A DNA stretch of 64,000 nucleotides from Chryseobacterium sp. W4I1 (GTDB lineage: Bacteria > Bacteroidota > Bacteroidia > Flavobacteriales > Weeksellaceae): positions 2,232,001 through 2,296,000 of the forward strand of contig NZ_JAUSXQ010000001.1 in the NCBI RefSeq assembly GCF_030816115.1. Reading direction: 5' to 3'. Made by a program: the position numbers and the translations under genes. The stretch's first letter is position 1. Each line of letters begins with the position of its first letter. A model generated the notes under the pieces. It was not told the DNA's origin and did no database searches. It saw only the letters and a list, made by a program, of their open reading frames with translations. Shown piece after piece: positions 1 through 64,000 of this stretch.

Positions 1-1476
1 TTTAGAACGGCTATCTCTATCTGTTTTTTTACCGTGAGCTGCATAGATGTCTTCTAATTTAGCATCATAATCAATATTTGCGCCTTTTGCAGAAAGAAAT
101 TTCACTTCTTTTCCATAATTGGCCTGAAGACCCTGCATCAAGGAAACTGAAATAGCATGTTTTGTAGCAACACTCCATGTTCCCCCCATATTTAATGAGT
201 TATTGACCAATGGCCCAATCACTGCTACAGTACCTGATTTTTTCAGTGGAAGTACCTGGTTTTCGTTTTTCAGTAAAACCATAGATTGGGCAGCTGCACT
301 TCTTGCAATGTTTCGGTTTTCCATATTGTAAACCTCCTTAGCTGCGAGCTTTGCATCGCCATAGCGGTAAGGATCATCGAATAATCCAAGATCATATTTT
401 GCTTCAAGAATTCTTCTTGTGGCCATATCGATCTCCGCCTGGGTTACTTTTCCTTCATCTAAAGATTTTTTAAGGGTGGTAAGGAATCCTTCTCCTACCA
501 TATCCATATCTACTCCGGCTTTCAGGGCTAATGCAGACACCTGCTGAAGATCTCCCATTCCATGCTCTATCATTTCATTGATTCCGGTATAATCGGTCAC
601 CACGAAACCTTTGAAGTTCCACATTTTTCTCAGGACATCGGTTTGAAGCCATTTGTTTCCGGTTGCAGGAACTCCGTCCACTTCATTGAAAGAAGCCATA
701 ACAGAAGCTACACCAGCATCTACTGCTGCTTTGTAGGGTGGGAAGTATTCGTTGAACATTCTCACATGGCTCATATCTACGGTATTGTAATCACGTCCGC
801 CTTCACCTGCACCATATAACGCAAAGTGCTTCACACAGGCTAAAATAGTATTGCCTACAGAAAGGTCTTTCCCCTGGTAACCATAGACCATATTTTTAGA
901 AATTTCACTTCCCAAATAAGGATCTTCTCCTGAACCTTCGGATACTCTACCCCATCTTGGCTCACGGGAAATATCCACCATTGGCGAGAATGTCCAGTTG
1001 ATTCCGTCTGAAGAAGCTTCTTTAGCAGCAACTCTTGCAGACTGCTGAACCAAATTCATATCCCATGAAGCGGCAAGTCCCAAAGGAATCGGGAACGTGG
1101 TTTCATAACCGTGAATCACATCCATTCCGAAGATCAACGGAATTTTGAGACGGCTTTTTTCTACAGCCACTTTCTGAACTGCTTTGATTTTATCCGCTCC
1201 TTTTATATTGAATAATCCTCCTACTAACCCTTGCTCTACTTTCTTTCCGATATCCGAACTTTGAGCCAGTCCGGTTGTAAAATCTCCGGAAGTTGGTAAA
1301 TTCAACTGTCCAATCTTTTCATCTAAAGTCATTTTAGACAAGAGATTTTCTACGAAAGCTTTTCTTTTAGCCTGGTATTGTACCGTCTGGAAAGACTGCA
1401 CCGGTTTTGTAATCATTTCTTGTGCAGAAAATACAGGCGAAAGGGCTAAAGCTGCTATGATTATAATCTTCTTCAT
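1..1476 (-). CDS. bglX: Beta-glucosidase, glycoside hydrolase family 3 (C-terminus outside window)
   Basis: Secreted or periplasmic exo-beta-glucosidase releasing glucose from the non-reducing ends of beta-glucosides. The 492 codons present start with a Sec signal (MKKIIIIAALALSPVFSAQ), then the GH3 N-terminal barrel: an early KMTLDEKIGQL segment, GMDVIHGYETTFPIPLG, and the nucleophile region VVTDYTGINE (Asp in TDY). The second GH3 domain begins with LKNENQVLPLKK and VAVIGPL. The gene runs off the left edge; full BglX-type proteins are about 750 residues, so roughly the last third is missing. It is the last visible gene of the SusC/SusD-led minus-strand locus, so its natural substrates are probably the oligosaccharides made by the GH144-like enzyme upstream. 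The family is clear; the linkage preference (beta-1,2 or other) is inferred from context only. Confidence 0.93.
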   Translation of the reverse strand, partial: MKKIIIIAALALSPVFSAQEMITKPVQSFQTVQYQAKRKAFVENLLSKMTLDEKIGQLNLPTSGDFTTGLAQSSDIGKKVEQGLVGGLFNIKGADKIKAVQKVAVEKSRLKIPLIFGMDVIHGYETTFPIPLGLAASWDMNLVQQSARVAAKEASSDGINWTFSPMVDISREPRWGRVSEGSGEDPYLGSEISKNMVYGYQGKDLSVGNTILACVKHFALYGAGEGGRDYNTVDMSHVRMFNEYFPPYKAAVDAGVASVMASFNEVDGVPATGNKWLQTDVLRKMWNFKGFVVTDYTGINEMIEHGMGDLQQVSALALKAGVDMDMVGEGFLTTLKKSLDEGKVTQAEIDMATRRILEAKYDLGLFDDPYRYGDAKLAAKEVYNMENRNIARSAAAQSMVLLKNENQVLPLKKSGTVAVIGPLVNNSLNMGGTWSVATKHAISVSLMQGLQANYGKEVKFLSAKGANIDYDAKLEDIYAAHGKKTDRDSRSK

Positions 1477-1539
1477 ATAGTTATACTCTTTATTTTACAA
1501 ATTTATTATTTATTTTCTCATTTTGAGAATATAGGTTAA

Positions 1540-1938
1540 TTATTCAATAATTAAATACAGATTTGGTTTATGGGGATTTCTTTTCAAATATCCTAAAGCA
1601 CAAATCATATTACCATATTCACTCATACTAGTTTCACGACCTGAAATAGCAAGCCAGTCAGAATATACATTTTCCAATTGATCCGGATCTAAAAAATTTT
1701 TCCGATAAACAGACAAATCTATTAATATTCTATTATTTTTCTCTTCTATTATGCGAAGGTTTACTTTTTCCAAAAAAATAAAATTTAGAAAATTATTAAT
1801 ATTGCCTTTGTTCATAAACAAAGATTCAAACTTATAAAAACCTTTGAAATCAGTATATACATATTTTTCTAAAAACATATCTTCATCAAGAAGAACATTA
1901 TTGTCTGGCTGGTCCAACGCTATAAAAGTCAAGCCCAT
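1540..1938 (-). CDS. Hypothetical protein, 132 aa, in the polysaccharide locus
   Basis: I do not recognise the family. The protein has no signal peptide or membrane segment and is acidic and aromatic-rich, ending in KRNPHKPNLYLIIE. Its start codon follows directly after the stop of the esterase gene (0 nt gap), which suggests co-translation with it. The sequence is more AT-rich than its neighbours (many AAT, ATA and TTA codons), which may mean recent acquisition. A cytoplasmic protein is unusual between two exported enzymes of a glycan locus. It could be a short immunity- or adaptor-like protein, but nothing visible proves that. Confidence 0.5.
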   Translation of the reverse strand: MGLTFIALDQPDNNVLLDEDMFLEKYVYTDFKGFYKFESLFMNKGNINNFLNFIFLEKVNLRIIEEKNNRILIDLSVYRKNFLDPDQLENVYSDWLAISGRETSMSEYGNMICALGYLKRNPHKPNLYLIIE

Positions 1939-2646
1939 TTAATATTTTGATTTTTGACTTAACATCCATTCATAAAACTGTGGATTTGAATACGTCGAAT
2001 CCCATGAGTTATGGTTATCATCAGGAAAAATAGTTAAGGTCACATTTGGATTTACTTTTTTTAAAGCCTGATACATTTCAATTGAATTCATTGGAGAAAC
2101 GATATCATCATTTCCTCCATGAAAAATCTTTATGGGAAGATCTTTGTATCGCTCTATATTGGCCCCCATTATTTTATCTGCTGGTGCACATACCGGAGCT
2201 ATCGCTGCAAACATTTCAGGATGTTCCAGCGCCAGTTTCCAGGTTCCCCACCCTCCCAATGAGAGTCCTGTGAGATAAATTCTGGAAGCATCAATTTTAT
2301 ATTTTTTCTGAATTTCTTTGATCAGGTTATAAATCGTTATAGTATCCCACCATGAATCTGCAGGACACTGCGGTGCTAAAATAGCTACAGGTTCTTTGAT
2401 CAGGTTTTTATAGGTAAAAGGACTGTGAGCTTTAACCAATTCAAGGTTGTTTCCTCTTTCTCCTGAACCATGCAGAAACACGATCAACGGAACATTACCT
2501 TTTACTTTTTGAGGATAATCCAGGATATAGGACATTTTTTCTGTCCTTTTGATTTCTTTGTTTAATTCGCCTTTTATCTCCTGTGCATTTACAGACAATG
2601 AAAATGGCAGTAATAAAAGAGGAAGGTGTTTTAATTTTAATTTCAT
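1939..2646 (-). CDS. Secreted alpha/beta-hydrolase (PHB depolymerase/feruloyl esterase-like)
   Basis: Predicted exported serine esterase or peptidase-like hydrolase (COG4099 type). After a signal peptide (MKLKLKHLPLLLLPFSLSVNAQ) come the oxyanion-hole loop IVFLHGSGERG, the nucleophile elbow GLSLGGWG (Ser in GxSxG), the acid region FHGGNDDIVSP, and the catalytic His in PDDNHNSWDSTY. The length of 235 aa is normal for these compact esterases. It lies between the GH144-like gene and the GH3 gene of the locus, so it may remove ester substituents such as acyl groups from the glycan, or it may simply travel with such loci. All triad residues are visible; the substrate is unknown. Confidence 0.82.
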   Translation of the reverse strand: MKLKLKHLPLLLLPFSLSVNAQEIKGELNKEIKRTEKMSYILDYPQKVKGNVPLIVFLHGSGERGNNLELVKAHSPFTYKNLIKEPVAILAPQCPADSWWDTITIYNLIKEIQKKYKIDASRIYLTGLSLGGWGTWKLALEHPEMFAAIAPVCAPADKIMGANIERYKDLPIKIFHGGNDDIVSPMNSIEMYQALKKVNPNVTLTIFPDDNHNSWDSTYSNPQFYEWMLSQKSKY

Positions 2647-2759
2647 ATTGTTATTTATGTTTGGCTAAAAGCCGTTTGGTGTATTTTATTTAAACGGACA
2701 AAAGCCCATTTGTATGAATATCAATTTGGTTACTAATAAAACTGGATTAAAAATACGGA

Positions 2760-4151
2760 TTATTTGATTCCATATTTCTCGGACTGGAAACTTAATTTTT
2801 TAAGCCCCTGCTGAATCTCGGGTGCATTCATGAATAATTTCCAGAGAAATCCGGTTCTGTAGTTTTCAATCATCGGAGCAATTGTCCCCTGATCTATGGC
2901 TAAATATCTTGGAGTAAACCAGTTATTGTAATTCACCGACGTAGCATCATATGGTCCTGCCGAACCGATAAATTCAGGTTTCTCAGTATATAGGAATCTC
3001 AGAAAGTTCATAGATTCTTTGGGGGTGTACGGAAAACTGCTTAATGCTGCTGTAGGGGTAATGACACCGTTATCGTTGGTTGGCATATGAGCGGTATACC
3101 CCGTACTTCCGTCTTCATTTCTTGTGTAACCTGCTGTGAGTCCCCAATAGTTCGGGCCGTAGCCTTTCCATTGTTTTGGATTTTCCACGCAGTATTTATA
3201 GTCGATCAGGACTTGATTTTTATTTAGCTCAAAATAATTTTTGACCAGTTTATCGGACAGACCAGTAGGATCTAACCCGATATAGGAATATTGTGACCAA
3301 AAGAGTGGTCCGCCGTATTCTTCGACGTAATTGTGTTTTACATAAAGTGGAAGTCCGTATTTTGTTTTATCTGAAAGGTAAGTTCCGTTTCTCGTCCAAC
3401 CTTTGTAATAGGTTTCTGCATCAATGGGATGTGTAGGTGACGAAGCGGCCAGGATGTAAGTAATAAGGCATTCGTTATATCCCTCGAGCGGAAAATTCAT
3501 TTCCCACTGGTAGTCCGGTGACCAATGCCAGTAAAGGACTTTTTCACCTCCTTTTGTATACCAGTTCCACTGGATACCTTTCCAAAGTTCGTCGCATTTT
3601 GCAGCCAGAGCTTTTTCTTCGGCGTTACCATTTTTAAAGTATTCACGCACCATGAGAATTCCTGAAGTAAGAAATGCGGTCTCTACAAGGTCTCCGCCAT
3701 TGTCTTTTTTGCCGAAAGGAACTGTTTTTCCAGTCTCTCCGTTGATCCAATGAGACCAGGCTCCTTTGTGACGGTCTGCCTTCGCAAGGAAATCCATCAT
3801 ATGGGTTAGTCGCTGCACTGCTTCTTTTCTAGGAACAAACCCTCTTTCCACGCCTACCAATACGGTCGCTAATCCGAATCCGGAACCTCCGGTTGTAACT
3901 ACATGCTTATCATTATCCGGATAAATATTGTCTTCATGATAACGTTCTCTTCCCAGCATGGATTTGGGTTCTGCATAATCCCAGAAATATTTCAGGGCAT
4001 CTTTCTGAACTCTGTCCATAAGCTGCTCGTCTGTGATGTTACTGTTTACAATTTGGTTTTGAGCAGTTTCCTGTTTTGAAGTTTGGCTGTTTTTACATGA
4101 ATAAGCAAAGAATAAAGCGGTTACGGCAATTGATAAAACGGTCCTTTTCAT
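2760..4151 (-). CDS. Glycoamylase-like lipoprotein, probable GH144 beta-1,2-glucanase
   Basis: Outer-membrane or periplasmic lipoprotein (lipobox FFAYSC, Cys about residue 19) followed by a single alpha/alpha-barrel domain of the 'glycoamylase' family (Pfam PF10091). Characteristic stretches are DYAEPKSMLGRERYHED, TTGGSGFGLATVLVGVERG, HWSPDYQWEMNFPLEGYNE, GLPLYVKHNYVEEYGGPLF and NDNGVITPTAALSSFPYTP. The length of 463 aa fits. Characterised members of GH144 from Chitinophaga and Bacteroides act on beta-1,2-glucan or its oligosaccharides, and one Bacteroides locus likewise couples it to GH3. The position directly after susCD fits a surface or periplasmic depolymerase. The family assignment is strong; the beta-1,2 specificity is inference. 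Confidence 0.85.
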   Translation of the reverse strand: MKRTVLSIAVTALFFAYSCKNSQTSKQETAQNQIVNSNITDEQLMDRVQKDALKYFWDYAEPKSMLGRERYHEDNIYPDNDKHVVTTGGSGFGLATVLVGVERGFVPRKEAVQRLTHMMDFLAKADRHKGAWSHWINGETGKTVPFGKKDNGGDLVETAFLTSGILMVREYFKNGNAEEKALAAKCDELWKGIQWNWYTKGGEKVLYWHWSPDYQWEMNFPLEGYNECLITYILAASSPTHPIDAETYYKGWTRNGTYLSDKTKYGLPLYVKHNYVEEYGGPLFWSQYSYIGLDPTGLSDKLVKNYFELNKNQVLIDYKYCVENPKQWKGYGPNYWGLTAGYTRNEDGSTGYTAHMPTNDNGVITPTAALSSFPYTPKESMNFLRFLYTEKPEFIGSAGPYDATSVNYNNWFTPRYLAIDQGTIAPMIENYRTGFLWKLFMNAPEIQQGLKKLSFQSEKYGIK

Positions 4152-4227
4152 GAAATCTTTTTTTGGCTGGTTATACTAAAAGAAGAGGAGAACTTTCATT
4201 CTCCTCTAAAGTTTTTATGGTTTATTT

Positions 4228-5646
4228 TTAATAGCCTGGGTTTTGGGTAAAAGCACCGTTACTTTGATCCATTGCATCTAGTGGTATAGGAAATACCTCA
4301 TTTTTTCCGGCTTTAAATCCGTAAGGAGCCAGTACTGTAGCCGCCTGGCCAGTTCTTACCAAGTCAACAAAACGGTCTCCTTCAAGTGCCAACTCTACTC
4401 TCCTTTCATGCCATATTGCTGTACGTAAATCTGTCTGAGTTGTAGCGGTGGTTCCTAAAAGACCAGCTCTGGTTCTAACTTTGTTTAAGTTTAAAGTTGC
4501 TGTAGCCATATTTCCCAATTCATTGGCCGCCTCTGCATTGATCAAAAGAATTTCTGCAAAACGCAATATCCTGATATTTTGGATAGATCCATATCCACAA
4601 GCATTATTATTTAAAGCTTTTGGCACATATACTTTTTGGTTATATGTAGTCACGGAATTAGCATCACCCATTGCAATAAGATCACCCTCAGGAGTCGTTT
4701 CACCGTTTCTAAGTATCGTAAGCTCTTTTCTGATATCACCTGCTTCAAAGGCATTTTCAAGAGCATTTGAAGGGGTGAAAAAGCCCCACCCGAACTGGTC
4801 TCTAACTCCCTGAACTTCGGCATACTGACTTCCTTTATATGGAGGTTCACATCCGCAATTCACTTCAAAAACAGATTCTTTACCAAATTCACCTGCCGGT
4901 CTGAATAAATGATTAAAGTCGGGATCTAAGTCATATCCCATAGCAATTAACTGGTTAGATGTATCATATGCTTTCTGCCAATCTTTTTTATAAAGATATA
5001 CTTTTGAAAGTAAACCTAATGCTGCCCCTTTCGTTACTCTTCCTAAATCTGAAGCCGGATAAGTCTGTGGAAGAACTTCTGCAGCAGCGGTAAGGTCTGA
5101 TATAATAAAATTATAAACTTCATCGACTGAATTTCTAGGTTTATCATACACAGTTTCCACTTTATCATAAATTGGAACACCTCCATAAATTCTTACTAAA
5201 TTAAAATAGAAATATGCTCTCAACATTCTGGATTCTGCGATCAGTCTGTTTTTCAGGGTAGTATCCATGTCGATTGCAGGAACGTTGGTTATTACCTGAT
5301 TCGTTCTGTTTACAGCCTGCCACTGTCCTATCCAATAGCCTCTTACTCCTTCATCACTCACTGTATAAGTGAAATTATCATAAACATTAATGAAAGAAGA
5401 ATCTCCAGGATTAGAACCTTTTACTACATCATCTGCCGGAACTCCGAAAACAAATTGATAAGGAAAAGCGGAATTTTCCCAACTTCTTAGAAAGCTATAG
5501 ATAGCACTGGTTGCCTGCAAAGCATCTTCTTTTGTTTTGAAAAATGATGATGCTTCTGTCTGACCTTCTTGTTTTATATCTAAATAATCATCTTTACAAC
5601 TTACCGCAAGTGAAAATAATGCGATTGATAAAAATATCTTTTTCAT
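4228..5646 (-). CDS. susD: SusD/RagB family nutrient-binding outer-membrane lipoprotein
   Basis: Surface glycan-binding lid protein that works with the adjacent SusC-type transporter. Signal peptide II is at the N-terminus (LFSLAVSCKDDYLD, Cys about 17), followed by SusD hallmarks: FFKTKEDALQATSAIYSFLR, the TPR-like segment ESRMLRAYFYFNLVRIYGGVPIYDK, and the C-terminal IRILRFAEILLINAEAANELG, WHERRVELALEGDRFVDLVRTG and NEVFPIPLDAMDQ. The length of 472 aa is typical. It is 12 nt downstream of the susC stop, so the two are co-transcribed. The ligand is not predictable from the sequence; the following GH144/GH3 genes suggest beta-glucan fragments. Confidence 0.95.
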   Translation of the reverse strand: MKKIFLSIALFSLAVSCKDDYLDIKQEGQTEASSFFKTKEDALQATSAIYSFLRSWENSAFPYQFVFGVPADDVVKGSNPGDSSFINVYDNFTYTVSDEGVRGYWIGQWQAVNRTNQVITNVPAIDMDTTLKNRLIAESRMLRAYFYFNLVRIYGGVPIYDKVETVYDKPRNSVDEVYNFIISDLTAAAEVLPQTYPASDLGRVTKGAALGLLSKVYLYKKDWQKAYDTSNQLIAMGYDLDPDFNHLFRPAGEFGKESVFEVNCGCEPPYKGSQYAEVQGVRDQFGWGFFTPSNALENAFEAGDIRKELTILRNGETTPEGDLIAMGDANSVTTYNQKVYVPKALNNNACGYGSIQNIRILRFAEILLINAEAANELGNMATATLNLNKVRTRAGLLGTTATTQTDLRTAIWHERRVELALEGDRFVDLVRTGQAATVLAPYGFKAGKNEVFPIPLDAMDQSNGAFTQNPGY

Positions 5647-5658
5647 AACTCTTTCTTA

Positions 5659-8481
5659 TTAAAATGTTAAGTTCATACCAATGGTATAGATTGCCGAAAT
5701 CGGATAGATATTATTATCAATACCCATTTGCACTCTGTCTGTATTTAAAATCTCAGGTGAAAAACCGTTGTACTTAAAACTTGTCCAAGGGTTCTGAGCG
5801 CTTATATACAATCTCAATTTAGTAATAGACATAGCTTTACTAAATGTTTGGGGTAGATTATATCCTAATTGAATATTTCTGATTCTGATATAACTTCCGT
5901 CTTCTACATAGAAACTGTTAGGCAAGATAATCGCTTGATTATTAGTTGCCATTGGATAATAGTTTGATGTTCCTTCACCATGCCATCTGTTGTTATAGAA
6001 ATCTAAATCCCAGCTTTCATTTCCATAGCGTTGTTCTCTATTGAAGTTATATATTTTATTTCCAAAAACACCTTGAAAATCAATAGCAAAATCGAAGTCA
6101 TACACATTCAGATTAACACCAAATCCATAAGTCCCTTTTGGAATAGGACTTCCTAAAAAAGTTTTATCTCTAGTATCAATCACTCCGTTCCCATCTAGAT
6201 CGGCAAATTGAAACCCTCCTGGTGTTGCTCCATTTTGTATTGCAGCAGCATCTACTTCTCCCTGATTTTGGAAAACTCCCTGCACCTGATATCCGTAATA
6301 GGAACCTACAGCCTGGCCTTCCTGTAACCTGATGATTGAATTCCCGTATAGACTGGCTCCGGTCTGTAAATAAGATCCATTAGCAACTGAGGTAATTCTA
6401 TTCTTGAGAGTCGTTAAATTACCATAAATACCAATTTTTATATTGTCATTAATTTTAGTGTCATAGTTTACAGAAACTTCAAATCCTTTATTATTAAAAG
6501 AATAAGCATTGGTAATATAATTATTCCAGTTACCGGCACCGGAAACAGTTCCCTGTACGATACCATATACAACATCTTTAGTGTCTTTATCGAAATAGGT
6601 AGCATCAATTTTCAGTTTATTATTGAATAATCCCATTTCCAGTCCCAAATCTCTCCCCGTTGTCGTTTCCCAACCAATATTCGGATCTATAATCTTATCT
6701 ATGGTTTGTGCCGGGGCTCCATTCTCTCCATAATAGGCACCTTCCTGAATTTTTGTGGTATTAAGTGTGTAGGCTCTCTGTACATCAGGATTACCTAATT
6801 TACCCCAGCTTGCTCTTAATTTTAAAACATTAAAAACATTCTGTTCACTCATAAAGTTTTCTTTGGAAATTACCCATCCTGCACTAATAGCAGGGAACAC
6901 TTTGTGCCTGTCATTTGCAGAATACTTAGAAGTTCCATCTCTACGAAGGGATGCATTCACTAAGTATTTCCCTCCATAATCATAATTCAATCGTCCAAAG
7001 AATGATTCTATCCTGTCCTGATATGGGATAACATTTCTTTCTCCTTCATCAAAGCTTGTCAGAAAAACATCTGTTCCGTTGGATATTGCCAATGAACTAT
7101 TACTTCCATCATACTTCACATTCAATGCTTCTGCATAGGCTTGAGAATAGGAATTTCTTGTTCTGGAAAAACCAGCTAACAATTCTATATTATGCTTTCC
7201 AAAATTTCTTTTCCAGCTTAATGTATTATCCCAGATATAATTTCTTGTTCTTGAATCTCTTGTTATTAATTTTGTAGGTTTTTGATCAGCAACAGGAACA
7301 TAACCAAATGTTGGAGTATATTCATACTTATTTGAATTGATGTTATCCGAAGTATAGCTAATTCTTAAAGTAAAATCACTTAGAAATTTATATTCTCCCC
7401 AAATATTATTCAATAACCTTTCTTCTCTTATTTGAGATCTATACAAGTCTAATTTTGCTCTTGAATTGGGAACTTTAGCTAACGTAAAATACTGATATCC
7501 TCCGGTACCTGGATCTATTGTACCATAAACAGGAGGCGATGAATAAGCATCCAATAAAGGATTCAAAGCCTGATCCGTACGCATTTTTGAAAAAGTGAAA
7601 TTGTTTCCAATAGTAATATTGTCATTAATCTTGTAACTTAAATTAAGCTTAGAATTAAATCTATTAAAACCACTTCCTGAATTAATCCCTTGTCCAGCTG
7701 CTAAATTTCCTTCGTCCTGCAGATAACCAAGACTTCCGTAATAATTAAGTTTACCTATACTTCCTGCAGCAGAAAAATCATTAGAATTAATGATACTGGT
7801 CTTCAGGATCTCTTTATACCAATCTGTATCCAGCGGATAAGCAGATCTATTTAAAAATGTCGGATTATTTACTTTATCATTGACCAATTTTTCGTTGTAC
7901 AATTGTATATACTGATCTGAGTTGACCATTTTTGGAATATTGGTTACCGTCTTAATTCCTAAATATGAATTAAAATTAAAAACAGGTTTTTTACTTTTTC
8001 CTGTTTTGGTTTTAATGATCACTGCTCCGTTAGCTGCTCTTGCACCATAAATCGCTAAACTGGAAGGATCTTTCAGAACACTCATAGATTCTATATCTTG
8101 AGGACCTAAGAAAGAAATATCATCTGTAATCATCCCATCAACGATAAAAACTGTTTTACCTGTTAATGAACTAATTCCTCTAATATCTACTCTGGGTGAA
8201 CCTCCCGGTGTACCAGAATTTAAAACCTGTACACCTGCTAATCTTCCCTGTATAGAACTGATTGGGTTAGCATTGGGTTTGTTTGCTAGATCTTTCGCAG
8301 AAACTATTCCGATACTTCCGGTAATATTTTCTTTTTTCTGAGATCCATATCCTATCAGAACTACCTCCTCGATCTTCTGCTCTTTAGCCAGAGAATCTTT
8401 TGGAGTAGTCTGCGCATTGACGTTCATACCGAAGTATAAAACGGCAATGAGGCATGGATACTTTAAATCACGTTGTTTCAT
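5659..8481 (-). CDS. susC: SusC/RagA family TonB-dependent outer-membrane transporter
   Basis: Oligosaccharide importer of the outer membrane, energised by TonB. A signal peptide (ends NVNA/Q) is followed almost at once by a TonB-box-like EEVVLIGYGSQKKENITGS, the plug domain (ISSIQGRLAGVQV, GGSPRVDIRGISSL, VFIVDGMITDD, DPSSLAIYGARAANGAVIIKTK) and a long beta-barrel ending in a terminal Phe (IGMNLTF), as outer-membrane barrels do. It lacks the N-terminal carboxypeptidase-regulatory-like domain common in SusC proteins, explaining the slightly short 940 aa. First gene of the locus; a candidate promoter lies about 220 bp upstream of its start. Confidence 0.95.
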   Translation of the reverse strand: MKQRDLKYPCLIAVLYFGMNVNAQTTPKDSLAKEQKIEEVVLIGYGSQKKENITGSIGIVSAKDLANKPNANPISSIQGRLAGVQVLNSGTPGGSPRVDIRGISSLTGKTVFIVDGMITDDISFLGPQDIESMSVLKDPSSLAIYGARAANGAVIIKTKTGKSKKPVFNFNSYLGIKTVTNIPKMVNSDQYIQLYNEKLVNDKVNNPTFLNRSAYPLDTDWYKEILKTSIINSNDFSAAGSIGKLNYYGSLGYLQDEGNLAAGQGINSGSGFNRFNSKLNLSYKINDNITIGNNFTFSKMRTDQALNPLLDAYSSPPVYGTIDPGTGGYQYFTLAKVPNSRAKLDLYRSQIREERLLNNIWGEYKFLSDFTLRISYTSDNINSNKYEYTPTFGYVPVADQKPTKLITRDSRTRNYIWDNTLSWKRNFGKHNIELLAGFSRTRNSYSQAYAEALNVKYDGSNSSLAISNGTDVFLTSFDEGERNVIPYQDRIESFFGRLNYDYGGKYLVNASLRRDGTSKYSANDRHKVFPAISAGWVISKENFMSEQNVFNVLKLRASWGKLGNPDVQRAYTLNTTKIQEGAYYGENGAPAQTIDKIIDPNIGWETTTGRDLGLEMGLFNNKLKIDATYFDKDTKDVVYGIVQGTVSGAGNWNNYITNAYSFNNKGFEVSVNYDTKINDNIKIGIYGNLTTLKNRITSVANGSYLQTGASLYGNSIIRLQEGQAVGSYYGYQVQGVFQNQGEVDAAAIQNGATPGGFQFADLDGNGVIDTRDKTFLGSPIPKGTYGFGVNLNVYDFDFAIDFQGVFGNKIYNFNREQRYGNESWDLDFYNNRWHGEGTSNYYPMATNNQAIILPNSFYVEDGSYIRIRNIQLGYNLPQTFSKAMSITKLRLYISAQNPWTSFKYNGFSPEILNTDRVQMGIDNNIYPISAIYTIGMNLTF

Positions 8482-8703
8482 ATAGTTTCAATTTTATTCT
8501 TACAATCTAATTTCAAATGTCCTTTAAAGTGGAGTTATTTAAAATCTCAAAAAAAGACATTAGGTAAAAATAGAAAAAAAATCGAACATTGTTAATCTAT
8601 CTTAAAAATTTAAAAAAAATAAAAAATAATTAAATAAAAAATTAAATAACTTAAAATTAATTAATAAAATCTCATTATCATCATCTATACATAATAAAAT
8701 GCT

Positions 8704-8730
8704 CAAATGTAAAATCTATATTTTTGACAA
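8704..8730 (-). promoter_or_regulatory. Candidate promoter of the susCD locus
   Basis: On the minus strand there is a TACATTTG box (8704-8711) matching the Bacteroidota -7 consensus TAnnTTTG, with TTG (8728-8730) 16 bp upstream, one base shorter than the usual 17-23. Transcription from here would give a 5' leader of roughly 215 nt before susC. The rest of 8482-8826 is very AT-rich and contains no other gene. Confidence 0.4.
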
Positions 8731-8764
8731 AAAATTCACCAAATCAGTGTTAGGAATTAATATT

Positions 8765-8794
8765 TTGTTAATACAGCAATAGTGTTTACCTTTG
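8765..8794 (+). promoter_or_regulatory. Promoter of the DUF4197 gene
   Basis: A textbook Bacteroidota promoter: TTG at 8765-8767, 19 bp spacer, TACCTTTG at 8787-8794. Transcription should start near 8800, about 27 nt before the ATG at 8827. This rules out the upstream GTG at 8782 as the start, since that codon overlaps the promoter. Confidence 0.7.
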
Positions 8795-8826
8795 GCGCAA
8801 TATTTGAAAAAATAAGAAAAAGATCA

Positions 8827-9498
8827 ATGAAAAAATATATTATCGCAGCAGCATTGTTAATAGGAACCGGCGCTGTCGTTTTAACCAGCGTACAGTCGTG
8901 CCAGAGTATGGCAACTACCGATCTTGGCCTATCAATTATAAAAAGAGTTTTGCTGAATGGTATTGATAAAGGAATGGGAATCTACAGCAACAAGGAAGCC
9001 TTTCTTCAGAACAATATGGTAGACAAAGCCCTTCCTAAAGAACTTAGAGACATCAATTCCACACTGGAAAAAATTGCCCCTTCACTGGTGGCTAAGGAAA
9101 GAGATTTTATTGCTCAGGCAGCTTCTTATACTGTAAACCTTTCAAAACCTATTTTGCAGGATGCAGTCAACAGCTTAAATGCCCAGGACGTAACCAGAAT
9201 TATCCAGGGTACTACAGCAACACAGATCTTGAAAGAAAAAACTTCACAGCAACTTGTAGCAGCAATTGCCCCTAAGGTGGACGAGAAACTGAATGAATAC
9301 GGAATTGCTAAAACAATCAATACAGCTCTTTCAGGAAGCAATCTTCTGGGAAGCCTTCTTGGAGGTGGCAGCAACAATGTAAACACCGGAGGATTGAGTA
9401 AATTGGCTTCTGAACAATTGGTAAATGGTTTGTTTAATATCATTGAAGATTACGAGCACCAGAATTCAAAAGCCTTACTGGGCCCGCTTGGAAAATAG
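8827..9498 (+). CDS. DUF4197 domain-containing lipoprotein-like protein
   Basis: Exported protein of the DUF4197 family, function unknown. The N-terminus is a hydrophobic signal (MKKYIIAAALLIGTGAVVL) followed by SVQSC, a plausible lipobox. The body carries family features: LGLSIIKRVLLNGIDKG, LPKELRDINSTLEKI, FIAQAASYTVNLSKPI and QGTTATQILKEKTSQQL, then a Gly/Ser/Asn-rich linker (LLGSLLGGGSNNVNTGG) and a final helix. The start was chosen at 8827 (223 aa) because an extension to the GTG at 8782 would translate through the promoter. The DUF493 gene follows 42 nt later. Confidence 0.85.
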   Translation: MKKYIIAAALLIGTGAVVLTSVQSCQSMATTDLGLSIIKRVLLNGIDKGMGIYSNKEAFLQNNMVDKALPKELRDINSTLEKIAPSLVAKERDFIAQAASYTVNLSKPILQDAVNSLNAQDVTRIIQGTTATQILKEKTSQQLVAAIAPKVDEKLNEYGIAKTINTALSGSNLLGSLLGGGSNNVNTGGLSKLASEQLVNGLFNIIEDYEHQNSKALLGPLGK

Positions 9499-9540
9499 AT
9501 TTTTTTTCGCTATATTTATATTATTATTTAACAACGGCAG

Positions 9541-9846
9541 ATGGACATATTACAAGGAAATCAACACGCAAACCCAGAGGATTTTTACAACTCTCTGAAG
9601 GAAAAACTGGAAGGTCACCACGACTTTCCCGAAGACTATTTATTTAAATTTATCATTCCAACAGATCAGGCAAAACTTACTGAAATTTATAAGGTTTTTG
9701 ACGGCATCAAGTTTACATTGGGAAACCGCGAAAGTAAAAACGGAAAATACACAGCGTGTAATATCAATGCATTCGTTCTGGATGCCAATCAGGTGGTGAC
9801 TATTTATAAAGAAGTAGCAAAAATAGAAGGCGTTATTCTATTATAG
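9541..9846 (+). CDS. DUF493 (YbeD-like) family protein
   Basis: Small cytoplasmic protein of 101 aa resembling the DUF493/YbeD family, with a ferredoxin-like ACT-type fold: DFPEDYLFKFIIPTD, KFTLGNRESKNGKYTACNI and VVTIYKEVAKIEGVILL. E. coli YbeD sits near lipoate ligation genes, but no such context exists here and the function is unknown. It is probably in one transcript with the DUF4197 gene and ends in a strong hairpin terminator 6 nt downstream. Confidence 0.8.
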   Translation: MDILQGNQHANPEDFYNSLKEKLEGHHDFPEDYLFKFIIPTDQAKLTEIYKVFDGIKFTLGNRESKNGKYTACNINAFVLDANQVVTIYKEVAKIEGVILL

Positions 9847-9851
9847 CAAAC

Positions 9852-9879
9852 AAAAAAGTCAGCTTTCGCTGACTTTTTT
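9852..9879. terminator. Bidirectional intrinsic terminator
   Basis: Perfect 12-bp stem (9852-9863 with 9868-9879) around a TTTC tetraloop. The outer six pairs are A/T, giving T-runs on both strands. It separates the convergent DUF493 and ArsC-like genes. Confidence 0.9.
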
Positions 9880-9895
9880 AGTATTTTTCTCTTTA

Positions 9896-10246
9896 TTATT
9901 TTTCAATAAAGAATTTCACATTTTCAATAGGTCTTCCCAGCATGGCTACAGATCCTTTGATCAGGATAGGCCGCTGTATCAGGGAAGGATTTTCAGACAG
10001 GATCTTGATCCATTCTTCTTCAGAATAATTTTTATCGGCATAATTTTCCAAATAAAGCTTATCTGTTTTTCTGATCATATGAAACACAGTCTGATTTAGC
10101 TTTTTCAGTACTGTTTTGATCTCTAAGACACTCAATGGATCTTCTACAATGTTGATGATCTCAAAAGGTACCCCGTTTTCATCCAGATACTCAAGAACAG
10201 CATTTGATTTCGAGCAATTTCCGTTATGTAAAACCTTAACCATCAT
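9896..10246 (-). CDS. ArsC/Spx-family thioredoxin-fold protein
   Basis: 116-aa member of the arsenate reductase ArsC family. It has the N-terminal active-site loop HNGNCSKSNAVLEYL (single Cys, no CXXC), a central helical part, and the C-terminal NPSLIQRPILIKGSVAMLGRP, which holds the conserved QRP and a GRP in the normal anion-binding region. True glutathione/glutaredoxin-dependent ArsC has three arginines near the end; here fewer are obvious, so it may be a YffB-like or general reductase rather than an arsenate enzyme. No ars genes are nearby. The start may be either of two consecutive Met codons. Confidence 0.8.
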   Translation of the reverse strand: MMVKVLHNGNCSKSNAVLEYLDENGVPFEIINIVEDPLSVLEIKTVLKKLNQTVFHMIRKTDKLYLENYADKNYSEEEWIKILSENPSLIQRPILIKGSVAMLGRPIENVKFFIEK

Positions 10247-10333
10247 AATGTAATCATTTAAAAAAATTAAACTCTTCTATCAAATTTAGGAAGAAATGAT
10301 TTCAAATCTGTCTTAAATTGTGATAAAAATTTG

Positions 10334-10948
10334 TTAAAACAAACCGTTTAGTTCTGCTTCGATCTTTTCAAGAATAAACCCGAAGTCTTCCGGCTTTTCC
10401 ACAAAATCCAGATCATCTACTTCAATCACCAGAAGTCTTCCTTCTGTATATTCGGAGATCCATTTTTCATATTTCTGATTCAGCTTTGAAAGGTATTCAA
10501 TACTGATGGATGCTTCATATTCTCTCCCTCTTTTGTAAATCTTTTTCACGAGGTTCGGAACATCAGATTTTAGATAAATCAACAGATCGGGCGCTGAAAC
10601 AAATGATTTCATCAGCCCAAAAACAGAGATATAGTTATTGAAATCCCTGTTTGAAAGAAGCTTCATATCATTCAGGTTTTCTGCAAAAATATGGGCGTCT
10701 TCATAGATGGTACGGTCCTGGATAATATTTTTACCACTTTCTCTGATCTCTTTTACCTGGCGGAATCTGCTTCCCAAAAAATAAATCTGCAGCGCAAAAC
10801 TCCATTTGCTCATGTCCGCATAAAAATCTTCAAGGTAAGGGTTATGGTCTACATCTTCAAACTGTGCATCCCATCCGTAATGCTTGGCAAGCATCGTAGT
10901 CAAAGTAGTTTTTCCTGCTCCAATATTTCCTGTAACTGCAATATGCAT
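10334..10948 (-). CDS. Deoxynucleoside kinase (dGK/dAK family)
   Basis: Salvage enzyme phosphorylating deoxynucleosides with ATP in the cytoplasm. P-loop GNIGAGKTTL at residues 7-16, the substrate region EDVDHNPYLEDFYAD, QIYFLGSRFRQ, the DRT motif in IIQDRTIYEDAHIFAENL, and the LID arginines in KRGREYEASISIEYL. The length of 204 aa is right for bacterial dAK/dGK. It starts 29 nt after the upstream hypothetical gene's stop and is probably co-transcribed with it. Base preference (adenine or guanine) cannot be told by eye. Confidence 0.92.
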   Translation of the reverse strand: MHIAVTGNIGAGKTTLTTMLAKHYGWDAQFEDVDHNPYLEDFYADMSKWSFALQIYFLGSRFRQVKEIRESGKNIIQDRTIYEDAHIFAENLNDMKLLSNRDFNNYISVFGLMKSFVSAPDLLIYLKSDVPNLVKKIYKRGREYEASISIEYLSKLNQKYEKWISEYTEGRLLVIEVDDLDFVEKPEDFGFILEKIEAELNGLF

Positions 10949-10977
10949 TATCCTAAGTATTTTTAATTTTAATTTCG

Positions 10978-11943
10978 CTAAACACCAACGGCCTGAACCT
11001 CGGAAGTTTCGTCGATCAGCTTCTGTAAAGTATGATCAGGAGCTTTTTCATCAGATCCTTTCTTTTCTTCTTCAGTTTTCTGTTCTTTTTCTCCAGCCGG
11101 TTTTTCAGATGATGGTTCTGTAACCTGTACAGCTTCCTGCTTCGTTTCGGGCTCTGCCTGTAGTTTAGTTTCCTTTATTTTTTCAAGGCTGTAAAGATAG
11201 AGTTTGTTCGCTTTGATTTCAAAATAAGAAAGGATGTTTTTATCCACAATTTGCGCCTCCTTATCTTCAAAAATTTTCACCATTCCTTTTTCGGGATCGT
11301 ATTTCAGGATTGAATTGTCAGCAACCACCAAAACAACGTCATTCTCTCTTCTAAACCTTTTTCCATTCTCCAATGGCGCTTCAAAAAGTTTTTCAAATTT
11401 CAGGGAATATACTCTGATATGCTTTCTGGTTAAAATATAGACTTTGGTTTCAAATACCAGCAGATCCATCAGATCATCAAAATTGACATCAAAAGGATAG
11501 GCATTAATTGTGGTGTCATTTCTGAAATTGTACTGGATAAGACGTTTTGTACTGTCATCCAGGAGCCAAAGCTGCTGAAGATCTTCTGCGTAAGCCATTT
11601 TTATAAATCCAAATTTTTGCTTAAAATCAACCTTCTGGATCTCATTCATATTCTGATCTACAAATTTCATTTCCTGAGCATTTTCCGAAAATAAGGCAAG
11701 ACTTAGCGGATTCTGCACAGATTGTATTTTATAAGGAACTGTCAGCATCATTTTACCGATCTGTTTTCCTAAAGAATCGTATTTTGTAAAACTGAAATCT
11801 TTGTTTTTGTAAATGTACAGGTATCCGTAATCATCTGCCAGCATATCCTTGGCCTCCTTCAGTTTCAAGGTATCAAAAGAGAGTGATTTCTGTGCTGGAA
11901 CGGTACAGAAAAGAAAGATGAGTATGATATAAAGTAGTTTCAA
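10978..11943 (-). CDS. Exported hypothetical protein with propeller-like repeats and charged tail
   Basis: No family recognised. A signal peptide (MKLLYIILIFLFCTVPAQ) leads into about 220 residues with repeating 'L-x-D / Y-x-K' strands (YGYLYIYKNKDFSFTKYDS, LWLLDDSTKRLIQYNF, LKYDPEKGMVKIFEDK), the texture of a WD/NHL-type beta-propeller. It ends in a highly charged Glu/Lys/Pro-rich tail (about residues 255-310) typical of a disordered linker. Gene neighbours suggest only co-transcription with the deoxynucleoside kinase, so a functional link is doubtful. Confidence 0.75.
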   Translation of the reverse strand: MKLLYIILIFLFCTVPAQKSLSFDTLKLKEAKDMLADDYGYLYIYKNKDFSFTKYDSLGKQIGKMMLTVPYKIQSVQNPLSLALFSENAQEMKFVDQNMNEIQKVDFKQKFGFIKMAYAEDLQQLWLLDDSTKRLIQYNFRNDTTINAYPFDVNFDDLMDLLVFETKVYILTRKHIRVYSLKFEKLFEAPLENGKRFRRENDVVLVVADNSILKYDPEKGMVKIFEDKEAQIVDKNILSYFEIKANKLYLYSLEKIKETKLQAEPETKQEAVQVTEPSSEKPAGEKEQKTEEEKKGSDEKAPDHTLQKLIDETSEVQAVGV

Positions 11944-12022
11944 AATCTATTTTGGTAAAGATAACTTTCCTAGGTGGAATGGCTGCAATTTACATACTTT
12001 TATTTGAATTTTAAATGATGAA

Positions 12023-13063
12023 TTACTTAACGTTAACTTCATAAATTTTCGCCCAGTTTTTCCCTGTTACCAGCATATTATCCCCTTTAAAAGCTACTCC
12101 ATTTAAAACATATTCACTATTTCCCTGATCATTCTCAGCCGTTAATTTCGTGAAATCAAGCTTCCCTACCGCTTCTCCGGTGGCAGGATCTATCTTCAGA
12201 ATAATTGGTTTGTGCCATACATTGGAATAAATGAAGCCGTTGTGGTATTCCAACTCATTAATATTATAGTAGGTTTCGGTATGTCCGGCAACGGCAACTG
12301 TTCTCACCACTTTCGAAGGATCGTTCACATCCAGAAAATACAGATTTTTTGAGCCGTCAGTTGCCACAAGGTTTTTCCCGTCGTAAGTTAACCCCCAGCC
12401 TTCTCCGATCACATTCGGTAAAGGAAACTGGGAAAGCTTTTTTAATGAATTTTTATCGTAAACAAAACCTATTTTATTTTTGTAGGTCAGCTGGTAAATT
12501 TTATCGCCTACAATAGCACAGCCTTCAGAGAAAACATCAGCAGGCTGCTTCTCTACAAGAGCCGGAGTTGCTGAACCTAAAGTATATTTTATGAGCTGGG
12601 AAGCTCCATCCAATCCGTCACTTTCATAAACAGTATTGCCTTCAACAAGAAATCCTTCAACAAAATTATGGGGATCGTGAGGATATTCTGCTACAATAGT
12701 ATAGGAAATATTCTGTTCAGGATTTTTTGCAAAAACATTGATGGTTGCATCCTGGTTTAGGGTTTCTCCGCTTTTGGTTTTAATGATAAAGGTAACGTCG
12801 TTATCTCCTAATGTGAAAAATTTGGGGTCTACGATTAAGTTTGAGGTTTCCTGATCACCAAAACTGATGGTAATGGTTTCCGCATTCTCTGTCACTTCTT
12901 TTGGAAGATTGAGCTGATCTCCGAAATGATAGCCTTTTCCCTCCTTTGAATTATTATAATCAGCCAGGGAATTGAGTATTTTCTCATTATTATTACATGA
13001 TGACAGCAGGAAAATTACTGCAAAACCGGCAATTATATTTCTTTTCAGGGCGTTCTTAATCAT
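12023..13063 (-). CDS. Glutaminyl-peptide cyclotransferase-like lipoprotein (copy 1)
   Basis: Lipoprotein (AVIFLLSSCNNNEKILN) with an Ig-like N-terminal stretch (about 50-120) and a five-bladed propeller of the plant-type glutamine cyclotransferase family (PF05096): PHDPHNFVEGFLVEGNTVYESDG, GEGWGLTYDGKNLVATDGS, LEYHNGFIYSNVWHKPIILKIDPATGEAVGKLDF. The conserved E of EGF and the NELE/WGL elements are present. Such enzymes form N-terminal pyroglutamate on exported peptides. It is 86 nt downstream of a very similar paralogue (13150-14172); many stretches are identical, so this is a tandem duplication. Peptide targets are unknown. Confidence 0.87.
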   Translation of the reverse strand: MIKNALKRNIIAGFAVIFLLSSCNNNEKILNSLADYNNSKEGKGYHFGDQLNLPKEVTENAETITISFGDQETSNLIVDPKFFTLGDNDVTFIIKTKSGETLNQDATINVFAKNPEQNISYTIVAEYPHDPHNFVEGFLVEGNTVYESDGLDGASQLIKYTLGSATPALVEKQPADVFSEGCAIVGDKIYQLTYKNKIGFVYDKNSLKKLSQFPLPNVIGEGWGLTYDGKNLVATDGSKNLYFLDVNDPSKVVRTVAVAGHTETYYNINELEYHNGFIYSNVWHKPIILKIDPATGEAVGKLDFTKLTAENDQGNSEYVLNGVAFKGDNMLVTGKNWAKIYEVNVK

Positions 13064-13096
13064 TCTTCAAAAATACTAAATTTTAGTCCTTAAATG

Positions 13097-13128
13097 AAAA
13101 TAGCGCTCCTGAGGAACGCTATTTTTTT
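13097..13128. terminator. Hairpin terminator between the two cyclotransferase genes
   Basis: Stem AAAATAGCG (13097-13105) with CGCTATTTT (13117-13125) enclosing a TCC/GGA inner pairing, followed by T's on the plus strand and a weaker T-rich run on the minus strand. It probably limits read-through between the tandem copies. Confidence 0.65.
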
Positions 13129-13149
13129 ATAGATAAAATCTTGATTTAA

Positions 13150-14172
13150 TTATTTGATCTGAACTTCATAGATCTTCGGCCAGTTTTTACCGGTTACCAG
13201 CATATTCTCACCTTTGAAAGTAATTCCGTTCAACACATCATCACTTCCCTTGGTATTCTGTTTTGCAATATCTGTAAAGTCAAATGTACCAACCACTTCT
13301 CCCGTTGCAGGATTGATCTTCAAAACAACAGGCTTCTGCCAGACGTTGGCATAGATAAATCCGTTGTGGTATTCCAATTCGTTCAGCTGATCGTAAATCT
13401 GTGAACTTCCTGCTACTGCCACATATTTGATCAGTTTTGAAGGGTTGTTGGCGTCCAGGAAATATAAAAGCTTGCTTCCGTCTGATGCAATAAGGTTCTT
13501 TCCGTCATACGTAAGTCCCCAGCCTTCACCCAGAACATTAGGATAAGCAAATTCTGAAAGCAGTTTCAAAGAACTTTTATCATAAATATAGCCTTTCTTG
13601 CTCTGCCATGTCAGCTGATATACTTTATCTCCTACAATGGTACTTCCTTCAGAAAAATCTTCCTGAGCCTGCTTTGTAGAAGCCAGCGGCGTTGTGGTTC
13701 CCAATGTATACTTTAGGATCTGGGAAGAACCGTTCTGCCCGTCACTTTCATAAATGGTATTTCCCTCAATCTGGAAACCCTGTACGAAATTTTTCGGATC
13801 GTGAGGGTATTCTGCAATAATCTGGTAGGCGATATTTTTTTCAGGATTTTTTGCAAACACATTGATGGTTGCATCCTGGTTAAGGGTTTTCCCTCCTTTC
13901 GTTTTGATATTAAAAGTAACGGCATTATCTCCTAGTGTGAAGAATTTAGGATCAACAGCTAAGCTGGAAGTTTCTTTATCTCCAAAGCTGATACTGATGC
14001 TTTCGGCATTTTCCGTCACCTCTTTTGGAAGTTCAAGTTTATCACCGAAATGATATCCTTTTTCTACCATTGAATTGTTGTATTCATTCAGCGTGCTCAG
14101 GATCTTTTCATCTTTGTTACAAGATGCCAGCATCAAAACAACTGCTAAACCTAGTATTATATTCTTTTTCAT
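13150..14172 (-). CDS. Glutaminyl-peptide cyclotransferase-like lipoprotein (copy 2)
   Basis: Paralogue of 12023-13063 with the same architecture: lipobox VVLMLASCNKDEKIL, an Ig-like region ending NVFAKNPEKNIAYQII, then the propeller with FVQGFQIEGNTIYESDGQNG, GEGWGLTYDGKNLIASDGS and NELEYHNGFIYANVWQKPVV. The key Glu in the first blade (EGF in copy 1) is Gln here (VQGF), the most obvious difference between the copies. If that residue is catalytic in the family, this copy may bind rather than cyclise. Upstream 14173-14353 holds no gene. Confidence 0.87.
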   Translation of the reverse strand: MKKNIILGLAVVLMLASCNKDEKILSTLNEYNNSMVEKGYHFGDKLELPKEVTENAESISISFGDKETSSLAVDPKFFTLGDNAVTFNIKTKGGKTLNQDATINVFAKNPEKNIAYQIIAEYPHDPKNFVQGFQIEGNTIYESDGQNGSSQILKYTLGTTTPLASTKQAQEDFSEGSTIVGDKVYQLTWQSKKGYIYDKSSLKLLSEFAYPNVLGEGWGLTYDGKNLIASDGSKLLYFLDANNPSKLIKYVAVAGSSQIYDQLNELEYHNGFIYANVWQKPVVLKINPATGEVVGTFDFTDIAKQNTKGSDDVLNGITFKGENMLVTGKNWPKIYEVQIK

Positions 14173-14353
14173 TGAATTTCTAAATATTTCCCCAAAAGTA
14201 GCAAATTTTATTCCTTATTGCCAATATTATCAGCAGGCTAAACAAATTGTAATATATAACCGTTGCTTCTTACATCGTAAATTCACTTCCCTGTTACTCA
14301 AAAGACATGATCTCACAGCAGATTTTTTGTTTAAGAGTAGAGTTGTAAATTTA

Positions 14354-14863
14354 TTATTGTTCCTGAGATTCAAAAGTATCTTTATTGATTTTCATATTAA
14401 TGGAAAGCCACAATTCATTATCAATACTCACTTCGCTCATCACGCCCAGATCTATCTCAAAGCCTACTTTTTTATAACATTCAATAGCTCCGGTATTCCA
14501 GTCGTATACATTCAGCTCCGCTGTCTTTCTGTGAAAATTTCTGAAGCCATATTTCAGCAGTTCCTGTACTGTTTTCTTTCCGTAACCTTTTCCTCTGTTG
14601 TTTTCGTCCCATATCAGAATTCTTCCAAGCAGAAAAGTGTCTTCTTTTAAAAAGATCTGGGCATGGCCGATCACATTTTGTTGTGTCTCATCATAAACCC
14701 TGAACATAAATCTGTTTTCATTATCCAAATCATTCTCCAACTGTTCTTCCGTCAGTGGAAAATGGTAGGCAGGACCCGCAAACTGAAGAAGAGCTCTTTT
14801 GTCTTTTATTTTAGAGATCAGTTCAAAAGAATCATTTATTTTAAAAGGCTGCAGCTTAATCAT
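14354..14863 (-). CDS. GNAT-family N-acetyltransferase (RimJ/RimL-like)
   Basis: 169-aa cytoplasmic acetyl-CoA-dependent acyltransferase. GNAT motif A is visible as GRILIWDENNRGKGYGKKTVQELLKYGF (R/Q-x-x-G-x-G/A loop), with the following strand KTAELNVYDWNTGAIECYKKVGFEIDLG typical of motif B. The acceptor substrate is unknown. It begins 6 nt after the stop of the SRPBCC gene and so ends a three-gene minus-strand operon with the CPA1 antiporter. Confidence 0.85.
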   Translation of the reverse strand: MIKLQPFKINDSFELISKIKDKRALLQFAGPAYHFPLTEEQLENDLDNENRFMFRVYDETQQNVIGHAQIFLKEDTFLLGRILIWDENNRGKGYGKKTVQELLKYGFRNFHRKTAELNVYDWNTGAIECYKKVGFEIDLGVMSEVSIDNELWLSINMKINKDTFESQEQ

Positions 14864-14869
14864 ACCGTT

Positions 14870-15295
14870 TTATTTTTTTACATATTCTTTCATGCTTTTT
14901 CCAATAATTTTATTCCAGCCTTCTGTAAAACTTGCTTTCGAAAAATTTTCGCCCAGACCTTCAAAACTTTCAACATTTTCATGAGTCAGTTTTACCAGCG
15001 TTCCAATATCTTCTTTCTGAAGTTCCCAGGTTACAGTAGTTACAGCATCTGACAGCTCGGGATATGACCAGGTATGCTTTAATTTTTCATTGGGAATAAT
15101 TTCCAGAATATGGCACTGATGGTGATATTTTTTTTCTTCACCGGGTTCATAGAAATTAAACTCTTTTCCTACTTCCAAGGTAAAATCCTGAATATCGAAA
15201 TACCAGGATTTCATTTTATTTTTATCAGTCAAAGCATTCCAGACTTTTTCAACCGGAGCATTTATTTTGTACTGAACAGTGATTGGTGTATTCAT
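14870..15295 (-). CDS. SRPBCC/AHSA1-type protein
   Basis: 141-aa helix-grip protein of the activator of Hsp90 ATPase homologue (AHSA1-like) group: TVQYKINAPVEKVWNALTDKNKMKSWYFD at the start, EVGKEFNFYEPGEEKKYHH in the middle, and the C-terminal helix GWNKIIGKSMKEYVKK. The start was placed at the ATG at 15295, ten nt after the antiporter stop; an upstream in-frame ATG (15361) would overlap the antiporter coding region by 56 nt and add a tail not belonging to the fold. Probably binds a small hydrophobic ligand. Confidence 0.82.
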   Translation of the reverse strand: MNTPITVQYKINAPVEKVWNALTDKNKMKSWYFDIQDFTLEVGKEFNFYEPGEEKKYHHQCHILEIIPNEKLKHTWSYPELSDAVTTVTWELQKEDIGTLVKLTHENVESFEGLGENFSKASFTEGWNKIIGKSMKEYVKK

Positions 15296-15305
15296 ACTAT
15301 CAGGT

Positions 15306-16919
15306 TTAACTATGAGAGAATCCGGTGATTTTTGCTTCATCAAAATCCAGCTGCATTTCAATAGTTCTCATCACATGATCATCAAAAATCTTCTCCCTTT
15401 TCATCCGGTGAAGCTCATTTCTCTGAGCCTGGATAATCTGCCGGAGTACTTCTTTATTTTCATTGATTGCATTCACATAATCTCCCGTGGAAGCCATACA
15501 TTGGGCTTTATCGGCCATCAGCATCATTTCGGTTTCCAGTTTGTGTTTCTGGTGTCGTACCAAAGTATTTTTCTCTGCCAGATCCGAAAAATCATTTTCC
15601 ATTTTATGCAGCGCAGTTTCTTTCAGTTTACGCATCAGGATCACTTCCTGTTTCTCTTCCGGCAATTCGCTTCCGGCATCATCTATTTTCAACCATTTTA
15701 AAATAGGCGTCAGCAATAATCCCTGTCCTACCAAGGTGATCAATATGATAACGAAAGTTACGAATAAAATAATATTACGGTGCGGAAAAGCTTCTCCATT
15801 TGGCAGAAATGCAGGAATTGAAAGTGCCGCAGCCAATGAAACTACCCCTCTCATGGCAGCAAAACTGATGATAAAAGGTTCCCGCCAGTCCGGTTTCGGA
15901 ATTTTTAATCTTAATTCTTTGGAACAGAGTCTTGGGAAATACATCACGGCATAACTATAAATTATTCTGGTAAAAATAATAGCTCCACCAATAACAACAC
16001 TGTAAAAGATCCCTTCTGAAATAGTATAGTCTTTCATTGCAGCCACTACGACAGGAAGTTCAAGTCCGATCAGGATAAAGATAATGGTGTTCATCAGGAA
16101 TATAAGAACACTCCAGACGTTTCCGGACTGTATCCTCGAGGTATGACTCAGGTAACAATGTGAATTATAAGACATTAAAAGCCCTCCGGCAACAACCGCC
16201 AATACTCCCGAAAAGTGGAAATGTTCCGCCCCTACATACATGATATACGGAACGATCAGTGTAATTACCGTGTCGATATTAGAATTGGATGGAATAATCC
16301 TTAGCAAAGCTCCAAACAGCAGTCCGACAGCGACACCAACCGCCACTCCACCAACGGCCATTGTAAAGAAATCCTGAATGGCATCTCTCCAGATAAACTG
16401 TCCTGAAATCACGGCTGCCAATGCAAATTTAAATACAATTAAGCTGGACGCATCGTTAATCAAACTTTCGCCCTCAAGAATACTGGTGATCTTTTTAGGG
16501 ATCTTCATATGTTTCAATACTGAAGTAGCTGCTACTGCATCCGGTGGAGAATTCACGCCTCCAAGCAGGAATCCCATCGCAACGGTAAGTCCCGGAATAA
16601 TAGAGGATGAAAGATAAGCCACAACAATAGAGGTCAGGAATACCAGTCCAAAAGCCATCGAAAAGATCTGCTTTCTCCATTTGTGAAAGTCCTGCCATGA
16701 CGTAAACCACGCAGCCTCGAAAAGAATCGGAGGAAGGAAGATAAGGAATACAAGATCGGGCTCTATTTCAATATGCGGCATTCCCGGAATCAGGCTGATC
16801 AGAAGACCTGCAATCACCAGAAAGATGGGATAAGCTACTTTCAGCTTTTGTCCTATCATTACCAATATCATTACAGATAGCAATACTGCAATGGATATTA
16901 TAACATAACTGTGAATCAT
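15306..16919 (-). CDS. CPA1-family Na+/H+ antiporter
   Basis: Inner-membrane cation/proton exchanger of 537 aa. About twelve hydrophobic helices occupy residues 1-415. Signature parts are LPPILFEAAWFTSWQDFHKW, GGVNSPPDAVAATSVLKHM (the ion-site Asp lies in SPPDAVA) and ILEGESLINDASSLIVFKFA (the ND pair). A charged cytoplasmic tail of about 115 residues follows (EEKQEVILMRKLKETALHKMENDF). The family maintains pH and sodium balance. First gene of the operon with the SRPBCC and GNAT genes. Confidence 0.93.
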   Translation of the reverse strand: MIHSYVIISIAVLLSVMILVMIGQKLKVAYPIFLVIAGLLISLIPGMPHIEIEPDLVFLIFLPPILFEAAWFTSWQDFHKWRKQIFSMAFGLVFLTSIVVAYLSSSIIPGLTVAMGFLLGGVNSPPDAVAATSVLKHMKIPKKITSILEGESLINDASSLIVFKFALAAVISGQFIWRDAIQDFFTMAVGGVAVGVAVGLLFGALLRIIPSNSNIDTVITLIVPYIMYVGAEHFHFSGVLAVVAGGLLMSYNSHCYLSHTSRIQSGNVWSVLIFLMNTIIFILIGLELPVVVAAMKDYTISEGIFYSVVIGGAIIFTRIIYSYAVMYFPRLCSKELRLKIPKPDWREPFIISFAAMRGVVSLAAALSIPAFLPNGEAFPHRNIILFVTFVIILITLVGQGLLLTPILKWLKIDDAGSELPEEKQEVILMRKLKETALHKMENDFSDLAEKNTLVRHQKHKLETEMMLMADKAQCMASTGDYVNAINENKEVLRQIIQAQRNELHRMKREKIFDDHVMRTIEMQLDFDEAKITGFSHS

Positions 16920-17119
16920 TTTGAGTCGTTTTTTTAAGTTGTTTTTTGAGTTTGAAATTGGCTAAACGCAGAGTGCTAAAGTTTTTCTACGTTCCAGTTG
17001 TTTTTCTTTTGTTGGTTTAACGCAAGCCGCAATTTTATCTAATGTGGGTGTTTTTAAGGCGCAAGAAAATTGAAGATTTCCGGCTATGCTTTTTACTTTT
17101 TTTCCCTTTTAGATTTTTA

Positions 17120-17149
17120 AACCTTATAGGTTTGAGAACCTATAGGGTT
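17120..17149. repeat. Short palindrome in the intergenic region
   Basis: Arms 17120-17132 (AACCTTATAGGTT) and 17137-17149 (AACCTATAGGGTT) pair at 12 of 13 positions around a TGAG loop. It is in the 261-bp gap 16920-17180, which otherwise has low-complexity T-rich DNA. It may be a terminator for the bestrophin gene or a REP-like intergenic repeat. Confidence 0.55.
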
Positions 17150-17180
17150 GGATTTTTATCTAAAGAATACAGTCTTTACC

Positions 17181-18185
17181 TTAAAGCACAATATTATTCT
17201 TTGGAGTAATGGCTGGCGGAAGGTCGGATTCATCCAGCATATCTCTCATATCAATCTCTATGGTACGGCTGATCTGGGTGATCGGCACGTCATTCGGGCT
17301 GCCTTCAAAAGGGTTTACTGAAGCTTCTCCTACACTGTCCAAAGTATGGAAACACCAGGTTACCATCAGTGAAAACGGAATATTAAACCATAATGTCCAG
17401 CCTTCCAGCATTGTTCCTTCTCCTAATTTATCAAGCTCTTTGAGTAATCCAAAAGGAACGAAAAGAATAAACAGCAATAGTAAATAGGTGGTGATGGATG
17501 AGAAGTTTCTCGGATAGGGAAAGTTTTTTATTCTTTCTGCTTTTCCCTGATCGTCCGTAAATTTTACGAGCTGCTGATTGATCTGTGTCCACTGAAAGTC
17601 ATTGATCTCTCCTCTGGCATAGGCATCGGATAATTCTTTGCTCTGGCTGGCCATAAGCTGGGTTGCCCTGTTTTTCTTGCTTAAAATATATTGAAGCTCG
17701 GTTTCGGAAAGATAATTTTTCAGTTCGTCATCCAGCTTTGTCAGTCTTTCCGGGATATCGTATTTCTTAGAATACTCGTCATACTGCGCTGTTCCCATAT
17801 TCTCCCAGGTTCTGGGCTCCCGAAGCTGAAAACGAAGTGCGGTAAGCCATGCATAATGACGGTGAAACATTTCTTTTACTTTTTCCGGATCTTTCCCTGA
17901 AAGTGCATCTCTCAGAATATATCCGAAACTGCGGCTGTCATTGATGATTGCTCCGTAGATCTGCCTGGCTTCCCACAGCCTGCTGTAACTTGCATTGTTT
18001 TTAAACCCTACAATAAAGGCAACCGCCGTTCCTAAAATGGCGATCGGCTGCCACGGAACGGAAAGGAATTTCCATCCTGAAAAATAGAGAACTGTCGGTA
18101 TGGCCGATAGTATCGTTAATACATAAATACTGCGTCTCGTCCAAACTGCGAACTCCAGCGCTCCAAATCTCTTTCCTGAATGCAT
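17181..18185 (-). CDS. Bestrophin-family anion channel
   Basis: 334-aa membrane protein of the bacterial bestrophin family (PF01062), a pentameric ion channel of the inner membrane. Recognisable parts are RSIYVLTILSAIPTVLYF (TM1), WQPIAILGTAVAFIVGFKNNASYSRLWEARQ (neck region with the FKNNASYSRLWEAR hallmark), and near the end the TM pair SSITTYLLLLFILFVPFGL and WTLWFNIPFSLMVTWCFHTLD followed by PFEGSPNDVPI. Bacterial homologues conduct cations or anions; selectivity cannot be predicted. It may be single-gene, with about 250 bp upstream of the antiporter operon. Confidence 0.92.
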   Translation of the reverse strand: MHSGKRFGALEFAVWTRRSIYVLTILSAIPTVLYFSGWKFLSVPWQPIAILGTAVAFIVGFKNNASYSRLWEARQIYGAIINDSRSFGYILRDALSGKDPEKVKEMFHRHYAWLTALRFQLREPRTWENMGTAQYDEYSKKYDIPERLTKLDDELKNYLSETELQYILSKKNRATQLMASQSKELSDAYARGEINDFQWTQINQQLVKFTDDQGKAERIKNFPYPRNFSSITTYLLLLFILFVPFGLLKELDKLGEGTMLEGWTLWFNIPFSLMVTWCFHTLDSVGEASVNPFEGSPNDVPITQISRTIEIDMRDMLDESDLPPAITPKNNIVL

Positions 18186-18272
18186 ATGTGTTTATTTATT
18201 TTTTATCTGTTGATTAATTTTATAAACTAACAGCTTTCTCTTCATCATGGCATCCGGCAAAAGCTGTCAATA

Positions 18273-18959
18273 TTAATTTTTAGTAAAAGGAATATTATTA
18301 TAAAAACCAATCTGGACCTGTCCTCTGTTCTTATTTTCCTGGATCTGGTTCATGTATCCTGCTTCTATCCTCATGTTTTTATTGATCACATATCCTAAAG
18401 CTCCGTACACCCTGTTTCTGTCAAAAACAGGACTGTCAAAATTCAGGAATATCTCATTATATACAGAAGCATACAGTGATTTCGGAAGCATTTCTTTCTG
18501 GGTGATCGGAATATTCAGCCCGATCATATAACGGAACCTCATTCTGAAATCATCCTGAAGAAAACGCTCTTCCAGACGGTATCTGTGCTGCAAATTAAAA
18601 CGTCCGAACTTCTGCTTGGTAATAAATTGCTGGAAGATCCTGTGTTCTATATTCTCTCTTTTTTCTCCGTTCACATAAGGCCGGCTTAAAATAAAACCAT
18701 ACCCCAACAAAACGTTATTGTTGTTCTCCGTAAGGTCATAGCCTATTCCTGTACGAATTAATAACTGTTCAAGGTCTCCCACTGCATTGAAATTTCTATA
18801 CTGGATTTCGTTATGTAAGTTCAATTTTTTGCTGATCTTGTTGTTTCCAAAATACATATACCACGCTCCCAAATCATTTTCCTGCGCAAACGTTGTTATT
18901 GACTCCAAAATTAATACTGTAAATGCCAGCTTCGTAAAGACCTTTCTCATATTATTCAA
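18273..18959 (-). CDS. DUF2490 outer-membrane barrel-like protein
   Basis: Exported 228-aa protein of the DUF2490 family. Signal peptide (VLILESITTFAQ), then DLGAWYMYFGNNKISKKLNLHNEIQYRNF and alternating amphipathic strands (NIEHRIFQQFITKQKFGRFNLQHRYRLEERF, RNRVYGALGYVINKNMRIEAGYMNQ) ending in a Phe-containing strand, which suggests a small outer-membrane beta-barrel. Function unknown. It is 87 nt upstream of the bestrophin gene and could share its transcript. Confidence 0.82.
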   Translation of the reverse strand: MNNMRKVFTKLAFTVLILESITTFAQENDLGAWYMYFGNNKISKKLNLHNEIQYRNFNAVGDLEQLLIRTGIGYDLTENNNNVLLGYGFILSRPYVNGEKRENIEHRIFQQFITKQKFGRFNLQHRYRLEERFLQDDFRMRFRYMIGLNIPITQKEMLPKSLYASVYNEIFLNFDSPVFDRNRVYGALGYVINKNMRIEAGYMNQIQENKNRGQVQIGFYNNIPFTKN

Positions 18960-19248
18960 TTACTATTATCTATCACACATAACAAAATTAATAATTTAAA
19001 TCAATAATAGCAAACAATATTGACTAAGAAAGATAATTCTTAATTCATACTTATAAGTAATTAAAAATAAACAGATTACAAAGTTAACCATCTTTATTAG
19101 CCTGTAATCCACTCTATCAGGATTTCAATTCCTTCGGCATCTACAATTGCAAATTTCATCTTTGTTAATTTTTTGCTTGTTATTATAAATTTCACCGCTG
19201 GATTATCCCAAATTTAAAATTTTGAAATGCCAATGTATCATAAAATAA
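18960..19248. other. Gene-free AT-rich interval
   Basis: No supported gene. The only structured item is a 20-codon minus-strand reading frame at 19097-19159, too short to call. The interval lies between the start of the DUF2490 gene and the terminator of the VOC gene cluster. Confidence 0.6.
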
Positions 19249-19274
19249 AAACCGACAGATTGTTCTGCCGGTTT
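19249..19274 (-). terminator. Intrinsic terminator of the VOC/SRPBCC gene cluster
   Basis: Arms 19249-19259 and 19264-19274 pair at 10 of 11 positions with a TTGT loop, and the minus strand then reads TTTTATTTTAT. It lies 34 nt after the VOC gene's stop at 19309. Confidence 0.8.
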
Positions 19275-19308
19275 GTTTTCACTTTATTTCGTGTATGAAA
19301 TACGAATC

Positions 19309-19758
19309 TTATGGTTGCTGCTGCATTTTCGCAGGATCATCGTAGTTAACCATCCAGTTGATGTCAAATTTATCGGTAAACATTCCGAAATAAGCTCCCC
19401 AGAAAGTATCTGCCAATGGCATTGTTACCTGACCGCCTGCAGAAAGTCCGTTGAATAATTTTTCAGCCTCTTCCTTAGATTCTGCATTGATGGAAATAGC
19501 GATATTGTTTCCAGCTTTGAAGTGTGAAGCCCACTCACCGCCTGTATCACTTCCCATTAACGTGGTTTCTTTTGAGATCGGAAGAGAAACATGCATAATT
19601 TTGTCTTTGTCTTCTTCCGAAGTTTCTTTGCCTTCCATTGGAGGCATTTCCCCGAAAGTTCCGATGTAAGGATATTCTCCTCCGAAAACTGATTTATAGA
19701 AATCGAATGCTTCTTTACAGTTTCCATTAAATGTTAAATAAGCGTTTACTGATGCCAT
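19309..19758 (-). CDS. VOC-family (PhnB-like) protein
   Basis: 149-aa glyoxalase/bleomycin-resistance-fold protein of the PhnB subgroup: MASVNAYLTFNGNCKEAFDFYKSVFGGEY, then HVSLPISKETTLMGSDTGGEW, ISINAESKEEAEKLFNGLSAGGQVTMPL and FWGAYFGMFTDKFDINWMVNY. The WGAYFG...D..G-like ending is diagnostic for PhnB-like proteins often labelled 3-demethylubiquinone methyltransferase-like. No catalytic role is established. Last gene of a minus-strand cluster of six or seven small genes. Confidence 0.88.
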   Translation of the reverse strand: MASVNAYLTFNGNCKEAFDFYKSVFGGEYPYIGTFGEMPPMEGKETSEEDKDKIMHVSLPISKETTLMGSDTGGEWASHFKAGNNIAISINAESKEEAEKLFNGLSAGGQVTMPLADTFWGAYFGMFTDKFDINWMVNYDDPAKMQQQP

Positions 19759-19799
19759 TGATTGTTTTTTTATGAGTTAAGTTTTAATGAGTTTCTTGT

Positions 19800-20342
19800 T
19801 TAAGGTTTTTCAGATAATTCCTTTAGTTTTAAGAGCCCTTTCTGGTAGTCTTTTCCAATAGCATCTTCCATGTTCATAAACAATTTCATTACCGTAAAGG
19901 GATAAGGTATTTTTGAAGTAAATCCCCATGTTACTTTACTTCCATTACCTTCAGGAATAATTTTCACGTAGGCATTGGCTTCACTTTCATAAGGTGTCAA
20001 AAATTTGATGTCCGTATCAATTCTTTTTCCGGCAGTATCTACTTTTTTCACTTCCTGGCAGCCTTTTCCTGCCGCATCTTTTTCACTGTCCCAGCATACT
20101 CTTTCGCCCGGCTGCCCTGTGGTTCCTGTCCAGTCTTTTTTCATGTTCGGATCCAGGTCATTCCATGGGCTCCATTGATCCATCGCTCTTAAAGTATTAG
20201 TCTGCTCCCATACTTTTTCTACCGGTGCATTGATTGTTATTGATTTTTCATAGACACAGTCTCCTGAAATCAAAGCGGCTACAACCATCCATAAAATAAG
20301 GATGGAGCCGAGAACGAGAATAATTCTTTTTAGTATTTTCAT
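19800..20342 (-). CDS. Membrane-anchored SRPBCC-family protein
   Basis: 180-aa polyketide-cyclase/START-like protein with one N-terminal transmembrane helix (IILVLGSILILWMVVAALISG), so the domain is exposed at the outer face of the inner membrane. Domain start: CVYEKSITINAPVEKVWEQTNTLRAMDQWSPW; end: FPFTVMKLFMNMEDAIGKDYQKGLLKLKEL. The start was chosen at MKILKRII (20342), 7 nt after the upstream VOC stop; a longer form from 20366 would overlap that gene. Role unknown. Confidence 0.82.
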   Translation of the reverse strand: MKILKRIILVLGSILILWMVVAALISGDCVYEKSITINAPVEKVWEQTNTLRAMDQWSPWNDLDPNMKKDWTGTTGQPGERVCWDSEKDAAGKGCQEVKKVDTAGKRIDTDIKFLTPYESEANAYVKIIPEGNGSKVTWGFTSKIPYPFTVMKLFMNMEDAIGKDYQKGLLKLKELSEKP

Positions 20343-20349
20343 GTGTTGA

Positions 20350-20721
20350 TTATCTGTGTTGGTCAATTAAGATCATATTTCCGTCCGGATCTTTCAGGAA
20401 GATATGTTCCGGTCCTGAAGTGGCTTCATCAGCTGATTTTTCAAGTTCAATTCCATTTTCTTTTAAATGTTTCTGAATAGCACGTACATCGTCAAAAGAT
20501 TCCAGATTCCCGGCATTTTGATCCCATCCCGGATTGAAGGTAAGCATATTTCCATCAAACATCGCCTGGAACAAACCTACTAATGTACTGTCGTTTTTCA
20601 TAATCAGATAATTCTGTTCCATGGTGCCTGCCATGGTAGTGAAACCCAGTTTTTCATAAAAATCCTTCGATTTTTGAAGGTCTTTCACGCTTAAACTGAT
20701 CGAAAATGCTCCTAATTTCAT
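20350..20721 (-). CDS. VOC-family (glyoxalase-like) protein
   Basis: 123-aa single VOC-domain pair: MKLGAFSISLSVKDLQKSKDFYEKLGFTT and GPEHIFLKDPDGNMILIDQHR, which carries the conserved Asp-Pro-Asp-Gly-Asn turn and a metal-ligand-type position near its end. Its start overlaps the stop of the upstream membrane-protein gene by 4 nt (ATGA), implying translational coupling. Substrate unknown. Confidence 0.88.
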   Translation of the reverse strand: MKLGAFSISLSVKDLQKSKDFYEKLGFTTMAGTMEQNYLIMKNDSTLVGLFQAMFDGNMLTFNPGWDQNAGNLESFDDVRAIQKHLKENGIELEKSADEATSGPEHIFLKDPDGNMILIDQHR

Positions 20722-21125
20722 ATCGTTTTTTTCATTTTTAAAGCTAATTTACTTCCTGCGAATACCAATCCCCAGACCAGTATTCCTAAGATCCAGAACC
20801 AGATCGGAGTAGGCAAAGAAAACATCATGTAGACGGTCATGAACAGAAAAATAACTCCACAAACTGCTGCAGAAGTATGTTTTCCATTATTTGCCACTTT
20901 TGAAGCCGTAAATCCTGAAACGACAGCGGCGAATATATACCCAATGATCACAAAGAACAGTGCCATAAAAGGGGCCGATGCTACATATTCTTTCATCGCG
21001 CCCATATCTCCACTTCCAGCTGCTGAAGGAGGCGGATACCACTCATGTCCTATTTTTTCGACAATGGTAATACAGATAACTCCCGCAATCAATCCGGCAG
21101 GAACAGCTAATATCCGTCTTACCAT
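20718..21125 (-). CDS. Small four-helix membrane protein
   Basis: 135-aa integral membrane protein with about four hydrophobic segments (VPAGLIAGVICITIVEKI, APFMALFFVIIGYIFAAVVSGF, AAVCGVIFLFMTVYMMFSL, FWILGILVWGLVFAGSKLAL). No family name that I can defend. It is bracketed by overlaps or tiny gaps in the cluster (2 nt after the preceding gene, 4-nt overlap with the VOC gene), so it belongs to that operon. Confidence 0.78.
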   Translation of the reverse strand: MVRRILAVPAGLIAGVICITIVEKIGHEWYPPPSAAGSGDMGAMKEYVASAPFMALFFVIIGYIFAAVVSGFTASKVANNGKHTSAAVCGVIFLFMTVYMMFSLPTPIWFWILGILVWGLVFAGSKLALKMKKTI

Positions 21126-21127
21126 GA

Positions 21128-21598
21128 TTACTGGTTTTTTAAATGGGTTTTAAAGTCCAGCGTTCCGTCATAGCTTTTCCAGTCACCAACAAATTCGATG
21201 TACTGTCCTTCTACTTTTTCAGTTTTCTTATTCCATTTGAAGGTATAAATGAATTTACCTTTAAAAATACCTGAATGTTTTCCTTTGGCTTCTTCTGCCA
21301 GTTCATAATCCCCGAATACCACGCCTTTTCTTTTGGCATCTCTATATTTGGTGATGGTAACTTTCCCTTCGTATTTGGAATAACTATCATCCACGAGAGA
21401 ATATCCGGAAATAAAGTATTCCTGATCGTTTTTTTTATTCTGTTCGGAAATATTGACCTTCAGTTTCAATTGCTGTCCACGGTCGCCAATGGTTCCGGTA
21501 TAAGGTTTACTGTTGTTCAGCCAGACATTTGAAATATCCGGCATTTGCCCCCATGCAAAATTGCAGGCAAGAATGAGGATCCATAAAAGTTTTTTCAT
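21128..21598 (-). CDS. Exported hypothetical protein, 156 aa
   Basis: Signal peptide (MKKLLWILILACNFAWGQ) then about 138 residues of beta-rich sequence with charged loops (TYTFKWNKKTEKVEGQYIEFVGDWKSYDGTL appears as a final repeat-like strand pair). No recognised family; the texture is that of a small beta-barrel or MORN-like periplasmic protein. It is 16 nt after the DUF1569 gene and 2 nt before the membrane-protein gene. Confidence 0.75.
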   Translation of the reverse strand: MKKLLWILILACNFAWGQMPDISNVWLNNSKPYTGTIGDRGQQLKLKVNISEQNKKNDQEYFISGYSLVDDSYSKYEGKVTITKYRDAKRKGVVFGDYELAEEAKGKHSGIFKGKFIYTFKWNKKTEKVEGQYIEFVGDWKSYDGTLDFKTHLKNQ

Positions 21599-21614
21599 AG
21601 TGTGTGTGTGTTAT

Positions 21615-22070
21615 TTAAACTCCAAATTGGGACAAGTGATGATTCAGATGTTTGGCAAACATATTATTCCACTCCTGTGAACTTAATTTTCCAAAAGAAA
21701 ATGATTCTTTTCCGTCGAAGGCTTCAGGACCCAATTGCTGAGTTTTCTGGATAAAGCCAATCAGTCTTTTCTTTTCTTCATCAAAATTTTTCCTTCCGGT
21801 AATTAAAAACTGTGGAGCTGTTGGGGAATCTCTTGGATAAGCCTTTTCTCCAACCACTTTAGATTTCACAAAGGTTTTTAAAATAAATTTTGCAATAGAT
21901 CCCGGTTTCTTATGTTTTTCCGGTTCGTAAACCATTTCGTAGGATACGCTGCAGTGGGCAAGCATCTGATCAACTGTCATTTTGCCCCACATTCCGTGGG
22001 TATCCTCCACCAAATTATTTATCCTGTCAATATAGTTCTGAGCATCTTTTGCATCAAATACATTTTCCAT
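21615..22070 (-). CDS. DUF1569/DinB-like protein
   Basis: 151-aa protein of the DUF1569 branch of the DinB four-helix superfamily. Metal-ligand-type histidines are visible in MTVDQMLAHCSVSYEMV and at the end in FAKHLNHHLSQFGV. Members of the superfamily are metal-dependent thiol-associated enzymes or DNA-damage-induced proteins; no activity is assigned to DUF1569. It is the first gene of the small-gene cluster running to 19309. Confidence 0.85.
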   Translation of the reverse strand: MENVFDAKDAQNYIDRINNLVEDTHGMWGKMTVDQMLAHCSVSYEMVYEPEKHKKPGSIAKFILKTFVKSKVVGEKAYPRDSPTAPQFLITGRKNFDEEKKRLIGFIQKTQQLGPEAFDGKESFSFGKLSSQEWNNMFAKHLNHHLSQFGV

Positions 22071-22153
22071 AATATGTCTAATTATCTGAAAGCAAATATA
22101 TCAGTTTTTTCTTTTGATTTTTACAGGGTGATGAAAAAAACGGTGACGTGTTT

Positions 22154-22258
22154 GAGTTGCGAGTTCCGGGTTGCGGGATATCAGTTCCGGGATGTGATAT
22201 ACGGGGTATGGATTATTGGCTGTCAGTTGCTAGTTATCAGTTGCGGAATACGGGTTTT
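22154..22258. repeat. Degenerate heptamer tandem repeat
   Basis: Fifteen consecutive 7-mers in phase (e.g. GAGTTGC, GAGTTCC, GGGTTGC, GGGATAT, CAGTTCC, CAGTTGC, GGAATAC) in the 272-bp gap 22071-22342. The period is exact while the letters drift around a (G/C)(A/G)GTT(G/C/A)(C/T) theme. A second example lies at 34972-35113. Confidence 0.75.
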
Positions 22259-22342
22259 CAGATGCAAAGTGAATAATTAGTGAACTTGAAGTTTACCATC
22301 AATCTCGACGCACTCTAAAACCCTCTTACCCCTAAAACGCTC

Positions 22343-23533
22343 CTACTCTACAATCTCCTTTACCTCTTCAGAACCTGTATTTCTAAAAACAAACCAAAGT
22401 TTGATCTTTAAAGCAATCCAGCCAATGATGGCATACACTACGAGTAAGATACTTAAATGCTGTAAATAGGGATACGTAAGTTCTACAGAACCTTTCTGTA
22501 TCAGTAAGATTTTAAAGGCTTGCAGGAATGGAGTCAGGGGAATAATATTGGCAATAAACTGCACGAAAGCGGGCATTGCACTCAACGGCCAGGTAAATCC
22601 ACTGATGATGAATGCGGGAGAAGCAATGACCATCAGGATTTGAGTTGCCTTCAATGCGTCAGGAATCAATATACTGATGAATACTCCTAAAAATGAAGCC
22701 GATCCTACAAAAACAGCGGTCAGAAGAATAAAATTGAATATTCCTTCCGGCATTGGAACCCTGAATATCATGTGCATAAAATAATACACACTAACAATGA
22801 GAATGGAGAATATCCAGATCGGGATCACCTTGATGAGCATTGTTGGGAAAGCCCATCTTTTCATTTTGCGGTATTCTTTTACAAAGGATCCTCTTTCAAA
22901 TTCCGCGGCAAAACTTACGGCCATTGCCAGAAGAATAACCTGCTGAAGAACTACAGCTAACATGGCCGGCCACATAAAGATCAGGTAGTTTCCGGTGGTG
23001 TTGAAAAGGGTAATATAATTGGCTTTAAAGGGCTCATATTGTGTTGCTGCTTTTGTAGCGGGCATTCCTGCTTTCTGTAAAGCTTTGATGGATGCTCCGG
23101 CTGAGAATGTTCCTATGGTGAGCTGAAGAGCTTTGGAAGCAAAATTAGCAGTCAGGACGTTGCCGGTATTGACATATACATTCAGTTCCGGGTATTTTTT
23201 CTGAAGCATATCCGCCTCAAATCTTGAAGGAATAATAACTACGGCTGCAGCTTCATGACGAATCACCTCATCTTTTATACTGAAAGGCTCCTGGACATAT
23301 TTTATGATGCTGATGCTTTTATTATCATCCAGCATATCGGTAAGCTGGCTGGACAAAGGGGTATTATCTCTGTCGATGACCAGTACCGGTGTGTTTTCAA
23401 CTTTTCCGCTTTTATAGACGAAACCAAGCAGCGTGGCATAAAATACCGGGGCCAGAAAGAACACGGTCCTGAGGGTAGAGTTGCCAATGAAAAGCTTAAA
23501 CTCCCGTTTTAAAAGCCGGAAAAATTCTTTCAT
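22343..23533 (-). CDS. ABC-2 type transporter permease
   Basis: 396-aa inner-membrane permease of the YhgE/YbhR-like ABC-2 group. TM1 is near residue 25 (TVFFLAPVFYATLLGF), followed by a large extracytoplasmic domain (about 45-175, VENTPVLVIDRDNTPLSSQL, ELNVYVNTGNVL), then five helices including VLQQVILLAMAVSFAAEFERGSF, GSASFLGVFISILIPDALKATQILM and SGFTWPLSAMPAFVQFIANIIPLTPFLQAF. It follows the HlyD gene by 2 nt. No ATPase gene is in the operon, so the energy source must be encoded elsewhere or is not ATP. Confidence 0.9.
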   Translation of the reverse strand: MKEFFRLLKREFKLFIGNSTLRTVFFLAPVFYATLLGFVYKSGKVENTPVLVIDRDNTPLSSQLTDMLDDNKSISIIKYVQEPFSIKDEVIRHEAAAVVIIPSRFEADMLQKKYPELNVYVNTGNVLTANFASKALQLTIGTFSAGASIKALQKAGMPATKAATQYEPFKANYITLFNTTGNYLIFMWPAMLAVVLQQVILLAMAVSFAAEFERGSFVKEYRKMKRWAFPTMLIKVIPIWIFSILIVSVYYFMHMIFRVPMPEGIFNFILLTAVFVGSASFLGVFISILIPDALKATQILMVIASPAFIISGFTWPLSAMPAFVQFIANIIPLTPFLQAFKILLIQKGSVELTYPYLQHLSILLVVYAIIGWIALKIKLWFVFRNTGSEEVKEIVE

Positions 23534-23535
23534 AA

Positions 23536-24495
23536 TTACTTCAGGATTACGTTAGCATTTACCAATATACTTTTAGCTTTATTCATATCAGTCGGTTTCA
23601 CTTTAATCTCGTAGACGGCATCCTGTAGCTGATAATCCGGATAAGCAGTAGTAATATCCGCATATCTTGTAAGCTGTTTGATATAGACTATAGTTCCGTT
23701 CAGGGTTTCTTTATTGTAAACGACCTGCATACTTACCTCCTGCCCTTTCTTATATCTTGAAATATAGCTTTCAGGAACTGTAAATCTGAAATAGGTACTT
23801 TCCGGAATATACCCATTGAATAAAGCAAAACCTGCGGTAGCCAGTTCTCCCGTATTAAGGCTGATGGTTTCTATTTCCATATCATTGGTGGCGATAATGT
23901 ATCTTTCTGAATAGGCTACATTGGCTTCCTGAAGGGCACCTTTGGCTTGTGAAGCCTGACCCGCCGCCATTTCTACTTTTTCAACTCGTGTTCCTCTTTT
24001 CACATCATCCTGTTCAGCAACAACGGCATCATATTGGGCTTTTGCGCCCTGAAGCTTTGCATAAATTTCATCGTAGGCCTGTGGAGACATAAGGCTGTCG
24101 CGGTACATATTGCTGGCTCTTTTAAAAGATTTCTGAGCGAATTCATATTGCTCTTTCAGACCTTTATATTTGGCCTGAAGCTGTCTCAACTGATCTGCTG
24201 TAGCTCCGTTTTTGGCCATCTGTTCCTGAGCTGATGCTGCACTTACTGCGCCTTGAGCCTGTGCGATCTTGGCAGAAACTTCCGGTACATCAAGCAATGC
24301 TAAAGTATCGCCTTTCTTTACGGTCTGGCCTTCGGTTACGTATATTTTTAAGATTCTCCCGGTAACTTTTGGGGCAAAAGAAATAACATCCTTTTTGGTC
24401 TTACCTTCAGAATCATTGAGGTTTTCTTTTTTTTCACTGCAGCTCCCTAGTATTAAAAGAGAAGCAAAGGCTATGAATATATTTTTATGCATCAT
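23536..24495 (-). CDS. HlyD-family periplasmic adaptor lipoprotein
   Basis: 319-aa membrane fusion protein bridging the ABC-2 permease and the TolC-like channel. Lipobox FASLLILGSCSEKK; biotinyl-lipoyl half motif GRILKIYVTEGQTVKKGDTLALLD; a coiled-coil hairpin (about 75-175, Ala/Gln/Lys-rich); the second half near EIETISLNTGELATAGFALFN; and a beta-barrel/MPD part (YISRYKKGQEVSMQVVYNKETLNGTIVYI). It lies between TolC (15 nt) and the permease (2 nt). Confidence 0.92.
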   Translation of the reverse strand: MMHKNIFIAFASLLILGSCSEKKENLNDSEGKTKKDVISFAPKVTGRILKIYVTEGQTVKKGDTLALLDVPEVSAKIAQAQGAVSAASAQEQMAKNGATADQLRQLQAKYKGLKEQYEFAQKSFKRASNMYRDSLMSPQAYDEIYAKLQGAKAQYDAVVAEQDDVKRGTRVEKVEMAAGQASQAKGALQEANVAYSERYIIATNDMEIETISLNTGELATAGFALFNGYIPESTYFRFTVPESYISRYKKGQEVSMQVVYNKETLNGTIVYIKQLTRYADITTAYPDYQLQDAVYEIKVKPTDMNKAKSILVNANVILK

Positions 24496-24510
24496 TTTAA
24501 GGATAAGGGA

Positions 24511-25920
24511 TTAATAAAGTTTGGTAATATCAAGTTCCTGGGTAGATCTCATCAGCTCTATTCCTGCCCTTCGCTGGTTGAAAAGTGCATTTTGATATTC
24601 AAGTTCTACGACTTCAAGGTCGTTTTCAGCATCAATAAGCTGTGAGGATTTGCTCATTCCGTACCTGAATTCTTTTTCCGCCTGAACCAGAGCATTTTTG
24701 GCGAGTTCTTTTTCTTTGGCCTTTAAAGTGATCTGAGCGGTCGCAATATCATAATTGGTTTGATTATTTGCCAGATTCAGGGTCAGTTTTTTAAGAGCAT
24801 CTTCTTTTTTGTTCTGTAAGACCTCTTTTCCTACTTTGGCCGTTTCTTCTGCGTGTTTTCCTTCCCGTCCATCAAAAATTTCCCATTTGAAACCGACACC
24901 GGCAGTGAGTAGTGGAAGAACATTAATATTGGTAGGTCTCCAGTCTAGTTTCGCACCTTGATATCCTAAAGCGGGAACTGCTGGAATTACATTTTCTGAG
25001 GTTTTGATACGGCTTCCGTAAAGACCGATGTAGTAAGCGGATGCCATCAGCTGCACCTTCGGGATCATCCAGGTTCTTTCCGCTTTTATTTTGTAGTCTG
25101 CCGCTGCTATACCATGCTCCAATGCACGAACTTCTGCCCTTTCTTCGATTCCTTTTTCCGAAGTTAAAAGTTCCAGAGGAGAAAGTACCGGATCAATCAT
25201 TTTGAGACGTTCTTTGTTGATTCCCGTCAGAATGTAAAGCTGGGTGAGAAGAAGTTCTTTTTTTCCTTCATACTCTACCATTTTGGCATTGAGTGTAGCC
25301 TGAGCCAGTTCTATTTTTTTATGGTCGTAAGGTGTAATCAGGCCATAGCCTAAAGCTTTATCGGCTGTTTTCCGGTTGATGTCCAGTCTTTTTTTGCTTT
25401 CGTCCAACACCTTTTTAGACTGATGGATTAATGCCAGCTGGTCATAGGCTTTGGAAATGGCCGCTACTACCTCATCTTTTGTTTTTTCAAGGAGGATATC
25501 TTCGGATATTTTCTTCTCCTGAATTGCCTTTTTGAGGTATTTCACTTTTCCACCTGAATAAAGAAGCATTTTGGCATCTGCTTTTGCTATCCCGGAAAAC
25601 CCGGAAATATTGAGATTATTATTAAAGCTTCCTTCGGGAATATTGATAAAAGGTGCCAGATTAATTTCCGGTGACGTTAGTCTTGTGGTAGCATTCAGAT
25701 ATCCGACCTGTCCGCTTACTTCCAGGGTGGGAAGAAAGAGGTCTTTCAGTTTATGTTCGTCAAGGTCTGTGAGTTTGTTTTGAGTAATCTGCATTTTGAG
25801 ATCAGAATCCCGAACCATGGCACTGTCTAAAAGTTCCTTAAAGTCCGGGGCAGACTGTGCCCAACCAAAAGCAGGGAAAGCCAAAAAACTAAACGTAAAA
25901 ATCAATAAATTGTTTTTCAT
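24511..25920 (-). CDS. TolC-family outer-membrane efflux channel
   Basis: 469-aa outer-membrane trimeric channel protein. Signal peptide (FLAFPAFGWAQ) then two internally similar helix-rich halves: FKELLDSAMVRDSDLKMQITQNK, ISKAYDQLALIHQSKKVLDESKKRLDINRKTADKALGYGLITPYD in the first, and LANNQTNYDIATAQITLKAKEKELAKNALVQAEKEFRYGMSKSSQLIDAENDLEVVELEYQNA split between helices in the second (quoted in parts). First gene of the TolC-HlyD-ABC-2 operon. A TATATTTG box at 25936-25943 lies just upstream but without a clear -33. Confidence 0.92.
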   Translation of the reverse strand: MKNNLLIFTFSFLAFPAFGWAQSAPDFKELLDSAMVRDSDLKMQITQNKLTDLDEHKLKDLFLPTLEVSGQVGYLNATTRLTSPEINLAPFINIPEGSFNNNLNISGFSGIAKADAKMLLYSGGKVKYLKKAIQEKKISEDILLEKTKDEVVAAISKAYDQLALIHQSKKVLDESKKRLDINRKTADKALGYGLITPYDHKKIELAQATLNAKMVEYEGKKELLLTQLYILTGINKERLKMIDPVLSPLELLTSEKGIEERAEVRALEHGIAAADYKIKAERTWMIPKVQLMASAYYIGLYGSRIKTSENVIPAVPALGYQGAKLDWRPTNINVLPLLTAGVGFKWEIFDGREGKHAEETAKVGKEVLQNKKEDALKKLTLNLANNQTNYDIATAQITLKAKEKELAKNALVQAEKEFRYGMSKSSQLIDAENDLEVVELEYQNALFNQRRAGIELMRSTQELDITKLY

Positions 25921-25943
25921 GGTTTATGTTTATAACAAATATA

Positions 25944-26481
25944 ATGCAAAAATTTGTTAATTCGAAGAAGATAATTCGTCAATATGGTGAATTTAAAGTA
26001 AGTTTAAAAAGTGTTTAGTTTTAATCCACTATTTGTGACAAGGATAGCAGATCCGTTTAAGATTAATTTGAGGAATGTTTTAATTGGAAAAAAGATGAAT
26101 TTTCTTTTATTCATGGGATTTTATTATGCTGTTTGATTAGTGAAAATTTAAAAAAATATTAACCACGGATTTCACAGATGGACACAGATGATTGTGTATA
26201 TATTCTTAAACTTGATGTTTTAATTGATTTGGTCTCGCGCAGATTTCTCAGATTGGCAAATTCTTTATTGTAACAACTGAAAATTTTAATTTTTGTAAAA
26301 CTTAAGTGCTCTTTTTCAGGATGAATTTTTACTTCAGATAAACTAAAGTGTTAGAAAACTTTTGTGGCTTTTGTAATTAATAATTCAAGGCATGATAAAG
26401 ATTAGATCTGCCTGATCAAATCAATCTGCAAGAGAAAATATTAACGTCTATTCAAAAAAATCCGATTTAGTGCAAACAAAA
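25944..26481. other. Long gene-free interval with degenerate word repeats
   Basis: About 540 bp without a credible ORF. It contains phrases built of drifting CAGATTT/CACAGATG-type words near 26165-26190 and 26225-26260, reminiscent of the degenerate heptamer tracts elsewhere in the window. I see no promoter I can defend apart from the TATATTTG next to the TolC gene. Confidence 0.55.
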
Positions 26482-26506
26482 AACTCCCCACAAAATGTGA
26501 GGAGTT
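26482..26506 (-). terminator. Terminator of the ecotin gene
   Basis: Arms 26482-26492 and 26496-26506 pair at 10 of 11 positions around AAA, followed on the minus strand by a T-rich run. It is 20 nt beyond the ecotin stop. Confidence 0.8.
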
Positions 26507-26526
26507 GTTATTTAAAATCATTCCGA

Positions 26527-27015
26527 TTATCTCTGAACCGCTGACTTCATTTTAGCATCAGGACGTAATATTCTGTAACGAACCTCAAGATCTTTTGGTA
26601 CATAAAATACCAAAGGAAGCTTACTGTTGTATCTCACGATCTCCGGTTGAAGGGTTACGAACTTTTTGGTTTTCTTTTGATCCAAACAAGCCATTAAGGT
26701 TCCTCCCGCTTCACCGTTGGATTCTACTTCATAATAGTTGTAGCCCCATCCCTGAAGATCCTGTGTTTTCACCTCTCCCATCAGGAAATATTTATTACAG
26801 TCCAGCATTTTTTCAGCACCTACAAAAAATTCCACTTTTAAATCGCTTTCATTTTTTGCAACAGGCAGCTGAATATATACCTGCTTAAATCCGTCTTTAG
26901 CTTTTGGGAACATTTCAATTTCCAGCTTCTCAAACTTTTCTGCCTTCTTTTGTGCGAAAGCATTTACACCTGCAAACATAATTAATCCTGCCATTAAAGT
27001 TTTTGAAAATCTCAT
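26527..27015 (-). CDS. eco: Ecotin, periplasmic serine-protease inhibitor
   Basis: Dimeric inhibitor of trypsin-fold proteases. Signal peptide (GLIMFAGVNAFAQ), start of the mature domain LEIEMFPKAKDGFKQVYIQLP, and the two disulfide cysteines in EKMLDCNKYFLMG and TLMACLDQKKTKKF. The reactive-site loop reads TLM-AC, with Met at P1 as in E. coli ecotin. The C-terminal dimer arm VRYNSKLPLVFYVPKDLEVRYRILRPDA also matches. It is 172 bp downstream of the alpha-2-macroglobulin gene on the same strand, giving two broad-range protease inhibitors side by side, separated by a terminator. Confidence 0.93.
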   Translation of the reverse strand: MRFSKTLMAGLIMFAGVNAFAQKKAEKFEKLEIEMFPKAKDGFKQVYIQLPVAKNESDLKVEFFVGAEKMLDCNKYFLMGEVKTQDLQGWGYNYYEVESNGEAGGTLMACLDQKKTKKFVTLQPEIVRYNSKLPLVFYVPKDLEVRYRILRPDAKMKSAVQR

Positions 27016-27141
27016 TTTGTTTGTTTTTTAAATTTCTGTTGTACTCTCAAAAATCATTCCAAAATTAAACAAATGTTTAATTTTATAAAATATTAATTCT
27101 CCAGCCGGATATGTAATCTTCTTTTGAAATCTATAAATAAA

Positions 27142-27171
27142 AAAACTGCAGTAAGAGGCTACTACAGTTTT
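27142..27171 (-). terminator. Terminator of the alpha-2-macroglobulin gene
   Basis: Arms AAAACTGCAGTA (27142-27153) and TACTACAGTTTT (27160-27171) pair at 11 of 12 positions. The A-run at 27138-27145 becomes a T-run on the minus strand. It is 16 nt past the stop codon. Confidence 0.8.
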
Positions 27172-27187
27172 CTGTTTACTTTATAAA

Positions 27188-30100
27188 TTACTCTGAAATT
27201 GTCACATTGGTTCCTTTTGTATGGGCATTCATCTGCGGAGCATAATAGTTCTGCATCGTTGTGATCCCGTTCGAGAACTTACCGGCTGCATTGGATACAA
27301 GGTCATACTCAAAAACATATTTTCCTTTTGGCATATACTGAATGTAGAAATTGGTGGAAGCATCTTTGGTAGACTGATAATAGCCCAAGCTGTTTTTCCA
27401 TTGATAACCTGACAATGCATCTGTTGGTTCAAATCCTGCGGCACGCATATCTTTAATATGAATGAATTCCATGGCCCGGTCTGTATTCAAGATCATTCTT
27501 ACCGTTACTTTATCCCCCACTTTTAAAGGAGTGTCTGCGGAGATTTTCTGAAGTTCTTCTCCGTTTACCGTTTTCACTTTTTTATAAAGCTCTTTGGTAA
27601 TGGAGATGTAGTTTTCAGAAGATTTAATCTTGTCTAAATCTTCATAATATTGCCAGAACAATCCTCCCTGAACAATTCCAGGACCAGGTTTGGTCACGGT
27701 AACCGTTCCTAAGTTTTTATCTACAACATCGGTTTTCACGGTTGATTTCACATAACCTGTAGCCTGGGTTTGTGGAGCTAATTCTTTTCCGCCCCAAACA
27801 ATCGTTGCTTTATCACTTTCAGCACTTGTCCATGACTTTCCTGAGTTTAAGATTGTGAAGATCGCTTCTGAAGTTCCTCTTGAACTTCCCCATGAGTTAA
27901 CTTCTTTCTGTGTAATCAGCCAGATTTTCATGTCTTCGATCATTTTCTGATCGTTAGGTTTTAATGTGTTGAATGCTTCTAAAGCTCCTGCATGATTCAC
28001 TACTTTAGATCCGAACCAGCCCCAATCGTTTAAGTTCTGTTTCCAGTAAACGCCCTGAGTTTTTGTGTCGGTAGAGGTTTCTTTCAGGTAGTTCATTAAT
28101 TTATCTGAAACGTCTTTTAGGCCGTAATCATCCATCAGTAAAGCGGCACGGTGCAGTCCAAAGAAGGTGAAATCTGTGATCTTAGCTGTTTTTGCCTTCT
28201 GTTTTACCAGTGTTTTCAAAGAAGCTCCTTTTCCTTTAAGAGGATACTCTTTTTCCCAATAGTTTCGGGTATCAAGATAATCAATGGTCCAGTTGTTCCA
28301 GATGTTTTCTTTTTTCGCATCCCAGTATTTGTCGATCTCGTTGTCTACATACTGAACCAGTTTGGTCACGAATTCTTTCTGTTCTGTTCCCTGATAATCT
28401 TTTGCATTACCTTTTAACCACGCATTGATCTTTCCTAGGTTTTTAAGGATGTAAAGAGAGGTCCCGTAAGAACTTGGATATCCCGGATACCAGGAGAAAC
28501 CTCCGTCCGGATTCTGCAGTTTTTTAAGATCATCCCAATCCTGATAGATCGAGTTTCTCATCGTATTGGCGTCAAATAAAAGAGCCAGTTTCTGCATCTG
28601 TTCGCCTTCATTTTTACTTTCCAGCACCCAAGGTGTCTCCTCCAATAGAAGCTGTTTCAGCTCCTGGTTTTTCTCAAGGTTTGAATTCAGTAATCCTTTA
28701 TTCTGGTATTCTTCAAAAACGGTCTTCATTTTTGGGTTTGCTTTAAATATTTCAGAAGCCAAAACATCGGCAAACCATTTATTGAAGATCACATCGGCAG
28801 AACTGTTCTGATCATTTTTCAGGCTTGGTAATGCAAACATAATTTCCCAGATCGGGTTTGTGGTCAATTCCAAAGTATTTGAAACATTGGATATCGTTGT
28901 TGAGTTTGAATTTTTAAGATTATCCAAAACAAATGTCTTGGTTTCACCTTCTTTTACAAATACAGGGACAGCATCCGTTACCAGCATTCTGTTCGGAAGT
29001 ATGGCAACCGCCTGCTGCTCTCCATCTGAATAAGCTCCTGCTTTTGCCACTACTTTTAAAATAATGGAAGAGACATTATTCGGAACTTTTAGTTTCCATG
29101 TTAAAGCGCCATTTCCGTTTTCATTTAAATTAAAGTTCTGTGCTCCTGTATTAATCCCGAATTTGGAAGAAATATTTTCATTGGTAAAAGCATCCAGAAT
29201 CTGAAGTTCTGCGGAACCGCTTAATTTTTTATCGGTAAGGTTAGACAATTTAGACTGAAGATTCAGTTCGTCACCCTCTCTTAAGAATCTTGGATAATTT
29301 GGTGTTACGGAAAACTCTTTCTGAGTCACGACCTGTTTTTCCAATACTGCTGCTCTGGCATCTTTGGTATGAGCTAAGAACATCAGTTTCCATTTGGTCA
29401 ATGCTTCAGGAGAAGTGAATTCAAAATTTACATTTCCTTCTGCATCTGTTTTCAGATCGGGATAGAAGAATGCGGTTTCGTTCAGGTTTTGTCGTACGGG
29501 AACTTTATTTAAACCAGTATCTGTTGGTGCTCCATTATCTACTTTAGGGGCTTTCATAGGTTCTGGAACAACATTTTGAATAACTTCAAGTTTATCCTCC
29601 GCAGCAGCTACTTCGCTTTTTCGTGCCATCTTAGCCCGTCCTGCAATAGGTGAAGGAGGAGGTGCATAAGCAGATGACTTTATACCCTCCTGATTCGCTA
29701 ATCCAACTATTGTTTCAATTTGAATCTCCATTGGATAAATAGATCCATCAAACCAATTAAAATTTGGTATATCGACATATTTTCCATTGTAATATTTCAA
29801 TCTTTTCTGATAGTACTGCTGAAGCAGATATTGTCTGATATCATAAGAAGTCACGATAGAATACGGACTGTATAGATTCTGCCAACCGAAGCTATTTGCG
29901 GCAAACTGATCCAGTGACATATCATACATATTGGCCAGTACTTCTGCATTTACTTTTTCTTTATCGTTTCCTGAGACTTTTACTGTCCATTTCTCTTTTG
30001 AATTGGGTTCCAGTTTATCTCTGAACGTAACGGTTTCAATTTTTAAAGGCTGCTCAGTATCTTTTATTTTTAAAGTAACGGATTGGGTCTGTACATCATT

Positions 30101-33088
30101 GAATGCAGCAATCTGGAACTGGATATTCAAGGCAGATACACCTTTATCTTTTGGAATATCTGTTGTGAATTCCAATACTCCTTTTTTCAGCTGATGAACT
30201 TCTGAGACCGTCTTTCCTGAGCCATCCTGTACAAAAACATTGACCAATGCATCCGGAACTGCTGAATACACATATACTTTTGCTTTTTCCCCTCTTGAAA
30301 ACTCATTTTTAGGCTCAATGACAGTCAGGAAGGTTTTCTGTGAAGGTTTTAAAGCTTCTTTATCCCAGATACTGAAATTCTGGGAAGATTTTATGGTGTC
30401 TTTTCCTTCAATATTATACAGTTCGAGCTGATAATCTCCTGCTTCCAGTTTCCCTAAGTCTAGTTCTGTAGCGGGTTGTTGCAGTCTTTCAGAAATTACT
30501 TTTTCGGCTTTCCAGTTTTTGGTTTCTTCACTTTTATCAAACAGATCGTGTGGGAATTTGCTGATAAATTCTTCTTTTGAATATTTTGGAAGATCCTGAA
30601 CTTCTGCTGCAAAATTATCTCTGAAAATTCTATTGGGTACATTCAGTTTCGACAGTTTTACGTTGTAAGATTTTTTAAGATCCTGTTCGTTATAGTTCTT
30701 GGTTTCTACCTTCAGTATTACATTTTCATCACTGAACGTATTTTTAATGTTATCTGCTTTAATGTAATGTGATACTGAAGCAACTTTCAGCTGCGTATTG
30801 GCTGATTGTGTTTCTCCATTGATATCCGTTACTGACGCATTGATCTCATAATTATCGATCTGTATTCCTTCCAGCTTTTCATCTTTTTTAAGATCGAGAC
30901 GGATGACAAATTCTCCCTTCTCATTGGTCTTGGCTTCGCCAAGGATAGAGTTTTCATTGTCATCGCCTTGGGGATACCACCAGAAATATCTCCATCTGAT
31001 GTTGTGTTTTTTAATCTCATAATTAACGGTCGTATTGCTAAGAGCTACTCCCGAAAACATCATTGCCTTTCCTTTCAGCTCGATGGTCTGGCCGTATTTG
31101 TATTCTTCTTTTACAGGATCAAAAGTGACTTCAAACTTGGGTCTTTTGTATTCTTCAACCCTGATATCTTTGAAACCTTGAGATGCCTCATCGGTTCTGA
31201 GATAAAAAACTCCGTTCAGCTGTCCTTTTGGAAGGATAAAGCTGCCATGGTAAGAACCAAATTCATTGGTTGTAAAATCCTGAGACGTGACATCCTGACC
31301 GTTGGTATCCTGCAGAGTGATCTTTTGCTTCAGGCCTGACGTTACCGATTCTATTTCTTTATCAATTTTTGTATTGATCACCTTGAAATACACGGTTTGT
31401 CCCGGTCTGTAAATGGCTCTGTCTGTAAAAATTTGCGCCTTGGTACGGGTCTGTTTATTAGGATTATAGTCTTCGGCATTTCCTCTGTTTCCATAGACCT
31501 GCATCATTTGGAAATCATTGGTTTTAGGCTGGCGGATCAGGAAAGTTCTGTAATATTCATTGCTGGCTGAGGAAGGAAATTTAAAAACTCCGTTCGCATC
31601 TGTCTTTCCATCTAATTTACTTAAAGTTTTATTGGCAACAAATTCATAGAACGTAAGACTTTCATTTACTGCAGGCCTTCCATTTTCACTGTTAACCAGC
31701 TTCATTTCATTGGAAAGCTGATCACGGTCTGTTTTGGTTTGGTAGATCACCCTGTTTCCGGAAACCAGGAAATAAAAATTCTGTCTCGAATCACTGTCTT
31801 TTGCCTCTGCTCCTGCCACGGAATATTCAACAACATAAACTCCTGATGGAAGAGGCTTGACCTCCAATGAGGTTTTATGCACCTGATAATCTTTAGGATC
31901 CGTAAGCTGGAAAGTTTCTTTTCTTACCAGGTTTTTTTTAACTTTTCCAAAGGTATTGCTGTAAGAATTCTGTACATACTGCATCAATGTTGTAAAATCT
32001 TCTTTTACTTCATAAATGTTCAGAGAGAATTCAGTTACGTTTTTGTGATCCGCTACAAAATGGATTGGCAGATTATTTTGGGTCTGCTGTTCATATTTAA
32101 TAGTAAGAAACGGATTGGTGATCTGGTTTTCTTTATTTCTTATATTTTCGAGAAATGGTGATTTCGGATATTGCTTTTTCGCCTGATCAGCTACTACAAG
32201 AGCTTCTTTCACCTTCTTTTTGTCAATAAGTTCATTCATGATATCTTCCATGATGATCACTTTATAATCGCCTTCCGTATCAGATTTTGCAAGATTCTGC
32301 AATTGCTCAAGCTTGTCTTTACATTGGCTATAATTACAGTTTTCCATCAGCTTTTCCTTCATGAAATACAACCTAGGATTTCCGCTGTTCTGTGCAATCA
32401 GTTCATCAAAAGTAGCATTAATCTGCGTTCTGTTCTCTGTAAGTTCATTCTTTGTAAAAAGTCCGTTTTCAGAAAGGAAACCGATTTTTTTCATGGAATA
32501 CCAATCCAGTAAAGTTGGAAAATAAGCAATATCCTTGTTCTCTGTAAAAATATCTTTATACTTGGCCAGAGAGATTTTCTGCATCTCCTGCTTCTGCTGA
32601 TCAAGTTCATGATAACTCTTTTTCAGATAATTTTTAAAATCAAGTTTACTCCAGATTTCAATTTGAGATACATCCTGGGTATTGATATTCGTTCTTCCGT
32701 TAATTTCCCAGGAATTCTGGTTATAATAGTCCATAAAGAAACCATTCAAAAGGACGTTGTAAACTAACTGATCTCCGCCTTTCAGTTTTGTTTGAGCATC
32801 TTTCAGCTTGGTAAAAAATTTAGAGGCAGCATCATTCTTCTCGTCATCTGTGGTAAGATTGACAACACTGAATTCAGCTTTCAGGGAGCGGATTAGCTGT
32901 ATCGCATTATTTTCTTTCATTGCATGGTTTTGGATGTCTAAAATAATGGGTAGATTGGATTTGTAAGTACCTTTGGCACTATTTTCAGCGACTCTCTTCC
33001 ATTGGTCGTCGTAGTATTTCTGTGCAAAGACCTTTGAAAAGCTCAGCGTTAGAAGCAAAAGCATAAAAATCTTGGAAAATATTTTCAT
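27188..33088 (-). CDS. Alpha-2-macroglobulin family protein, no thioester
   Basis: Very large exported protein (1966 aa) of the bacterial alpha-2-macroglobulin family, thought to trap attacking proteases. Signal peptide (LLLLTLSFSKVFAQ), an N-terminal helical region to about 320, then MG domains with the MG2/MG3 signature (AQIFTDRAIYRPGQTVYFK, about 560-580), an Ala/Pro-rich bait-like linker (about 1165-1230, SAYAPPPSPIAGRAKMARK), the A2M domain (FYPDLKTDAEGNVNFEFTSPEALTKWKLMFLAH), and an alpha/alpha TED domain (about 1380-1740). Where thioester members have CxEQ after the PS-L segment, this one reads ALPSLKNDQNSSADV, so no thioester forms. The final domain includes GYYQSTKDASTNFYIQYMPKG. Its neighbour is ecotin. 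Confidence 0.9.
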   Translation of the reverse strand: MKIFSKIFMLLLLTLSFSKVFAQKYYDDQWKRVAENSAKGTYKSNLPIILDIQNHAMKENNAIQLIRSLKAEFSVVNLTTDDEKNDAASKFFTKLKDAQTKLKGGDQLVYNVLLNGFFMDYYNQNSWEINGRTNINTQDVSQIEIWSKLDFKNYLKKSYHELDQQKQEMQKISLAKYKDIFTENKDIAYFPTLLDWYSMKKIGFLSENGLFTKNELTENRTQINATFDELIAQNSGNPRLYFMKEKLMENCNYSQCKDKLEQLQNLAKSDTEGDYKVIIMEDIMNELIDKKKVKEALVVADQAKKQYPKSPFLENIRNKENQITNPFLTIKYEQQTQNNLPIHFVADHKNVTEFSLNIYEVKEDFTTLMQYVQNSYSNTFGKVKKNLVRKETFQLTDPKDYQVHKTSLEVKPLPSGVYVVEYSVAGAEAKDSDSRQNFYFLVSGNRVIYQTKTDRDQLSNEMKLVNSENGRPAVNESLTFYEFVANKTLSKLDGKTDANGVFKFPSSASNEYYRTFLIRQPKTNDFQMMQVYGNRGNAEDYNPNKQTRTKAQIFTDRAIYRPGQTVYFKVINTKIDKEIESVTSGLKQKITLQDTNGQDVTSQDFTTNEFGSYHGSFILPKGQLNGVFYLRTDEASQGFKDIRVEEYKRPKFEVTFDPVKEEYKYGQTIELKGKAMMFSGVALSNTTVNYEIKKHNIRWRYFWWYPQGDDNENSILGEAKTNEKGEFVIRLDLKKDEKLEGIQIDNYEINASVTDINGETQSANTQLKVASVSHYIKADNIKNTFSDENVILKVETKNYNEQDLKKSYNVKLSKLNVPNRIFRDNFAAEVQDLPKYSKEEFISKFPHDLFDKSEETKNWKAEKVISERLQQPATELDLGKLEAGDYQLELYNIEGKDTIKSSQNFSIWDKEALKPSQKTFLTVIEPKNEFSRGEKAKVYVYSAVPDALVNVFVQDGSGKTVSEVHQLKKGVLEFTTDIPKDKGVSALNIQFQIAAFNDVQTQSVTLKIKDTEQPLKIETVTFRDKLEPNSKEKWTVKVSGNDKEKVNAEVLANMYDMSLDQFAANSFGWQNLYSPYSIVTSYDIRQYLLQQYYQKRLKYYNGKYVDIPNFNWFDGSIYPMEIQIETIVGLANQEGIKSSAYAPPPSPIAGRAKMARKSEVAAAEDKLEVIQNVVPEPMKAPKVDNGAPTDTGLNKVPVRQNLNETAFFYPDLKTDAEGNVNFEFTSPEALTKWKLMFLAHTKDARAAVLEKQVVTQKEFSVTPNYPRFLREGDELNLQSKLSNLTDKKLSGSAELQILDAFTNENISSKFGINTGAQNFNLNENGNGALTWKLKVPNNVSSIILKVVAKAGAYSDGEQQAVAILPNRMLVTDAVPVFVKEGETKTFVLDNLKNSNSTTISNVSNTLELTTNPIWEIMFALPSLKNDQNSSADVIFNKWFADVLASEIFKANPKMKTVFEEYQNKGLLNSNLEKNQELKQLLLEETPWVLESKNEGEQMQKLALLFDANTMRNSIYQDWDDLKKLQNPDGGFSWYPGYPSSYGTSLYILKNLGKINAWLKGNAKDYQGTEQKEFVTKLVQYVDNEIDKYWDAKKENIWNNWTIDYLDTRNYWEKEYPLKGKGASLKTLVKQKAKTAKITDFTFFGLHRAALLMDDYGLKDVSDKLMNYLKETSTDTKTQGVYWKQNLNDWGWFGSKVVNHAGALEAFNTLKPNDQKMIEDMKIWLITQKEVNSWGSSRGTSEAIFTILNSGKSWTSAESDKATIVWGGKELAPQTQATGYVKSTVKTDVVDKNLGTVTVTKPGPGIVQGGLFWQYYEDLDKIKSSENYISITKELYKKVKTVNGEELQKISADTPLKVGDKVTVRMILNTDRAMEFIHIKDMRAAGFEPTDALSGYQWKNSLGYYQSTKDASTNFYIQYMPKGKYVFEYDLVSNAAGKFSNGITTMQNYYAPQMNAHTKGTNVTISE

Positions 33089-33102
33089 AAATGTTATTTT
33101 TG
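33072..33102 (+). promoter_or_regulatory. Candidate promoter of the UbiA-like/recF unit, overlapping the A2M start
   Basis: TTG (33072-33074), 20-bp spacer, TATTTTTG (33095-33102). The box ends only 4 nt before the annotated ATG at 33107, so transcripts would be leaderless or nearly so, or translation starts at the internal Met codon at 33167. The -33 part lies inside the divergent A2M coding region. Confidence 0.45.
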
Positions 33103-33106
33103 ATAA

Positions 33107-33862
33107 ATGAACTTCTTAAAAATACTGAAAAAAACTGTTATAGACAGTCAAATTTATGTCTCATTAATGGGAACTCTTTTTGCAGTATTTTTCATGACAG
33201 AGCAAAACACATTCCGTTTCCCTACTGTTCTGTTTATTTTCATCACCTATTTCAGCGGCTACATTTACACTAAATATCAGTATACCAAGCATTTTTTTAA
33301 AATCATTGTTCTTAATGTCGCAGCAGGTATTGTCTGTGCCTTCCTGATCATCCACAACCATAATGGAATAAGACTTCTGAAATGGTTCATCATCGTCGTT
33401 CTGGGATTGTTGTACAATAGCTTTTTCCTTGAGGTATATATCCGGAAGATCCCTTTGCTGAAAGTTTTTTATGTAGGACTTGTCTGGGCATTGGTCAATT
33501 GCTGGCTTACGCTTCCGGAATTCAGTCTTCCAATTTTCCTGATCAGTTTCTTTTTTATAACTGCCCTCGTTCTCCCATTTGACATCAGGGATATGAAAAG
33601 TGATACGGTACAGACTTTTCCGAAGCTGATTGGCGTTCAGAATACCAAATACATTGCTTATATATTGGTTTTTATCAGCATCCTTATTGCCATATTCTAT
33701 CTTAAACCGATCTATGGGGCCGCATTTTTTCTGTCCGGAATCATTACATATATTCTTATTTATTTCTCTGAAAATAAAAGAGATGACGCTTATTTTTCAT
33801 TCGGTATAGAAACCTGTTCTGCACTTCCTTTTTTATTTCTGCTAATATTGGAGTATTTTTGA
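33107..33862 (+). CDS. UbiA-like prenyltransferase-family membrane protein
   Basis: 251-aa protein with about eight hydrophobic helices. The second Asp-rich motif of UbiA prenyltransferases is clear (LPFDIRDMKSDTVQTFPKLIG: D-x-R-D-x-x-x-D). The usual first motif NDxxD is not visible; the corresponding position reads LLYNSFFLEVYIRKIP. The protein is also shorter than typical UbiA (about 290), so it may be a divergent, possibly non-catalytic member. It is 3 nt upstream of recF, a conserved-looking pairing, and divergently transcribed from the A2M gene with only 18 bp between starts. Confidence 0.72.
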   Translation: MNFLKILKKTVIDSQIYVSLMGTLFAVFFMTEQNTFRFPTVLFIFITYFSGYIYTKYQYTKHFFKIIVLNVAAGIVCAFLIIHNHNGIRLLKWFIIVVLGLLYNSFFLEVYIRKIPLLKVFYVGLVWALVNCWLTLPEFSLPIFLISFFFITALVLPFDIRDMKSDTVQTFPKLIGVQNTKYIAYILVFISILIAIFYLKPIYGAAFFLSGIITYILIYFSENKRDDAYFSFGIETCSALPFLFLLILEYF

Positions 33863-33865
33863 CGA

Positions 33866-34969
33866 ATGATTATCAAGAAGCTTTCCCTTTACAATTTCAA
33901 AAACCATTCGGAGAAGAAGTTTGAATTCTCCCCTCAGATCAACTGTTTTGTGGGAAACAACGGCGCCGGTAAGACCAATATTCTGGACGCATTGCATTAT
34001 CTGTCTGTAGGAAAAAGTTTTTTGGGAAATACCGATACCAATAATATCAAGAGAGAGGAAGACTTTTTTACCATTGATGCTGAAATTCAGAATGAGGACA
34101 GTGACGATGTCATCAAAATTTCCCAGCCTAAAGAAGCCAAAAAGATTATCAAAAAAAATGATAAAAGCTATGACAGGCTTGCGGACCACATTGGCTATTT
34201 GCCCAGCGTAATGATCTCGCCTTATGATTCTAACCTGATTTCAGATTCAGGGGAAAGTCGTAGGAAATTTTTGGATTCTATGATTTCCCAGACGGATTCG
34301 GAATATCTTTTTGACCTGATACAGTACCAAAAAACGGTACAGCAGAGAAATGCCTTATTAAAATATTTTGCTAAAAACAGAACCTGGGATAGAGATTCGT
34401 TGGAGATCTATGATTCTCCGATCACTAAATTCGGGACAAGTATTTTTAAAAAGAGAAGGAACTTTGTAGAAAAACTAGGCCCAATTGTGCAGAACTTTTA
34501 CAGGATTATTTCCGGAGGAAAAGAAACCGTTTCTGTTCAATACCAGTCTGATCTTAGTGAAGGCTTCGACTCCGCTGAATCTGGTGGGGCTTTTCAAAAG
34601 CTTTTAGCAGAAAGTATTGAAAGGGACCGAATGCTGACTTATACTTCGAAAGGGATTCATAAGGACGATCTTATTTTTGAAATGGACCATGTTCTGATTA
34701 AGAAAATCGGTTCGCAGGGACAGCAAAAATCTTTTCTGATCTCCTTAAAGCTGGCACAGATGAGTCTTGTGAAGGAGCTGACTAAGAAAACGCCGATCCT
34801 TCTTCTTGATGATATTTTTGACAAGCTTGATGATACGCGTGTTTCACAATTGATAGAGCTTGTAAACCAGGAGAGTTTCGGACAGATTTTTATTACGGAT
34901 ACACACAGGGAACGTACGGAAAGCGTGGTAAAGAAAATTAATGAGGAGAGTATAATATTTGATGTTTGA
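33866..34969 (+). CDS. recF: DNA replication/repair protein RecF
   Basis: 367-aa SMC-like ATPase that loads RecA at single-strand gaps together with RecO and RecR. N-terminus MIIKKLSLYNFKNHSEKKFEF; Walker A GNNGAGKTNILDALHYL (about 31-47); a middle lobe with the ISPYDSNLISDSGESRRKFLDSMI region; signature IGSQGQQKSFLISLKLAQ; Walker B PILLLDDIFDKLDDTR; and a D-loop/switch with TDTHRE. All ATPase motifs are intact. It starts 3 nt after the UbiA-like gene. Confidence 0.97.
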   Translation: MIIKKLSLYNFKNHSEKKFEFSPQINCFVGNNGAGKTNILDALHYLSVGKSFLGNTDTNNIKREEDFFTIDAEIQNEDSDDVIKISQPKEAKKIIKKNDKSYDRLADHIGYLPSVMISPYDSNLISDSGESRRKFLDSMISQTDSEYLFDLIQYQKTVQQRNALLKYFAKNRTWDRDSLEIYDSPITKFGTSIFKKRRNFVEKLGPIVQNFYRIISGGKETVSVQYQSDLSEGFDSAESGGAFQKLLAESIERDRMLTYTSKGIHKDDLIFEMDHVLIKKIGSQGQQKSFLISLKLAQMSLVKELTKKTPILLLDDIFDKLDDTRVSQLIELVNQESFGQIFITDTHRERTESVVKKINEESIIFDV

Positions 34970-34971
34970 TG

Positions 34972-35113
34972 AGGTTTCTGAGTACGAGATTCGGGATTTG
35001 GAGTTAGAGTTGATATTCAGTCTTAAAAATATTGTAATTTTGAAATTACTCCGTAATCCACATTTAACTGCATTACCTCGAAACTCAACACACGAAACCC
35101 GCAACTCGCTACC
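34972..35113. repeat. Inverted pair of degenerate heptamer tracts
   Basis: Plus-strand heptamers in phase at 34972-35013 (GAGATTC, GGGATTT, GGAGTTA, GAGTTGA) face minus-strand heptamers at 35073-35113 (GAGTTGC, GGGTTTC, GTGTGTT, GAGTTTC, GAGGTAA) across a 59-bp centre. Together they fill the recF-DUF721 gap and touch the DUF721 start codon. Same theme as 22154-22258. Confidence 0.7.
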
Positions 35114-35410
35114 ATGAAGAAGAATAAAAAACGTGAATTTCAATCCTCAGAACTTGTAAAATCTTTTGCAAGAATTCATGGTTTTGAACATAAGCTGATT
35201 GCCTTTGAAATTAAAGATTATCTTGACGACTATCTTGATGAAAGCCTTTTTAAGGAGATCCGAAGTGTAGGTATTGAAAACAAATGTATCAGGATCAAAA
35301 TAGACTCTCCTCTGCTTAAGCATGATTTTCAGATGCGTAAAAGTTTCTATCTCAAAAAGTTTCAGGATAAGTTTGGTGAAGATAAATTTGATGATCTTCA
35401 GATCATTTAA
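35114..35410 (+). CDS. DUF721 (DciA-like) protein
   Basis: 98-aa protein whose C-terminal half (GIENKCIRIKIDSPLLKHDFQMRKSFYLKKFQDKFG) matches the KH-like DUF721 domain of DciA, the loader of the replicative helicase in bacteria lacking DnaC/DnaI. The N-terminal part is basic. Association of DUF721 genes with recF is common, which supports the call. The start codon immediately follows a repeat element, so no ribosome-binding sequence is recognisable. Confidence 0.8.
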   Translation: MKKNKKREFQSSELVKSFARIHGFEHKLIAFEIKDYLDDYLDESLFKEIRSVGIENKCIRIKIDSPLLKHDFQMRKSFYLKKFQDKFGEDKFDDLQII

Positions 35411-35465
35411 GCTCTGTTAAACAAGTATTAGTATTAAGCAGCAATATAAATTCAACTTAAATTGG

Positions 35466-37496
35466 CTAATGTTCCTCAGATTTATTAGAAATTGTGCTGC
35501 TCATCAAGTCATCAGCTTTTTTATCTAACCCGGAACTTAACGGAATGAAAAATTTAAATGGATGCTTAACAAAATACCTGAAGATTTCTCTATAGATCTC
35601 ACTTACTTGTCCAAAGTTCATCTTTCTTGATCTGAACGCCAGGAACATTGATAAACTGAAACTTACAAGGAAGTTAAAGAATCCAATCAGGAAAACGGTG
35701 AAGAATGATATCCAGAAGGTATAGGCATCTACTGTGAAATCCTTTCCGTAAAGACCTAAAGCAAAATTTCCGGCAGCAAAAGTAATGTGTCTGATATCCA
35801 GATCCAGTCCGAAAAACATACCTACGGGTGCTGTAGCTCCCAAAAACACCCCAAACCAGAAATTGGAAACAATTCCCGGCCAGTTTTTAGCATAATATTT
35901 TGAGAGATTTTTGGCGAATTTTTTACCAAAGAAATTCCTGATTGACAAATTCTTGGCTATCCTTTCCGGAATCTGGTAAAACACAGAGTTGTTTCCGATA
36001 TTCCCTGAAATAATTCCAGAAATAAAGAGGTAAAAACCGGCGATACTGGCGTGTAATATGGCTTTGGATTTAAAAGGATCAAGATCCATTAATAATTTAT
36101 CTGATCTTTCAACAGCCAGGTTCTGGGAGAAAAAGACATCGAGACCGTAGATAATCGCCAAAGCTATCGGAAATGAGAGTAACACATTCCCTACAAAGGC
36201 AATAAACTGGCTTCTGAAAAGCTTAGATACGAGATGGGCAAATTCAGTATTGTTCCGTTTGCTGTTTCCTTCCTCAGACAATACCTTGGTCATGGTAGCT
36301 GCAGTCATTGCCGGTTGCTTTGTGGCTAATGTAAATCCCATCAGGTAAATCATCACAAATCCCATCGCATAGTTCATGGAATATAAAAATGCGTGCGAAA
36401 AATCACTCCCGGGAATGTATCCGTAAAGCATTTTCAAAACGCACAGCGCTCCTACAATGATCCCTCCGCCACTGGCTTTATAAAACATCGTCATATACTC
36501 TTTCCGGGTAGATGTGATGTAATGGGTACCTGTTTCTGCGGTATGATTGGTAATAAGGTGCGAGATCAGACGTGTACTGTCGTTGATCAGGTCTGCAATA
36601 TTATTTTTATGGGACTTATAATTCAGAATATTAAAGATCAACTGTTTTGATTTGATCATAACATCTTCATCATTATCGATCACCAGAAGCTGTACAATCT
36701 CATAGATTCTTTCGGTCTGCTGACGGATCTTTAAAAGCGATTGGTTGATCTTACCCGAAATACCGTATTTGGCAGAATTTTTAAAAGCTAAATTCACAAA
36801 TTCCTGACAGTGTTCCGTATAGATCTTGATCTGCTTATAGCGGCTGTCTTTGGAATGCAGCTTAACTTCCGGATCGTTTTTAATATCTTCTGTAAGGGCT
36901 TCCAGCTCATTTTGAAGAGCAAGAAACGGATTGTCCAGATTTCTGTACTGGGGAGCCATTCTCACCACCTCTACTTCCATCGCCATCCCTGTCACGCGCC
37001 AGGAAAGGATATTCATAGAAAAGATGAGTTCCTGCTTTACATTGGGTTTGATGATAAAATCTGAAGCGCCGAGAAGAGTCAAAAATTCATCGATCTCATT
37101 TTCGGGAAGATTGTGCAGGTATTTCAGATCTTTTTTAGGTCTCAGACTGACATTATCAATCATATACCACACCGTTTTTTCATTTTCTACAGGTGGCAGT
37201 ATTTTATTCAGTATTCTTTTTTTTAATTCAGGAAAGAAAGCATTTTCTGAAAGAATATTGGCTTCGGTAAGGGAAAGGTTGAATGGTCTTCCTTTGAAGA
37301 TATTGTGGATGTAATATTTGAAATTTTCAGCAAAATCCGGATTGTTTCTTAAAAAATTGAGGACATCTGTAAAATCTGCCCTTTTAATGCTCTCTAAAAA
37401 CTCGGCAAAAGGGTCTAAAGAAAGGGTCTCGTTCTTAAAAGAGAAATATTTTTTAAGAACTGTTTCAAAATTTGTGCTGGAATTAAAAAATTTCAT
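35466..37496 (-). CDS. PF10136 'site-specific recombinase' family membrane protein
   Basis: 676-aa protein of the family named after gonococcal Gcr. The N-terminal 330 residues are soluble and helical (ILRNNPDF, DNVSLRPKKDLKYLHNLPENEIDEFLTLLGASDFIIKP in parts, YKSHKNNIADLINDSTRLISHLITNH). The C-terminal half has about six to seven hydrophobic helices (MFYKASGGGIIVGALCVLKML, GFVMIYLMGFTLATKQPAMTAATM, FWFGVFLGATAPVGMFFGL). The KQPAMTAA segment is highly characteristic. There is no tyrosine- or serine-recombinase motif, so the recombinase label is historical. It is 13 nt downstream of mtgA. Confidence 0.82.
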   Translation of the reverse strand: MKFFNSSTNFETVLKKYFSFKNETLSLDPFAEFLESIKRADFTDVLNFLRNNPDFAENFKYYIHNIFKGRPFNLSLTEANILSENAFFPELKKRILNKILPPVENEKTVWYMIDNVSLRPKKDLKYLHNLPENEIDEFLTLLGASDFIIKPNVKQELIFSMNILSWRVTGMAMEVEVVRMAPQYRNLDNPFLALQNELEALTEDIKNDPEVKLHSKDSRYKQIKIYTEHCQEFVNLAFKNSAKYGISGKINQSLLKIRQQTERIYEIVQLLVIDNDEDVMIKSKQLIFNILNYKSHKNNIADLINDSTRLISHLITNHTAETGTHYITSTRKEYMTMFYKASGGGIIVGALCVLKMLYGYIPGSDFSHAFLYSMNYAMGFVMIYLMGFTLATKQPAMTAATMTKVLSEEGNSKRNNTEFAHLVSKLFRSQFIAFVGNVLLSFPIALAIIYGLDVFFSQNLAVERSDKLLMDLDPFKSKAILHASIAGFYLFISGIISGNIGNNSVFYQIPERIAKNLSIRNFFGKKFAKNLSKYYAKNWPGIVSNFWFGVFLGATAPVGMFFGLDLDIRHITFAAGNFALGLYGKDFTVDAYTFWISFFTVFLIGFFNFLVSFSLSMFLAFRSRKMNFGQVSEIYREIFRYFVKHPFKFFIPLSSGLDKKADDLMSSTISNKSEEH

Positions 37497-37509
37497 TAGT
37501 ACAAAGATA

Positions 37510-38154
37510 CTATTTCAAACTCACATTCCTCATCTGTCTCATGATCCAATTATGTTTCTTCCTTAAATAAGGTGATGGATTATTAGGATCATATTTTTTT
37601 GGATTAGGTAGTACAGCTGCAATCCAGGCTGCATCTGAAGCGCTGAGATCTTTGGAAGATTTTCCAAAATAATACTGAGCTGCTGCTTCCACACCAAATA
37701 CGCCGCGTCCCATTTCTATAGAATTCAGGTATCTTTCCAGAATAATATCTTTGCTCCAGACTTTCTCTATGATAAAGGTATATACTGCTTCCAGTCCTTT
37801 TCTGATCCAGCTTCTGCCCTGCCACAGGAAAATATTTTTGGCAGTCTGCTGGGAGATCGTACTTCCGCCACGGATTTTTTTCCCTTTTTCATTATTTTTC
37901 ATTGCTTTTTCAATGGCCGTATAATCAAAGCCGTTATGAACAAAGAATTTTTGGTCTTCAGAAGCAATCACCGCTTTTTTGACATTATTTCCCATCTCTT
38001 CATAGGAAATATAATCTCTGTGAAGCTTTCCATATTCAAAAAGGCCTCCTATCTGCGTAATAGTAATAGGCGGATTAAAAAACCTGCCCCAGATAATAAA
38101 CACTACATTCAGTACAAGGACGATGAAAATGAACTGTTTAATTTTTTTCCACAT
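37510..38154 (-). CDS. mtgA: Monofunctional peptidoglycan glycosyltransferase
   Basis: 214-aa GT51 enzyme polymerising lipid II into glycan strands at the inner membrane. N-terminal membrane helix (FIFIVLVLNVVFIIWG), then the GT51 motifs: KAVIASEDQKFFVHNGFD (catalytic Glu in ASED), KKIRGGSTISQQTAKNIFL, the KGLEAVYTFIIEKVWSKDIILERYLNSIEMGRGVFGVEAAAQYYFGK region and LSASDAAWIAAVLPNPKKYDP. No transpeptidase domain. Its stop precedes the PF10136 gene by 13 nt, suggesting co-transcription. Confidence 0.96.
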   Translation of the reverse strand: MWKKIKQFIFIVLVLNVVFIIWGRFFNPPITITQIGGLFEYGKLHRDYISYEEMGNNVKKAVIASEDQKFFVHNGFDYTAIEKAMKNNEKGKKIRGGSTISQQTAKNIFLWQGRSWIRKGLEAVYTFIIEKVWSKDIILERYLNSIEMGRGVFGVEAAAQYYFGKSSKDLSASDAAWIAAVLPNPKKYDPNNPSPYLRKKHNWIMRQMRNVSLK

Positions 38155-38199
38155 AACTTTTCATAAAAAGGAACTGCAAAAATAAGCAAATCCCCGGAT

Positions 38200-39246
38200 T
38201 TATTGAAGTTCTTTCATATAGGTCAGTTGATATTCAGGAAGAAGTTCGGGATGGAAGATCTTAATATAGTCTTTCAGGATAAGATCTGCTCTTACAGCAC
38301 CACTTTCAAAAAAGTCATTGGCTTTCTGCTTTTCTTTTCCTGCAATAGTGTATATTTTCCCTTTGCTGAATACATCCAATTTACCATAAAACGGATTCAT
38401 TCCCAACATTTCTTTTTTTGATGTATGGCTTCCGGCATTTACCCAATATTGTACCCCTGCTGATTTGGCATATACTTCTTCAAAGCTCATGGTCAGAGAT
38501 TTTTCATCTTTATTATCTTTCATAATGTAAGAAGCATTGGCGTCTGAAATATAATTGGCCACTGATGTTTTACCACCCGGAAGATACCAGACTGATCCGT
38601 ACATTTCATTGGCCAGCACTACGGGCTTTTCTTTTGCCTTTAAAGCCAGCTTTTTCAATTCACTATAATTTTTTTCAACTTCCTCATATTTAGCCTGAGA
38701 TTCTTTTTCTTTTCCGAAAAATTCTCCAAAAAGTTTGATGTAAGCCGTTTTTTCTAATGGGCTTTGCTCCATATATTCATCAAGGAAAATTACCTGTATC
38801 CCATTATTCTTTAGCAATTGATAAGCATTATCAAAACTGGCAATATAGTTTGTGAAAATAGCATCAGGTTTCAGAGAAATGATCTTTTCTACATCATATT
38901 TCTGCTCGCTTCCTACGTTCTGGATCTTTCCTTCTTTTAAAAGATTTTGAATTTTTTCTGAATAAATATATTCCGGACTTGAAACCCCGATGATCATATC
39001 TTCAGCTCCCAATTCAGAAATATACCCTGCCATGCTTGCATTTAAAAGGATAATTTTTTTGAATGGCGTCTGATTTTGCTTAAAACTATAGGTGAAATTT
39101 CCCGACTTCAGTTCTAAAAGACCATCATGCTCCTTAAATTGGGTACGGTTTGAGATTTGAGTCCAGTCTGAGGACGAATTTTTTTGTTCTCTTTTACAGG
39201 AGATTAGCGCTATAACTGTAAATAAAAGTAAAATTCTCTGTTTCAT
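38200..39246 (-). CDS. Periplasmic-binding lipoprotein (BtuF/FepB-like)
   Basis: 348-aa lipoprotein (VIALISCKREQ) with the helical-backbone binding fold of iron-siderophore/cobalamin ABC systems: KKIILLNASMAGYISELGAEDMIIGVS, YDVEKIISLKPDAIFTNY, NNGIQVIFLDEYMEQSPLEKTAYIKLFGEFFGKE, and the terminal lobe with VWYLPGGKTSVANYISDANAS. No permease or ATPase gene is adjacent, so partners are elsewhere. The ligand is uncertain: corrinoid, haem or ferric siderophore. Confidence 0.85.
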   Translation of the reverse strand: MKQRILLLFTVIALISCKREQKNSSSDWTQISNRTQFKEHDGLLELKSGNFTYSFKQNQTPFKKIILLNASMAGYISELGAEDMIIGVSSPEYIYSEKIQNLLKEGKIQNVGSEQKYDVEKIISLKPDAIFTNYIASFDNAYQLLKNNGIQVIFLDEYMEQSPLEKTAYIKLFGEFFGKEKESQAKYEEVEKNYSELKKLALKAKEKPVVLANEMYGSVWYLPGGKTSVANYISDANASYIMKDNKDEKSLTMSFEEVYAKSAGVQYWVNAGSHTSKKEMLGMNPFYGKLDVFSKGKIYTIAGKEKQKANDFFESGAVRADLILKDYIKIFHPELLPEYQLTYMKELQ

Positions 39247-39270
39247 CTTTCAAAGAAAAGAAAAAAGTGC

Positions 39271-39278
39271 TATATTTG
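39271..39278 (+). promoter_or_regulatory. -7 element of tRNA-Arg
   Basis: TATATTTG matches TAnnTTTG and lies 27 nt upstream of the mature tRNA. No clear TTG at the expected -33 distance, where the divergent lipoprotein gene begins. Confidence 0.6.
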
Positions 39279-39305
39279 CAAACCTTAAAACAACAAGGAA
39301 ACAAT

Positions 39306-39379
39306 GGCCTCGTGGCGCAACTGAATAGCGCATCTGATTACGGCTCAGAAGGTTACAGGTTTGAATCCTGTCGAGGTCA
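39306..39379 (+). tRNA. tRNA-Arg (anticodon ACG)
   Basis: 74 nt folding as a full cloverleaf: acceptor GGCCTCG/CGAGGTC (one G-U) with discriminator A at 39379; D arm GCGC...GCGC; anticodon stem TCTGA/TCAGA with loop TTACGGC, giving anticodon ACG (read as ICG); T arm ACAGG-TTTGAAT-CCTGT. CCA is not encoded. A terminator follows. This is the left neighbour of the stress block, and tRNA-Arg genes are common integration sites, though no integrase or repeated tRNA end is seen. Confidence 0.97.
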
Positions 39380-39392
39380 CACACAGCCAAAT

Positions 39393-39427
39393 GGCTCCAT
39401 TTTAATCTAAATGGAGCTGTTTTTTTG
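39393..39427 (+). terminator. Terminator of tRNA-Arg
   Basis: Arms GGCTCCATTT (39393-39402) and AAATGGAGCT (39409-39418; one G-T pair at the base) with loop TAATCT, followed by seven T's. Confidence 0.85.
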
Positions 39428-39766
39428 TTTTTTATGCCAGAGCATACCAGAATAATGTTTTATAAAACTTTAATAAAACCTATTCAAATATTCATTTTTT
39501 GCGCAAAAGTTAATTTTTTTTACATCATTCCTAAAATGCCTCTTTTAGGTACATTATTTTTATTGATGATTTCAACCTCGCTATAAAAAAGTTCTTTCCA
39601 TTGATGTTAACGCTGTCCTAGTACTAATAATTTGTTTCTTTTTTGTTGATTGTTTAATTTTAATATAACAATTTATACTGATAAAAATGCTGGACATGTA
39701 ACCAGTTTAATAAATCACATTTTATATAATTTTTCTATTAATTATAAAACTTCATTAAAAATTGAA
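39428..39766. other. Gene-free AT-rich interval upstream of the dps regulatory site
   Basis: No supported gene. An open frame reading into dps from 39650 exists but covers the regulatory site and shows no protein-like composition. Confidence 0.65.
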
Positions 39767-39833
39767 TTCACCGACTCAATTTGCCCATTCACCGAAAAAG
39801 TCATCATTTTTTTAAGATTCATTCTGAACTTTA
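39767..39833 (+). promoter_or_regulatory. Direct-repeat regulatory site and promoter box of dps (proposed LytTR site 1)
   Basis: TTCACCGA at 39767-39774 and again at 39788-39795 (start-to-start 21 bp, two helical turns), a 30-bp spacer, then GAACTTTA (39826-39833) in the -7 position. The ATG is 82 bp beyond the second repeat. The layout repeats at 44742 and 47773. No TTG -33 is present, as expected for an activator-dependent promoter. Confidence 0.75.
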
Positions 39834-39877
39834 CATCAGAAAAAGAGCAATACCGCTCTTACTTAAATCTTAAAATT

Positions 39878-40354
39878 ATGAAAACAAACATCGGACTTAC
39901 AGAGCAAAACACAGAAGCTGTTGCAGAACAATTGGCGAAATTATTAGCTGACGAAACTGTACTTTACATAAAAACCAGAAATGCCCATTGGAACGTGACT
40001 GGCGATAATTTCCACGCAAACCATATTTTTTTTGAAGAACAGTACAAACAGTTGGACGAGTTGATTGATAGCGTTGCAGAACGTCTAAGAAAAATCGGAC
40101 ATTACGCACCTGCCACAATGAAAATCTATCTTGAATTGACGCACCTTACCGAATACAGCGACAGAACCAATGACGGATTAGGCTTTATGAAAGATTTACT
40201 AAAAGACCACGAAAGCATCATCGATTTTCTAAGAGGAAACGTAACACCTTTCGCTGAAAAATACAAAGATTACGGTTCTAGCGACTTCATCACTGGCCTG
40301 ATAGAAACGCACGAAGAAATGGCCTGGATGATTCGTTCTTACTTCAGAAATTAA
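39878..40354 (+). CDS. dps: Dps-family ferroxidase/DNA-protecting protein
   Basis: 158-aa ferritin-like protein that forms a 12-mer storing iron and detoxifying peroxide. Ferroxidase ligands are visible: KTRNAHWNVTGDNFHANHIFFEEQYKQLDELIDSVAERLRKIG, quoted here as NAHWNVTG (His), HIFFEEQYKQLDELID (Asp/Glu) and ERLRKIGHYAPATM. The start was chosen at MKTNIGLTE (39878): it gives the usual length, and upstream frame would run through the regulatory site. It leads the stress block; the LytTR regulator gene follows 54 nt later. Confidence 0.95.
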   Translation: MKTNIGLTEQNTEAVAEQLAKLLADETVLYIKTRNAHWNVTGDNFHANHIFFEEQYKQLDELIDSVAERLRKIGHYAPATMKIYLELTHLTEYSDRTNDGLGFMKDLLKDHESIIDFLRGNVTPFAEKYKDYGSSDFITGLIETHEEMAWMIRSYFRN

Positions 40355-40376
40355 AGAAAATAAGAAAAGGAATAAT

Positions 40377-40384
40377 TATATTTG
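40377..40384 (+). promoter_or_regulatory. -7 element ahead of the response-regulator gene
   Basis: TATATTTG, 24 nt upstream of the ATG, with no clear -33. It would allow the regulator to be expressed independently of dps. Confidence 0.5.
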
Positions 40385-40408
40385 TGTCAACCATAATAAA
40401 CTATCTCT

Positions 40409-41104
40409 ATGAAAGCCTTGATTGTTGATGATAACGATATCGCGAGAACCACGCTCGCACATTTGGCAAAACAAGTCCCGAATTTGACGATTGTCAACGA
40501 ATATTCCAACGCGATTGAAGCTTACAATCATTTGCAGAACAATCAGGTGGATTTGATATTTCTCGATATCGAAATGCCGGAAATGACGGGAATCGAACTC
40601 ACCAAAAACCTTGCAGGAAAAGATATCATCATCATTTTTACGTCTTCAAATAAGGATTACGCACTCGAAGCTTTCGAACTGAATATCGCAGATTACATCC
40701 TGAAACCCGTAATGCCTGCAAGATTTTTACAGGCGGTAAGCAAAGCACAATCGATTTTGGAAAGCAGAAAAGAAGATGTTGAAGTGACCAAAGATGAGTT
40801 CCTTTTCGTCAGAGATTCCAATATCACAAGGCGTTTGAGGCTCGACGATATTTTTTATGCAGAGGCAATGGGCGATTACGTGAAGTTTTACACAAGGGAA
40901 AAAATGTTTGCCATCCACGGCAAGATGAAAACGGCGGAAGAACGTCTCCCGAAAGACCATTTTATCAGAGTTCATCGCTCTTACATCGTTTCGGTTGGTA
41001 AGATAGACACCCTTCAGGACGGCGGAATTATGATAAACGGAAAATTCATTCCCGTTGCTGATGCGTACAGAAGAGCGCTCAACACCAGAATGAATGTTTT
41101 TTAG
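40409..41104 (+). CDS. LytTR-family response regulator
   Basis: 231-aa DNA-binding regulator. REC domain: LIVDDNDIARTTL, phosphoacceptor Asp53 in DLIFLDIEMPEMTG, IIIIFTSSNKDYALEAFELNIADYILKP (conserved T/S and K). LytTR domain (about 130-231): LFVRDSNITRRLRLDDIFYAEAMGDYVKFYT, then LPKDHFIRVHRSYIVSVGKID and FIPVADAYRRAL, the hallmarks of the family. LytTR proteins bind pairs of short direct repeats about 21 bp apart, exactly the arrangement found at three promoters here. It lies between dps and a hybrid histidine kinase, its presumed phosphodonor system. Confidence 0.95.
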   Translation: MKALIVDDNDIARTTLAHLAKQVPNLTIVNEYSNAIEAYNHLQNNQVDLIFLDIEMPEMTGIELTKNLAGKDIIIIFTSSNKDYALEAFELNIADYILKPVMPARFLQAVSKAQSILESRKEDVEVTKDEFLFVRDSNITRRLRLDDIFYAEAMGDYVKFYTREKMFAIHGKMKTAEERLPKDHFIRVHRSYIVSVGKIDTLQDGGIMINGKFIPVADAYRRALNTRMNVF

Positions 41105-41126
41105 AATTAGCCAGATTTATTAATTA

Positions 41127-41254
41127 TTTATTTGGGCAGCTTTATCCGCCTTCCGCTCCCAATCTTTTTTGCAGACGATTTCAGTTTTAAATGGAAATTA
41201 ATTCAAAGCAAAAAAGGATTTCCGCTCAAGTCGGGCTGCAGATTCAGTGTATAA
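41127..41254. repeat. Palindromic intergenic element, copy 1
   Basis: One end (41127-41155, TTTATTTGGGCAGC and TATCCGCCTTCCG) and the other (about 41223-41254, CTCAAGTCGGGCTGCAGATT) recur in inverted orientation at 50741-50878. An inner stem CTTTTTTGC/GCAAAAAAG is present. The interior differs from copy 2. Confidence 0.75.
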
Positions 41255-41280
41255 GAAGTATTATCATAAAACAGTGTTTT

Positions 41281-41324
41281 GTCATTCCGTAGGAATCTCA
41301 ACAGTTAGATTTCTACGAGATGAC
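41281..41324. repeat. Short palindromic intergenic element
   Basis: Arms 41281-41298 (GTCATTCCGTAGGAATCT) and 41307-41324 (AGATTTCTACGAGATGAC) pair with few mismatches. A related half-copy is at 44263-44296. Confidence 0.65.
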
Positions 41325-41355
41325 AAACTATATGTTATAAAGCACATATTCATTT

Positions 41356-43569
41356 ATGAAAAAAATATCCTCAGTAATGGGAAACAGACGGTTCAGCTAT
41401 TTCATCATCCTCACATTTATTGCGGGTTCTCTCCTATTGATAGCGGTTCAAATCAATTCGGCTAAAAATACCAAAGAACTTATTAAAAATAACAACAGAC
41501 TTCTGAACGAGTTGCGTTCAAGTAATCATTTACGTGAAATCGACCGTGATATTCTCGGCGTGGAAAGCAGAATCAGAGCTTCCATAGCAACCAATGACAC
41601 CACTCATCTTGAAGGAATCGACCAGAAAATTAATCAGATAGAAAATTTTCTAGATTCGCTTTCCAAAGACAATTCAGATGGCGTAGAAGAAAAGCTGATT
41701 CACAGATTGAGCGTTCTTGCGATGGAAAAGAAAACAACGAAGGATAAATTATTGCTTCGTTACCACACCCTTGGAAACATGGACGACAACACTTCCATTG
41801 CCAATCCAAGAGCCCGAAAAATTTCAAACGAAATCACTTTTATCACTGCAAAAATTTACGAAAGCCGAAAACTTCATATGGTTGACCTCAGCAGAGAGAC
41901 TGAAGCGATGGGACAAAAAGCAAGGTTGTATGATATTTCCTTATTGATTCTTTTGATTTTAAGTGGTTCAATTGTCGGTTATCACATTCTACGTCAGTTC
42001 AAACGTCAGCGATTGTTGATTCAGGAATTGGATGTTGCGGAGAAAAAAGCATCGGTTGCCGCACAGACCAAAGAAAATTTCCTAGCCAATATGAGCCACG
42101 AAATCAGAACTCCTTTGAGCGGAATTCTGGGCTTTACAAACCTTTTACAAAAAAGACCTTTGGATGAAACCTCTAAAGAATTTGTCTCATCAATTCAACG
42201 TTCAGGAGAGAATCTGATGGCAATTGTTAATGATATTCTCGATTTATCAAAAATTGAAGCCGGTATGATGCGCATTACCAAAGGCATATTCAGCATCAAT
42301 GGATTAGCTAATTCCGTTGAAACATTTTTTATGGAACGCGCCAAAGAAAAAGGATTGACGATTTCCAGCAAAATCGACACCTCAATTCCTGATACTTTGA
42401 ATGGCGATGCCACAAGACTGACTCAGATTCTGGTCAACCTCATCGGAAATGCCATCAAATTTACGCATCAGGGAACTATCAATATCGAAATTTACAATAA
42501 ACAACAGACCGAAAACGAAATCATTGTCGGCTTTAAAGTTTCTGACACGGGGATCGGAATCGATAAAGAAAAACTCATTGAAGTCTTTGAAAGATTCAAT
42601 CAGGGCGAAGATTCAACGACACGAAATTACGGAGGAACCGGACTTGGTTTATCGATTGTGAAAAGCCTGATTCAGTTGCAGAACGGCGATATCGAAGTGA
42701 TAAGCGAACAGGGAAAAGGGACCACTTTCCATTTTTATATTCCTTACACAATTGCGAAAGAACAGCTTAATGTAATTCCTAAAATTGATATAGATTATTT
42801 TAAAGATAAAACAAATACACCTTTGAGAGTGCTAATCGTGGATGATAACGCTATCAATCAAAATCTAATGAAGCACCTTCTCTCACAATGGAACGTCGAT
42901 TTTGATACTGCAAACAATGGTCTGGAAGCAGTAGAATTTCTCAGAAACAACGACTGTGATTTGGTTTTAATGGACATCCAAATGCCGCAAATGGACGGTT
43001 ACGTGGCCACACAAACAATCCGTGAAGAACTTAAACTGAACACGCCAATCATCGCAATGACCGCACACGCTTTGGCGGGCGAACGCGAAAGATGTATGAG
43101 TCGTGGAATGAACGAATACATTTCAAAACCTATCATAGAGGAAGAATTATTCAAACTAATTTCAAATTTCGGACTGAAAGAAAACGTAAAAACGGGAACG
43201 AAAACCGAAGAAATCGTTTCTAATTACGAGTTCATCGACCTTACTTATTTGAAGTCTATCAGCAATGGCGACAAAAATTTTGAAAGAACCGTGACGCAGC
43301 AGTTTTTAGATAATGTCCCAACTCATTTGCAGGAACTGAAACTGGCTTATGAAAACAAAGATTTCGAATTACTAAAATTGAAAGCACACGATTTGAAATC
43401 GAGTGTTGCGATAATGGGTTTGCTTCCTCTATTAGAGGAAAAATTAGATATTTTAGAACTAACAACCGAAGAAAATCCGGCATCAGAAAAAACTTTGGAA
43501 GAACTAGAAGATGTTTTGCTGAAATCTTTCTTTGAAACAAAATTATTTATGCAAGCCATCGATCATTAA
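41356..43569 (+). CDS. Hybrid sensor histidine kinase (HK-REC-HPt)
   Basis: 737-aa inner-membrane sensor. Two transmembrane helices (about 14-32 and 193-212) enclose a 160-residue helical extracytoplasmic sensor. HisKA with phospho-His248 (NMSHEIRTPLSGILGF); HATPase with LVNLIGNAIKFT, DTGIGI and GGTGLGLSI (about 426); REC with LIVDDNAINQN, Asp540 in LVLMDIQMPQMDGY and MTAHAL; terminal HPt with His678 in KAHDLKSSVAIMG. All four phosphorelay residues are intact, so it can pass phosphate His-Asp-His to a separate regulator, here presumably the LytTR protein 251 bp upstream. Confidence 0.96.
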   Translation: MKKISSVMGNRRFSYFIILTFIAGSLLLIAVQINSAKNTKELIKNNNRLLNELRSSNHLREIDRDILGVESRIRASIATNDTTHLEGIDQKINQIENFLDSLSKDNSDGVEEKLIHRLSVLAMEKKTTKDKLLLRYHTLGNMDDNTSIANPRARKISNEITFITAKIYESRKLHMVDLSRETEAMGQKARLYDISLLILLILSGSIVGYHILRQFKRQRLLIQELDVAEKKASVAAQTKENFLANMSHEIRTPLSGILGFTNLLQKRPLDETSKEFVSSIQRSGENLMAIVNDILDLSKIEAGMMRITKGIFSINGLANSVETFFMERAKEKGLTISSKIDTSIPDTLNGDATRLTQILVNLIGNAIKFTHQGTINIEIYNKQQTENEIIVGFKVSDTGIGIDKEKLIEVFERFNQGEDSTTRNYGGTGLGLSIVKSLIQLQNGDIEVISEQGKGTTFHFYIPYTIAKEQLNVIPKIDIDYFKDKTNTPLRVLIVDDNAINQNLMKHLLSQWNVDFDTANNGLEAVEFLRNNDCDLVLMDIQMPQMDGYVATQTIREELKLNTPIIAMTAHALAGERERCMSRGMNEYISKPIIEEELFKLISNFGLKENVKTGTKTEEIVSNYEFIDLTYLKSISNGDKNFERTVTQQFLDNVPTHLQELKLAYENKDFELLKLKAHDLKSSVAIMGLLPLLEEKLDILELTTEENPASEKTLEELEDVLLKSFFETKLFMQAIDH

Positions 43570-43591
43570 ATTATTAAAAACCAATCTCATT

Positions 43592-44143
43592 ATGGAAACT
43601 CAAGGCGCATCTGTGGTTATCACACATCACGTTTTGGCCGGAAAACAAATCGAATATGAAAAATGGCTGGAAGAAATTCTACCCGTTTCCAAAAGTGCCA
43701 AAGGTTTTATCGACTGGCAAATCATTCGTCCGATTCCCGATCTGACGTTTGTTTACACGGTGATTATCCGCTTTGACACGATTGAAAATCTCAGAACCTG
43801 GATGGAATCTGATACCAGAAGAAAATTGATTGATAAAGCCCATCCATTATTCACAAAAGAAGATAATTACGAAATCAAATCCGGACTGGATTTTTTGTTC
43901 TATGGCGAAAAAACAGACACCAAAGTTCCGGTTCGATGGAAACAATATCTGACAACTTGGTCTGCCATTTTTCCTTTGTCACTCTTGATGCAATTGTTAT
44001 TATTGCCCTCTTTAAGATTAATGAATATTCCTGCCAATGGTTATTTTGATACGTTAGTGAGTACCGGCTGTCTGGTTTTTTTGGTGATTTACGTGGTGAT
44101 GCCGAATTACACGAAGCTGATTAGAAAATGGCTTTATAAGTAA
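43592..44143 (+). CDS. ABM-domain (antibiotic biosynthesis monooxygenase-like) membrane protein
   Basis: 183-aa protein with an N-terminal dimeric alpha/beta-barrel ABM domain (ASVVITHHVLAGKQIEYEKWLEEILPVSKSAKGFIDWQIIRP, in parts; LRTWMESDTRRKLIDKAHPLF) and a C-terminal two-helix membrane anchor (TTWSAIFPLSLLMQLLLLPSL, LVSTGCLVFLVIYVVMPNY), as in COG3224 proteins. The start was chosen at METQGASV (43592); the longer frame from 43532 overlaps the kinase gene. It follows the kinase by 22 nt and probably shares its transcript. Enzymatic activity is unproven. Confidence 0.88.
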   Translation: METQGASVVITHHVLAGKQIEYEKWLEEILPVSKSAKGFIDWQIIRPIPDLTFVYTVIIRFDTIENLRTWMESDTRRKLIDKAHPLFTKEDNYEIKSGLDFLFYGEKTDTKVPVRWKQYLTTWSAIFPLSLLMQLLLLPSLRLMNIPANGYFDTLVSTGCLVFLVIYVVMPNYTKLIRKWLYK

Positions 44144-44262
44144 TTGAATATTCATCTAAATCTATTTAAAATCATTGGAATTTTCCAGTGATTTTTTTGT
44201 GCCATTTTTTGTAATTCAAAAAGAATCTAAACTGCCTAGATTCACTTCATCGAACCACTTCA

Positions 44263-44296
44263 TTAGGTTTCCTACGTAATGACAAACTGTGTGTGT
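44263..44296. repeat. Half-copy of the 41281 palindromic element
   Basis: The segment containing TTTCCTACGTAATGACAAAC matches the right arm and outflank of 41281-41324 (TTTCTACGAGATGACAAAC). The left arm is not recognisable. Confidence 0.5.
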
Positions 44297-44320
44297 TGTT
44301 TTCGGTAAGTCAAGATTATT

Positions 44321-44693
44321 TTGCAGTTTGTTTCCCGCAACTTGTTTGAGACTAATGTACTTTGCAGTTCGTTTCCTGCAACTTGTTTGAAACAAAATGC
44401 ATTTTACATTTATTTAAAATAACCTTGTTTGGAACCAAATAACATTGCAGACTGTTTACCGCAAACCGTTTGAAACAAAATGCATTTTACATTTATTTAA
44501 AATAACCTTGTTTGGAACCAAATAACATTGCAGATCGTTTCCCACAAACAGTTTGAAACAAAATGCATTTTACATTTATTTAAAATAACCTTGTTTGGAA
44601 CCAAATAACATTGCAGATCGTTTCCCACAAACAGTTTGAAACAAAATGCATTTTACATTTGTTTAAAACAAACCTGTTTGGAATAAACAACTT
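44321..44693. repeat. 83-bp tandem repeat array (about 4.5 copies)
   Basis: Unit starts TTGCAG at 44362, 44445, 44528 and 44611, exactly 83 bp apart; an extra 41-bp half-unit begins at 44321. The last three units are nearly identical. Each 83-bp unit looks like two diverged halves of about 41 bp sharing TTTG-AAC-AAAT positions. The array lies in the 708-bp gap between the ABM gene and the SRPBCC-like gene, ending 49 bp before regulatory site 2. Confidence 0.92.
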
Positions 44694-44741
44694 TTTATTT
44701 TACATAAATAGTCTACGGAATATGACCATCTTATTTTCTCA

Positions 44742-44808
44742 TTCAACGACACTTTCCGCCTGTTCATCGAACACCAATTGATTTTGAAATTTGTTGAATG
44801 TAGCTTTA
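44742..44808 (+). promoter_or_regulatory. Direct-repeat regulatory site and promoter box (proposed LytTR site 2)
   Basis: TTCAACGA (44742-44749) and TTCATCGA (44763-44770), start-to-start 21 bp; 30 bp later TAGCTTTA (44801-44808); ATG 81 bp beyond the second repeat. A TTG at 44778-44780 may serve as -33. Confidence 0.72.
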
Positions 44809-44851
44809 CACCATCAAATTAACATATACAAAAACTTAAACTTTAAACATT

Positions 44852-45409
44852 ATGGAAATTATTCAAACACCAGAAAACGCATTATCTCACTCTACCGTTA
44901 CAGCGATTATCAATGCCCCAATTGAAAAAGTTAACATCGCAGATTGGTTATTAAATCTTCCCGATGCAGAATATCAGAGATGTTCTACTCAGCACATTGG
45001 AGCAGCCATTTCGACTACGTATGATGGCGAACCGGTTTCTTTAAACGTCGAAACAATTGGAGATGCTTTGATGGTTCAGCATTATGTTGCGGTAGAGCAC
45101 CGTCCTGATTACTGCAGAATGTTATCCATCTCAGATTCTATTACCAAAGGTGGCCGTACCAAAGTTCAGGTTTTATGGGAACTGAAAGCCACTAAAATTG
45201 ATGATAACACGACCTTGTACACCAACGAAATTCACGCAACAGCCACTCCCGAAATGTTTGAATACCTAAAAGAACACAACGTGAATCTTGCTGATGCCGC
45301 AGCGTCCAGACAAGCCGCTTCCGATGCACACAATCACGAAGAAACGCCCAACTTTGCAAAAAGTATCGAAAACAAAGCGTTGACCGGAAAATACAATCAA
45401 CCTTTCTAA
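44852..45409 (+). CDS. SRPBCC-like protein of the stress block
   Basis: 185-aa soluble protein. The segment STVTAIINAPIEKVNIADWLLNLPD resembles the start of SRPBCC/START domains, and the following strands (MVQHYVAVEHRPDYCRMLSIS, TKVQVLWELKATKIDDNTTLYTNEI) with a final helix fit that fold. The family call is moderate. The tail (ASDAHNHEETPNFAKSIENKALTG) is hydrophilic. It heads a unit with the lipocalin-like, quinone oxidoreductase and DUF1275 genes, behind its own direct-repeat promoter, so it is probably induced together with dps and the bicupin. Confidence 0.6.
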   Translation: MEIIQTPENALSHSTVTAIINAPIEKVNIADWLLNLPDAEYQRCSTQHIGAAISTTYDGEPVSLNVETIGDALMVQHYVAVEHRPDYCRMLSISDSITKGGRTKVQVLWELKATKIDDNTTLYTNEIHATATPEMFEYLKEHNVNLADAAASRQAASDAHNHEETPNFAKSIENKALTGKYNQPF

Positions 45410-45459
45410 TTCAAAAAACATAATGGGCGTATTTCGGTACGCTCATTTCATTTAAAGTT

Positions 45460-45903
45460 ATGGAAACACTTTTTGAAAAACTTATAGGAACCTGGACTTT
45501 GGTAGAACTCATCGAAGTTCCTGTCAACGGCGGCGAAATTACGCATCCGATGGGCGAAAATCCGAAAGGACTGATTATTTACAATCCTGATGGTTTTATG
45601 TCGGCACAAATTATGGATACGCATCGGGAAAACTTTCATCAGGAACACTGGACTAATGCCACGCCGGAAGAATATACACAGGAAGGCTCAACCTATCTTG
45701 CGTATTCGGGGCCGTTCAAAACGAATGATGAAAAACAGTTGGTGAGCCACACGATGTACATCTCGCTTTTCCCTAATTGGACAGGGCAAACGCAGAATAG
45801 AAATGTTATCTTTAAAGATGATTTTCTGCATCTAGAAAGTGAGAAACCGTTCACCAGCAATTTCAGATTAGTGACTCACAAACTGACCTGGAAGAGAGTT
45901 TGA
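45460..45903 (+). CDS. Lipocalin-like domain protein
   Basis: 147-aa protein of the bacterial lipocalin-like family (PF13924 type): LIGTWTLVELIEVPVNGGE (GxW motif), NPKGLIIYNPDGFMSAQIM, YLAYSGPFKTNDEKQLVSHTMYISLFPNWTGQTQNR, split by loops. Some relatives accompany oxidoreductases in small-molecule metabolism. Its ligand is unknown. It is 50 nt after the SRPBCC-like gene and 30 nt before the quinone oxidoreductase gene. Confidence 0.82.
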   Translation: METLFEKLIGTWTLVELIEVPVNGGEITHPMGENPKGLIIYNPDGFMSAQIMDTHRENFHQEHWTNATPEEYTQEGSTYLAYSGPFKTNDEKQLVSHTMYISLFPNWTGQTQNRNVIFKDDFLHLESEKPFTSNFRLVTHKLTWKRV

Positions 45904-45933
45904 AAATGAATGTGATACTAAAATTTAAAAAAA

Positions 45934-46902
45934 ATGAAAGCCATCGTTATTACAAAATCTGGAGGTCCTGAAGTATTGAAATTACAGGATTACCCTACTC
46001 CCGAAATATCCGGAGACGAAGTTTTAATCGAAGTGAAAGCCGCCGGACTCAACCGTTCCGATGTTTTTCAGCGTGAAGGTAATTATCCTGCACCGGAAGG
46101 AGCTTCCGCCGAAATTCCAGGATTGGAAGTTGCCGGAACTATTGTAAAATGCGGTCCTGATGTCGTAGATTTTACCGTTGGCGACAGAGTTTGTGCACTT
46201 CTCGCAGGTGGCGGCTATGCTGAATATGTCGCTGTGAGAGAAGGTCACTGTTTACCGATTCCGGAAGATTTAAGTTTTGCTGAGGCGGCAAGCTTACCGG
46301 AAACTGTCTTTACAGTTTGGTCTAATGTTTTTCAGAGAGGAAATCTTCAACCGGGAGAAACCCTTTTGCTCCATGGCGGAAACAGCGGAATTGGAATCAC
46401 AGGCATTCAGATTGCTCACGTATTGGGTTCAAAAGTAATTGTCACAGTTGGTTCTGATGAAAAAGGCCGGAAATGTCTTGAACTTGGCGCTGATTCTTAC
46501 ATTAATTATAAGACCCAGAATTTTGAAACCGAACTTCAAAATGAAGGTGTCGACGTCATTCTGGATATGATTGGCGGTGATTATCTGGCCAAAAACATCA
46601 ACATTCTAAAACCTGAAGGCAGATTGGTTCACATCAATGCGGTAAGTGGCAGTCACGTAGATTTAGACATTTGGAAAGTAATGACAAAGCGTTTGACTGT
46701 TACAGGAAGTACTTTGAGAAGTCGGGAATATGAGTTCAAAAAACAATTGGCCAAAGAGATTCAGAAAAATGTCTGGCCTTTGATTGAATCTAAAAAGTTC
46801 AGACCTGTCATTTATAAAACATTTCCTTTCTCGGAAGCTGCGGAAGCTCACCGACTGCTTGAAGACGGTTCGCATACAGGCAAGATTATTCTTGTGAGAT
46901 AG
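45934..46902 (+). CDS. NAD(P)H:quinone oxidoreductase (PIG3/QOR-like MDR family)
   Basis: 322-aa zinc-free medium-chain reductase: AGLNRSDVFQREGNYPAPEGASAEIPGLEVAG (in parts; typical of PIG3/TP53I3-like), CALLAGGGYAEYVAV, and the Rossmann stretch LLLHGGNSGIGITGIQIAHVLGSKVIVTVGSDEKG with the substrate loop LGADSYINYKTQNF. No structural-zinc cysteine cluster. Reduces quinones or enals using NADPH, matching the oxidative-stress theme of its neighbours. Confidence 0.93.
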   Translation: MKAIVITKSGGPEVLKLQDYPTPEISGDEVLIEVKAAGLNRSDVFQREGNYPAPEGASAEIPGLEVAGTIVKCGPDVVDFTVGDRVCALLAGGGYAEYVAVREGHCLPIPEDLSFAEAASLPETVFTVWSNVFQRGNLQPGETLLLHGGNSGIGITGIQIAHVLGSKVIVTVGSDEKGRKCLELGADSYINYKTQNFETELQNEGVDVILDMIGGDYLAKNINILKPEGRLVHINAVSGSHVDLDIWKVMTKRLTVTGSTLRSREYEFKKQLAKEIQKNVWPLIESKKFRPVIYKTFPFSEAAEAHRLLEDGSHTGKIILVR

Positions 46903-46925
46903 CAAAAATTTATAACTGATAACCA

Positions 46926-47603
46926 ATGAATAGAGATGCGGTCTTCTATTCGTCCCTGATTATGGCTTTCAGTGCAGGTTTTGTCGATACAAGCACCTTC
47001 ACGATTGCAGATGGATTATTCTCTGCCCATATTACGGGAAATTTTGTGGTTTTTGCGTACAAATTATCAAACCATCCTCAATTGCATGATTTTATCAATC
47101 TTGCCAGCTTTCCCGTTTTCATAATGGCGGTTATCTTAACGAGAAAAATGGATAGCCTTTATAAAAAGGAAAAAGGAATATTTGCATCTATTGGTATATT
47201 TTTGATTGTTGCAGGCTGTATCGCTTTTTTATTAAAACAAAATCATATTGCAACAGGATTTGTGTATCATTCTATGCTGATGCTGATTGTCTTTTCGATG
47301 GGAATTCAAAATACGGTAACCCGTTTGTACGCCAATTCCGCTTTTGGCCCGACGACGGTAATGACGGGCAATGTGACCAAAGCCATTCTTGATTTTTTCA
47401 ATTACATCTCTACACAACATACCCTTGAAAAATTAGTAGAACTAAGGAAATCATTGGTACTTCTGACAGGTTTTTTGATTGGATGTATCTTTGGCGCTTT
47501 GATTTCTGCTCGTTTCGGATTGGTTTCAATGTTGATTCCGGGTATTTTGATTTCTGCTTACTACACGGTATCTACAAGAAAAGAATCTTTATCCTTGCAA
47601 TAA
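46926..47603 (+). CDS. DUF1275 (YoaK) membrane protein, copy 1
   Basis: 225-aa six-helix membrane protein of the DUF1275/YoaK family: SLIMAFSAGFVDTSTFTIADGLFSAHITGNFVVFAYKL (in parts; the G-D...F.AH.TGN motif is diagnostic), MGIQNTVTRLYANSAFGPTTVMTGNVTKAILDF. Function unknown; transport has been suggested for the family. It is 23 nt after the oxidoreductase gene. A second, divergent family member is at 48959-49660. Confidence 0.88.
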   Translation: MNRDAVFYSSLIMAFSAGFVDTSTFTIADGLFSAHITGNFVVFAYKLSNHPQLHDFINLASFPVFIMAVILTRKMDSLYKKEKGIFASIGIFLIVAGCIAFLLKQNHIATGFVYHSMLMLIVFSMGIQNTVTRLYANSAFGPTTVMTGNVTKAILDFFNYISTQHTLEKLVELRKSLVLLTGFLIGCIFGALISARFGLVSMLIPGILISAYYTVSTRKESLSLQ

Positions 47604-47627
47604 ATTCTTTTATCATTTAAATAATCG

Positions 47628-47658
47628 TCCTTCCCAAGTTAATTGAGAAGGATTTTTT
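47628..47658 (+). terminator. Terminator after DUF1275 copy 1
   Basis: Arms TCCTTCCCAA (47628-47637) and TTGAGAAGGA (47643-47652) pair at 9 of 10 positions, followed by T's. It ends the unit starting at the 44742 promoter. Confidence 0.75.
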
Positions 47659-47772
47659 ATTAATAAAATGGACGTCGCTAAGAATCTTTCAATTGATAAA
47701 ATTCGAATTGAAAGTCTTTTATCTCTCATCTATTTTCTTTACTCTAAAAACATCAACTACTCCTTTCAAATT

Positions 47773-47839
47773 CCCACCGACTCATTTTGCCCATTCACCG
47801 AAAAGCACTTCAAAATCCTTTGATTCCGAGGTAGCTTTA
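47773..47839 (+). promoter_or_regulatory. Direct-repeat regulatory site and promoter box of the bicupin gene (proposed LytTR site 3)
   Basis: CCCACCGA (47773-47780) and TTCACCGA (47794-47801), start-to-start 21 bp; 30 bp later TAGCTTTA (47832-47839); ATG 85 bp beyond the second repeat. The stretch between and including the repeats is nearly identical to the dps site, including an internal TTTGCCCA. Confidence 0.75.
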
Positions 47840-47886
47840 CAGTAGAAATAAAGACAAACTATCATTCATCACAAAAACTTATCATT

Positions 47887-48933
47887 ATGAATACTGCATC
47901 ATTAAGCTTCAAATACGAATTAGAGAAAAAAGAACCAAGAACTAACGATGGTGGAACGACAAGAGGTGCTTCTGTAAAAGATTTCCCTGCTTCTATAGGA
48001 ATTGCGGGCGTTTCTATGAGACTGCAACCGGGAAGTATGAGAGAATTGCACTGGCACGCCAACGCCGCTGAATGGGCATATGTAATTTCGGGAACGGTTC
48101 GTACAACAATTATTCATCCTGACGGACACAGCTACACAGACAATTTTGAGCCGGGCGACGTTTGGTATTTTCCAAAAGGTTATGGACACTCGATTCAGGC
48201 GACAGGAACGGAAGAATGCCATTTCATTTTGATTTTTGATAACGGTAATTTTTCTGAAGACCATACGTTCAGCGTGACAGATTTTGTTTCTTCAGTACCA
48301 CCTGAAATCGTTGCGCAAAATTTGGGTTTAACTTTAGAAGAAGTGGCTGCTTTGCCGCAGAAAGAAGCCTATTTCGCAGCGGGAATTGTTCCGGATGAAA
48401 TGTCATTCACAGCCGAGGCTCGTCCGGATGAATCCGATATCGAATTAACGAGTTTCCACCGTTATCCTTTGCATTCTCAACAACCGAGAATCGTTCCGGG
48501 CGGAGGTTTACAGAGATTGGTAACGAGCAAAGAATTCCCTATCAGCAGTACAATGTCGGGTTCTATTTTAGAATTGCAGCCTGGCGCTTTAAGAGAAATG
48601 CACTGGCATCCGAATGCTGACGAATGGCAATATTTTATTTCAGGACAGGCCGAAATGTCGGTTTTCCTTGCAGAATCTACTTGCGTTACAGAACAATTCA
48701 GTGCAGGAGATGTCGGTTATGTTCCAATGGGAGCCGGACATTACATCAAAAATACAGGCGATACGGTTTGTAGAATTCTGATTGGCTTCAACAGCGGAAA
48801 ATATGAATCGATTGATTTGAGCGAATGGCTGGCGGGAAATCCAAAAGATGTTGTTGTAACCAATTTTGGTTTGAAAGAAGGCGAAATCGAAAAATTCCCG
48901 ACTGAGAAAGTCTTCATTCAGCCTCAGAAATAA
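47887..48933 (+). CDS. Bicupin (oxalate decarboxylase-like)
   Basis: 348-aa protein with two cupin domains, each with the metal-binding set: RELHWHANAAEWAYVISG...GDVWYFPKGYGHSIQ (about 55-105) and REMHWHPNADEWQYFISG...GDVGYVPMGAGHYIKN (about 238-285). This pairing and the HWHxNAxEW motif are typical of OxdC-like manganese bicupins that decarboxylate or oxidise oxalate. The lid region that sets decarboxylase versus oxidase activity does not show the SENST signature, so the reaction is uncertain. No signal peptide. It heads the third unit with the direct-repeat promoter. Confidence 0.9.
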   Translation: MNTASLSFKYELEKKEPRTNDGGTTRGASVKDFPASIGIAGVSMRLQPGSMRELHWHANAAEWAYVISGTVRTTIIHPDGHSYTDNFEPGDVWYFPKGYGHSIQATGTEECHFILIFDNGNFSEDHTFSVTDFVSSVPPEIVAQNLGLTLEEVAALPQKEAYFAAGIVPDEMSFTAEARPDESDIELTSFHRYPLHSQQPRIVPGGGLQRLVTSKEFPISSTMSGSILELQPGALREMHWHPNADEWQYFISGQAEMSVFLAESTCVTEQFSAGDVGYVPMGAGHYIKNTGDTVCRILIGFNSGKYESIDLSEWLAGNPKDVVVTNFGLKEGEIEKFPTEKVFIQPQK

Positions 48934-48958
48934 GATTAGAATAAAATCTCTCGAAATA

Positions 48959-49660
48959 ATGGATAATTCTGTCATCAAAACAAACATTTCCGCTTCATCT
49001 GATTCGATTAAGATGCAAGAGAGATTGGCGATACTTTTAGCTTTAATTGCAGGTTATATTGATGCAACAGGACTGATTCAATGGAAAACGTACGTCTCTT
49101 TTATGAGTGGAAATACCACGTCATTAGGAGCGGCAATTTCAACCGATAAATCTGGAATTATAATTACATCAGTCACAGTTATCCTTTGCTTTTTAATAGG
49201 AATTTACACCGGAACCTGCCTGTTATTATGGAAGCGAATTAAGAACCAAATATTAACATTTTATATAGTTTCCGGAATTCTCATTTTCTATTCAATTATT
49301 GCTTATTTTTATGATATCAATAATTTGTTATCCATTGTAATTGTCGGATTTTCAATGGGATTGATGAACACGATTGTGACTTCTGTAGGAAACCAAAAAG
49401 TGAATACGGATTTCGTGACGGGAACTCTGAACAGTCTGGCAAGGAACAGCGCAATGCTGACGATGACAGATGATAAAATGGAAAAAGAAGAGTATAAATC
49501 CAACGCTATTCATCTTTTGCTGCTGTGGATTGGCTTTTTATCAGGTGCATTTGTCGCCCCTTTCCTACTCGATTATTTTGGAAAATGGACTTTGATGATT
49601 CCTGCATTATTACTAATGATTTGCGGAATTTTGATTTCAAAAAATAACACTAAAAACTAA
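48959..49660 (+). CDS. DUF1275 (YoaK) membrane protein, copy 2
   Basis: 233-aa membrane protein of the same family as 46926-47603: LALIAGYIDATGLIQWKTYVSFMSGNTTSLGAAIS (in parts), GFSMGLMNTIVTSVGNQKVNTDFVTGTLNSLARN. The D in GYIDATG and the SGNTT motif match the family. It is 25 nt after the bicupin gene and 4 nt before the peroxiredoxin gene, so co-transcribed. The two copies differ substantially, so this is an old paralogy rather than a recent duplication. Confidence 0.88.
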   Translation: MDNSVIKTNISASSDSIKMQERLAILLALIAGYIDATGLIQWKTYVSFMSGNTTSLGAAISTDKSGIIITSVTVILCFLIGIYTGTCLLLWKRIKNQILTFYIVSGILIFYSIIAYFYDINNLLSIVIVGFSMGLMNTIVTSVGNQKVNTDFVTGTLNSLARNSAMLTMTDDKMEKEEYKSNAIHLLLLWIGFLSGAFVAPFLLDYFGKWTLMIPALLLMICGILISKNNTKN

Positions 49661-49664
49661 TATT

Positions 49665-50126
49665 ATGTTACAGAAAAACGATGTTGCTCCAGATTTCACT
49701 TTGTACGCAACGCCAGACCAGAAAATTACACTTTCAGAATTCAAAGGAAAGAATGTCATCCTCGCTTTTTATCCAGCGGATTGGAGTCCGGTTTGCAGCG
49801 ACCAGATGGCTTTGTATAATGAAACTTTGAAGTTTTTCAAGAAATACGATGCAGAACTTTTCGGAATTTCCGTAGACAGCAAATGGTGTCATCTTGCATT
49901 TTCGCAGTCAAGAAATTTACATTTTCCTTTGTTAGCCGATTTTGAAGCTAAAGGAGAAATCGCAAAACAGTACGGCGTTTATGATGATGAAGAAGGTGAA
50001 TGTAAACGGGCATTATTCGTCATCAATAAAGAAGGCATCATCGAATGGAGTTATCTGTCACCAACGGCAATTAATCCTGGCGCAGACGGAATTTTAGACG
50101 CTTTAGAAAACCTTAACACAAAATAA
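49665..50126 (+). CDS. Peroxiredoxin (AhpC/TSA family, AhpE/BCP-like)
   Basis: 153-aa thiol peroxidase. Peroxidatic Cys44 in FYPADWSPVCSDQM; the canonical Thr three residues before Cys is Ser here. Resolving-type cysteines are possible at SKWCHLAF and GECKRALF. The terminal SPTAINPGADGILDAL fits the class. Reduces peroxides or hypohalous products, consistent with dps and the DsbA-like protein next to it (3 nt downstream). Confidence 0.92.
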   Translation: MLQKNDVAPDFTLYATPDQKITLSEFKGKNVILAFYPADWSPVCSDQMALYNETLKFFKKYDAELFGISVDSKWCHLAFSQSRNLHFPLLADFEAKGEIAKQYGVYDDEEGECKRALFVINKEGIIEWSYLSPTAINPGADGILDALENLNTK

Positions 50127-50129
50127 ATT

Positions 50130-50648
50130 ATGTCACTAAAACCAAACGTCAGCCAAGCTGACCACTCACAAGGCAACTTAGAAGCCGAACTTGTTATCGT
50201 AGAATATGGCGACTATCAATGTCCATACTGTGGCGCTGCTTATCCTATTCTGAAAGAATTGATGAAAGAATATGGAAGTCAAATTAAATTTGTTTTCAGG
50301 AACTTTCCATTGTCTGAGATGCATCAATACGCAAGACCGGCGGCCATCGCAGCAGAAGCAGCCAATTTTCAGGGGAAATTCTGGGAAATGCACGATGCGA
50401 TTTATGAAAATCAGAGAGATTTGAATGAAAACTTGCTGATGAAGCTGGCGGAACAATTAAAACTGAACATTCCTCAATTTGAAAAGGATTTGGAAAGTAC
50501 TGAACTGGCTAATAAAGTAGATTCAGATTTTGAAAGCGGAATTATGAGCGGCGTGAACGGAACACCTTCATTCTTCGTGAATGGAAAGAAATATGATGGT
50601 GGCGCGGAAGATTTGGTTGAGCTTTTGAGGGAGAATACTGAGAGTTAA
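50130..50648 (+). CDS. DsbA-family thioredoxin-fold protein
   Basis: 172-aa protein with CPYC at residues 31-34 (EYGDYQCPYCGAAYP), an inserted helical domain, and the cis-Pro region GVNGTPSFFVNGKKYDGG. No signal peptide, so likely cytoplasmic, as in the DsbA-like proteins fused to or near NhaA in other bacteria. It is 3 nt after the peroxiredoxin gene and may regenerate it. Last gene of the bicupin unit. Confidence 0.9.
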   Translation: MSLKPNVSQADHSQGNLEAELVIVEYGDYQCPYCGAAYPILKELMKEYGSQIKFVFRNFPLSEMHQYARPAAIAAEAANFQGKFWEMHDAIYENQRDLNENLLMKLAEQLKLNIPQFEKDLESTELANKVDSDFESGIMSGVNGTPSFFVNGKKYDGGAEDLVELLRENTES

Positions 50649-50740
50649 ACTACAAAATATTTTTTGACACTTAAGTAAGTATAAGTTTTTATCATAGCGT
50701 AAATAAGAACACTTAAGTTAATTTCTGAAATCAAATCGTG

Positions 50741-50878
50741 TTATACCGAATCTGCAGCCCGACTTGAGTGGAGCTCTTTTTTGTCATTGCGATTGCTGAA
50801 TAGTTCAACTTATTACTTTACGTTTTTTGCAATGACAAAAAAGCGGGAACGGAAGGCGGATAAAGCTGCCCAAATAAA
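50741..50878. repeat. Palindromic intergenic element, copy 2 (inverted relative to 41127)
   Basis: Its reverse complement reads TTTATTTGGGCAGC, TATCCGCCTTCCG at one end and CTCAAGTCGGGCTGCAGATT at the other, as copy 1. An internal 14-bp perfect inverted repeat TTTTTTGTCATTGC/GCAATGACAAAAAA gives a strong hairpin. It may also terminate the DsbA-like unit. Confidence 0.8.
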
Positions 50879-50936
50879 AAATCATAAAAAATGTACGATG
50901 TTAAACTAGATTAACGGGAAACGAATTGAATCATCC

Positions 50937-50944
50937 TACATTTG
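50937..50944 (+). promoter_or_regulatory. -7 element of the alpha/beta hydrolase gene
   Basis: TACATTTG matches the consensus, 62 nt upstream of the ATG. No clear TTG at 17-23 bp. No direct repeats like those at 39767 are present. Confidence 0.5.
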
Positions 50945-51006
50945 CTAAAGAATTAAGACAATAAAATATTAAAATAAATTAATTACAACATTAAAAAATT
51001 AAAACA

Positions 51007-51828
51007 ATGAGCACACTTAAATTAAAAGACGGAACAGAGATTTTTTACAAAGACCAAGGCGAAGGACCAACTTTGATGTTTCACCACGGATGGCCGTTAT
51101 CATCAGACGATTGGGATGCACAGGTAATTTTTTTCCTGCAAAGAGGTTACAGAGTGGTAACACACGACAGAAGAGGTCACGGCCGTTCCAGTCAGGATAT
51201 TTACAATCACACCATCGAACAATATGCTTCTGATGCAGCAGAATTAGTAGAATTCTTAGATTTGAAAGATGTAGTTCACATCGGTCACTCGACAGGTGGC
51301 GGCGAAGTAATCAGATATGTAAATAAATATGCTAATGGAAGAGCTAAGAAAGCAGTTTTAATCAGTGCAGTTCCACCAATTATGGTTGCGAGTGATAGCA
51401 ATCCTGACGGTGTTCCGATGTCGGTTTTTGATGGCATCAGAGATCAGACTTTAAACAACAGACAGCAGTTTTACATTGATTTGACCTTTCCTTTCTATGG
51501 CTACAACAGAGAAGGTGCAGACGTGAAAGAAGGCGTACAGAGAAACTGGTGGAGACAAGGAATGATGGGCGGAATCGTGGCTCATTATGACGGAATCAAA
51601 GCGTTTTCTGAAACTGATTTTACAGAAGATTTGAAAAATGTTGATATTCCGGTTTTGGTGCTTCACGGTGAAGATGACCAGATTGTTCCTTACCAAAATG
51701 CGGCTTTAAAATCTATTAAATTATTGAAAAACGGTACTATCAAAACGTATCCAGGTTTTCCTCACGGAATGCCAACTACGGAAGCTGCGACGATTAATAA
51801 AGATCTTTTAGAGTTTATTGAAGGTTAA
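51007..51828 (+). CDS. Alpha/beta hydrolase (non-haem chloroperoxidase-like)
   Basis: 273-aa serine hydrolase of the cofactor-free haloperoxidase/esterase group: FHHGWPLSSDDWDAQ (oxyanion loop), VTHDRRGHGRSSQ, nucleophile Ser95 in GHSTGGGEV, catalytic Asp in LHGEDDQIVPY and His in FPHGMPTT. Members hydrolyse esters and can form peracids from peroxide, which would fit the peroxide-related block just upstream, though its promoter differs. Confidence 0.93.
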   Translation: MSTLKLKDGTEIFYKDQGEGPTLMFHHGWPLSSDDWDAQVIFFLQRGYRVVTHDRRGHGRSSQDIYNHTIEQYASDAAELVEFLDLKDVVHIGHSTGGGEVIRYVNKYANGRAKKAVLISAVPPIMVASDSNPDGVPMSVFDGIRDQTLNNRQQFYIDLTFPFYGYNREGADVKEGVQRNWWRQGMMGGIVAHYDGIKAFSETDFTEDLKNVDIPVLVLHGEDDQIVPYQNAALKSIKLLKNGTIKTYPGFPHGMPTTEAATINKDLLEFIEG

Positions 51829-51846
51829 ACAGAATATATATAAATG

Positions 51847-51876
51847 AAAGGGAATCAAAATTGATTCCCTTTTTTT
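51847..51876 (+). terminator. Terminator of the alpha/beta hydrolase gene
   Basis: Perfect 12-bp stem (51847-51858 with 51861-51872) around AA, then T's. It begins 18 nt after the stop. Confidence 0.9.
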
Positions 51877-52414
51877 ATTTAATCGTCAGGTAAGTTGGTC
51901 TAACTCTTCTAATCTATAATACTCTAAAATACTATCATATCAGGGAACAAAGGATTTATATATACCTTTCAAGTTAATAATAATCTTTTAAAACTAAAAT
52001 TAAATTTGAGAAATTTCCCTAAATCTTCTACCAAATATGGGTACAAGAATAATAAAGCCAACTAAGGATTTACTATTCTAATTTGCAATAAACCTAAATT
52101 AAAGGAAGTTATTTGGTAAAAATGAGTTTTGCAATTCTTGTTTAATTTGGCTTAAAAGAACCAAGTCATCTATAAAAGTGTTTGAAGATACGCTCGTCTT
52201 GGTCACCGACGACAATGTGCGCAAATTTATTTTTATATCATTCATAATCAAAAGATTAAATTATTTCAGTTTTCTATTTCAATGGTTATATTATTTATCC
52301 ATAAGCCTTCTGCCTTGCTTTTTTTGTATATCCAAACTCATATTCCTGCTTCTTTTATCATTTTCGACTTCAGATATAACCCAAGAGGGTTAGCTATAAT
52401 TTAACCCTGTCATT
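51877..52414. other. Gene-free interval
   Basis: No supported gene in about 540 bp of AT-rich sequence. A 71-codon frame at 52178-52393 has a hydrophobic low-complexity translation without start signals or relatives that I recognise. Confidence 0.55.
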
Positions 52415-52448
52415 TTGTGAAGCTTGATATTCATTTTTATTATCTTTG
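52415..52448 (+). promoter_or_regulatory. Candidate promoter of the DoxX-like gene
   Basis: TTG (52415-52417), 23-bp spacer, TATCTTTG (52441-52448). The leader to the ATG at 52653 would be about 195 nt, unusually long. Confidence 0.45.
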
Positions 52449-52652
52449 CCCCTATTATCTCAGAAATAAGTCTGTAAAATGGAAGATGTAAATCTTTGGT
52501 TAGACCAACCGAAAAAAGATTAGTAAGAAGTTAAAATAGAGTGATTTTGTTTGAACAAAATCGTTTGGAAAGCAACCTTCATTTTTTATAAGGGATTTTA
52601 TGCTTATCCATCAACGCTTTCAAGCTTATTTTTAACTTCATAAAGGACAAAA

Positions 52653-53021
52653 ATGAATATTATTTTGTGGATAATACAGGGTCTTCTCTCTGCATTTTTT
52701 ATTATGCCGGGCTATGGAAAAATTAACGGCAGCAAAGACCAACACGTCGCAGACGGTCATCTGAAACCAAACGAATCTATAATACCAATCCGAATTTTGG
52801 GCGTTCTTGAATTGTTAGGATGTATTGGCATAATAGTCCCGTGGCTTTCAAGTATCGCACCAATCCTAAGACCAATTGCAGCAGCATCTTTTTGTATAAT
52901 TATGACAGCAGCAATGTTTGTTCACATTAAAAAAAAGGAATACAAAATGCTCCCAATGCTGATTATAGTATTTATACTGTCAGCAGTTGTGTCATACTTT
53001 AGGTTTGATGAATTAGCCTAG
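52653..53021 (+). CDS. DoxX-like small membrane protein
   Basis: 122-aa four-helix membrane protein of the DoxX-like family: IIQGLLSAFFIMPGYGKINGSKDQHVADG, PIRILGVLELLGCIGIIVPWL, LRPIAAASFCIIMTAAMFVHIKKKEYKMLPMLIIVFILSAVVSYF (in segments). The PGYGK...RILGVLEL...GI..P arrangement matches PF13564-type proteins, whose relatives are linked to thiosulfate oxidation and thiol stress. It is a single gene with long flanking gaps. Confidence 0.82.
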   Translation: MNIILWIIQGLLSAFFIMPGYGKINGSKDQHVADGHLKPNESIIPIRILGVLELLGCIGIIVPWLSSIAPILRPIAAASFCIIMTAAMFVHIKKKEYKMLPMLIIVFILSAVVSYFRFDELA

Positions 53022-53264
53022 CAATAATCCCTGACCAATAATAACACCAGCAGCAGGTTATTTGTGATATTGAGCAAGATAGAAGTACCATAACACGTGG
53101 CTTCCGTCTTGCTTATTCAGCTAATTATCACCATTTTATTTGCAGACAACTTTCTAAATACGATTCATAGCAGACTTCTGTGTGTTGAGGCTAAAATGTG
53201 TACTTTTTATTTGTAATCTTATGTTGATTATTGTGATCAGAAAAATAAAATAATAGAAAATCGC

Positions 53265-53293
53265 TTGTTTTCAATTAATTATGTGTACATTTG
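53265..53293 (+). promoter_or_regulatory. Promoter of the cold-shock gene pair
   Basis: TTG (53265-53267), 18-bp spacer, TACATTTG (53286-53293), a close match to consensus. Transcription would start near 53300, about 250 nt upstream of the first cold-shock ORF. Confidence 0.6.
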
Positions 53294-53551
53294 TAAAATA
53301 ATCAGGCTTCTGCCACGCTTCTTCTGAAACTTCGAGTTCACAACTCCTATATCAGTCTTCGCTTTTCAGCCGCTAATTTTTGTCCTCAATATAACAGGTG
53401 CAGTACCATTACATCTTGATATTCTCAAGATTCTAAAAAATACCCCTCATTTCTTGTTCACAAATCGATTTATTACTGTTTTGATGTAATTTCAATTCAG
53501 TGATGGCAATAGCCAAAAAATAATTTTTTAGTAATACAATAATTTAATACA
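53294..53551 (+). other. Long untranslated leader of the cold-shock genes
   Basis: About 250 nt with no ORF between the promoter and the first csp start. Cold-shock mRNAs in other bacteria have long structured leaders that act as thermosensors; this would be the equivalent. The upstream part of the gap (53022-53264) shows nothing recognisable. Confidence 0.4.
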
Positions 53552-53743
53552 ATGCAACAAGGAACAGTAAAATTCTTTAACGATGCCAAAGGATTTGGTT
53601 TTATTACACCTTCAAATGGTGGTCAGGATGTTTTCGTACATAATTCAGGTTTAGTGGATACTATTCGTGAAAATGATGTCGTAACATTCGATTTACAAAA
53701 CGGAAATAAAGGAGTTAACGCAGTTAACGTAAAAAGAGCATAA
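53552..53743 (+). CDS. Cold-shock protein (CspA family), copy 1
   Basis: 63-aa single cold-shock domain, an RNA chaperone binding single-stranded nucleic acid: GTVKFFNDAKGFGFITPSNG (RNP1 KGFGFI), QDVFVHNSGL (RNP2 VFVH). The length is slightly under E. coli CspA (70). It is nearly identical in DNA to the copy at 53837, three base changes in 192, one of them changing Val to Ile in the RENDVVTF segment. Confidence 0.97.
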   Translation: MQQGTVKFFNDAKGFGFITPSNGGQDVFVHNSGLVDTIRENDVVTFDLQNGNKGVNAVNVKRA

Positions 53744-53836
53744 ATTAAAAATGCTGTTTTGGTGTTATCATCAACAAAGTTATGGCAACAGGCAAAACAA
53801 TTTATCAGTAAATACAACAATTTTAAATACAATACA

Positions 53837-54028
53837 ATGCAACAAGGAACAGTAAAATTCTTTAACGATGCCAAAGGATTTGGTTTCATTACACCTTCAA
53901 ATGGTGGTCAGGATGTTTTCGTACATAACTCAGGTTTAGTGGATACTATTCGTGAAAATGATATCGTAACATTCGATTTACAAAACGGAAATAAAGGAGT
54001 TAACGCAGTTAACGTAAAAAGAGCATAA
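53837..54028 (+). CDS. Cold-shock protein (CspA family), copy 2
   Basis: 63 aa, same as copy 1 except Ile for Val in RENDIVTF. The start is the Met of MQQGTVKFF; an upstream in-frame Met at 53759 would add a stretch unrelated to the family. The 93-bp spacer between copies is not duplicated apart from the last few bases (AATACAATG). The pair ends in one strong terminator, so both are likely on one mRNA. Confidence 0.97.
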   Translation: MQQGTVKFFNDAKGFGFITPSNGGQDVFVHNSGLVDTIRENDIVTFDLQNGNKGVNAVNVKRA

Positions 54029-54067
54029 ATTAAGAGAAGCTTAAAAAGCTTTTCTCAATAGAATATT

Positions 54068-54101
54068 AGCAGAGAACTATAATCGTTCTCTGCTATTTTT
54101 T
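54068..54101 (+). terminator. Terminator of the cold-shock pair
   Basis: Perfect 10-bp stem AGCAGAGAAC/GTTCTCTGCT (54068-54077 with 54085-54094), then ATTTTTT. A smaller hairpin (GAGAAGCTT...AAGCTTTTCTC) precedes it. The remaining gap to 54354 is AT-rich without recognised signals. Confidence 0.92.
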
Positions 54102-54354
54102 GTTTACTACCGAAAATAGTTGCACTTTGAAATGTTATTATTGTTTTTCAGGTTAATTCTATTTTAAAATTTATATATCAAAGCATTTATTATTATACAA
54201 TTTCAAAATAAGTCAATAGTATGACAATATTGATATTTACAACAATACAATTTTTAGTATTTTGCTGGGATATTTTTAACATCCGGATAAAATCATCAAT
54301 ACTTATTTTAACCTTCCCTATTTAAATATTAAATTGCACCTACGATAAAAAACT

Positions 54355-55491
54355 ATGGACAAATACAGTTTTTTGGAAATAGCAGCATTTATAGGAATAT
54401 TTTTGGTGCTATTTCTTGTCTTATTTTTATTGACGGTAAAAACCAAGCACAAACTTGCAAATTGGCTTCTTGCTTTTTTTCTTTTTACAAATGCCGTAGA
54501 TGCTTGTAAATTTTTGATGCGTGATTTTCCTGTTAATTTCATCAACCTCGAGGCTTTCCGTTGGAGTATTAACTATTTGGTTCCGGCATCATTTTATTTC
54601 TATGTATTATCTGTTTGTTACTCCAACTTTCGATTAAAGCCAAAACATTTATTGCACACGATTCCCTTTGTTGCTTACAATTTGCTTCTAATGTGGGGAA
54701 TCTATTTTGTAGATAGAGCCTCGAAAGTACATTTTATCAATGGCATGAATGACATGCCTCTAATGCATTTTTTTTATTTTCTTTTCGAATTTCTATTTCA
54801 AGTTTATTTTATTGCTTCATTTCTGGTTATTAGAAAGTCCAAAACCGTCTACCTAGAGAATTATACGAACCCCAATATTTCCGTACTTAACGCACTATAT
54901 AAAATAACAATTCTCTATTATGTTTTACATTTTATAGTCCTTATGAGATGGCTGGTTACTTTTATTTTTGGGTTGGGCGAAATCCGGGCCTGGATAGTAA
55001 CTCTTGATGGGTTTGCCTTTTTATTTTGTACGTGTTGGTATTTATTTGCTGCGTTAAACAATCCTGAATTTTTCCGAGGAGTAAATTCCGATTTAAAGCC
55101 AATTACAGAAGTTGTTCCGAAACAAAAATCTTCTCCTGTAATTGATGACGAAAAAAATAAGCAAATCCTAGCTTTAAAAGAATTAATGATTAAAAAAGAA
55201 CCCTATCTCGATTCTTCATTAACGATTCAGGATTTGGCAGAACAATTAGATATGCCCGTCAAAGATTTGTCGGCTTTAATTAATCTGTATATGAATAAGC
55301 ATTTTTTTGATTTCATTAATGAATATCGGATCGAAAAAGCGAAGGAAATATTGAAAGATCCTTTGCAAAAAGAACTCACTATTTTAGAGATTCTTTACCA
55401 AGTCGGTTTCAATTCCAAATCGTCGTTTAGTACTTCTTTTAAAAAATATACCGGAACAACTCCAACAGATTTTAGAAAAAATCCAAATTAA
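54355..55491 (+). CDS. Membrane-anchored AraC-family transcriptional regulator
   Basis: 378-aa protein with about seven N-terminal transmembrane helices (residues 1-245) and a cytoplasmic C-terminal AraC domain: LTIQDLAEQLDMPVKDLSALINLYMNKHFFDFINEYRIEKAKEIL, then LTILEILYQVGFNSKSSFSTSFKKYTGTTPTDFRKN (given in parts of the two HTH motifs). This arrangement is common in Bacteroidota, where the membrane part probably senses an extracytoplasmic signal. The likely target is the serine hydrolase gene 103 bp downstream. Confidence 0.92.
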   Translation: MDKYSFLEIAAFIGIFLVLFLVLFLLTVKTKHKLANWLLAFFLFTNAVDACKFLMRDFPVNFINLEAFRWSINYLVPASFYFYVLSVCYSNFRLKPKHLLHTIPFVAYNLLLMWGIYFVDRASKVHFINGMNDMPLMHFFYFLFEFLFQVYFIASFLVIRKSKTVYLENYTNPNISVLNALYKITILYYVLHFIVLMRWLVTFIFGLGEIRAWIVTLDGFAFLFCTCWYLFAALNNPEFFRGVNSDLKPITEVVPKQKSSPVIDDEKNKQILALKELMIKKEPYLDSSLTIQDLAEQLDMPVKDLSALINLYMNKHFFDFINEYRIEKAKEILKDPLQKELTILEILYQVGFNSKSSFSTSFKKYTGTTPTDFRKNPN

Positions 55492-55594
55492 TCTATTCTT
55501 TTTCTAAGAAATAGGTTCGACTTTTTTTAATCGGTCGCGTACTGAAGTTTTTTAAAGCATCTTTGCTGAAAGTTTTTTTAAAAATATAATCTCA

Positions 55595-57031
55595 ATGAAG
55601 AACAAGTTTTTCTTATTATTAACAACTGTTTTATTGACAAATACACTTTCTGCCCAAGGGTTAAATAAACCCAAAGAAACAAAGAAGATACCTCAAAATT
55701 CGGCTGAACAAAAATCAGAAATCAATCAAATTGATTCCTTGATGATGAAATCTTACGAAAGAGGTTTATTCAATGGGAACGTCCTTGTCGTTAAAAACAA
55801 TACGATTGTTTATAAAAAATCATTCGGTTTTACCGATGAAACGAAACAAACTCTTTTAACTGATCAATCAATATTTAACCCAGGCTCTATTGCCAAGGAG
55901 TTTAATGCGGTTTCTATCATGATTTTAGTGGAGCGTGGTCTTCTTACTCTGGATGACCCGATTTCCAAATTTGATTTGGGATTGCCGAAATGGTCGGAGA
56001 AAGTCACCATACGCCATCTGATTAATTATGCCAGTGGTATTCCTCGAATAGAGTCAGGTTTAACTATCATTAATGATGAAGGCGCTTGGAATATTTTGAG
56101 AAACAACGATACCTTACTTTTTGAACCAGGAACCGGCTACAGGTATGATAATGGGAATGTCTTTTTACAAAGAAGAATCATTGAAAAGGTAACTGGAGTA
56201 TCATTTCAAGAATTTGTTACTAAAAATATAATTAAACCGTTGAAAATGACCAATTCGGTATTTGATCCAACATTTGGTTATAAAAACCGTACGTCTTGTT
56301 ATGATTTTGACAATGTCCGATGCCCGGAAATGCAATTTATTAGTGGATGGCTTTGGGTAGACATCAATGATCTCTATAAATGGATTGAAGCGATGAATTC
56401 TAATCGCTTAATTTCCAAAGAATCCTTTCAAACGCTGTTGAATAATCCATATGCAAAAGACGAAGGTGGATCACTTGGCAGATACTTAGAAAAAGATGAA
56501 TTACAGAGACACAATGGGATTTCTTATAAATTTGAATCCATTTTTTTAAACGATTTTAAAAATAATATTACAATAATTCTGATGTCCAATAATCTCAATA
56601 GAGTTTGGGATTTAGGGTATACTATTCACAACTTAATGTTAGGAAAAGAGTATGAAATCCCTAGAAAATCTGTTTATCAAGCGATAAGAAAGGAATCTCC
56701 AAATGACATCAATAAAGCTATAGAGACTTACTATTCACTCAAAGAAAATTCTAAAAATGAATATAGCTTTGAAAACCCGGGTGAACTGAATAAATTAGGA
56801 TATGAGTTATTAAGACTTGGAAAAATCAATGAATCAATAGCAATATTCAAATTGGCCACAAAAGAATTTTCTAAAGATGCTAATGGATTCGATAGTCTGG
56901 GAGAAGCCTATTTTACAAATAAGCAATACGATTTAGCATTAGAGAGTTATAAAAAAGCAATCAGTCTTGGTGGAACCAACGGCAATGCAGAAAAAATGAT
57001 CGAAAAAATTGAGAAAGAAATGGGGAAGTAA
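55595..57031 (+). CDS. Serine hydrolase (beta-lactamase/DD-peptidase fold) with TPR tail
   Basis: 478-aa exported protein. Signal peptide (LTNTLSAQ), class C beta-lactamase-like domain with SxxK at Ser98 (NPGSIAKEFN), Tyr motif YDNGNVFLQRR (Y-x-N), LVERGLLTLDDPISKF and a HxG triad member in QRHNGISY. C-terminal TPR-like repeats (about 400-475: GELNKLGYELLRLGKINESIAIFKLA, NKQYDLALESYKKAI). May act on D-amino peptides or esters. Follows the AraC regulator. Confidence 0.9.
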   Translation: MKNKFFLLLTTVLLTNTLSAQGLNKPKETKKIPQNSAEQKSEINQIDSLMMKSYERGLFNGNVLVVKNNTIVYKKSFGFTDETKQTLLTDQSIFNPGSIAKEFNAVSIMILVERGLLTLDDPISKFDLGLPKWSEKVTIRHLINYASGIPRIESGLTIINDEGAWNILRNNDTLLFEPGTGYRYDNGNVFLQRRIIEKVTGVSFQEFVTKNIIKPLKMTNSVFDPTFGYKNRTSCYDFDNVRCPEMQFISGWLWVDINDLYKWIEAMNSNRLISKESFQTLLNNPYAKDEGGSLGRYLEKDELQRHNGISYKFESIFLNDFKNNITIILMSNNLNRVWDLGYTIHNLMLGKEYEIPRKSVYQAIRKESPNDINKAIETYYSLKENSKNEYSFENPGELNKLGYELLRLGKINESIAIFKLATKEFSKDANGFDSLGEAYFTNKQYDLALESYKKAISLGGTNGNAEKMIEKIEKEMGK

Positions 57032-57055
57032 ATTTTCAAATCAAATTTTAAACAA

Positions 57056-57079
57056 AAAATCCCGTATTAACGGGATTTT
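57056..57079. terminator. Bidirectional terminator
   Basis: Perfect 10-bp stem AAAATCCCGT/ACGGGATTTT around ATTA, between the convergent serine hydrolase and DUF2911 genes. Confidence 0.9.
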
Positions 57080-57097
57080 AGTTTCTTTTATTTACAT

Positions 57098-57616
57098 TTA
57101 TTTGATTTCTACAGGAACTGAGATTTTGTCCCAATCCATGGTGAAGCCATTACTGTTTATTTTATACACTAAAGTTTCCTGTGTTGCCGGTAAAGCCTTT
57201 GTTTTTACATCCACACGTAAGGCATCTTTTGCTTCTTCGTACTTATAAGCACCCCACTGTTTTGGCTCTTTGTTAAAAATCGCAGTCCAGGTTCCGCTTT
57301 GTTTAGGAATTAAGAAAAAGCTGTATTTACCTGCAGGAAGTTTTTTACCCTGAACGGTAATGTCTTTATCCGTTTCGAAAGTAGTTGCTTCATTGGCACC
57401 TGCACGCCAAACTTTATCATAAGCTTCCAAACCACCCCAGATGGTACGCCCTTTAACAGAAGGACTGCTATAGGCTATGGTAATGGTTGCATCTTTAATT
57501 TTCCCCGTAGCAGTAGCCGGAGGGCTGGCAGGTTTTTTAGTTTCCTGTGCAAAGGCATTTACTGAAATCGTCATTGCAGCAAAAACTACAGCAACAGTTT
57601 TAATCATTGTTTTCAT
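57098..57616 (-). CDS. DUF2911 exported protein
   Basis: 172-aa secreted protein of the DUF2911 family: signal peptide ([10 protein letters not shown]), [45 protein letters not shown] (in parts), [23 protein letters not shown]. The WRAGANEAT motif is diagnostic. Function unknown; often in cell-envelope or secondary contexts in Bacteroidota. It is 32 nt after the SSS symporter gene and ends the PIG-L/SSS operon. Confidence 0.9.
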
Positions 57617-57648
57617 AATATTTTTGTTTGTATGTTTATTTTGTTTGT

Positions 57649-59340
57649 TTACGAATTTACTGCTTTCTGCTTATAAAACAATAAACCAATTGCCGAAAAT
57701 ATAATGACGGCCACCGCCCCGATTACGTTAAGCCAAAGGAAAGAAACGATATCGAATTGATAAACGGCAATAACCGTAATTTCTGATAAAATGGCAGCAA
57801 TAAACACATTGGAGCCGGTAATCTTTTTATAGTAAAAGGCAACCAGAAAAATTCCCAATATTGGGCCGTAGAAAAGAGAACCCAATACATTAACAGCTTC
57901 AATAAGGGAACCCATTTGAGTAGCAAACATAGCTACACCGATGGAGAAGATCCCCCAGGCTAAAGTGTGCAGGCGACTGTACTTCAATTCGGTTGCATCA
58001 TCTAGAGTTTCTTTTTTAAATATCAAATGAACATCTTTCAGTGAGCAGGCGGCAAGGGAATTCAACGCTGCGGAAATTGAACCCCAACTGGCTAGAAAAA
58101 TGACAGCAAACAGTAAACCGATCATCCCTACAGGCAAGGTGTTTTTCACAAAATACAGGAAAATATAATTGGTATCCGTTTTCTCTGCATTATAGTTTGA
58201 GTGATTGATCGCTTCCTCTACCCTGCCGTGAAGTTCTTTTACCTCGGTTTGTGTGTTTTTAAAATCCTGAATTGTTTTATTAAGCTGGGGAGAATGAGTT
58301 TCTTTTAACTTTAGAATTTCTTTTGATTCTGCATTAAATTTTATTTGCAGATTCTGATGTTCTTTTTCAAAAACCGCAGCCTGTTCAGGTTGTGTTTCCT
58401 TTAAATGTTGGTAAGAGCGTTCGTTAAAATAAATCGGAGCCGGTTTTAGAGAAAAGAAGGCGAAAAGCAAAGCACCGATGAGAAGAATAGAAAACTGCAT
58501 CGGAATTTTAACCAATCCGTTCAACAGCAAGCCCATTTTTGCGTTGGTATTGTCTTTCGCTGTAATATACCTCCCAACCTGACTCTGGTCAGTCCCGAAG
58601 TAAGAAAGTGCCAGAAAAAAACCACCAATTAGCCCGCTCCAAATATTGTATTTATCTTTCCAATCGAATTCCGTGGTGATTACATTGAGCTTTCCGGATT
58701 TTCCCGCCAGATAAAGCGCATCCTTAAAACCAATTCCATTCGGCATATTCTGAATAAGCAGATACCCTGCAAAAGCCATGGTTCCCAGAATAATAAGAAA
58801 CTGTAACTTTTGGGTGTGAGCGATTGCTTTTGCACCGCCAACATAGGTATAAATCAACAGAATACCACCTGTTAAAACATTGGTTAAATAAATATTCCAG
58901 TTTAAAACGCTTGATAAGATGATACTCGGAGCGTAGATGCTGATTCCCGTTGATAAGCCTCTCGAAAAAAGAAAAAGCAGTGAAGTGAGCACCCTTGTTT
59001 TTTTATCAAAACGGTTTTCTAAATATTCATAAGCAGTATAAACATTTAAGCGCTGAAAAATCGGGATAAAGGTGATACAGATCACAATCATCGCCAAAGG
59101 CAAGCCAAAGTAATACTGCACGAAACGCATGCCGTCTGTATATGCCTGACCCGGTGCTGAAAGAAAAGTAATGGCACTTGCCTGCGTCGCCATAATACCG
59201 ATCAGCACAATATACCAGGGCATTTTATTATCTGCTTTCAGGTAGGATGCGTTGCTTTTTTGGCCACGACCGATGAATACACCGTAAACAACCACTGCAA
59301 ACAGTGTAAAAATAAGAACTGTCCAATCTATCGTACTCAT
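57649..59340 (-). CDS. Sodium:solute symporter (SSS family)
   Basis: 563-aa inner-membrane transporter with about 13 helices: [32 protein letters not shown] (SSS signature near TM2), [34 protein letters not shown]. An unusual 80-residue hydrophilic, coiled-coil-like insertion (about 315-395, [20 protein letters not shown] and [16 protein letters not shown]) splits the helices. The start overlaps the stop of a 34-aa membrane ORF by 4 nt (ATGA). The solute is unknown; linkage to the PIG-L protein suggests an acylated sugar or its product. Confidence 0.93.
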
Positions 59341-59441
59341 GCCCAGAATTTAGTAAACAAATAATAAAATGCGATCTGTAATACCAGTGCAACTGCTAAT
59401 AATATATACCAGATATTCCAATTTTTAAGTGGTTTGTTCAT
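59337..59441 (-). CDS. 34-aa small membrane protein, probable symporter partner
   Basis: Translation starts MNKPLKNWNIWYILLAVALV and ends [10 protein letters not shown]: one transmembrane helix with a short positively charged N-terminus (inside). It exactly links its neighbours: its ATG overlaps the PIG-L stop by one base (TGATG) and its stop overlaps the symporter ATG (ATGA), the strongest sign that it is translated. Small single-helix accessory peptides are known for several sodium symporters. Role inferred. Confidence 0.78.
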   Translation of the reverse strand: MNKPLKNWNIWYILLAVALVLQIAFYYLFTKFWA

Positions 59442-61945
59442 CAGTTTTTCTGTGCAGATAAAAAGTTTAAAAATAAACGTGCCGCCCCAACATTTCCCGT
59501 AGGCAGCTGTCTGAAAAATGACAACGGAGTATAAATGAAATTACCCTTCCCGTATTGGGCATATAAAGTTGAGCCCTGAAGAGAATCTTCACCTGTATCG
59601 TGCATTTCAAAAAGCGGTTCGTATGCTGCATCCCATTTCTCAGGGAAATAAGCACCACGCTCCTGAACCCAACCTTTAAAATCATCCGCAGTAATTTTAT
59701 TCGGAAAGTTCAGTAATTTATGATTTGGATTTAAAAACGTAACCGCAGCATTTTCTTCAGTAACCCGCTTATTGGCAATGCTGAAATTGTACATTCCCAA
59801 TTGGTCAACGGTTGTATCCTGATTGGTGTTATACTGCATCACCAGATTACCCCCGGCTTTCACATAAGACCATAAGAAAGGCATCCAGCGGCCCAACTTT
59901 TTCTCCGTGTTATTGGCACGAATACCCAATATGATGGCATCATATTGCGATAGCTTGTTTTGACTGTTGTTTCCGCCAGATTCATCTATGTTGCCATAAA
60001 AATCTTCATCTTTCAAAACATCTACCTGAATACCTGCAATCCGTAGAAACTCAGGAATGAAATCCCCTGCTCCTTCTATGTAACCCACTTTTTTAACCTT
60101 CGTCTGAATATCACCTTTCATTACGGTTACCGTGGCGGGTGCAAAATATTGTAAGGAAGGTAAATGCGGATACTGAATTAATATTTGTTTTTTATTATAC
60201 GTTACTCCATCAGCAATAAAATTGGCATCCAGTTGCAAACGAGTCGCATTTATTGTGGCAAGCTTAGCTTTTGGAATAACGTAATCGATGGTAACATCTT
60301 TCCCGTTGAGCGAACTTACACCAGCACCACCTAACCGTTCCCCGCTATACATCAGGTTTACTTTACCATTACTGATTTTTTTGCTGGAATTAACCTTTAC
60401 ATTTAAACTCAAATGTAAATCTTCATTTTCTTTGACTAAATAAAGAGGTTGTGTAAATTTCAGTTCCAATGCAGGAACAATGCGCAAGGCTTCGACCACA
60501 TCACCCCGCACCGGATCTAATTTCTTGAAAGATAAAGGAATTTTAACCTGAAAAATTTCAGAACCGATTTTTAAACCAACCCAAACATTCAATGGTGATT
60601 CTGCCTCAGGCAAACCGATTAAAGTATCATTCGGAACAAAGAAAGTTGCTGCGTTCGTGGGAGACTTTGCCAACCAGTAAGGTTCTGTGAGTGTTGCATC
60701 AGCAGGAATCTGAATGTCATGCTGAATGGTAATTAAAGAATCTTTTGATAGCTTTCTGTTGAAGCTTTCTGACTGACTTAACCATTGTACATTGTCTAAA
60801 ACGACAGGATTTTCAGCCCTTGAAATCAAATTTAATCTGAAATTGTAATGATCCCCGGCAACCGCTTCAGCCTGATTGGTCACTACCTCGCCCATAAACC
60901 CAGCACAGCTTACAATAATATGGTCGAGAGATTTAATTTTATCCTTTTTAAGGTCTGAATCATTTAGCGCCATGACCTTTTTTCGCAAAGCAAGCAAAGC
61001 AGGTAAACTGAGGTCTGGATTATTGAAATTGAAAGCTGAAATAATTTTATCTAATGATTGGTCAATATCAGCGTTTCCTTTTGCGGTCCAGGTTTTAGCT
61101 ACGCCGTCAAAAAGTGTTGCTTTTGCAGGCTCGCCAGTAACGTGGGCAAAATATTCTGTTCTGATCCCGGCTACAGACTGTGTTCCTGCACCCTGGCTTT
61201 TATGTAAACTTCTGCTTAATCCTGCCAATTCACCATAGCCCATTCCCAATTGCGCATCATATTGCCCAACGGTAACTTTCAGTTGATTTTCAGCTGTCGT
61301 ATTGACCCCACCAAATCGGAAAGTGTTCCACAATACGCGTTTTGGCTGCCATGCATTAACATATTTCAGTTGATCCGGGAAAGCCGTTTTATCACCTGCC
61401 AGCTTAAAAGCTTTTTCAGCAACCACGGCCGAAGCCGCATGTTGTCCGTGGCCTGCCGCAGCAGTAGGAGGAAAACGACAAATGATCACATCAGGACGGA
61501 ATTGACGGATGACCCAAACCACATCCGCTATAATGCTATTTTCGTCCCATTGCTTAAAGGTATCGGTGGTATTTTTAGAGAACCCGAAATCAATTGCCCG
61601 GGTAAAAAACTGTCGGGCACCGTCTAACTTTCTTGCCTCTAAAAGTTCATGCGTTCTGATTAAACCCAATGCAGCACCCTGCTCTGTGCCTAATAAATTC
61701 TGACCACCATCACCTCTGGTTAAAGACAAATAGCCTGTTTCTACATTTTGGTCGTTGATTAACCAGGAAAGCAATCCTGTATTCTCATCATCGGGATGGG
61801 CCGCAAGGTATAAAACTTTAGGCAGCTGTTTAAGTGTTTTGAGTTCACGGTAAATTTCAGATGATTTTGATGGCCGAACCTGCTGGGCCGAACAAAAAAC
61901 CGTATAAAATCCAAGGATACATACAGTGCTTACTTTTTTAAACAT
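59441..61945 (-). CDS. PIG-L family deacetylase, large two-part protein
   Basis: 834-aa exported enzyme. Signal peptide (GFYTVFCSAQ) then the PIG-L/LmbE domain with zinc motif AAHPDDE (about 46-52), LTRGDGGQNLLGTEQG and the second zinc site GHGQHAASAVVAEKAF. After about residue 300 there are Ig-like beta-domains, and the last 250 residues resemble a class I glutamine-amidotransferase/ThuA-like fold (YDAIILGIRANNTEKKLGRWM, GGNLVMQYNTNQD). Such large proteins occur in Bacteroidota next to SSS transporters; the substrate is likely an N-acetylated sugar or glycoconjugate. It heads the operon. Confidence 0.92.
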   Translation of the reverse strand: MFKKVSTVCILGFYTVFCSAQQVRPSKSSEIYRELKTLKQLPKVLYLAAHPDDENTGLLSWLINDQNVETGYLSLTRGDGGQNLLGTEQGAALGLIRTHELLEARKLDGARQFFTRAIDFGFSKNTTDTFKQWDENSIIADVVWVIRQFRPDVIICRFPPTAAAGHGQHAASAVVAEKAFKLAGDKTAFPDQLKYVNAWQPKRVLWNTFRFGGVNTTAENQLKVTVGQYDAQLGMGYGELAGLSRSLHKSQGAGTQSVAGIRTEYFAHVTGEPAKATLFDGVAKTWTAKGNADIDQSLDKIISAFNFNNPDLSLPALLALRKKVMALNDSDLKKDKIKSLDHIIVSCAGFMGEVVTNQAEAVAGDHYNFRLNLISRAENPVVLDNVQWLSQSESFNRKLSKDSLITIQHDIQIPADATLTEPYWLAKSPTNAATFFVPNDTLIGLPEAESPLNVWVGLKIGSEIFQVKIPLSFKKLDPVRGDVVEALRIVPALELKFTQPLYLVKENEDLHLSLNVKVNSSKKISNGKVNLMYSGERLGGAGVSSLNGKDVTIDYVIPKAKLATINATRLQLDANFIADGVTYNKKQILIQYPHLPSLQYFAPATVTVMKGDIQTKVKKVGYIEGAGDFIPEFLRIAGIQVDVLKDEDFYGNIDESGGNNSQNKLSQYDAIILGIRANNTEKKLGRWMPFLWSYVKAGGNLVMQYNTNQDTTVDQLGMYNFSIANKRVTEENAAVTFLNPNHKLLNFPNKITADDFKGWVQERGAYFPEKWDAAYEPLFEMHDTGEDSLQGSTLYAQYGKGNFIYTPLSFFRQLPTGNVGAARLFLNFLSAQKN

Positions 61946-62205
61946 TTAATTTTACTTTGCAGGGCAAATATAAGTAAATCATCTTTCTTTCAACCTCAAA
62001 AGAAAAAGCACTTACTCATTCCAAACATTCTATTATATTCTGCGTAAAATCTTGTGTGATGGTGAAGATCAACTATGCCAAGTTCGTTTGTCTTTAATGC
62101 TTAGAATTACATTGCAAGAAACTTTATCTACAAGATAATTTATCTAATAAAAATTAAGCTTTGTAAATAAATCATATTTTTCGATGATTTTTTGATTAAA
62201 AAAAT

Positions 62206-62371
62206 TAACGCAAAGTTTATTAATAATTCTGCTTTATTTTAAGTTAGCAAAGTGATGCGACTTTGTCGCTGATGAAGCGGTCTGTTTCACATAGGCTTCG
62301 ACGAATCAACTCCGTTGATTCTATCCTTTGCTTTCTTACAATCAACAGTTTTAAAAATGAAAACTTTGCGT
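62206..62371. repeat. Nested palindromic element (about 166 bp)
   Basis: Outer arms ACGCAAAGTTT (62208-62218) and AAACTTTGCGT (62361-62371); inner arms AGCAAAG (62246-62252) and CTTTGCT (62326-62332); two local hairpins GCGAC-TTT-GTCGC (62257-62269) and GAATCAAC-TCC-GTTGATTC (62303-62321). It sits in the gap 61946-62443, whose remaining AT-rich part shows no gene. Confidence 0.8.
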
Positions 62372-62443
62372 CAGAAAAACACATCATCAGTACACGAATC
62401 ATCTTTATCAATACCTCCCAACCTTTATTTACAAACAATCTTC

Positions 62444-62989
62444 TTATCCTGAATTGGTTTCAGCTATCTTCTTTTCTTTCCTTCTTTGAAGTATAAGGTG
62501 CGCAGCATCCAGCATTTTAATTGTATGAATGTAGGGCATAACGATATTCCTTTCCGGTAGATTTTCATAGACGCCCATTGAGAAATAGACGATTCCGGAC
62601 ATAAAATAATCAAATTCTTTGATGCTGTATTCTCTGAATGCTTTTTTGAAAACCAACAGAGGATTCCGGTATTCCTTATCCGAAAGCAGGCCAAGAACCC
62701 ACGGGAAAATCTTTTCCGGTTGACTATCGACAATCCATTTCCTTTCCTTCAGCATGATGAGATATCCTGCCCGGATCAGCGACCTCATCGAATGGTAAAA
62801 CTCAAAGATAACCGCCGGATCTTCATGGATCCAACTATTCCTCTTTACCGCATAATTCATCAAATTGCTGAGCCTTTCTTTGGAAACATCCAGCTCATTG
62901 AACTGAAAGAAAGTTTCCATCAGCTGCAAGCCGGAACGCTTTTTACCTGCCAAAAACCGGGGAGCAAAATCTGTTTTTATCTTTTTCAT
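62444..62989 (-). CDS. Hypothetical protein, 181 aa
   Basis: No recognised family. Soluble, basic, helix-rich: begins MKKIKTDFAPRFLAGKKRSG, contains LMETFFQFNELDVSKERLSNLMNYAVKRNSW and ends HLILQRRKEKKIAETNSG. The start was placed at MKKIK (62989); the longer form adds ten weak residues. It lies between two elaborate palindromic elements with no other gene for over 400 bp on either side, which hints at an accessory or mobile setting. Confidence 0.6.
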   Translation of the reverse strand: MKKIKTDFAPRFLAGKKRSGLQLMETFFQFNELDVSKERLSNLMNYAVKRNSWIHEDPAVIFEFYHSMRSLIRAGYLIMLKERKWIVDSQPEKIFPWVLGLLSDKEYRNPLLVFKKAFREYSIKEFDYFMSGIVYFSMGVYENLPERNIVMPYIHTIKMLDAAHLILQRRKEKKIAETNSG

Positions 62990-63225
62990 TGTTTGTATTT
63001 TTAGAATGCATAAAACCACCAGCCTACCGATGTACGCTGAGTTCTATTGTAAATGATGAATAGAAATAAAATCTGTGTTCCCGTGAAAGCCCTGAAGCCG
63101 CAATGGATTGTACACTCCATTGTATCCTATCATGATACTTTATGTGGTGAAGCGGCTTAGAAAAAGATGATTGTAGAAAAACAGAACGGCATGAAATAAA
63201 AAACGGCATGAGACTCTACAATATC

Positions 63226-63334
63226 CGATCTGAGGTACTGGTATACCTTACGTACAGATAAGAGAGCCCACGCCTAGGTCGTGAGCTTCCTGCTTATCGT
63301 CTCGTACGTTTAAAAATTACCAGTTTTCAGATCG
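63226..63334. repeat. Large segmented hairpin (109 bp)
   Basis: Nested perfect stems: CGATCTGA/TCAGATCG (63226-63233, 63327-63334), ACTGGTA/TACCAGT (63237-63243, 63318-63324), ACGTAC/GTACGT (63250-63255, 63304-63309), GATAAG/CTTATC (63257-63262, 63293-63298), CACG/CGTG (63269-63272, 63280-63283) with loop CCTAGGT. In the gap 62990-63475, which has no gene. Confidence 0.82.
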
Positions 63335-63475
63335 AGATTCTAAGCAATAGCTTCTATTATTCTTTGAAGTATCGCAAAATTACTTTAATAAGTAATCTTT
63401 TCCAAATATATATAAAATCACACTGTAAACCAAATGGATTACAAAAGTTTTTATCAAATATTCTAAAATTGTTGA

Positions 63476-63721
63476 ATGAGCCTTAGCAAAGACGATATTG
63501 AACTTAGAAATAAGATAACTCAAAGATTAATTGATCTGAGAAAGTCTACCGGATTAAATCAAAGCGATTTCGCCAAACTTCACGATATCGACAGACAACA
63601 AGTCAACAGATGGGAAAGTTTTGAAAGTGAACGAGGAGTTACCATTTACACCATAAATAGATTCTGTATACTTTTAAAAATTACAATACAAGATTTTTTT
63701 AATGATCCATTATTCAAATAA
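63476..63721 (+). CDS. XRE-family helix-turn-helix regulator
   Basis: 81-aa DNA-binding protein with a Cro/C1-type HTH: LRKSTGLNQSDFAKLHDIDRQQVNRWESF (helices 2-3) and INRFCILLKITIQDFFNDPLF. No dimerisation or sensor domain. Flanked upstream by a large palindrome that could be its target or an unrelated element. A terminator follows at the stop codon. Confidence 0.9.
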   Translation: MSLSKDDIELRNKITQRLIDLRKSTGLNQSDFAKLHDIDRQQVNRWESFESERGVTIYTINRFCILLKITIQDFFNDPLFK

Positions 63722-63749
63722 ATCCTGACGAAAGTTGGGATTTTTTTTG
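63721..63749 (+). terminator. Terminator of the XRE gene
   Basis: 9-bp stem (63721-63729 with 63734-63742, two G-T wobbles) capped by GAAA, then T's to 63748. It begins at the last base of the stop codon. Confidence 0.8.
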
Positions 63750-63870
63750 TGACAGATTTTTCAAAATCTTTAAGAAATTCCGTGAAAATACTGATTGAAA
63801 ATTTTAAGAGGGTTTTTATTTTTGTTGTTTACAGTAAATTAAAATTATTATCGATACAATACACTTAAAT

Positions 63871-64000
63871 ATGGAAAAAAAATTCAGAAATATACTTATA
63901 GGACTTTCAATATTTACGCTTTTATTATTTTTAATAGATTCATATTTTGATATTTCCAATTTGGAAAAAGATCAAAATATAATCTTCGATTCTGATAAAT
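63871..64000 (+). CDS. Hypothetical membrane protein, 5' part only
   Basis: Open frame from ATG 63871 to the window edge (43 codons). It begins MEKKFRNILIGLSIFTLLLF, one transmembrane or signal-anchor helix, then a polar stretch. No family can be assigned from this fragment. Confidence 0.5.
   Translation, partial: MEKKFRNILIGLSIFTLLLFLIDSYFDISNLEKDQNIIFDSDK

What the first reader, a model, noticed from the sequence alone, without database searches (positions are those of the whole stretch)
39767..47886. Three promoters with identical direct-repeat architecture: a candidate LytTR regulon
Upstream of dps, the SRPBCC-like gene and the bicupin gene I find pairs of TTCAnCGA-type octamers (TTCACCGA/TTCACCGA; TTCAACGA/TTCATCGA; CCCACCGA/TTCACCGA). 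In all three the two starts are exactly 21 bp apart, the gap to a (T/G)AnCTTTA box is exactly 30 bp, and the distance to the ATG is 82, 81 and 85 bp. The -7-like boxes depart from TAnnTTTG in the last base, and a consistent -33 is missing, as for activator-dependent promoters. A LytTR regulator, a family known to bind direct repeats two helical turns apart, is encoded between the first two sites. I infer that it controls the whole block. The motif sequence itself is not one I know.
Basis: partly seen in the sequence, partly recalled or inferred. Interest (0 to 1): 0.88.

Follow-up and report, generated by a model that had tools for sequence, protein, structure and literature searches.

The report
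LytTR stress regulon with rigid promoters
Three neighbouring gene blocks for stress protection carry the same 30-letter control sequence at a fixed distance from their start signals, and related bacteria show that this sequence goes with the switch protein encoded beside it, so a stress-response circuit can be proposed from DNA alone and put to a direct test.

Summary
Around 45 regulator orthologues (65-98% identity, six genera) it occurs 122 times. It heads the gene run holding the regulator in 45 of 45 loci, re-ordered ones included; the box is at the same offset in 121 of 122. Between genera the element is 79% identical, its flanks 30-44%. Of 320 family genomes, all 65 with the regulator have the element; 5 of 255 without have one match each, none with the box in place. 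Only dps, the LytTR regulator and a hybrid kinase are in all 45 islands. Best reading: the regulator binds the repeats and activates these promoters, its own included. Binding is untested, and the island is inherited as a unit, so co-occurrence alone is not proof; a perfect site 510 kb away in one genome helps. LytTR direct repeats are a known kind; the near-invariant GCC between the repeats and the near-rigid spacing are the new part.

The parts
39767..39796 (+). 30-bp operator-like element upstream of dps (repeats at 39767-39774 and 39788-39795, GCC at 39783-39785)
   Evidence: PWM 45.3; the window was not in the training set
39826..39833 (+). -7-like box GAACTTTA, 30 bp after repeat 2
   Evidence: best offset 0
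39878..40354 (+). dps (ferritin-like), first gene of the run that holds the regulator
   Evidence: PF00210 3.2e-23; family in 45 of 45 islands
40409..41104 (+). LytTR response regulator (receiver + LytTR domain), proposed binder of the elements
   Evidence: PF00072 3e-22, PF04397 1.2e-18
41356..43569 (+). hybrid histidine kinase HisKA-HATPase-REC-Hpt, likely partner
   Evidence: family in 45 of 45 islands
43592..44143 (+). 183-aa protein, no Pfam or NCBIfam match (working label ABM-like is mine); family in 39 of 45 islands
44742..44771 (+). 30-bp operator-like element upstream of the SRPBCC-like gene (repeats at 44742-44749 and 44763-44770, GCC at 44758-44760)
   Evidence: PWM 41.7
44801..44808 (+). 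-7-like box TAGCTTTA
   Evidence: best offset 0
44852..45409 (+). SRPBCC-like protein (no Pfam match; some homologues are named SRPBCC or polyketide cyclase by their sources)
45460..45903 (+). Lipocalin_5-domain protein, same gene run
   Evidence: PF13924 3.3e-39
45934..46902 (+). zinc-type dehydrogenase family protein (quinone-reductase-like is my label), same gene run
   Evidence: PF13602, PF00107, PF08240
46926..47603 (+). DUF1275 protein
   Evidence: PF06912
47773..47802 (+). 30-bp operator-like element upstream of the bicupin (repeats at 47773-47780 and 47794-47801, GCC at 47789-47791)
   Evidence: PWM 48.6
47832..47839 (+). -7-like box TAGCTTTA
   Evidence: best offset 0
47887..48933 (+). 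bicupin, oxalate decarboxylase family
   Evidence: TIGR03404, 362 bits against a cut-off of 254.2
48959..50648 (+). rest of the bicupin gene run: DUF1275 (48959-49660), peroxiredoxin-like (49665-50126, below NCBIfam cut-offs), DsbA/thioredoxin-like (50130-50648, below cut-offs)
   Evidence: families in 32, 34 and 37 of 45 islands

Best explanation
The element is the operator of the LytTR response regulator encoded at 40409-41104. Once phosphorylated, probably by the neighbouring hybrid kinase (inferred), two regulator molecules bind the two TTCA(A/C)CGA repeats, which lie two helical turns apart on one face of the DNA, with the conserved GCC block one turn between them. By analogy with mapped sigma-A promoters of Flavobacterium psychrophilum (-7 box at -12 to -5), the repeats sit at about -71/-64 and -50/-43. 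A bound regulator would there stand in for the missing -33 contact and recruit RNA polymerase to a -7 box that carries A where the consensus has G. Regulated: dps-regulator-kinase (positive feedback), the SRPBCC-like gene run and the bicupin-DUF1275-peroxiredoxin-DsbA run, a protection set for redox or electrophile stress (function inferred from the gene families). Shown: sequence, spacing, conservation, linkage to this regulator. Inferred: binding, activation, phosphotransfer, signal.
For: Element in 45 of 45 loci with a regulator >=65% identical and in 0 of 34 loci with 35-64%, several of these short. Box at offset 0 in 121 of 122 sites when offsets -15 to +15 were tried, while the distance to the first ORF varies (87-176 bp in 116 sites, 224-748 in 6). 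Between genera: element 79% identical, upstream 30%, gap 40%, box 69%, leader 44% (149 pairs from a hand-listed subset of dps promoters). Family: 65 of 65 regulator genomes have the element, 5 of 255 others have one match each (Fisher 1.6e-62, not corrected for relatedness), none of the five with the box in place. Phylum sample: all 5 genomes with a regulator >=81% identical have it, three of them also in the family set. Only dps, regulator and kinase are in all 45 islands. A site heads the gene run holding the regulator in 45 of 45, also in the Sphingobacterium loci L062, L063, L066, where that run starts with the SRPBCC-like gene. Sites away from the island: G057, 510 kb off, 0 mismatches, box at 0; G175, an SRPBCC-like gene on another contig, box at 0. 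The regulator has the LytTR domain and the FhRhHRS signature (signature from PMC4227749, passages); LytTR sites are typically repeats of 9-11 nt with 11-13 nt between (PMC4847170, passages).
Against: No binding, expression or phosphorylation data. Regulator, dps and bicupin orthologues are inherited as one island, so co-occurrence partly reflects linkage. The weight matrices were trained on 97 sites of L031-L069, with the box column fixed, which favours offset 0; out of sample are chiefly L070, L071, L073, L075, L076, L080, the window and L181. Of five sites on other contigs or far away, three have the box at +1 or -1 (L148, L150, L151), and the contig of L151 carries a piece of the bicupin, so it may belong to the island. 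A regulator of 54% identity (G002) keeps a site while regulators of 59 and 64% (L074, L072) have none in the 20 kb held, so identity alone does not predict the motif. The repeat core is 8 bp, shorter than the usual 9-11.
Confidence: 0.86

Rival explanations
1. The element is bound by a different protein, for example another LytTR regulator of the genome, and the neighbouring regulator is a passenger.
For: No binding data. The first look for the regulator gave 56 candidates in this genome, 9 scored, 1 with E<=1e-70, so other receiver or LytTR proteins probably exist.
Against: Every one of 65 regulator genomes has the element and 250 of 255 others have none; no other regulator is in all 45 islands; repeat length and period fit LytTR.
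Confidence: 0.07
2. The regulator binds the element but represses, or mainly represses, these promoters.
For: A LytTR repressor on three repeats is known (CoxC, PMC11347149, passages read).
Against: CoxC's repeats overlap -35; here they end at about -43. The -7 box is off consensus at a fully conserved base (A66 1.00) and no -33 is shared (best column near -33 has 0.44 bits), as expected for promoters that need an activator.
Confidence: 0.05
3. The similarity is leftover from promoter duplication, or the element serves movement of the island, not transcription.
For: The dps and bicupin elements in the window agree in 27 of 30 bases; no flanking gene family outside the island is in more than 8 of 45 loci, so the island seems to move.
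Against: Between genera the element stays at 79% while flanks drop to 30-44%. It reads towards a gene with the box at fixed distance, and turns with inverted gene runs (L042, L066). It marks starts of gene runs, not island ends.
Confidence: 0.02

Closest known systems
AgrA of Staphylococcus aureus (LytTR response regulator; PMC4227749, passages read)
   Same: Receiver (recalled) + LytTR domain; dimer on direct repeats, the promoter-proximal ones centred about -60, upstream of promoters with suboptimal spacing, which it activates (that P2 drives agrA's own operon is recalled).
   Different: Different repeat sequence (recalled); Firmicute promoter; no conserved block between the repeats is described in what I read; our LytTR profile finds AgrA only weakly (3bs1, E 2e-4).
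YpdB of E. coli (PMC4847170, passages read)
   Same: LytTR response regulator; direct repeat GGCATTTCAT, 11 nt between the copies in the printed oligonucleotide, so period 21 as here.
   Different: One target gene; LytS/LytTR-type pair; other repeat sequence.
RcoM / CoxC LytTR regulators (PMC11347149, passages read)
   Same: 8-bp direct repeats TTCNNGCA with 12-13 bp between, close to TTCANCGA with 13 here; three repeats (30 of 122 sites here have a third upstream copy at -21 with <=2 mismatches).
   Different: Not two-component systems: sensor and LytTR domain in one protein (RcoM partly recalled); CoxC is a repressor.
LytTR Regulatory Systems incl. Bacteroides LRS-like operons (PMC6193735, passages read)
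   Same: Direct repeats just upstream of the core promoter, positive autoregulation; the Bacteroides examples are the only predicted LytTR sites in this phylum that my searches turned up.
   Different: LRS pair a regulator with an inhibitory membrane protein; here receiver domain plus hybrid kinase. The Bacteroides repeats are 11 bp with 11 bp between, another sequence, and an upstream promoter box 19 bp from TATCTTTG.

Membership tests
LytTR response regulators (LytR/AlgR family) | Receiver domain followed by a LytTR DNA-binding domain | tested here: met
   PF00072 residues 4-110, PF04397 residues 142-228, both above the curated cut-off
LytTR response regulators (LytR/AlgR family) | FhRhHRS signature and phospho-acceptor Asp | tested here: met
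   F185, R187, H189, R190, S191 and D53 invariant in 34 sequences; signature named in PMC4227749; D53 as acceptor is by analogy
LytTR response regulators (LytR/AlgR family) | Targets carry two direct repeats with an 11-13 bp gap (about two helical turns) upstream of the promoter | tested here: met
   8-bp repeats (usual 9-11), 13-bp gap, period 21, 122 sites
LytTR response regulators (LytR/AlgR family) | Protein binds those repeats | not testable with these tools
   Needs EMSA or footprint
LytTR response regulators (LytR/AlgR family) | LytTR fold by structure comparison | tested here: inconclusive
   the 50 listed rows cover only the receiver domain; the fold was not searched with the LytTR domain alone
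LytS/LytTR-type two-component systems (YpdAB, BtsSR) | LytS-type kinase and equivalog score for BtsR | tested here: not met
   kinase is HisKA+HATPase+REC+Hpt; BtsR model 117.7 bits against a cut-off of 246
LytTR Regulatory Systems (LRS) | LytTR regulator paired with an inhibitory membrane protein | tested here: not met
   regulator has a receiver domain, constant partner is a hybrid kinase
Bacteroidota sigma-A promoter | -7 box TAnnTTTG with an upstream -33 element | tested here: not met
   box is (T/G)AnCTTTA, TTTA in 118 of 122 sites, no strongly conserved column near -33; -7 consensus and position from PMC9723704, passages

The most novel reading that the evidence does not exclude
A self-contained, horizontally spread stress regulon of Bacteroidota whose LytTR activator reads three successive helical turns (CGA, GCC, CGA, about 10.5 bp apart) instead of two separate half-sites, and takes the place of -33 recognition at a nearly fixed 30-bp distance: an operator mode not described for LytTR proteins in the papers my searches listed.
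Probability: 0.45. Interest if true: 0.65.

Novelty: new variant of a known kind. Interest (0 to 1): 0.52.

Why it matters
LytTR regulators bind sites that share no common sequence (PMC4847170, passage), which makes their targets hard to predict. Here a site logo, its promoter geometry and the regulon membership come from comparative data over six genera, in a phylum for which my searches found only one earlier prediction of LytTR sites. It gives a directly testable circuit (regulator, kinase, operator, targets), a possible inducible promoter for Flavobacterium-like bacteria, and a way to look for the signal that the island protects against.

Tried and rejected
Octamer pair alone as genome-wide marker: too loose with mismatches. 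Known RNA element: at Rfam's gathering thresholds only a tRNA in 36-52 kb. tRNA as common integration site: a tRNA-Arg lies next to the island in the window and a tRNA-Leu about 0.7 kb upstream of the first element in L064, but 30 of 34 other loci scanned (of 45) hold no tRNA. Plasmid carriage of the regulator: no match at 1e-60 in the plasmid collection. Regulators of 50-64% identity (L072, L074, L182, L183): no element above PWM 14; L183 has a weak one (12.7) between regulator and kinase. The phylum matches without regulator (G363, G504, G360) have no box; G363 lies inside an ORF. Residues 217-221 are ADAYR in the window protein, in G002 and in L183, ADSYR in L072/L074, which have no motif: suggestive only; group A itself has one exception at 219. 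Fold comparison: the 50 listed rows of VIA-align cover only the receiver domain, so the LytTR part was not tested by fold; the AlphaFold model is confident over most of it. Literature: the ten searches listed no paper on this regulon or motif; I saw listings with starts of abstracts, and passages of PMC4227749, PMC4847170, PMC10197871, PMC9723704, PMC11347149 and PMC6193735, no whole text. The library holds few subscription papers. Promoter duplication and island-end function: see rivals.
Full report
OBSERVATION. Every number in the finding is right: octamer pairs at 39767, 44742 and 47773, starts 21 bp apart, 30 bp from the second CGA to the box, 82/81/85 bp to the ATGs. The exact pair occurs only twice in the 4,621,265-bp genome, both here, and none of 300 Markov windows had two. 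With mismatches the pair alone is hardly specific: 82 matches at <=2 against 57 for the reversed control; 15 in the window at <=3 against 7.7 expected.

THE REAL MOTIF. One search collected sites in related loci by the octamers and a TTTA downstream (142 at <=2 mismatches, 110 with TTTA; base counts from those with <=1 mismatch, number not printed). The spacer, which was not selected on, is conserved too: T13 1.00, G16 0.99, C17 0.99, C18 0.99; so are A60 (1.00) and A71 (0.97) around the box; the octamers and TTTA were part of the filter. The element is YTCAMCGA-N4-TTTTGCC-YR-TTCAMCGAA. CGA, GCC and CGA follow each other at about one helical turn. As a 30-mer at <=3 mismatches it has 3 promoter sites and 1 match inside an ORF in the genome. 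In the window nothing but the three sites scores above 5 on the weight matrix, which was not trained on the window.

COMPARATIVE EVIDENCE. I treat the 45 with >=65% identity as one group: L031-L071, L073, L075, L076, L080. All 45 have at least two elements (weight-matrix score >14); the other 34 loci (35-64% identity, several of them short) have none. In total 122 elements score above 15; the box is best at offset 0 in 121 when -15 to +15 are tried. The exception (L071 10715) lies between regulator and kinase genes. 120 of 122 overlap no kept ORF of 90 aa or more. Target classes by the first downstream ORF of 90 aa or more, called automatically: dps 41, bicupin 35, SRPBCC-like 28, alpha/beta hydrolase 7 (name mine), peroxiredoxin-like 4, others 7. 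GCC is present in 122 of 122, CGA of repeat 1 in 121, of repeat 2 in 106, TTTA in 118, A71 in 119 (selected by a matrix that includes the element, so one search is the fairer figure for GCC). A third octamer at -21 is present with <=2 mismatches in 30 of 122 sites, against a mean of 3.1 at other offsets and 13 at the next best, -24. For dps promoters (38 that passed a peptide tag), ungapped identity between genera is 0.79 in the element, 0.69 in the box, 0.30 upstream, 0.40 in the gap and 0.44 in the leader (149 pairs among a hand-listed subset).

LINK TO THE REGULATOR. Of 320 genomes of the family, 70 have the 30-mer (reversed control: one match, in G240) and 65 have the regulator at E<=1e-70 (64 with 81-100% identity, G002 with 54%). 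All 65 are among the 70. The five others (G149, G162, G179, G272, G293) have one match each, without the box at the right place. In 296 genomes drawn over the phylum, the five with a regulator of >=81% have the element (three of them also in the family set), two with 50-53% do not, and three without the regulator have matches without a box. The Fisher values (1.6e-62 and 6.3e-8) ignore relatedness, and many of these genomes are the same species as the loci. Caveat: dps (84-100%) is in 64 genomes, all regulator genomes, and the bicupin (87-100%) in 59, all regulator genomes; beyond that only paralogues of <=61% and <=67% were listed. The island is thus gained and lost as a unit, which by itself would make regulator and element go together. 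Three things go beyond linkage: a perfect element with box 510 kb from the regulator in the single-contig genome G057; an SRPBCC-like gene on another contig in the draft G175 with element and box; and re-ordered or inverted gene runs that keep the element at their heads. Sites at +1/-1 offset in L148, L150 and L151 show that the spacing is not absolute.

WHO BINDS. In the 45 islands only dps, the LytTR regulator and the hybrid kinase are universal (clusters at >=45% identity of ORFs of 90 aa or more). The regulator has receiver and LytTR domains, the LytTR signature, and its LytTR profile finds the solved LytTR proteins 3d6w (7e-10), ComE 4cbv (5e-5) and AgrA 3bs1 (2e-4) (that 3d6w is a LytTR domain is recalled). 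The AlphaFold model (mean pLDDT 84.2) shows the receiver plus a mostly beta C-terminal domain. LytTR sites are described as two repeats of 9-11 nt with 11-13 nt between (PMC4847170), RcoM as TTCNNGCA repeats with 12-13 bp between (PMC11347149), AgrA's proximal repeats as centred near -60 (PMC4227749); passages read. Our 8-bp repeats with 13 bp between fit.

HOW IT PROBABLY WORKS. With the box set at -12 to -5, as mapped in F. psychrophilum (PMC9723704, passages), the repeats lie at about -71/-64 and -50/-43 and the conserved A71 falls on +1. No -33 is shared and the box has A in place of the consensus G. This is the layout of an activator that substitutes for upstream promoter contacts. The gene run holding the regulator is headed by the element in 45 of 45, so positive feedback is expected; that these runs are operons is inferred from direction and order. 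Targets (ferritin-like Dps, peroxiredoxin-like, thioredoxin/DsbA-like, zinc-dehydrogenase family, oxalate-decarboxylase-family bicupin, DUF1275) point to redox or electrophile defence; the signal is unknown. Activation, phosphotransfer and binding are inferred.

VERDICT. It is a regulon of a known kind (LytTR two-component activator on direct repeats), with an extended 30-bp operator and near-rigid promoter geometry in Bacteroidota that my paper searches did not find described.

Noticed in passing
44362-44683: 83-bp unit repeated 3.9 times (92% match) in the gap directly upstream of the SRPBCC promoter element; role unknown.
   Followed up: no
39306-39380: tRNA-Arg (acg) just upstream of the island in the window; 30 of 34 other loci scanned hold no tRNA, L064 has a tRNA-Leu about 0.7 kb upstream of its first element. 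No flanking gene family outside the island is in more than 8 of 45 loci, so the island appears to move.
   Followed up: partly
L062 7272-7321, L063 4184, L066 7240, L057 9326: Third direct repeat exactly 21 bp upstream, giving three-repeat arrays as described for RcoM/CoxC.
   Followed up: partly
L070 10716, L071 10715, L181 783: In two Dyadobacter loci and G002 a related repeat pair lies between regulator and kinase genes, without the box at the usual offset; possibly an older autoregulatory site.
   Followed up: partly
L153 (G179) 2357 and L154 (G108) 2513, both minus strand: Look-alike elements: the first downstream ORF is 441 bp away in L153 and none was found in L154; G179 lacks the regulator and its copy has no box, perhaps a decayed site; in L154 a weak box lies at -2.
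   Followed up: partly
G133:C1:1009684, G175:C9:84969: Bicupin homologues with one in-frame stop each in the match table.
   Followed up: no
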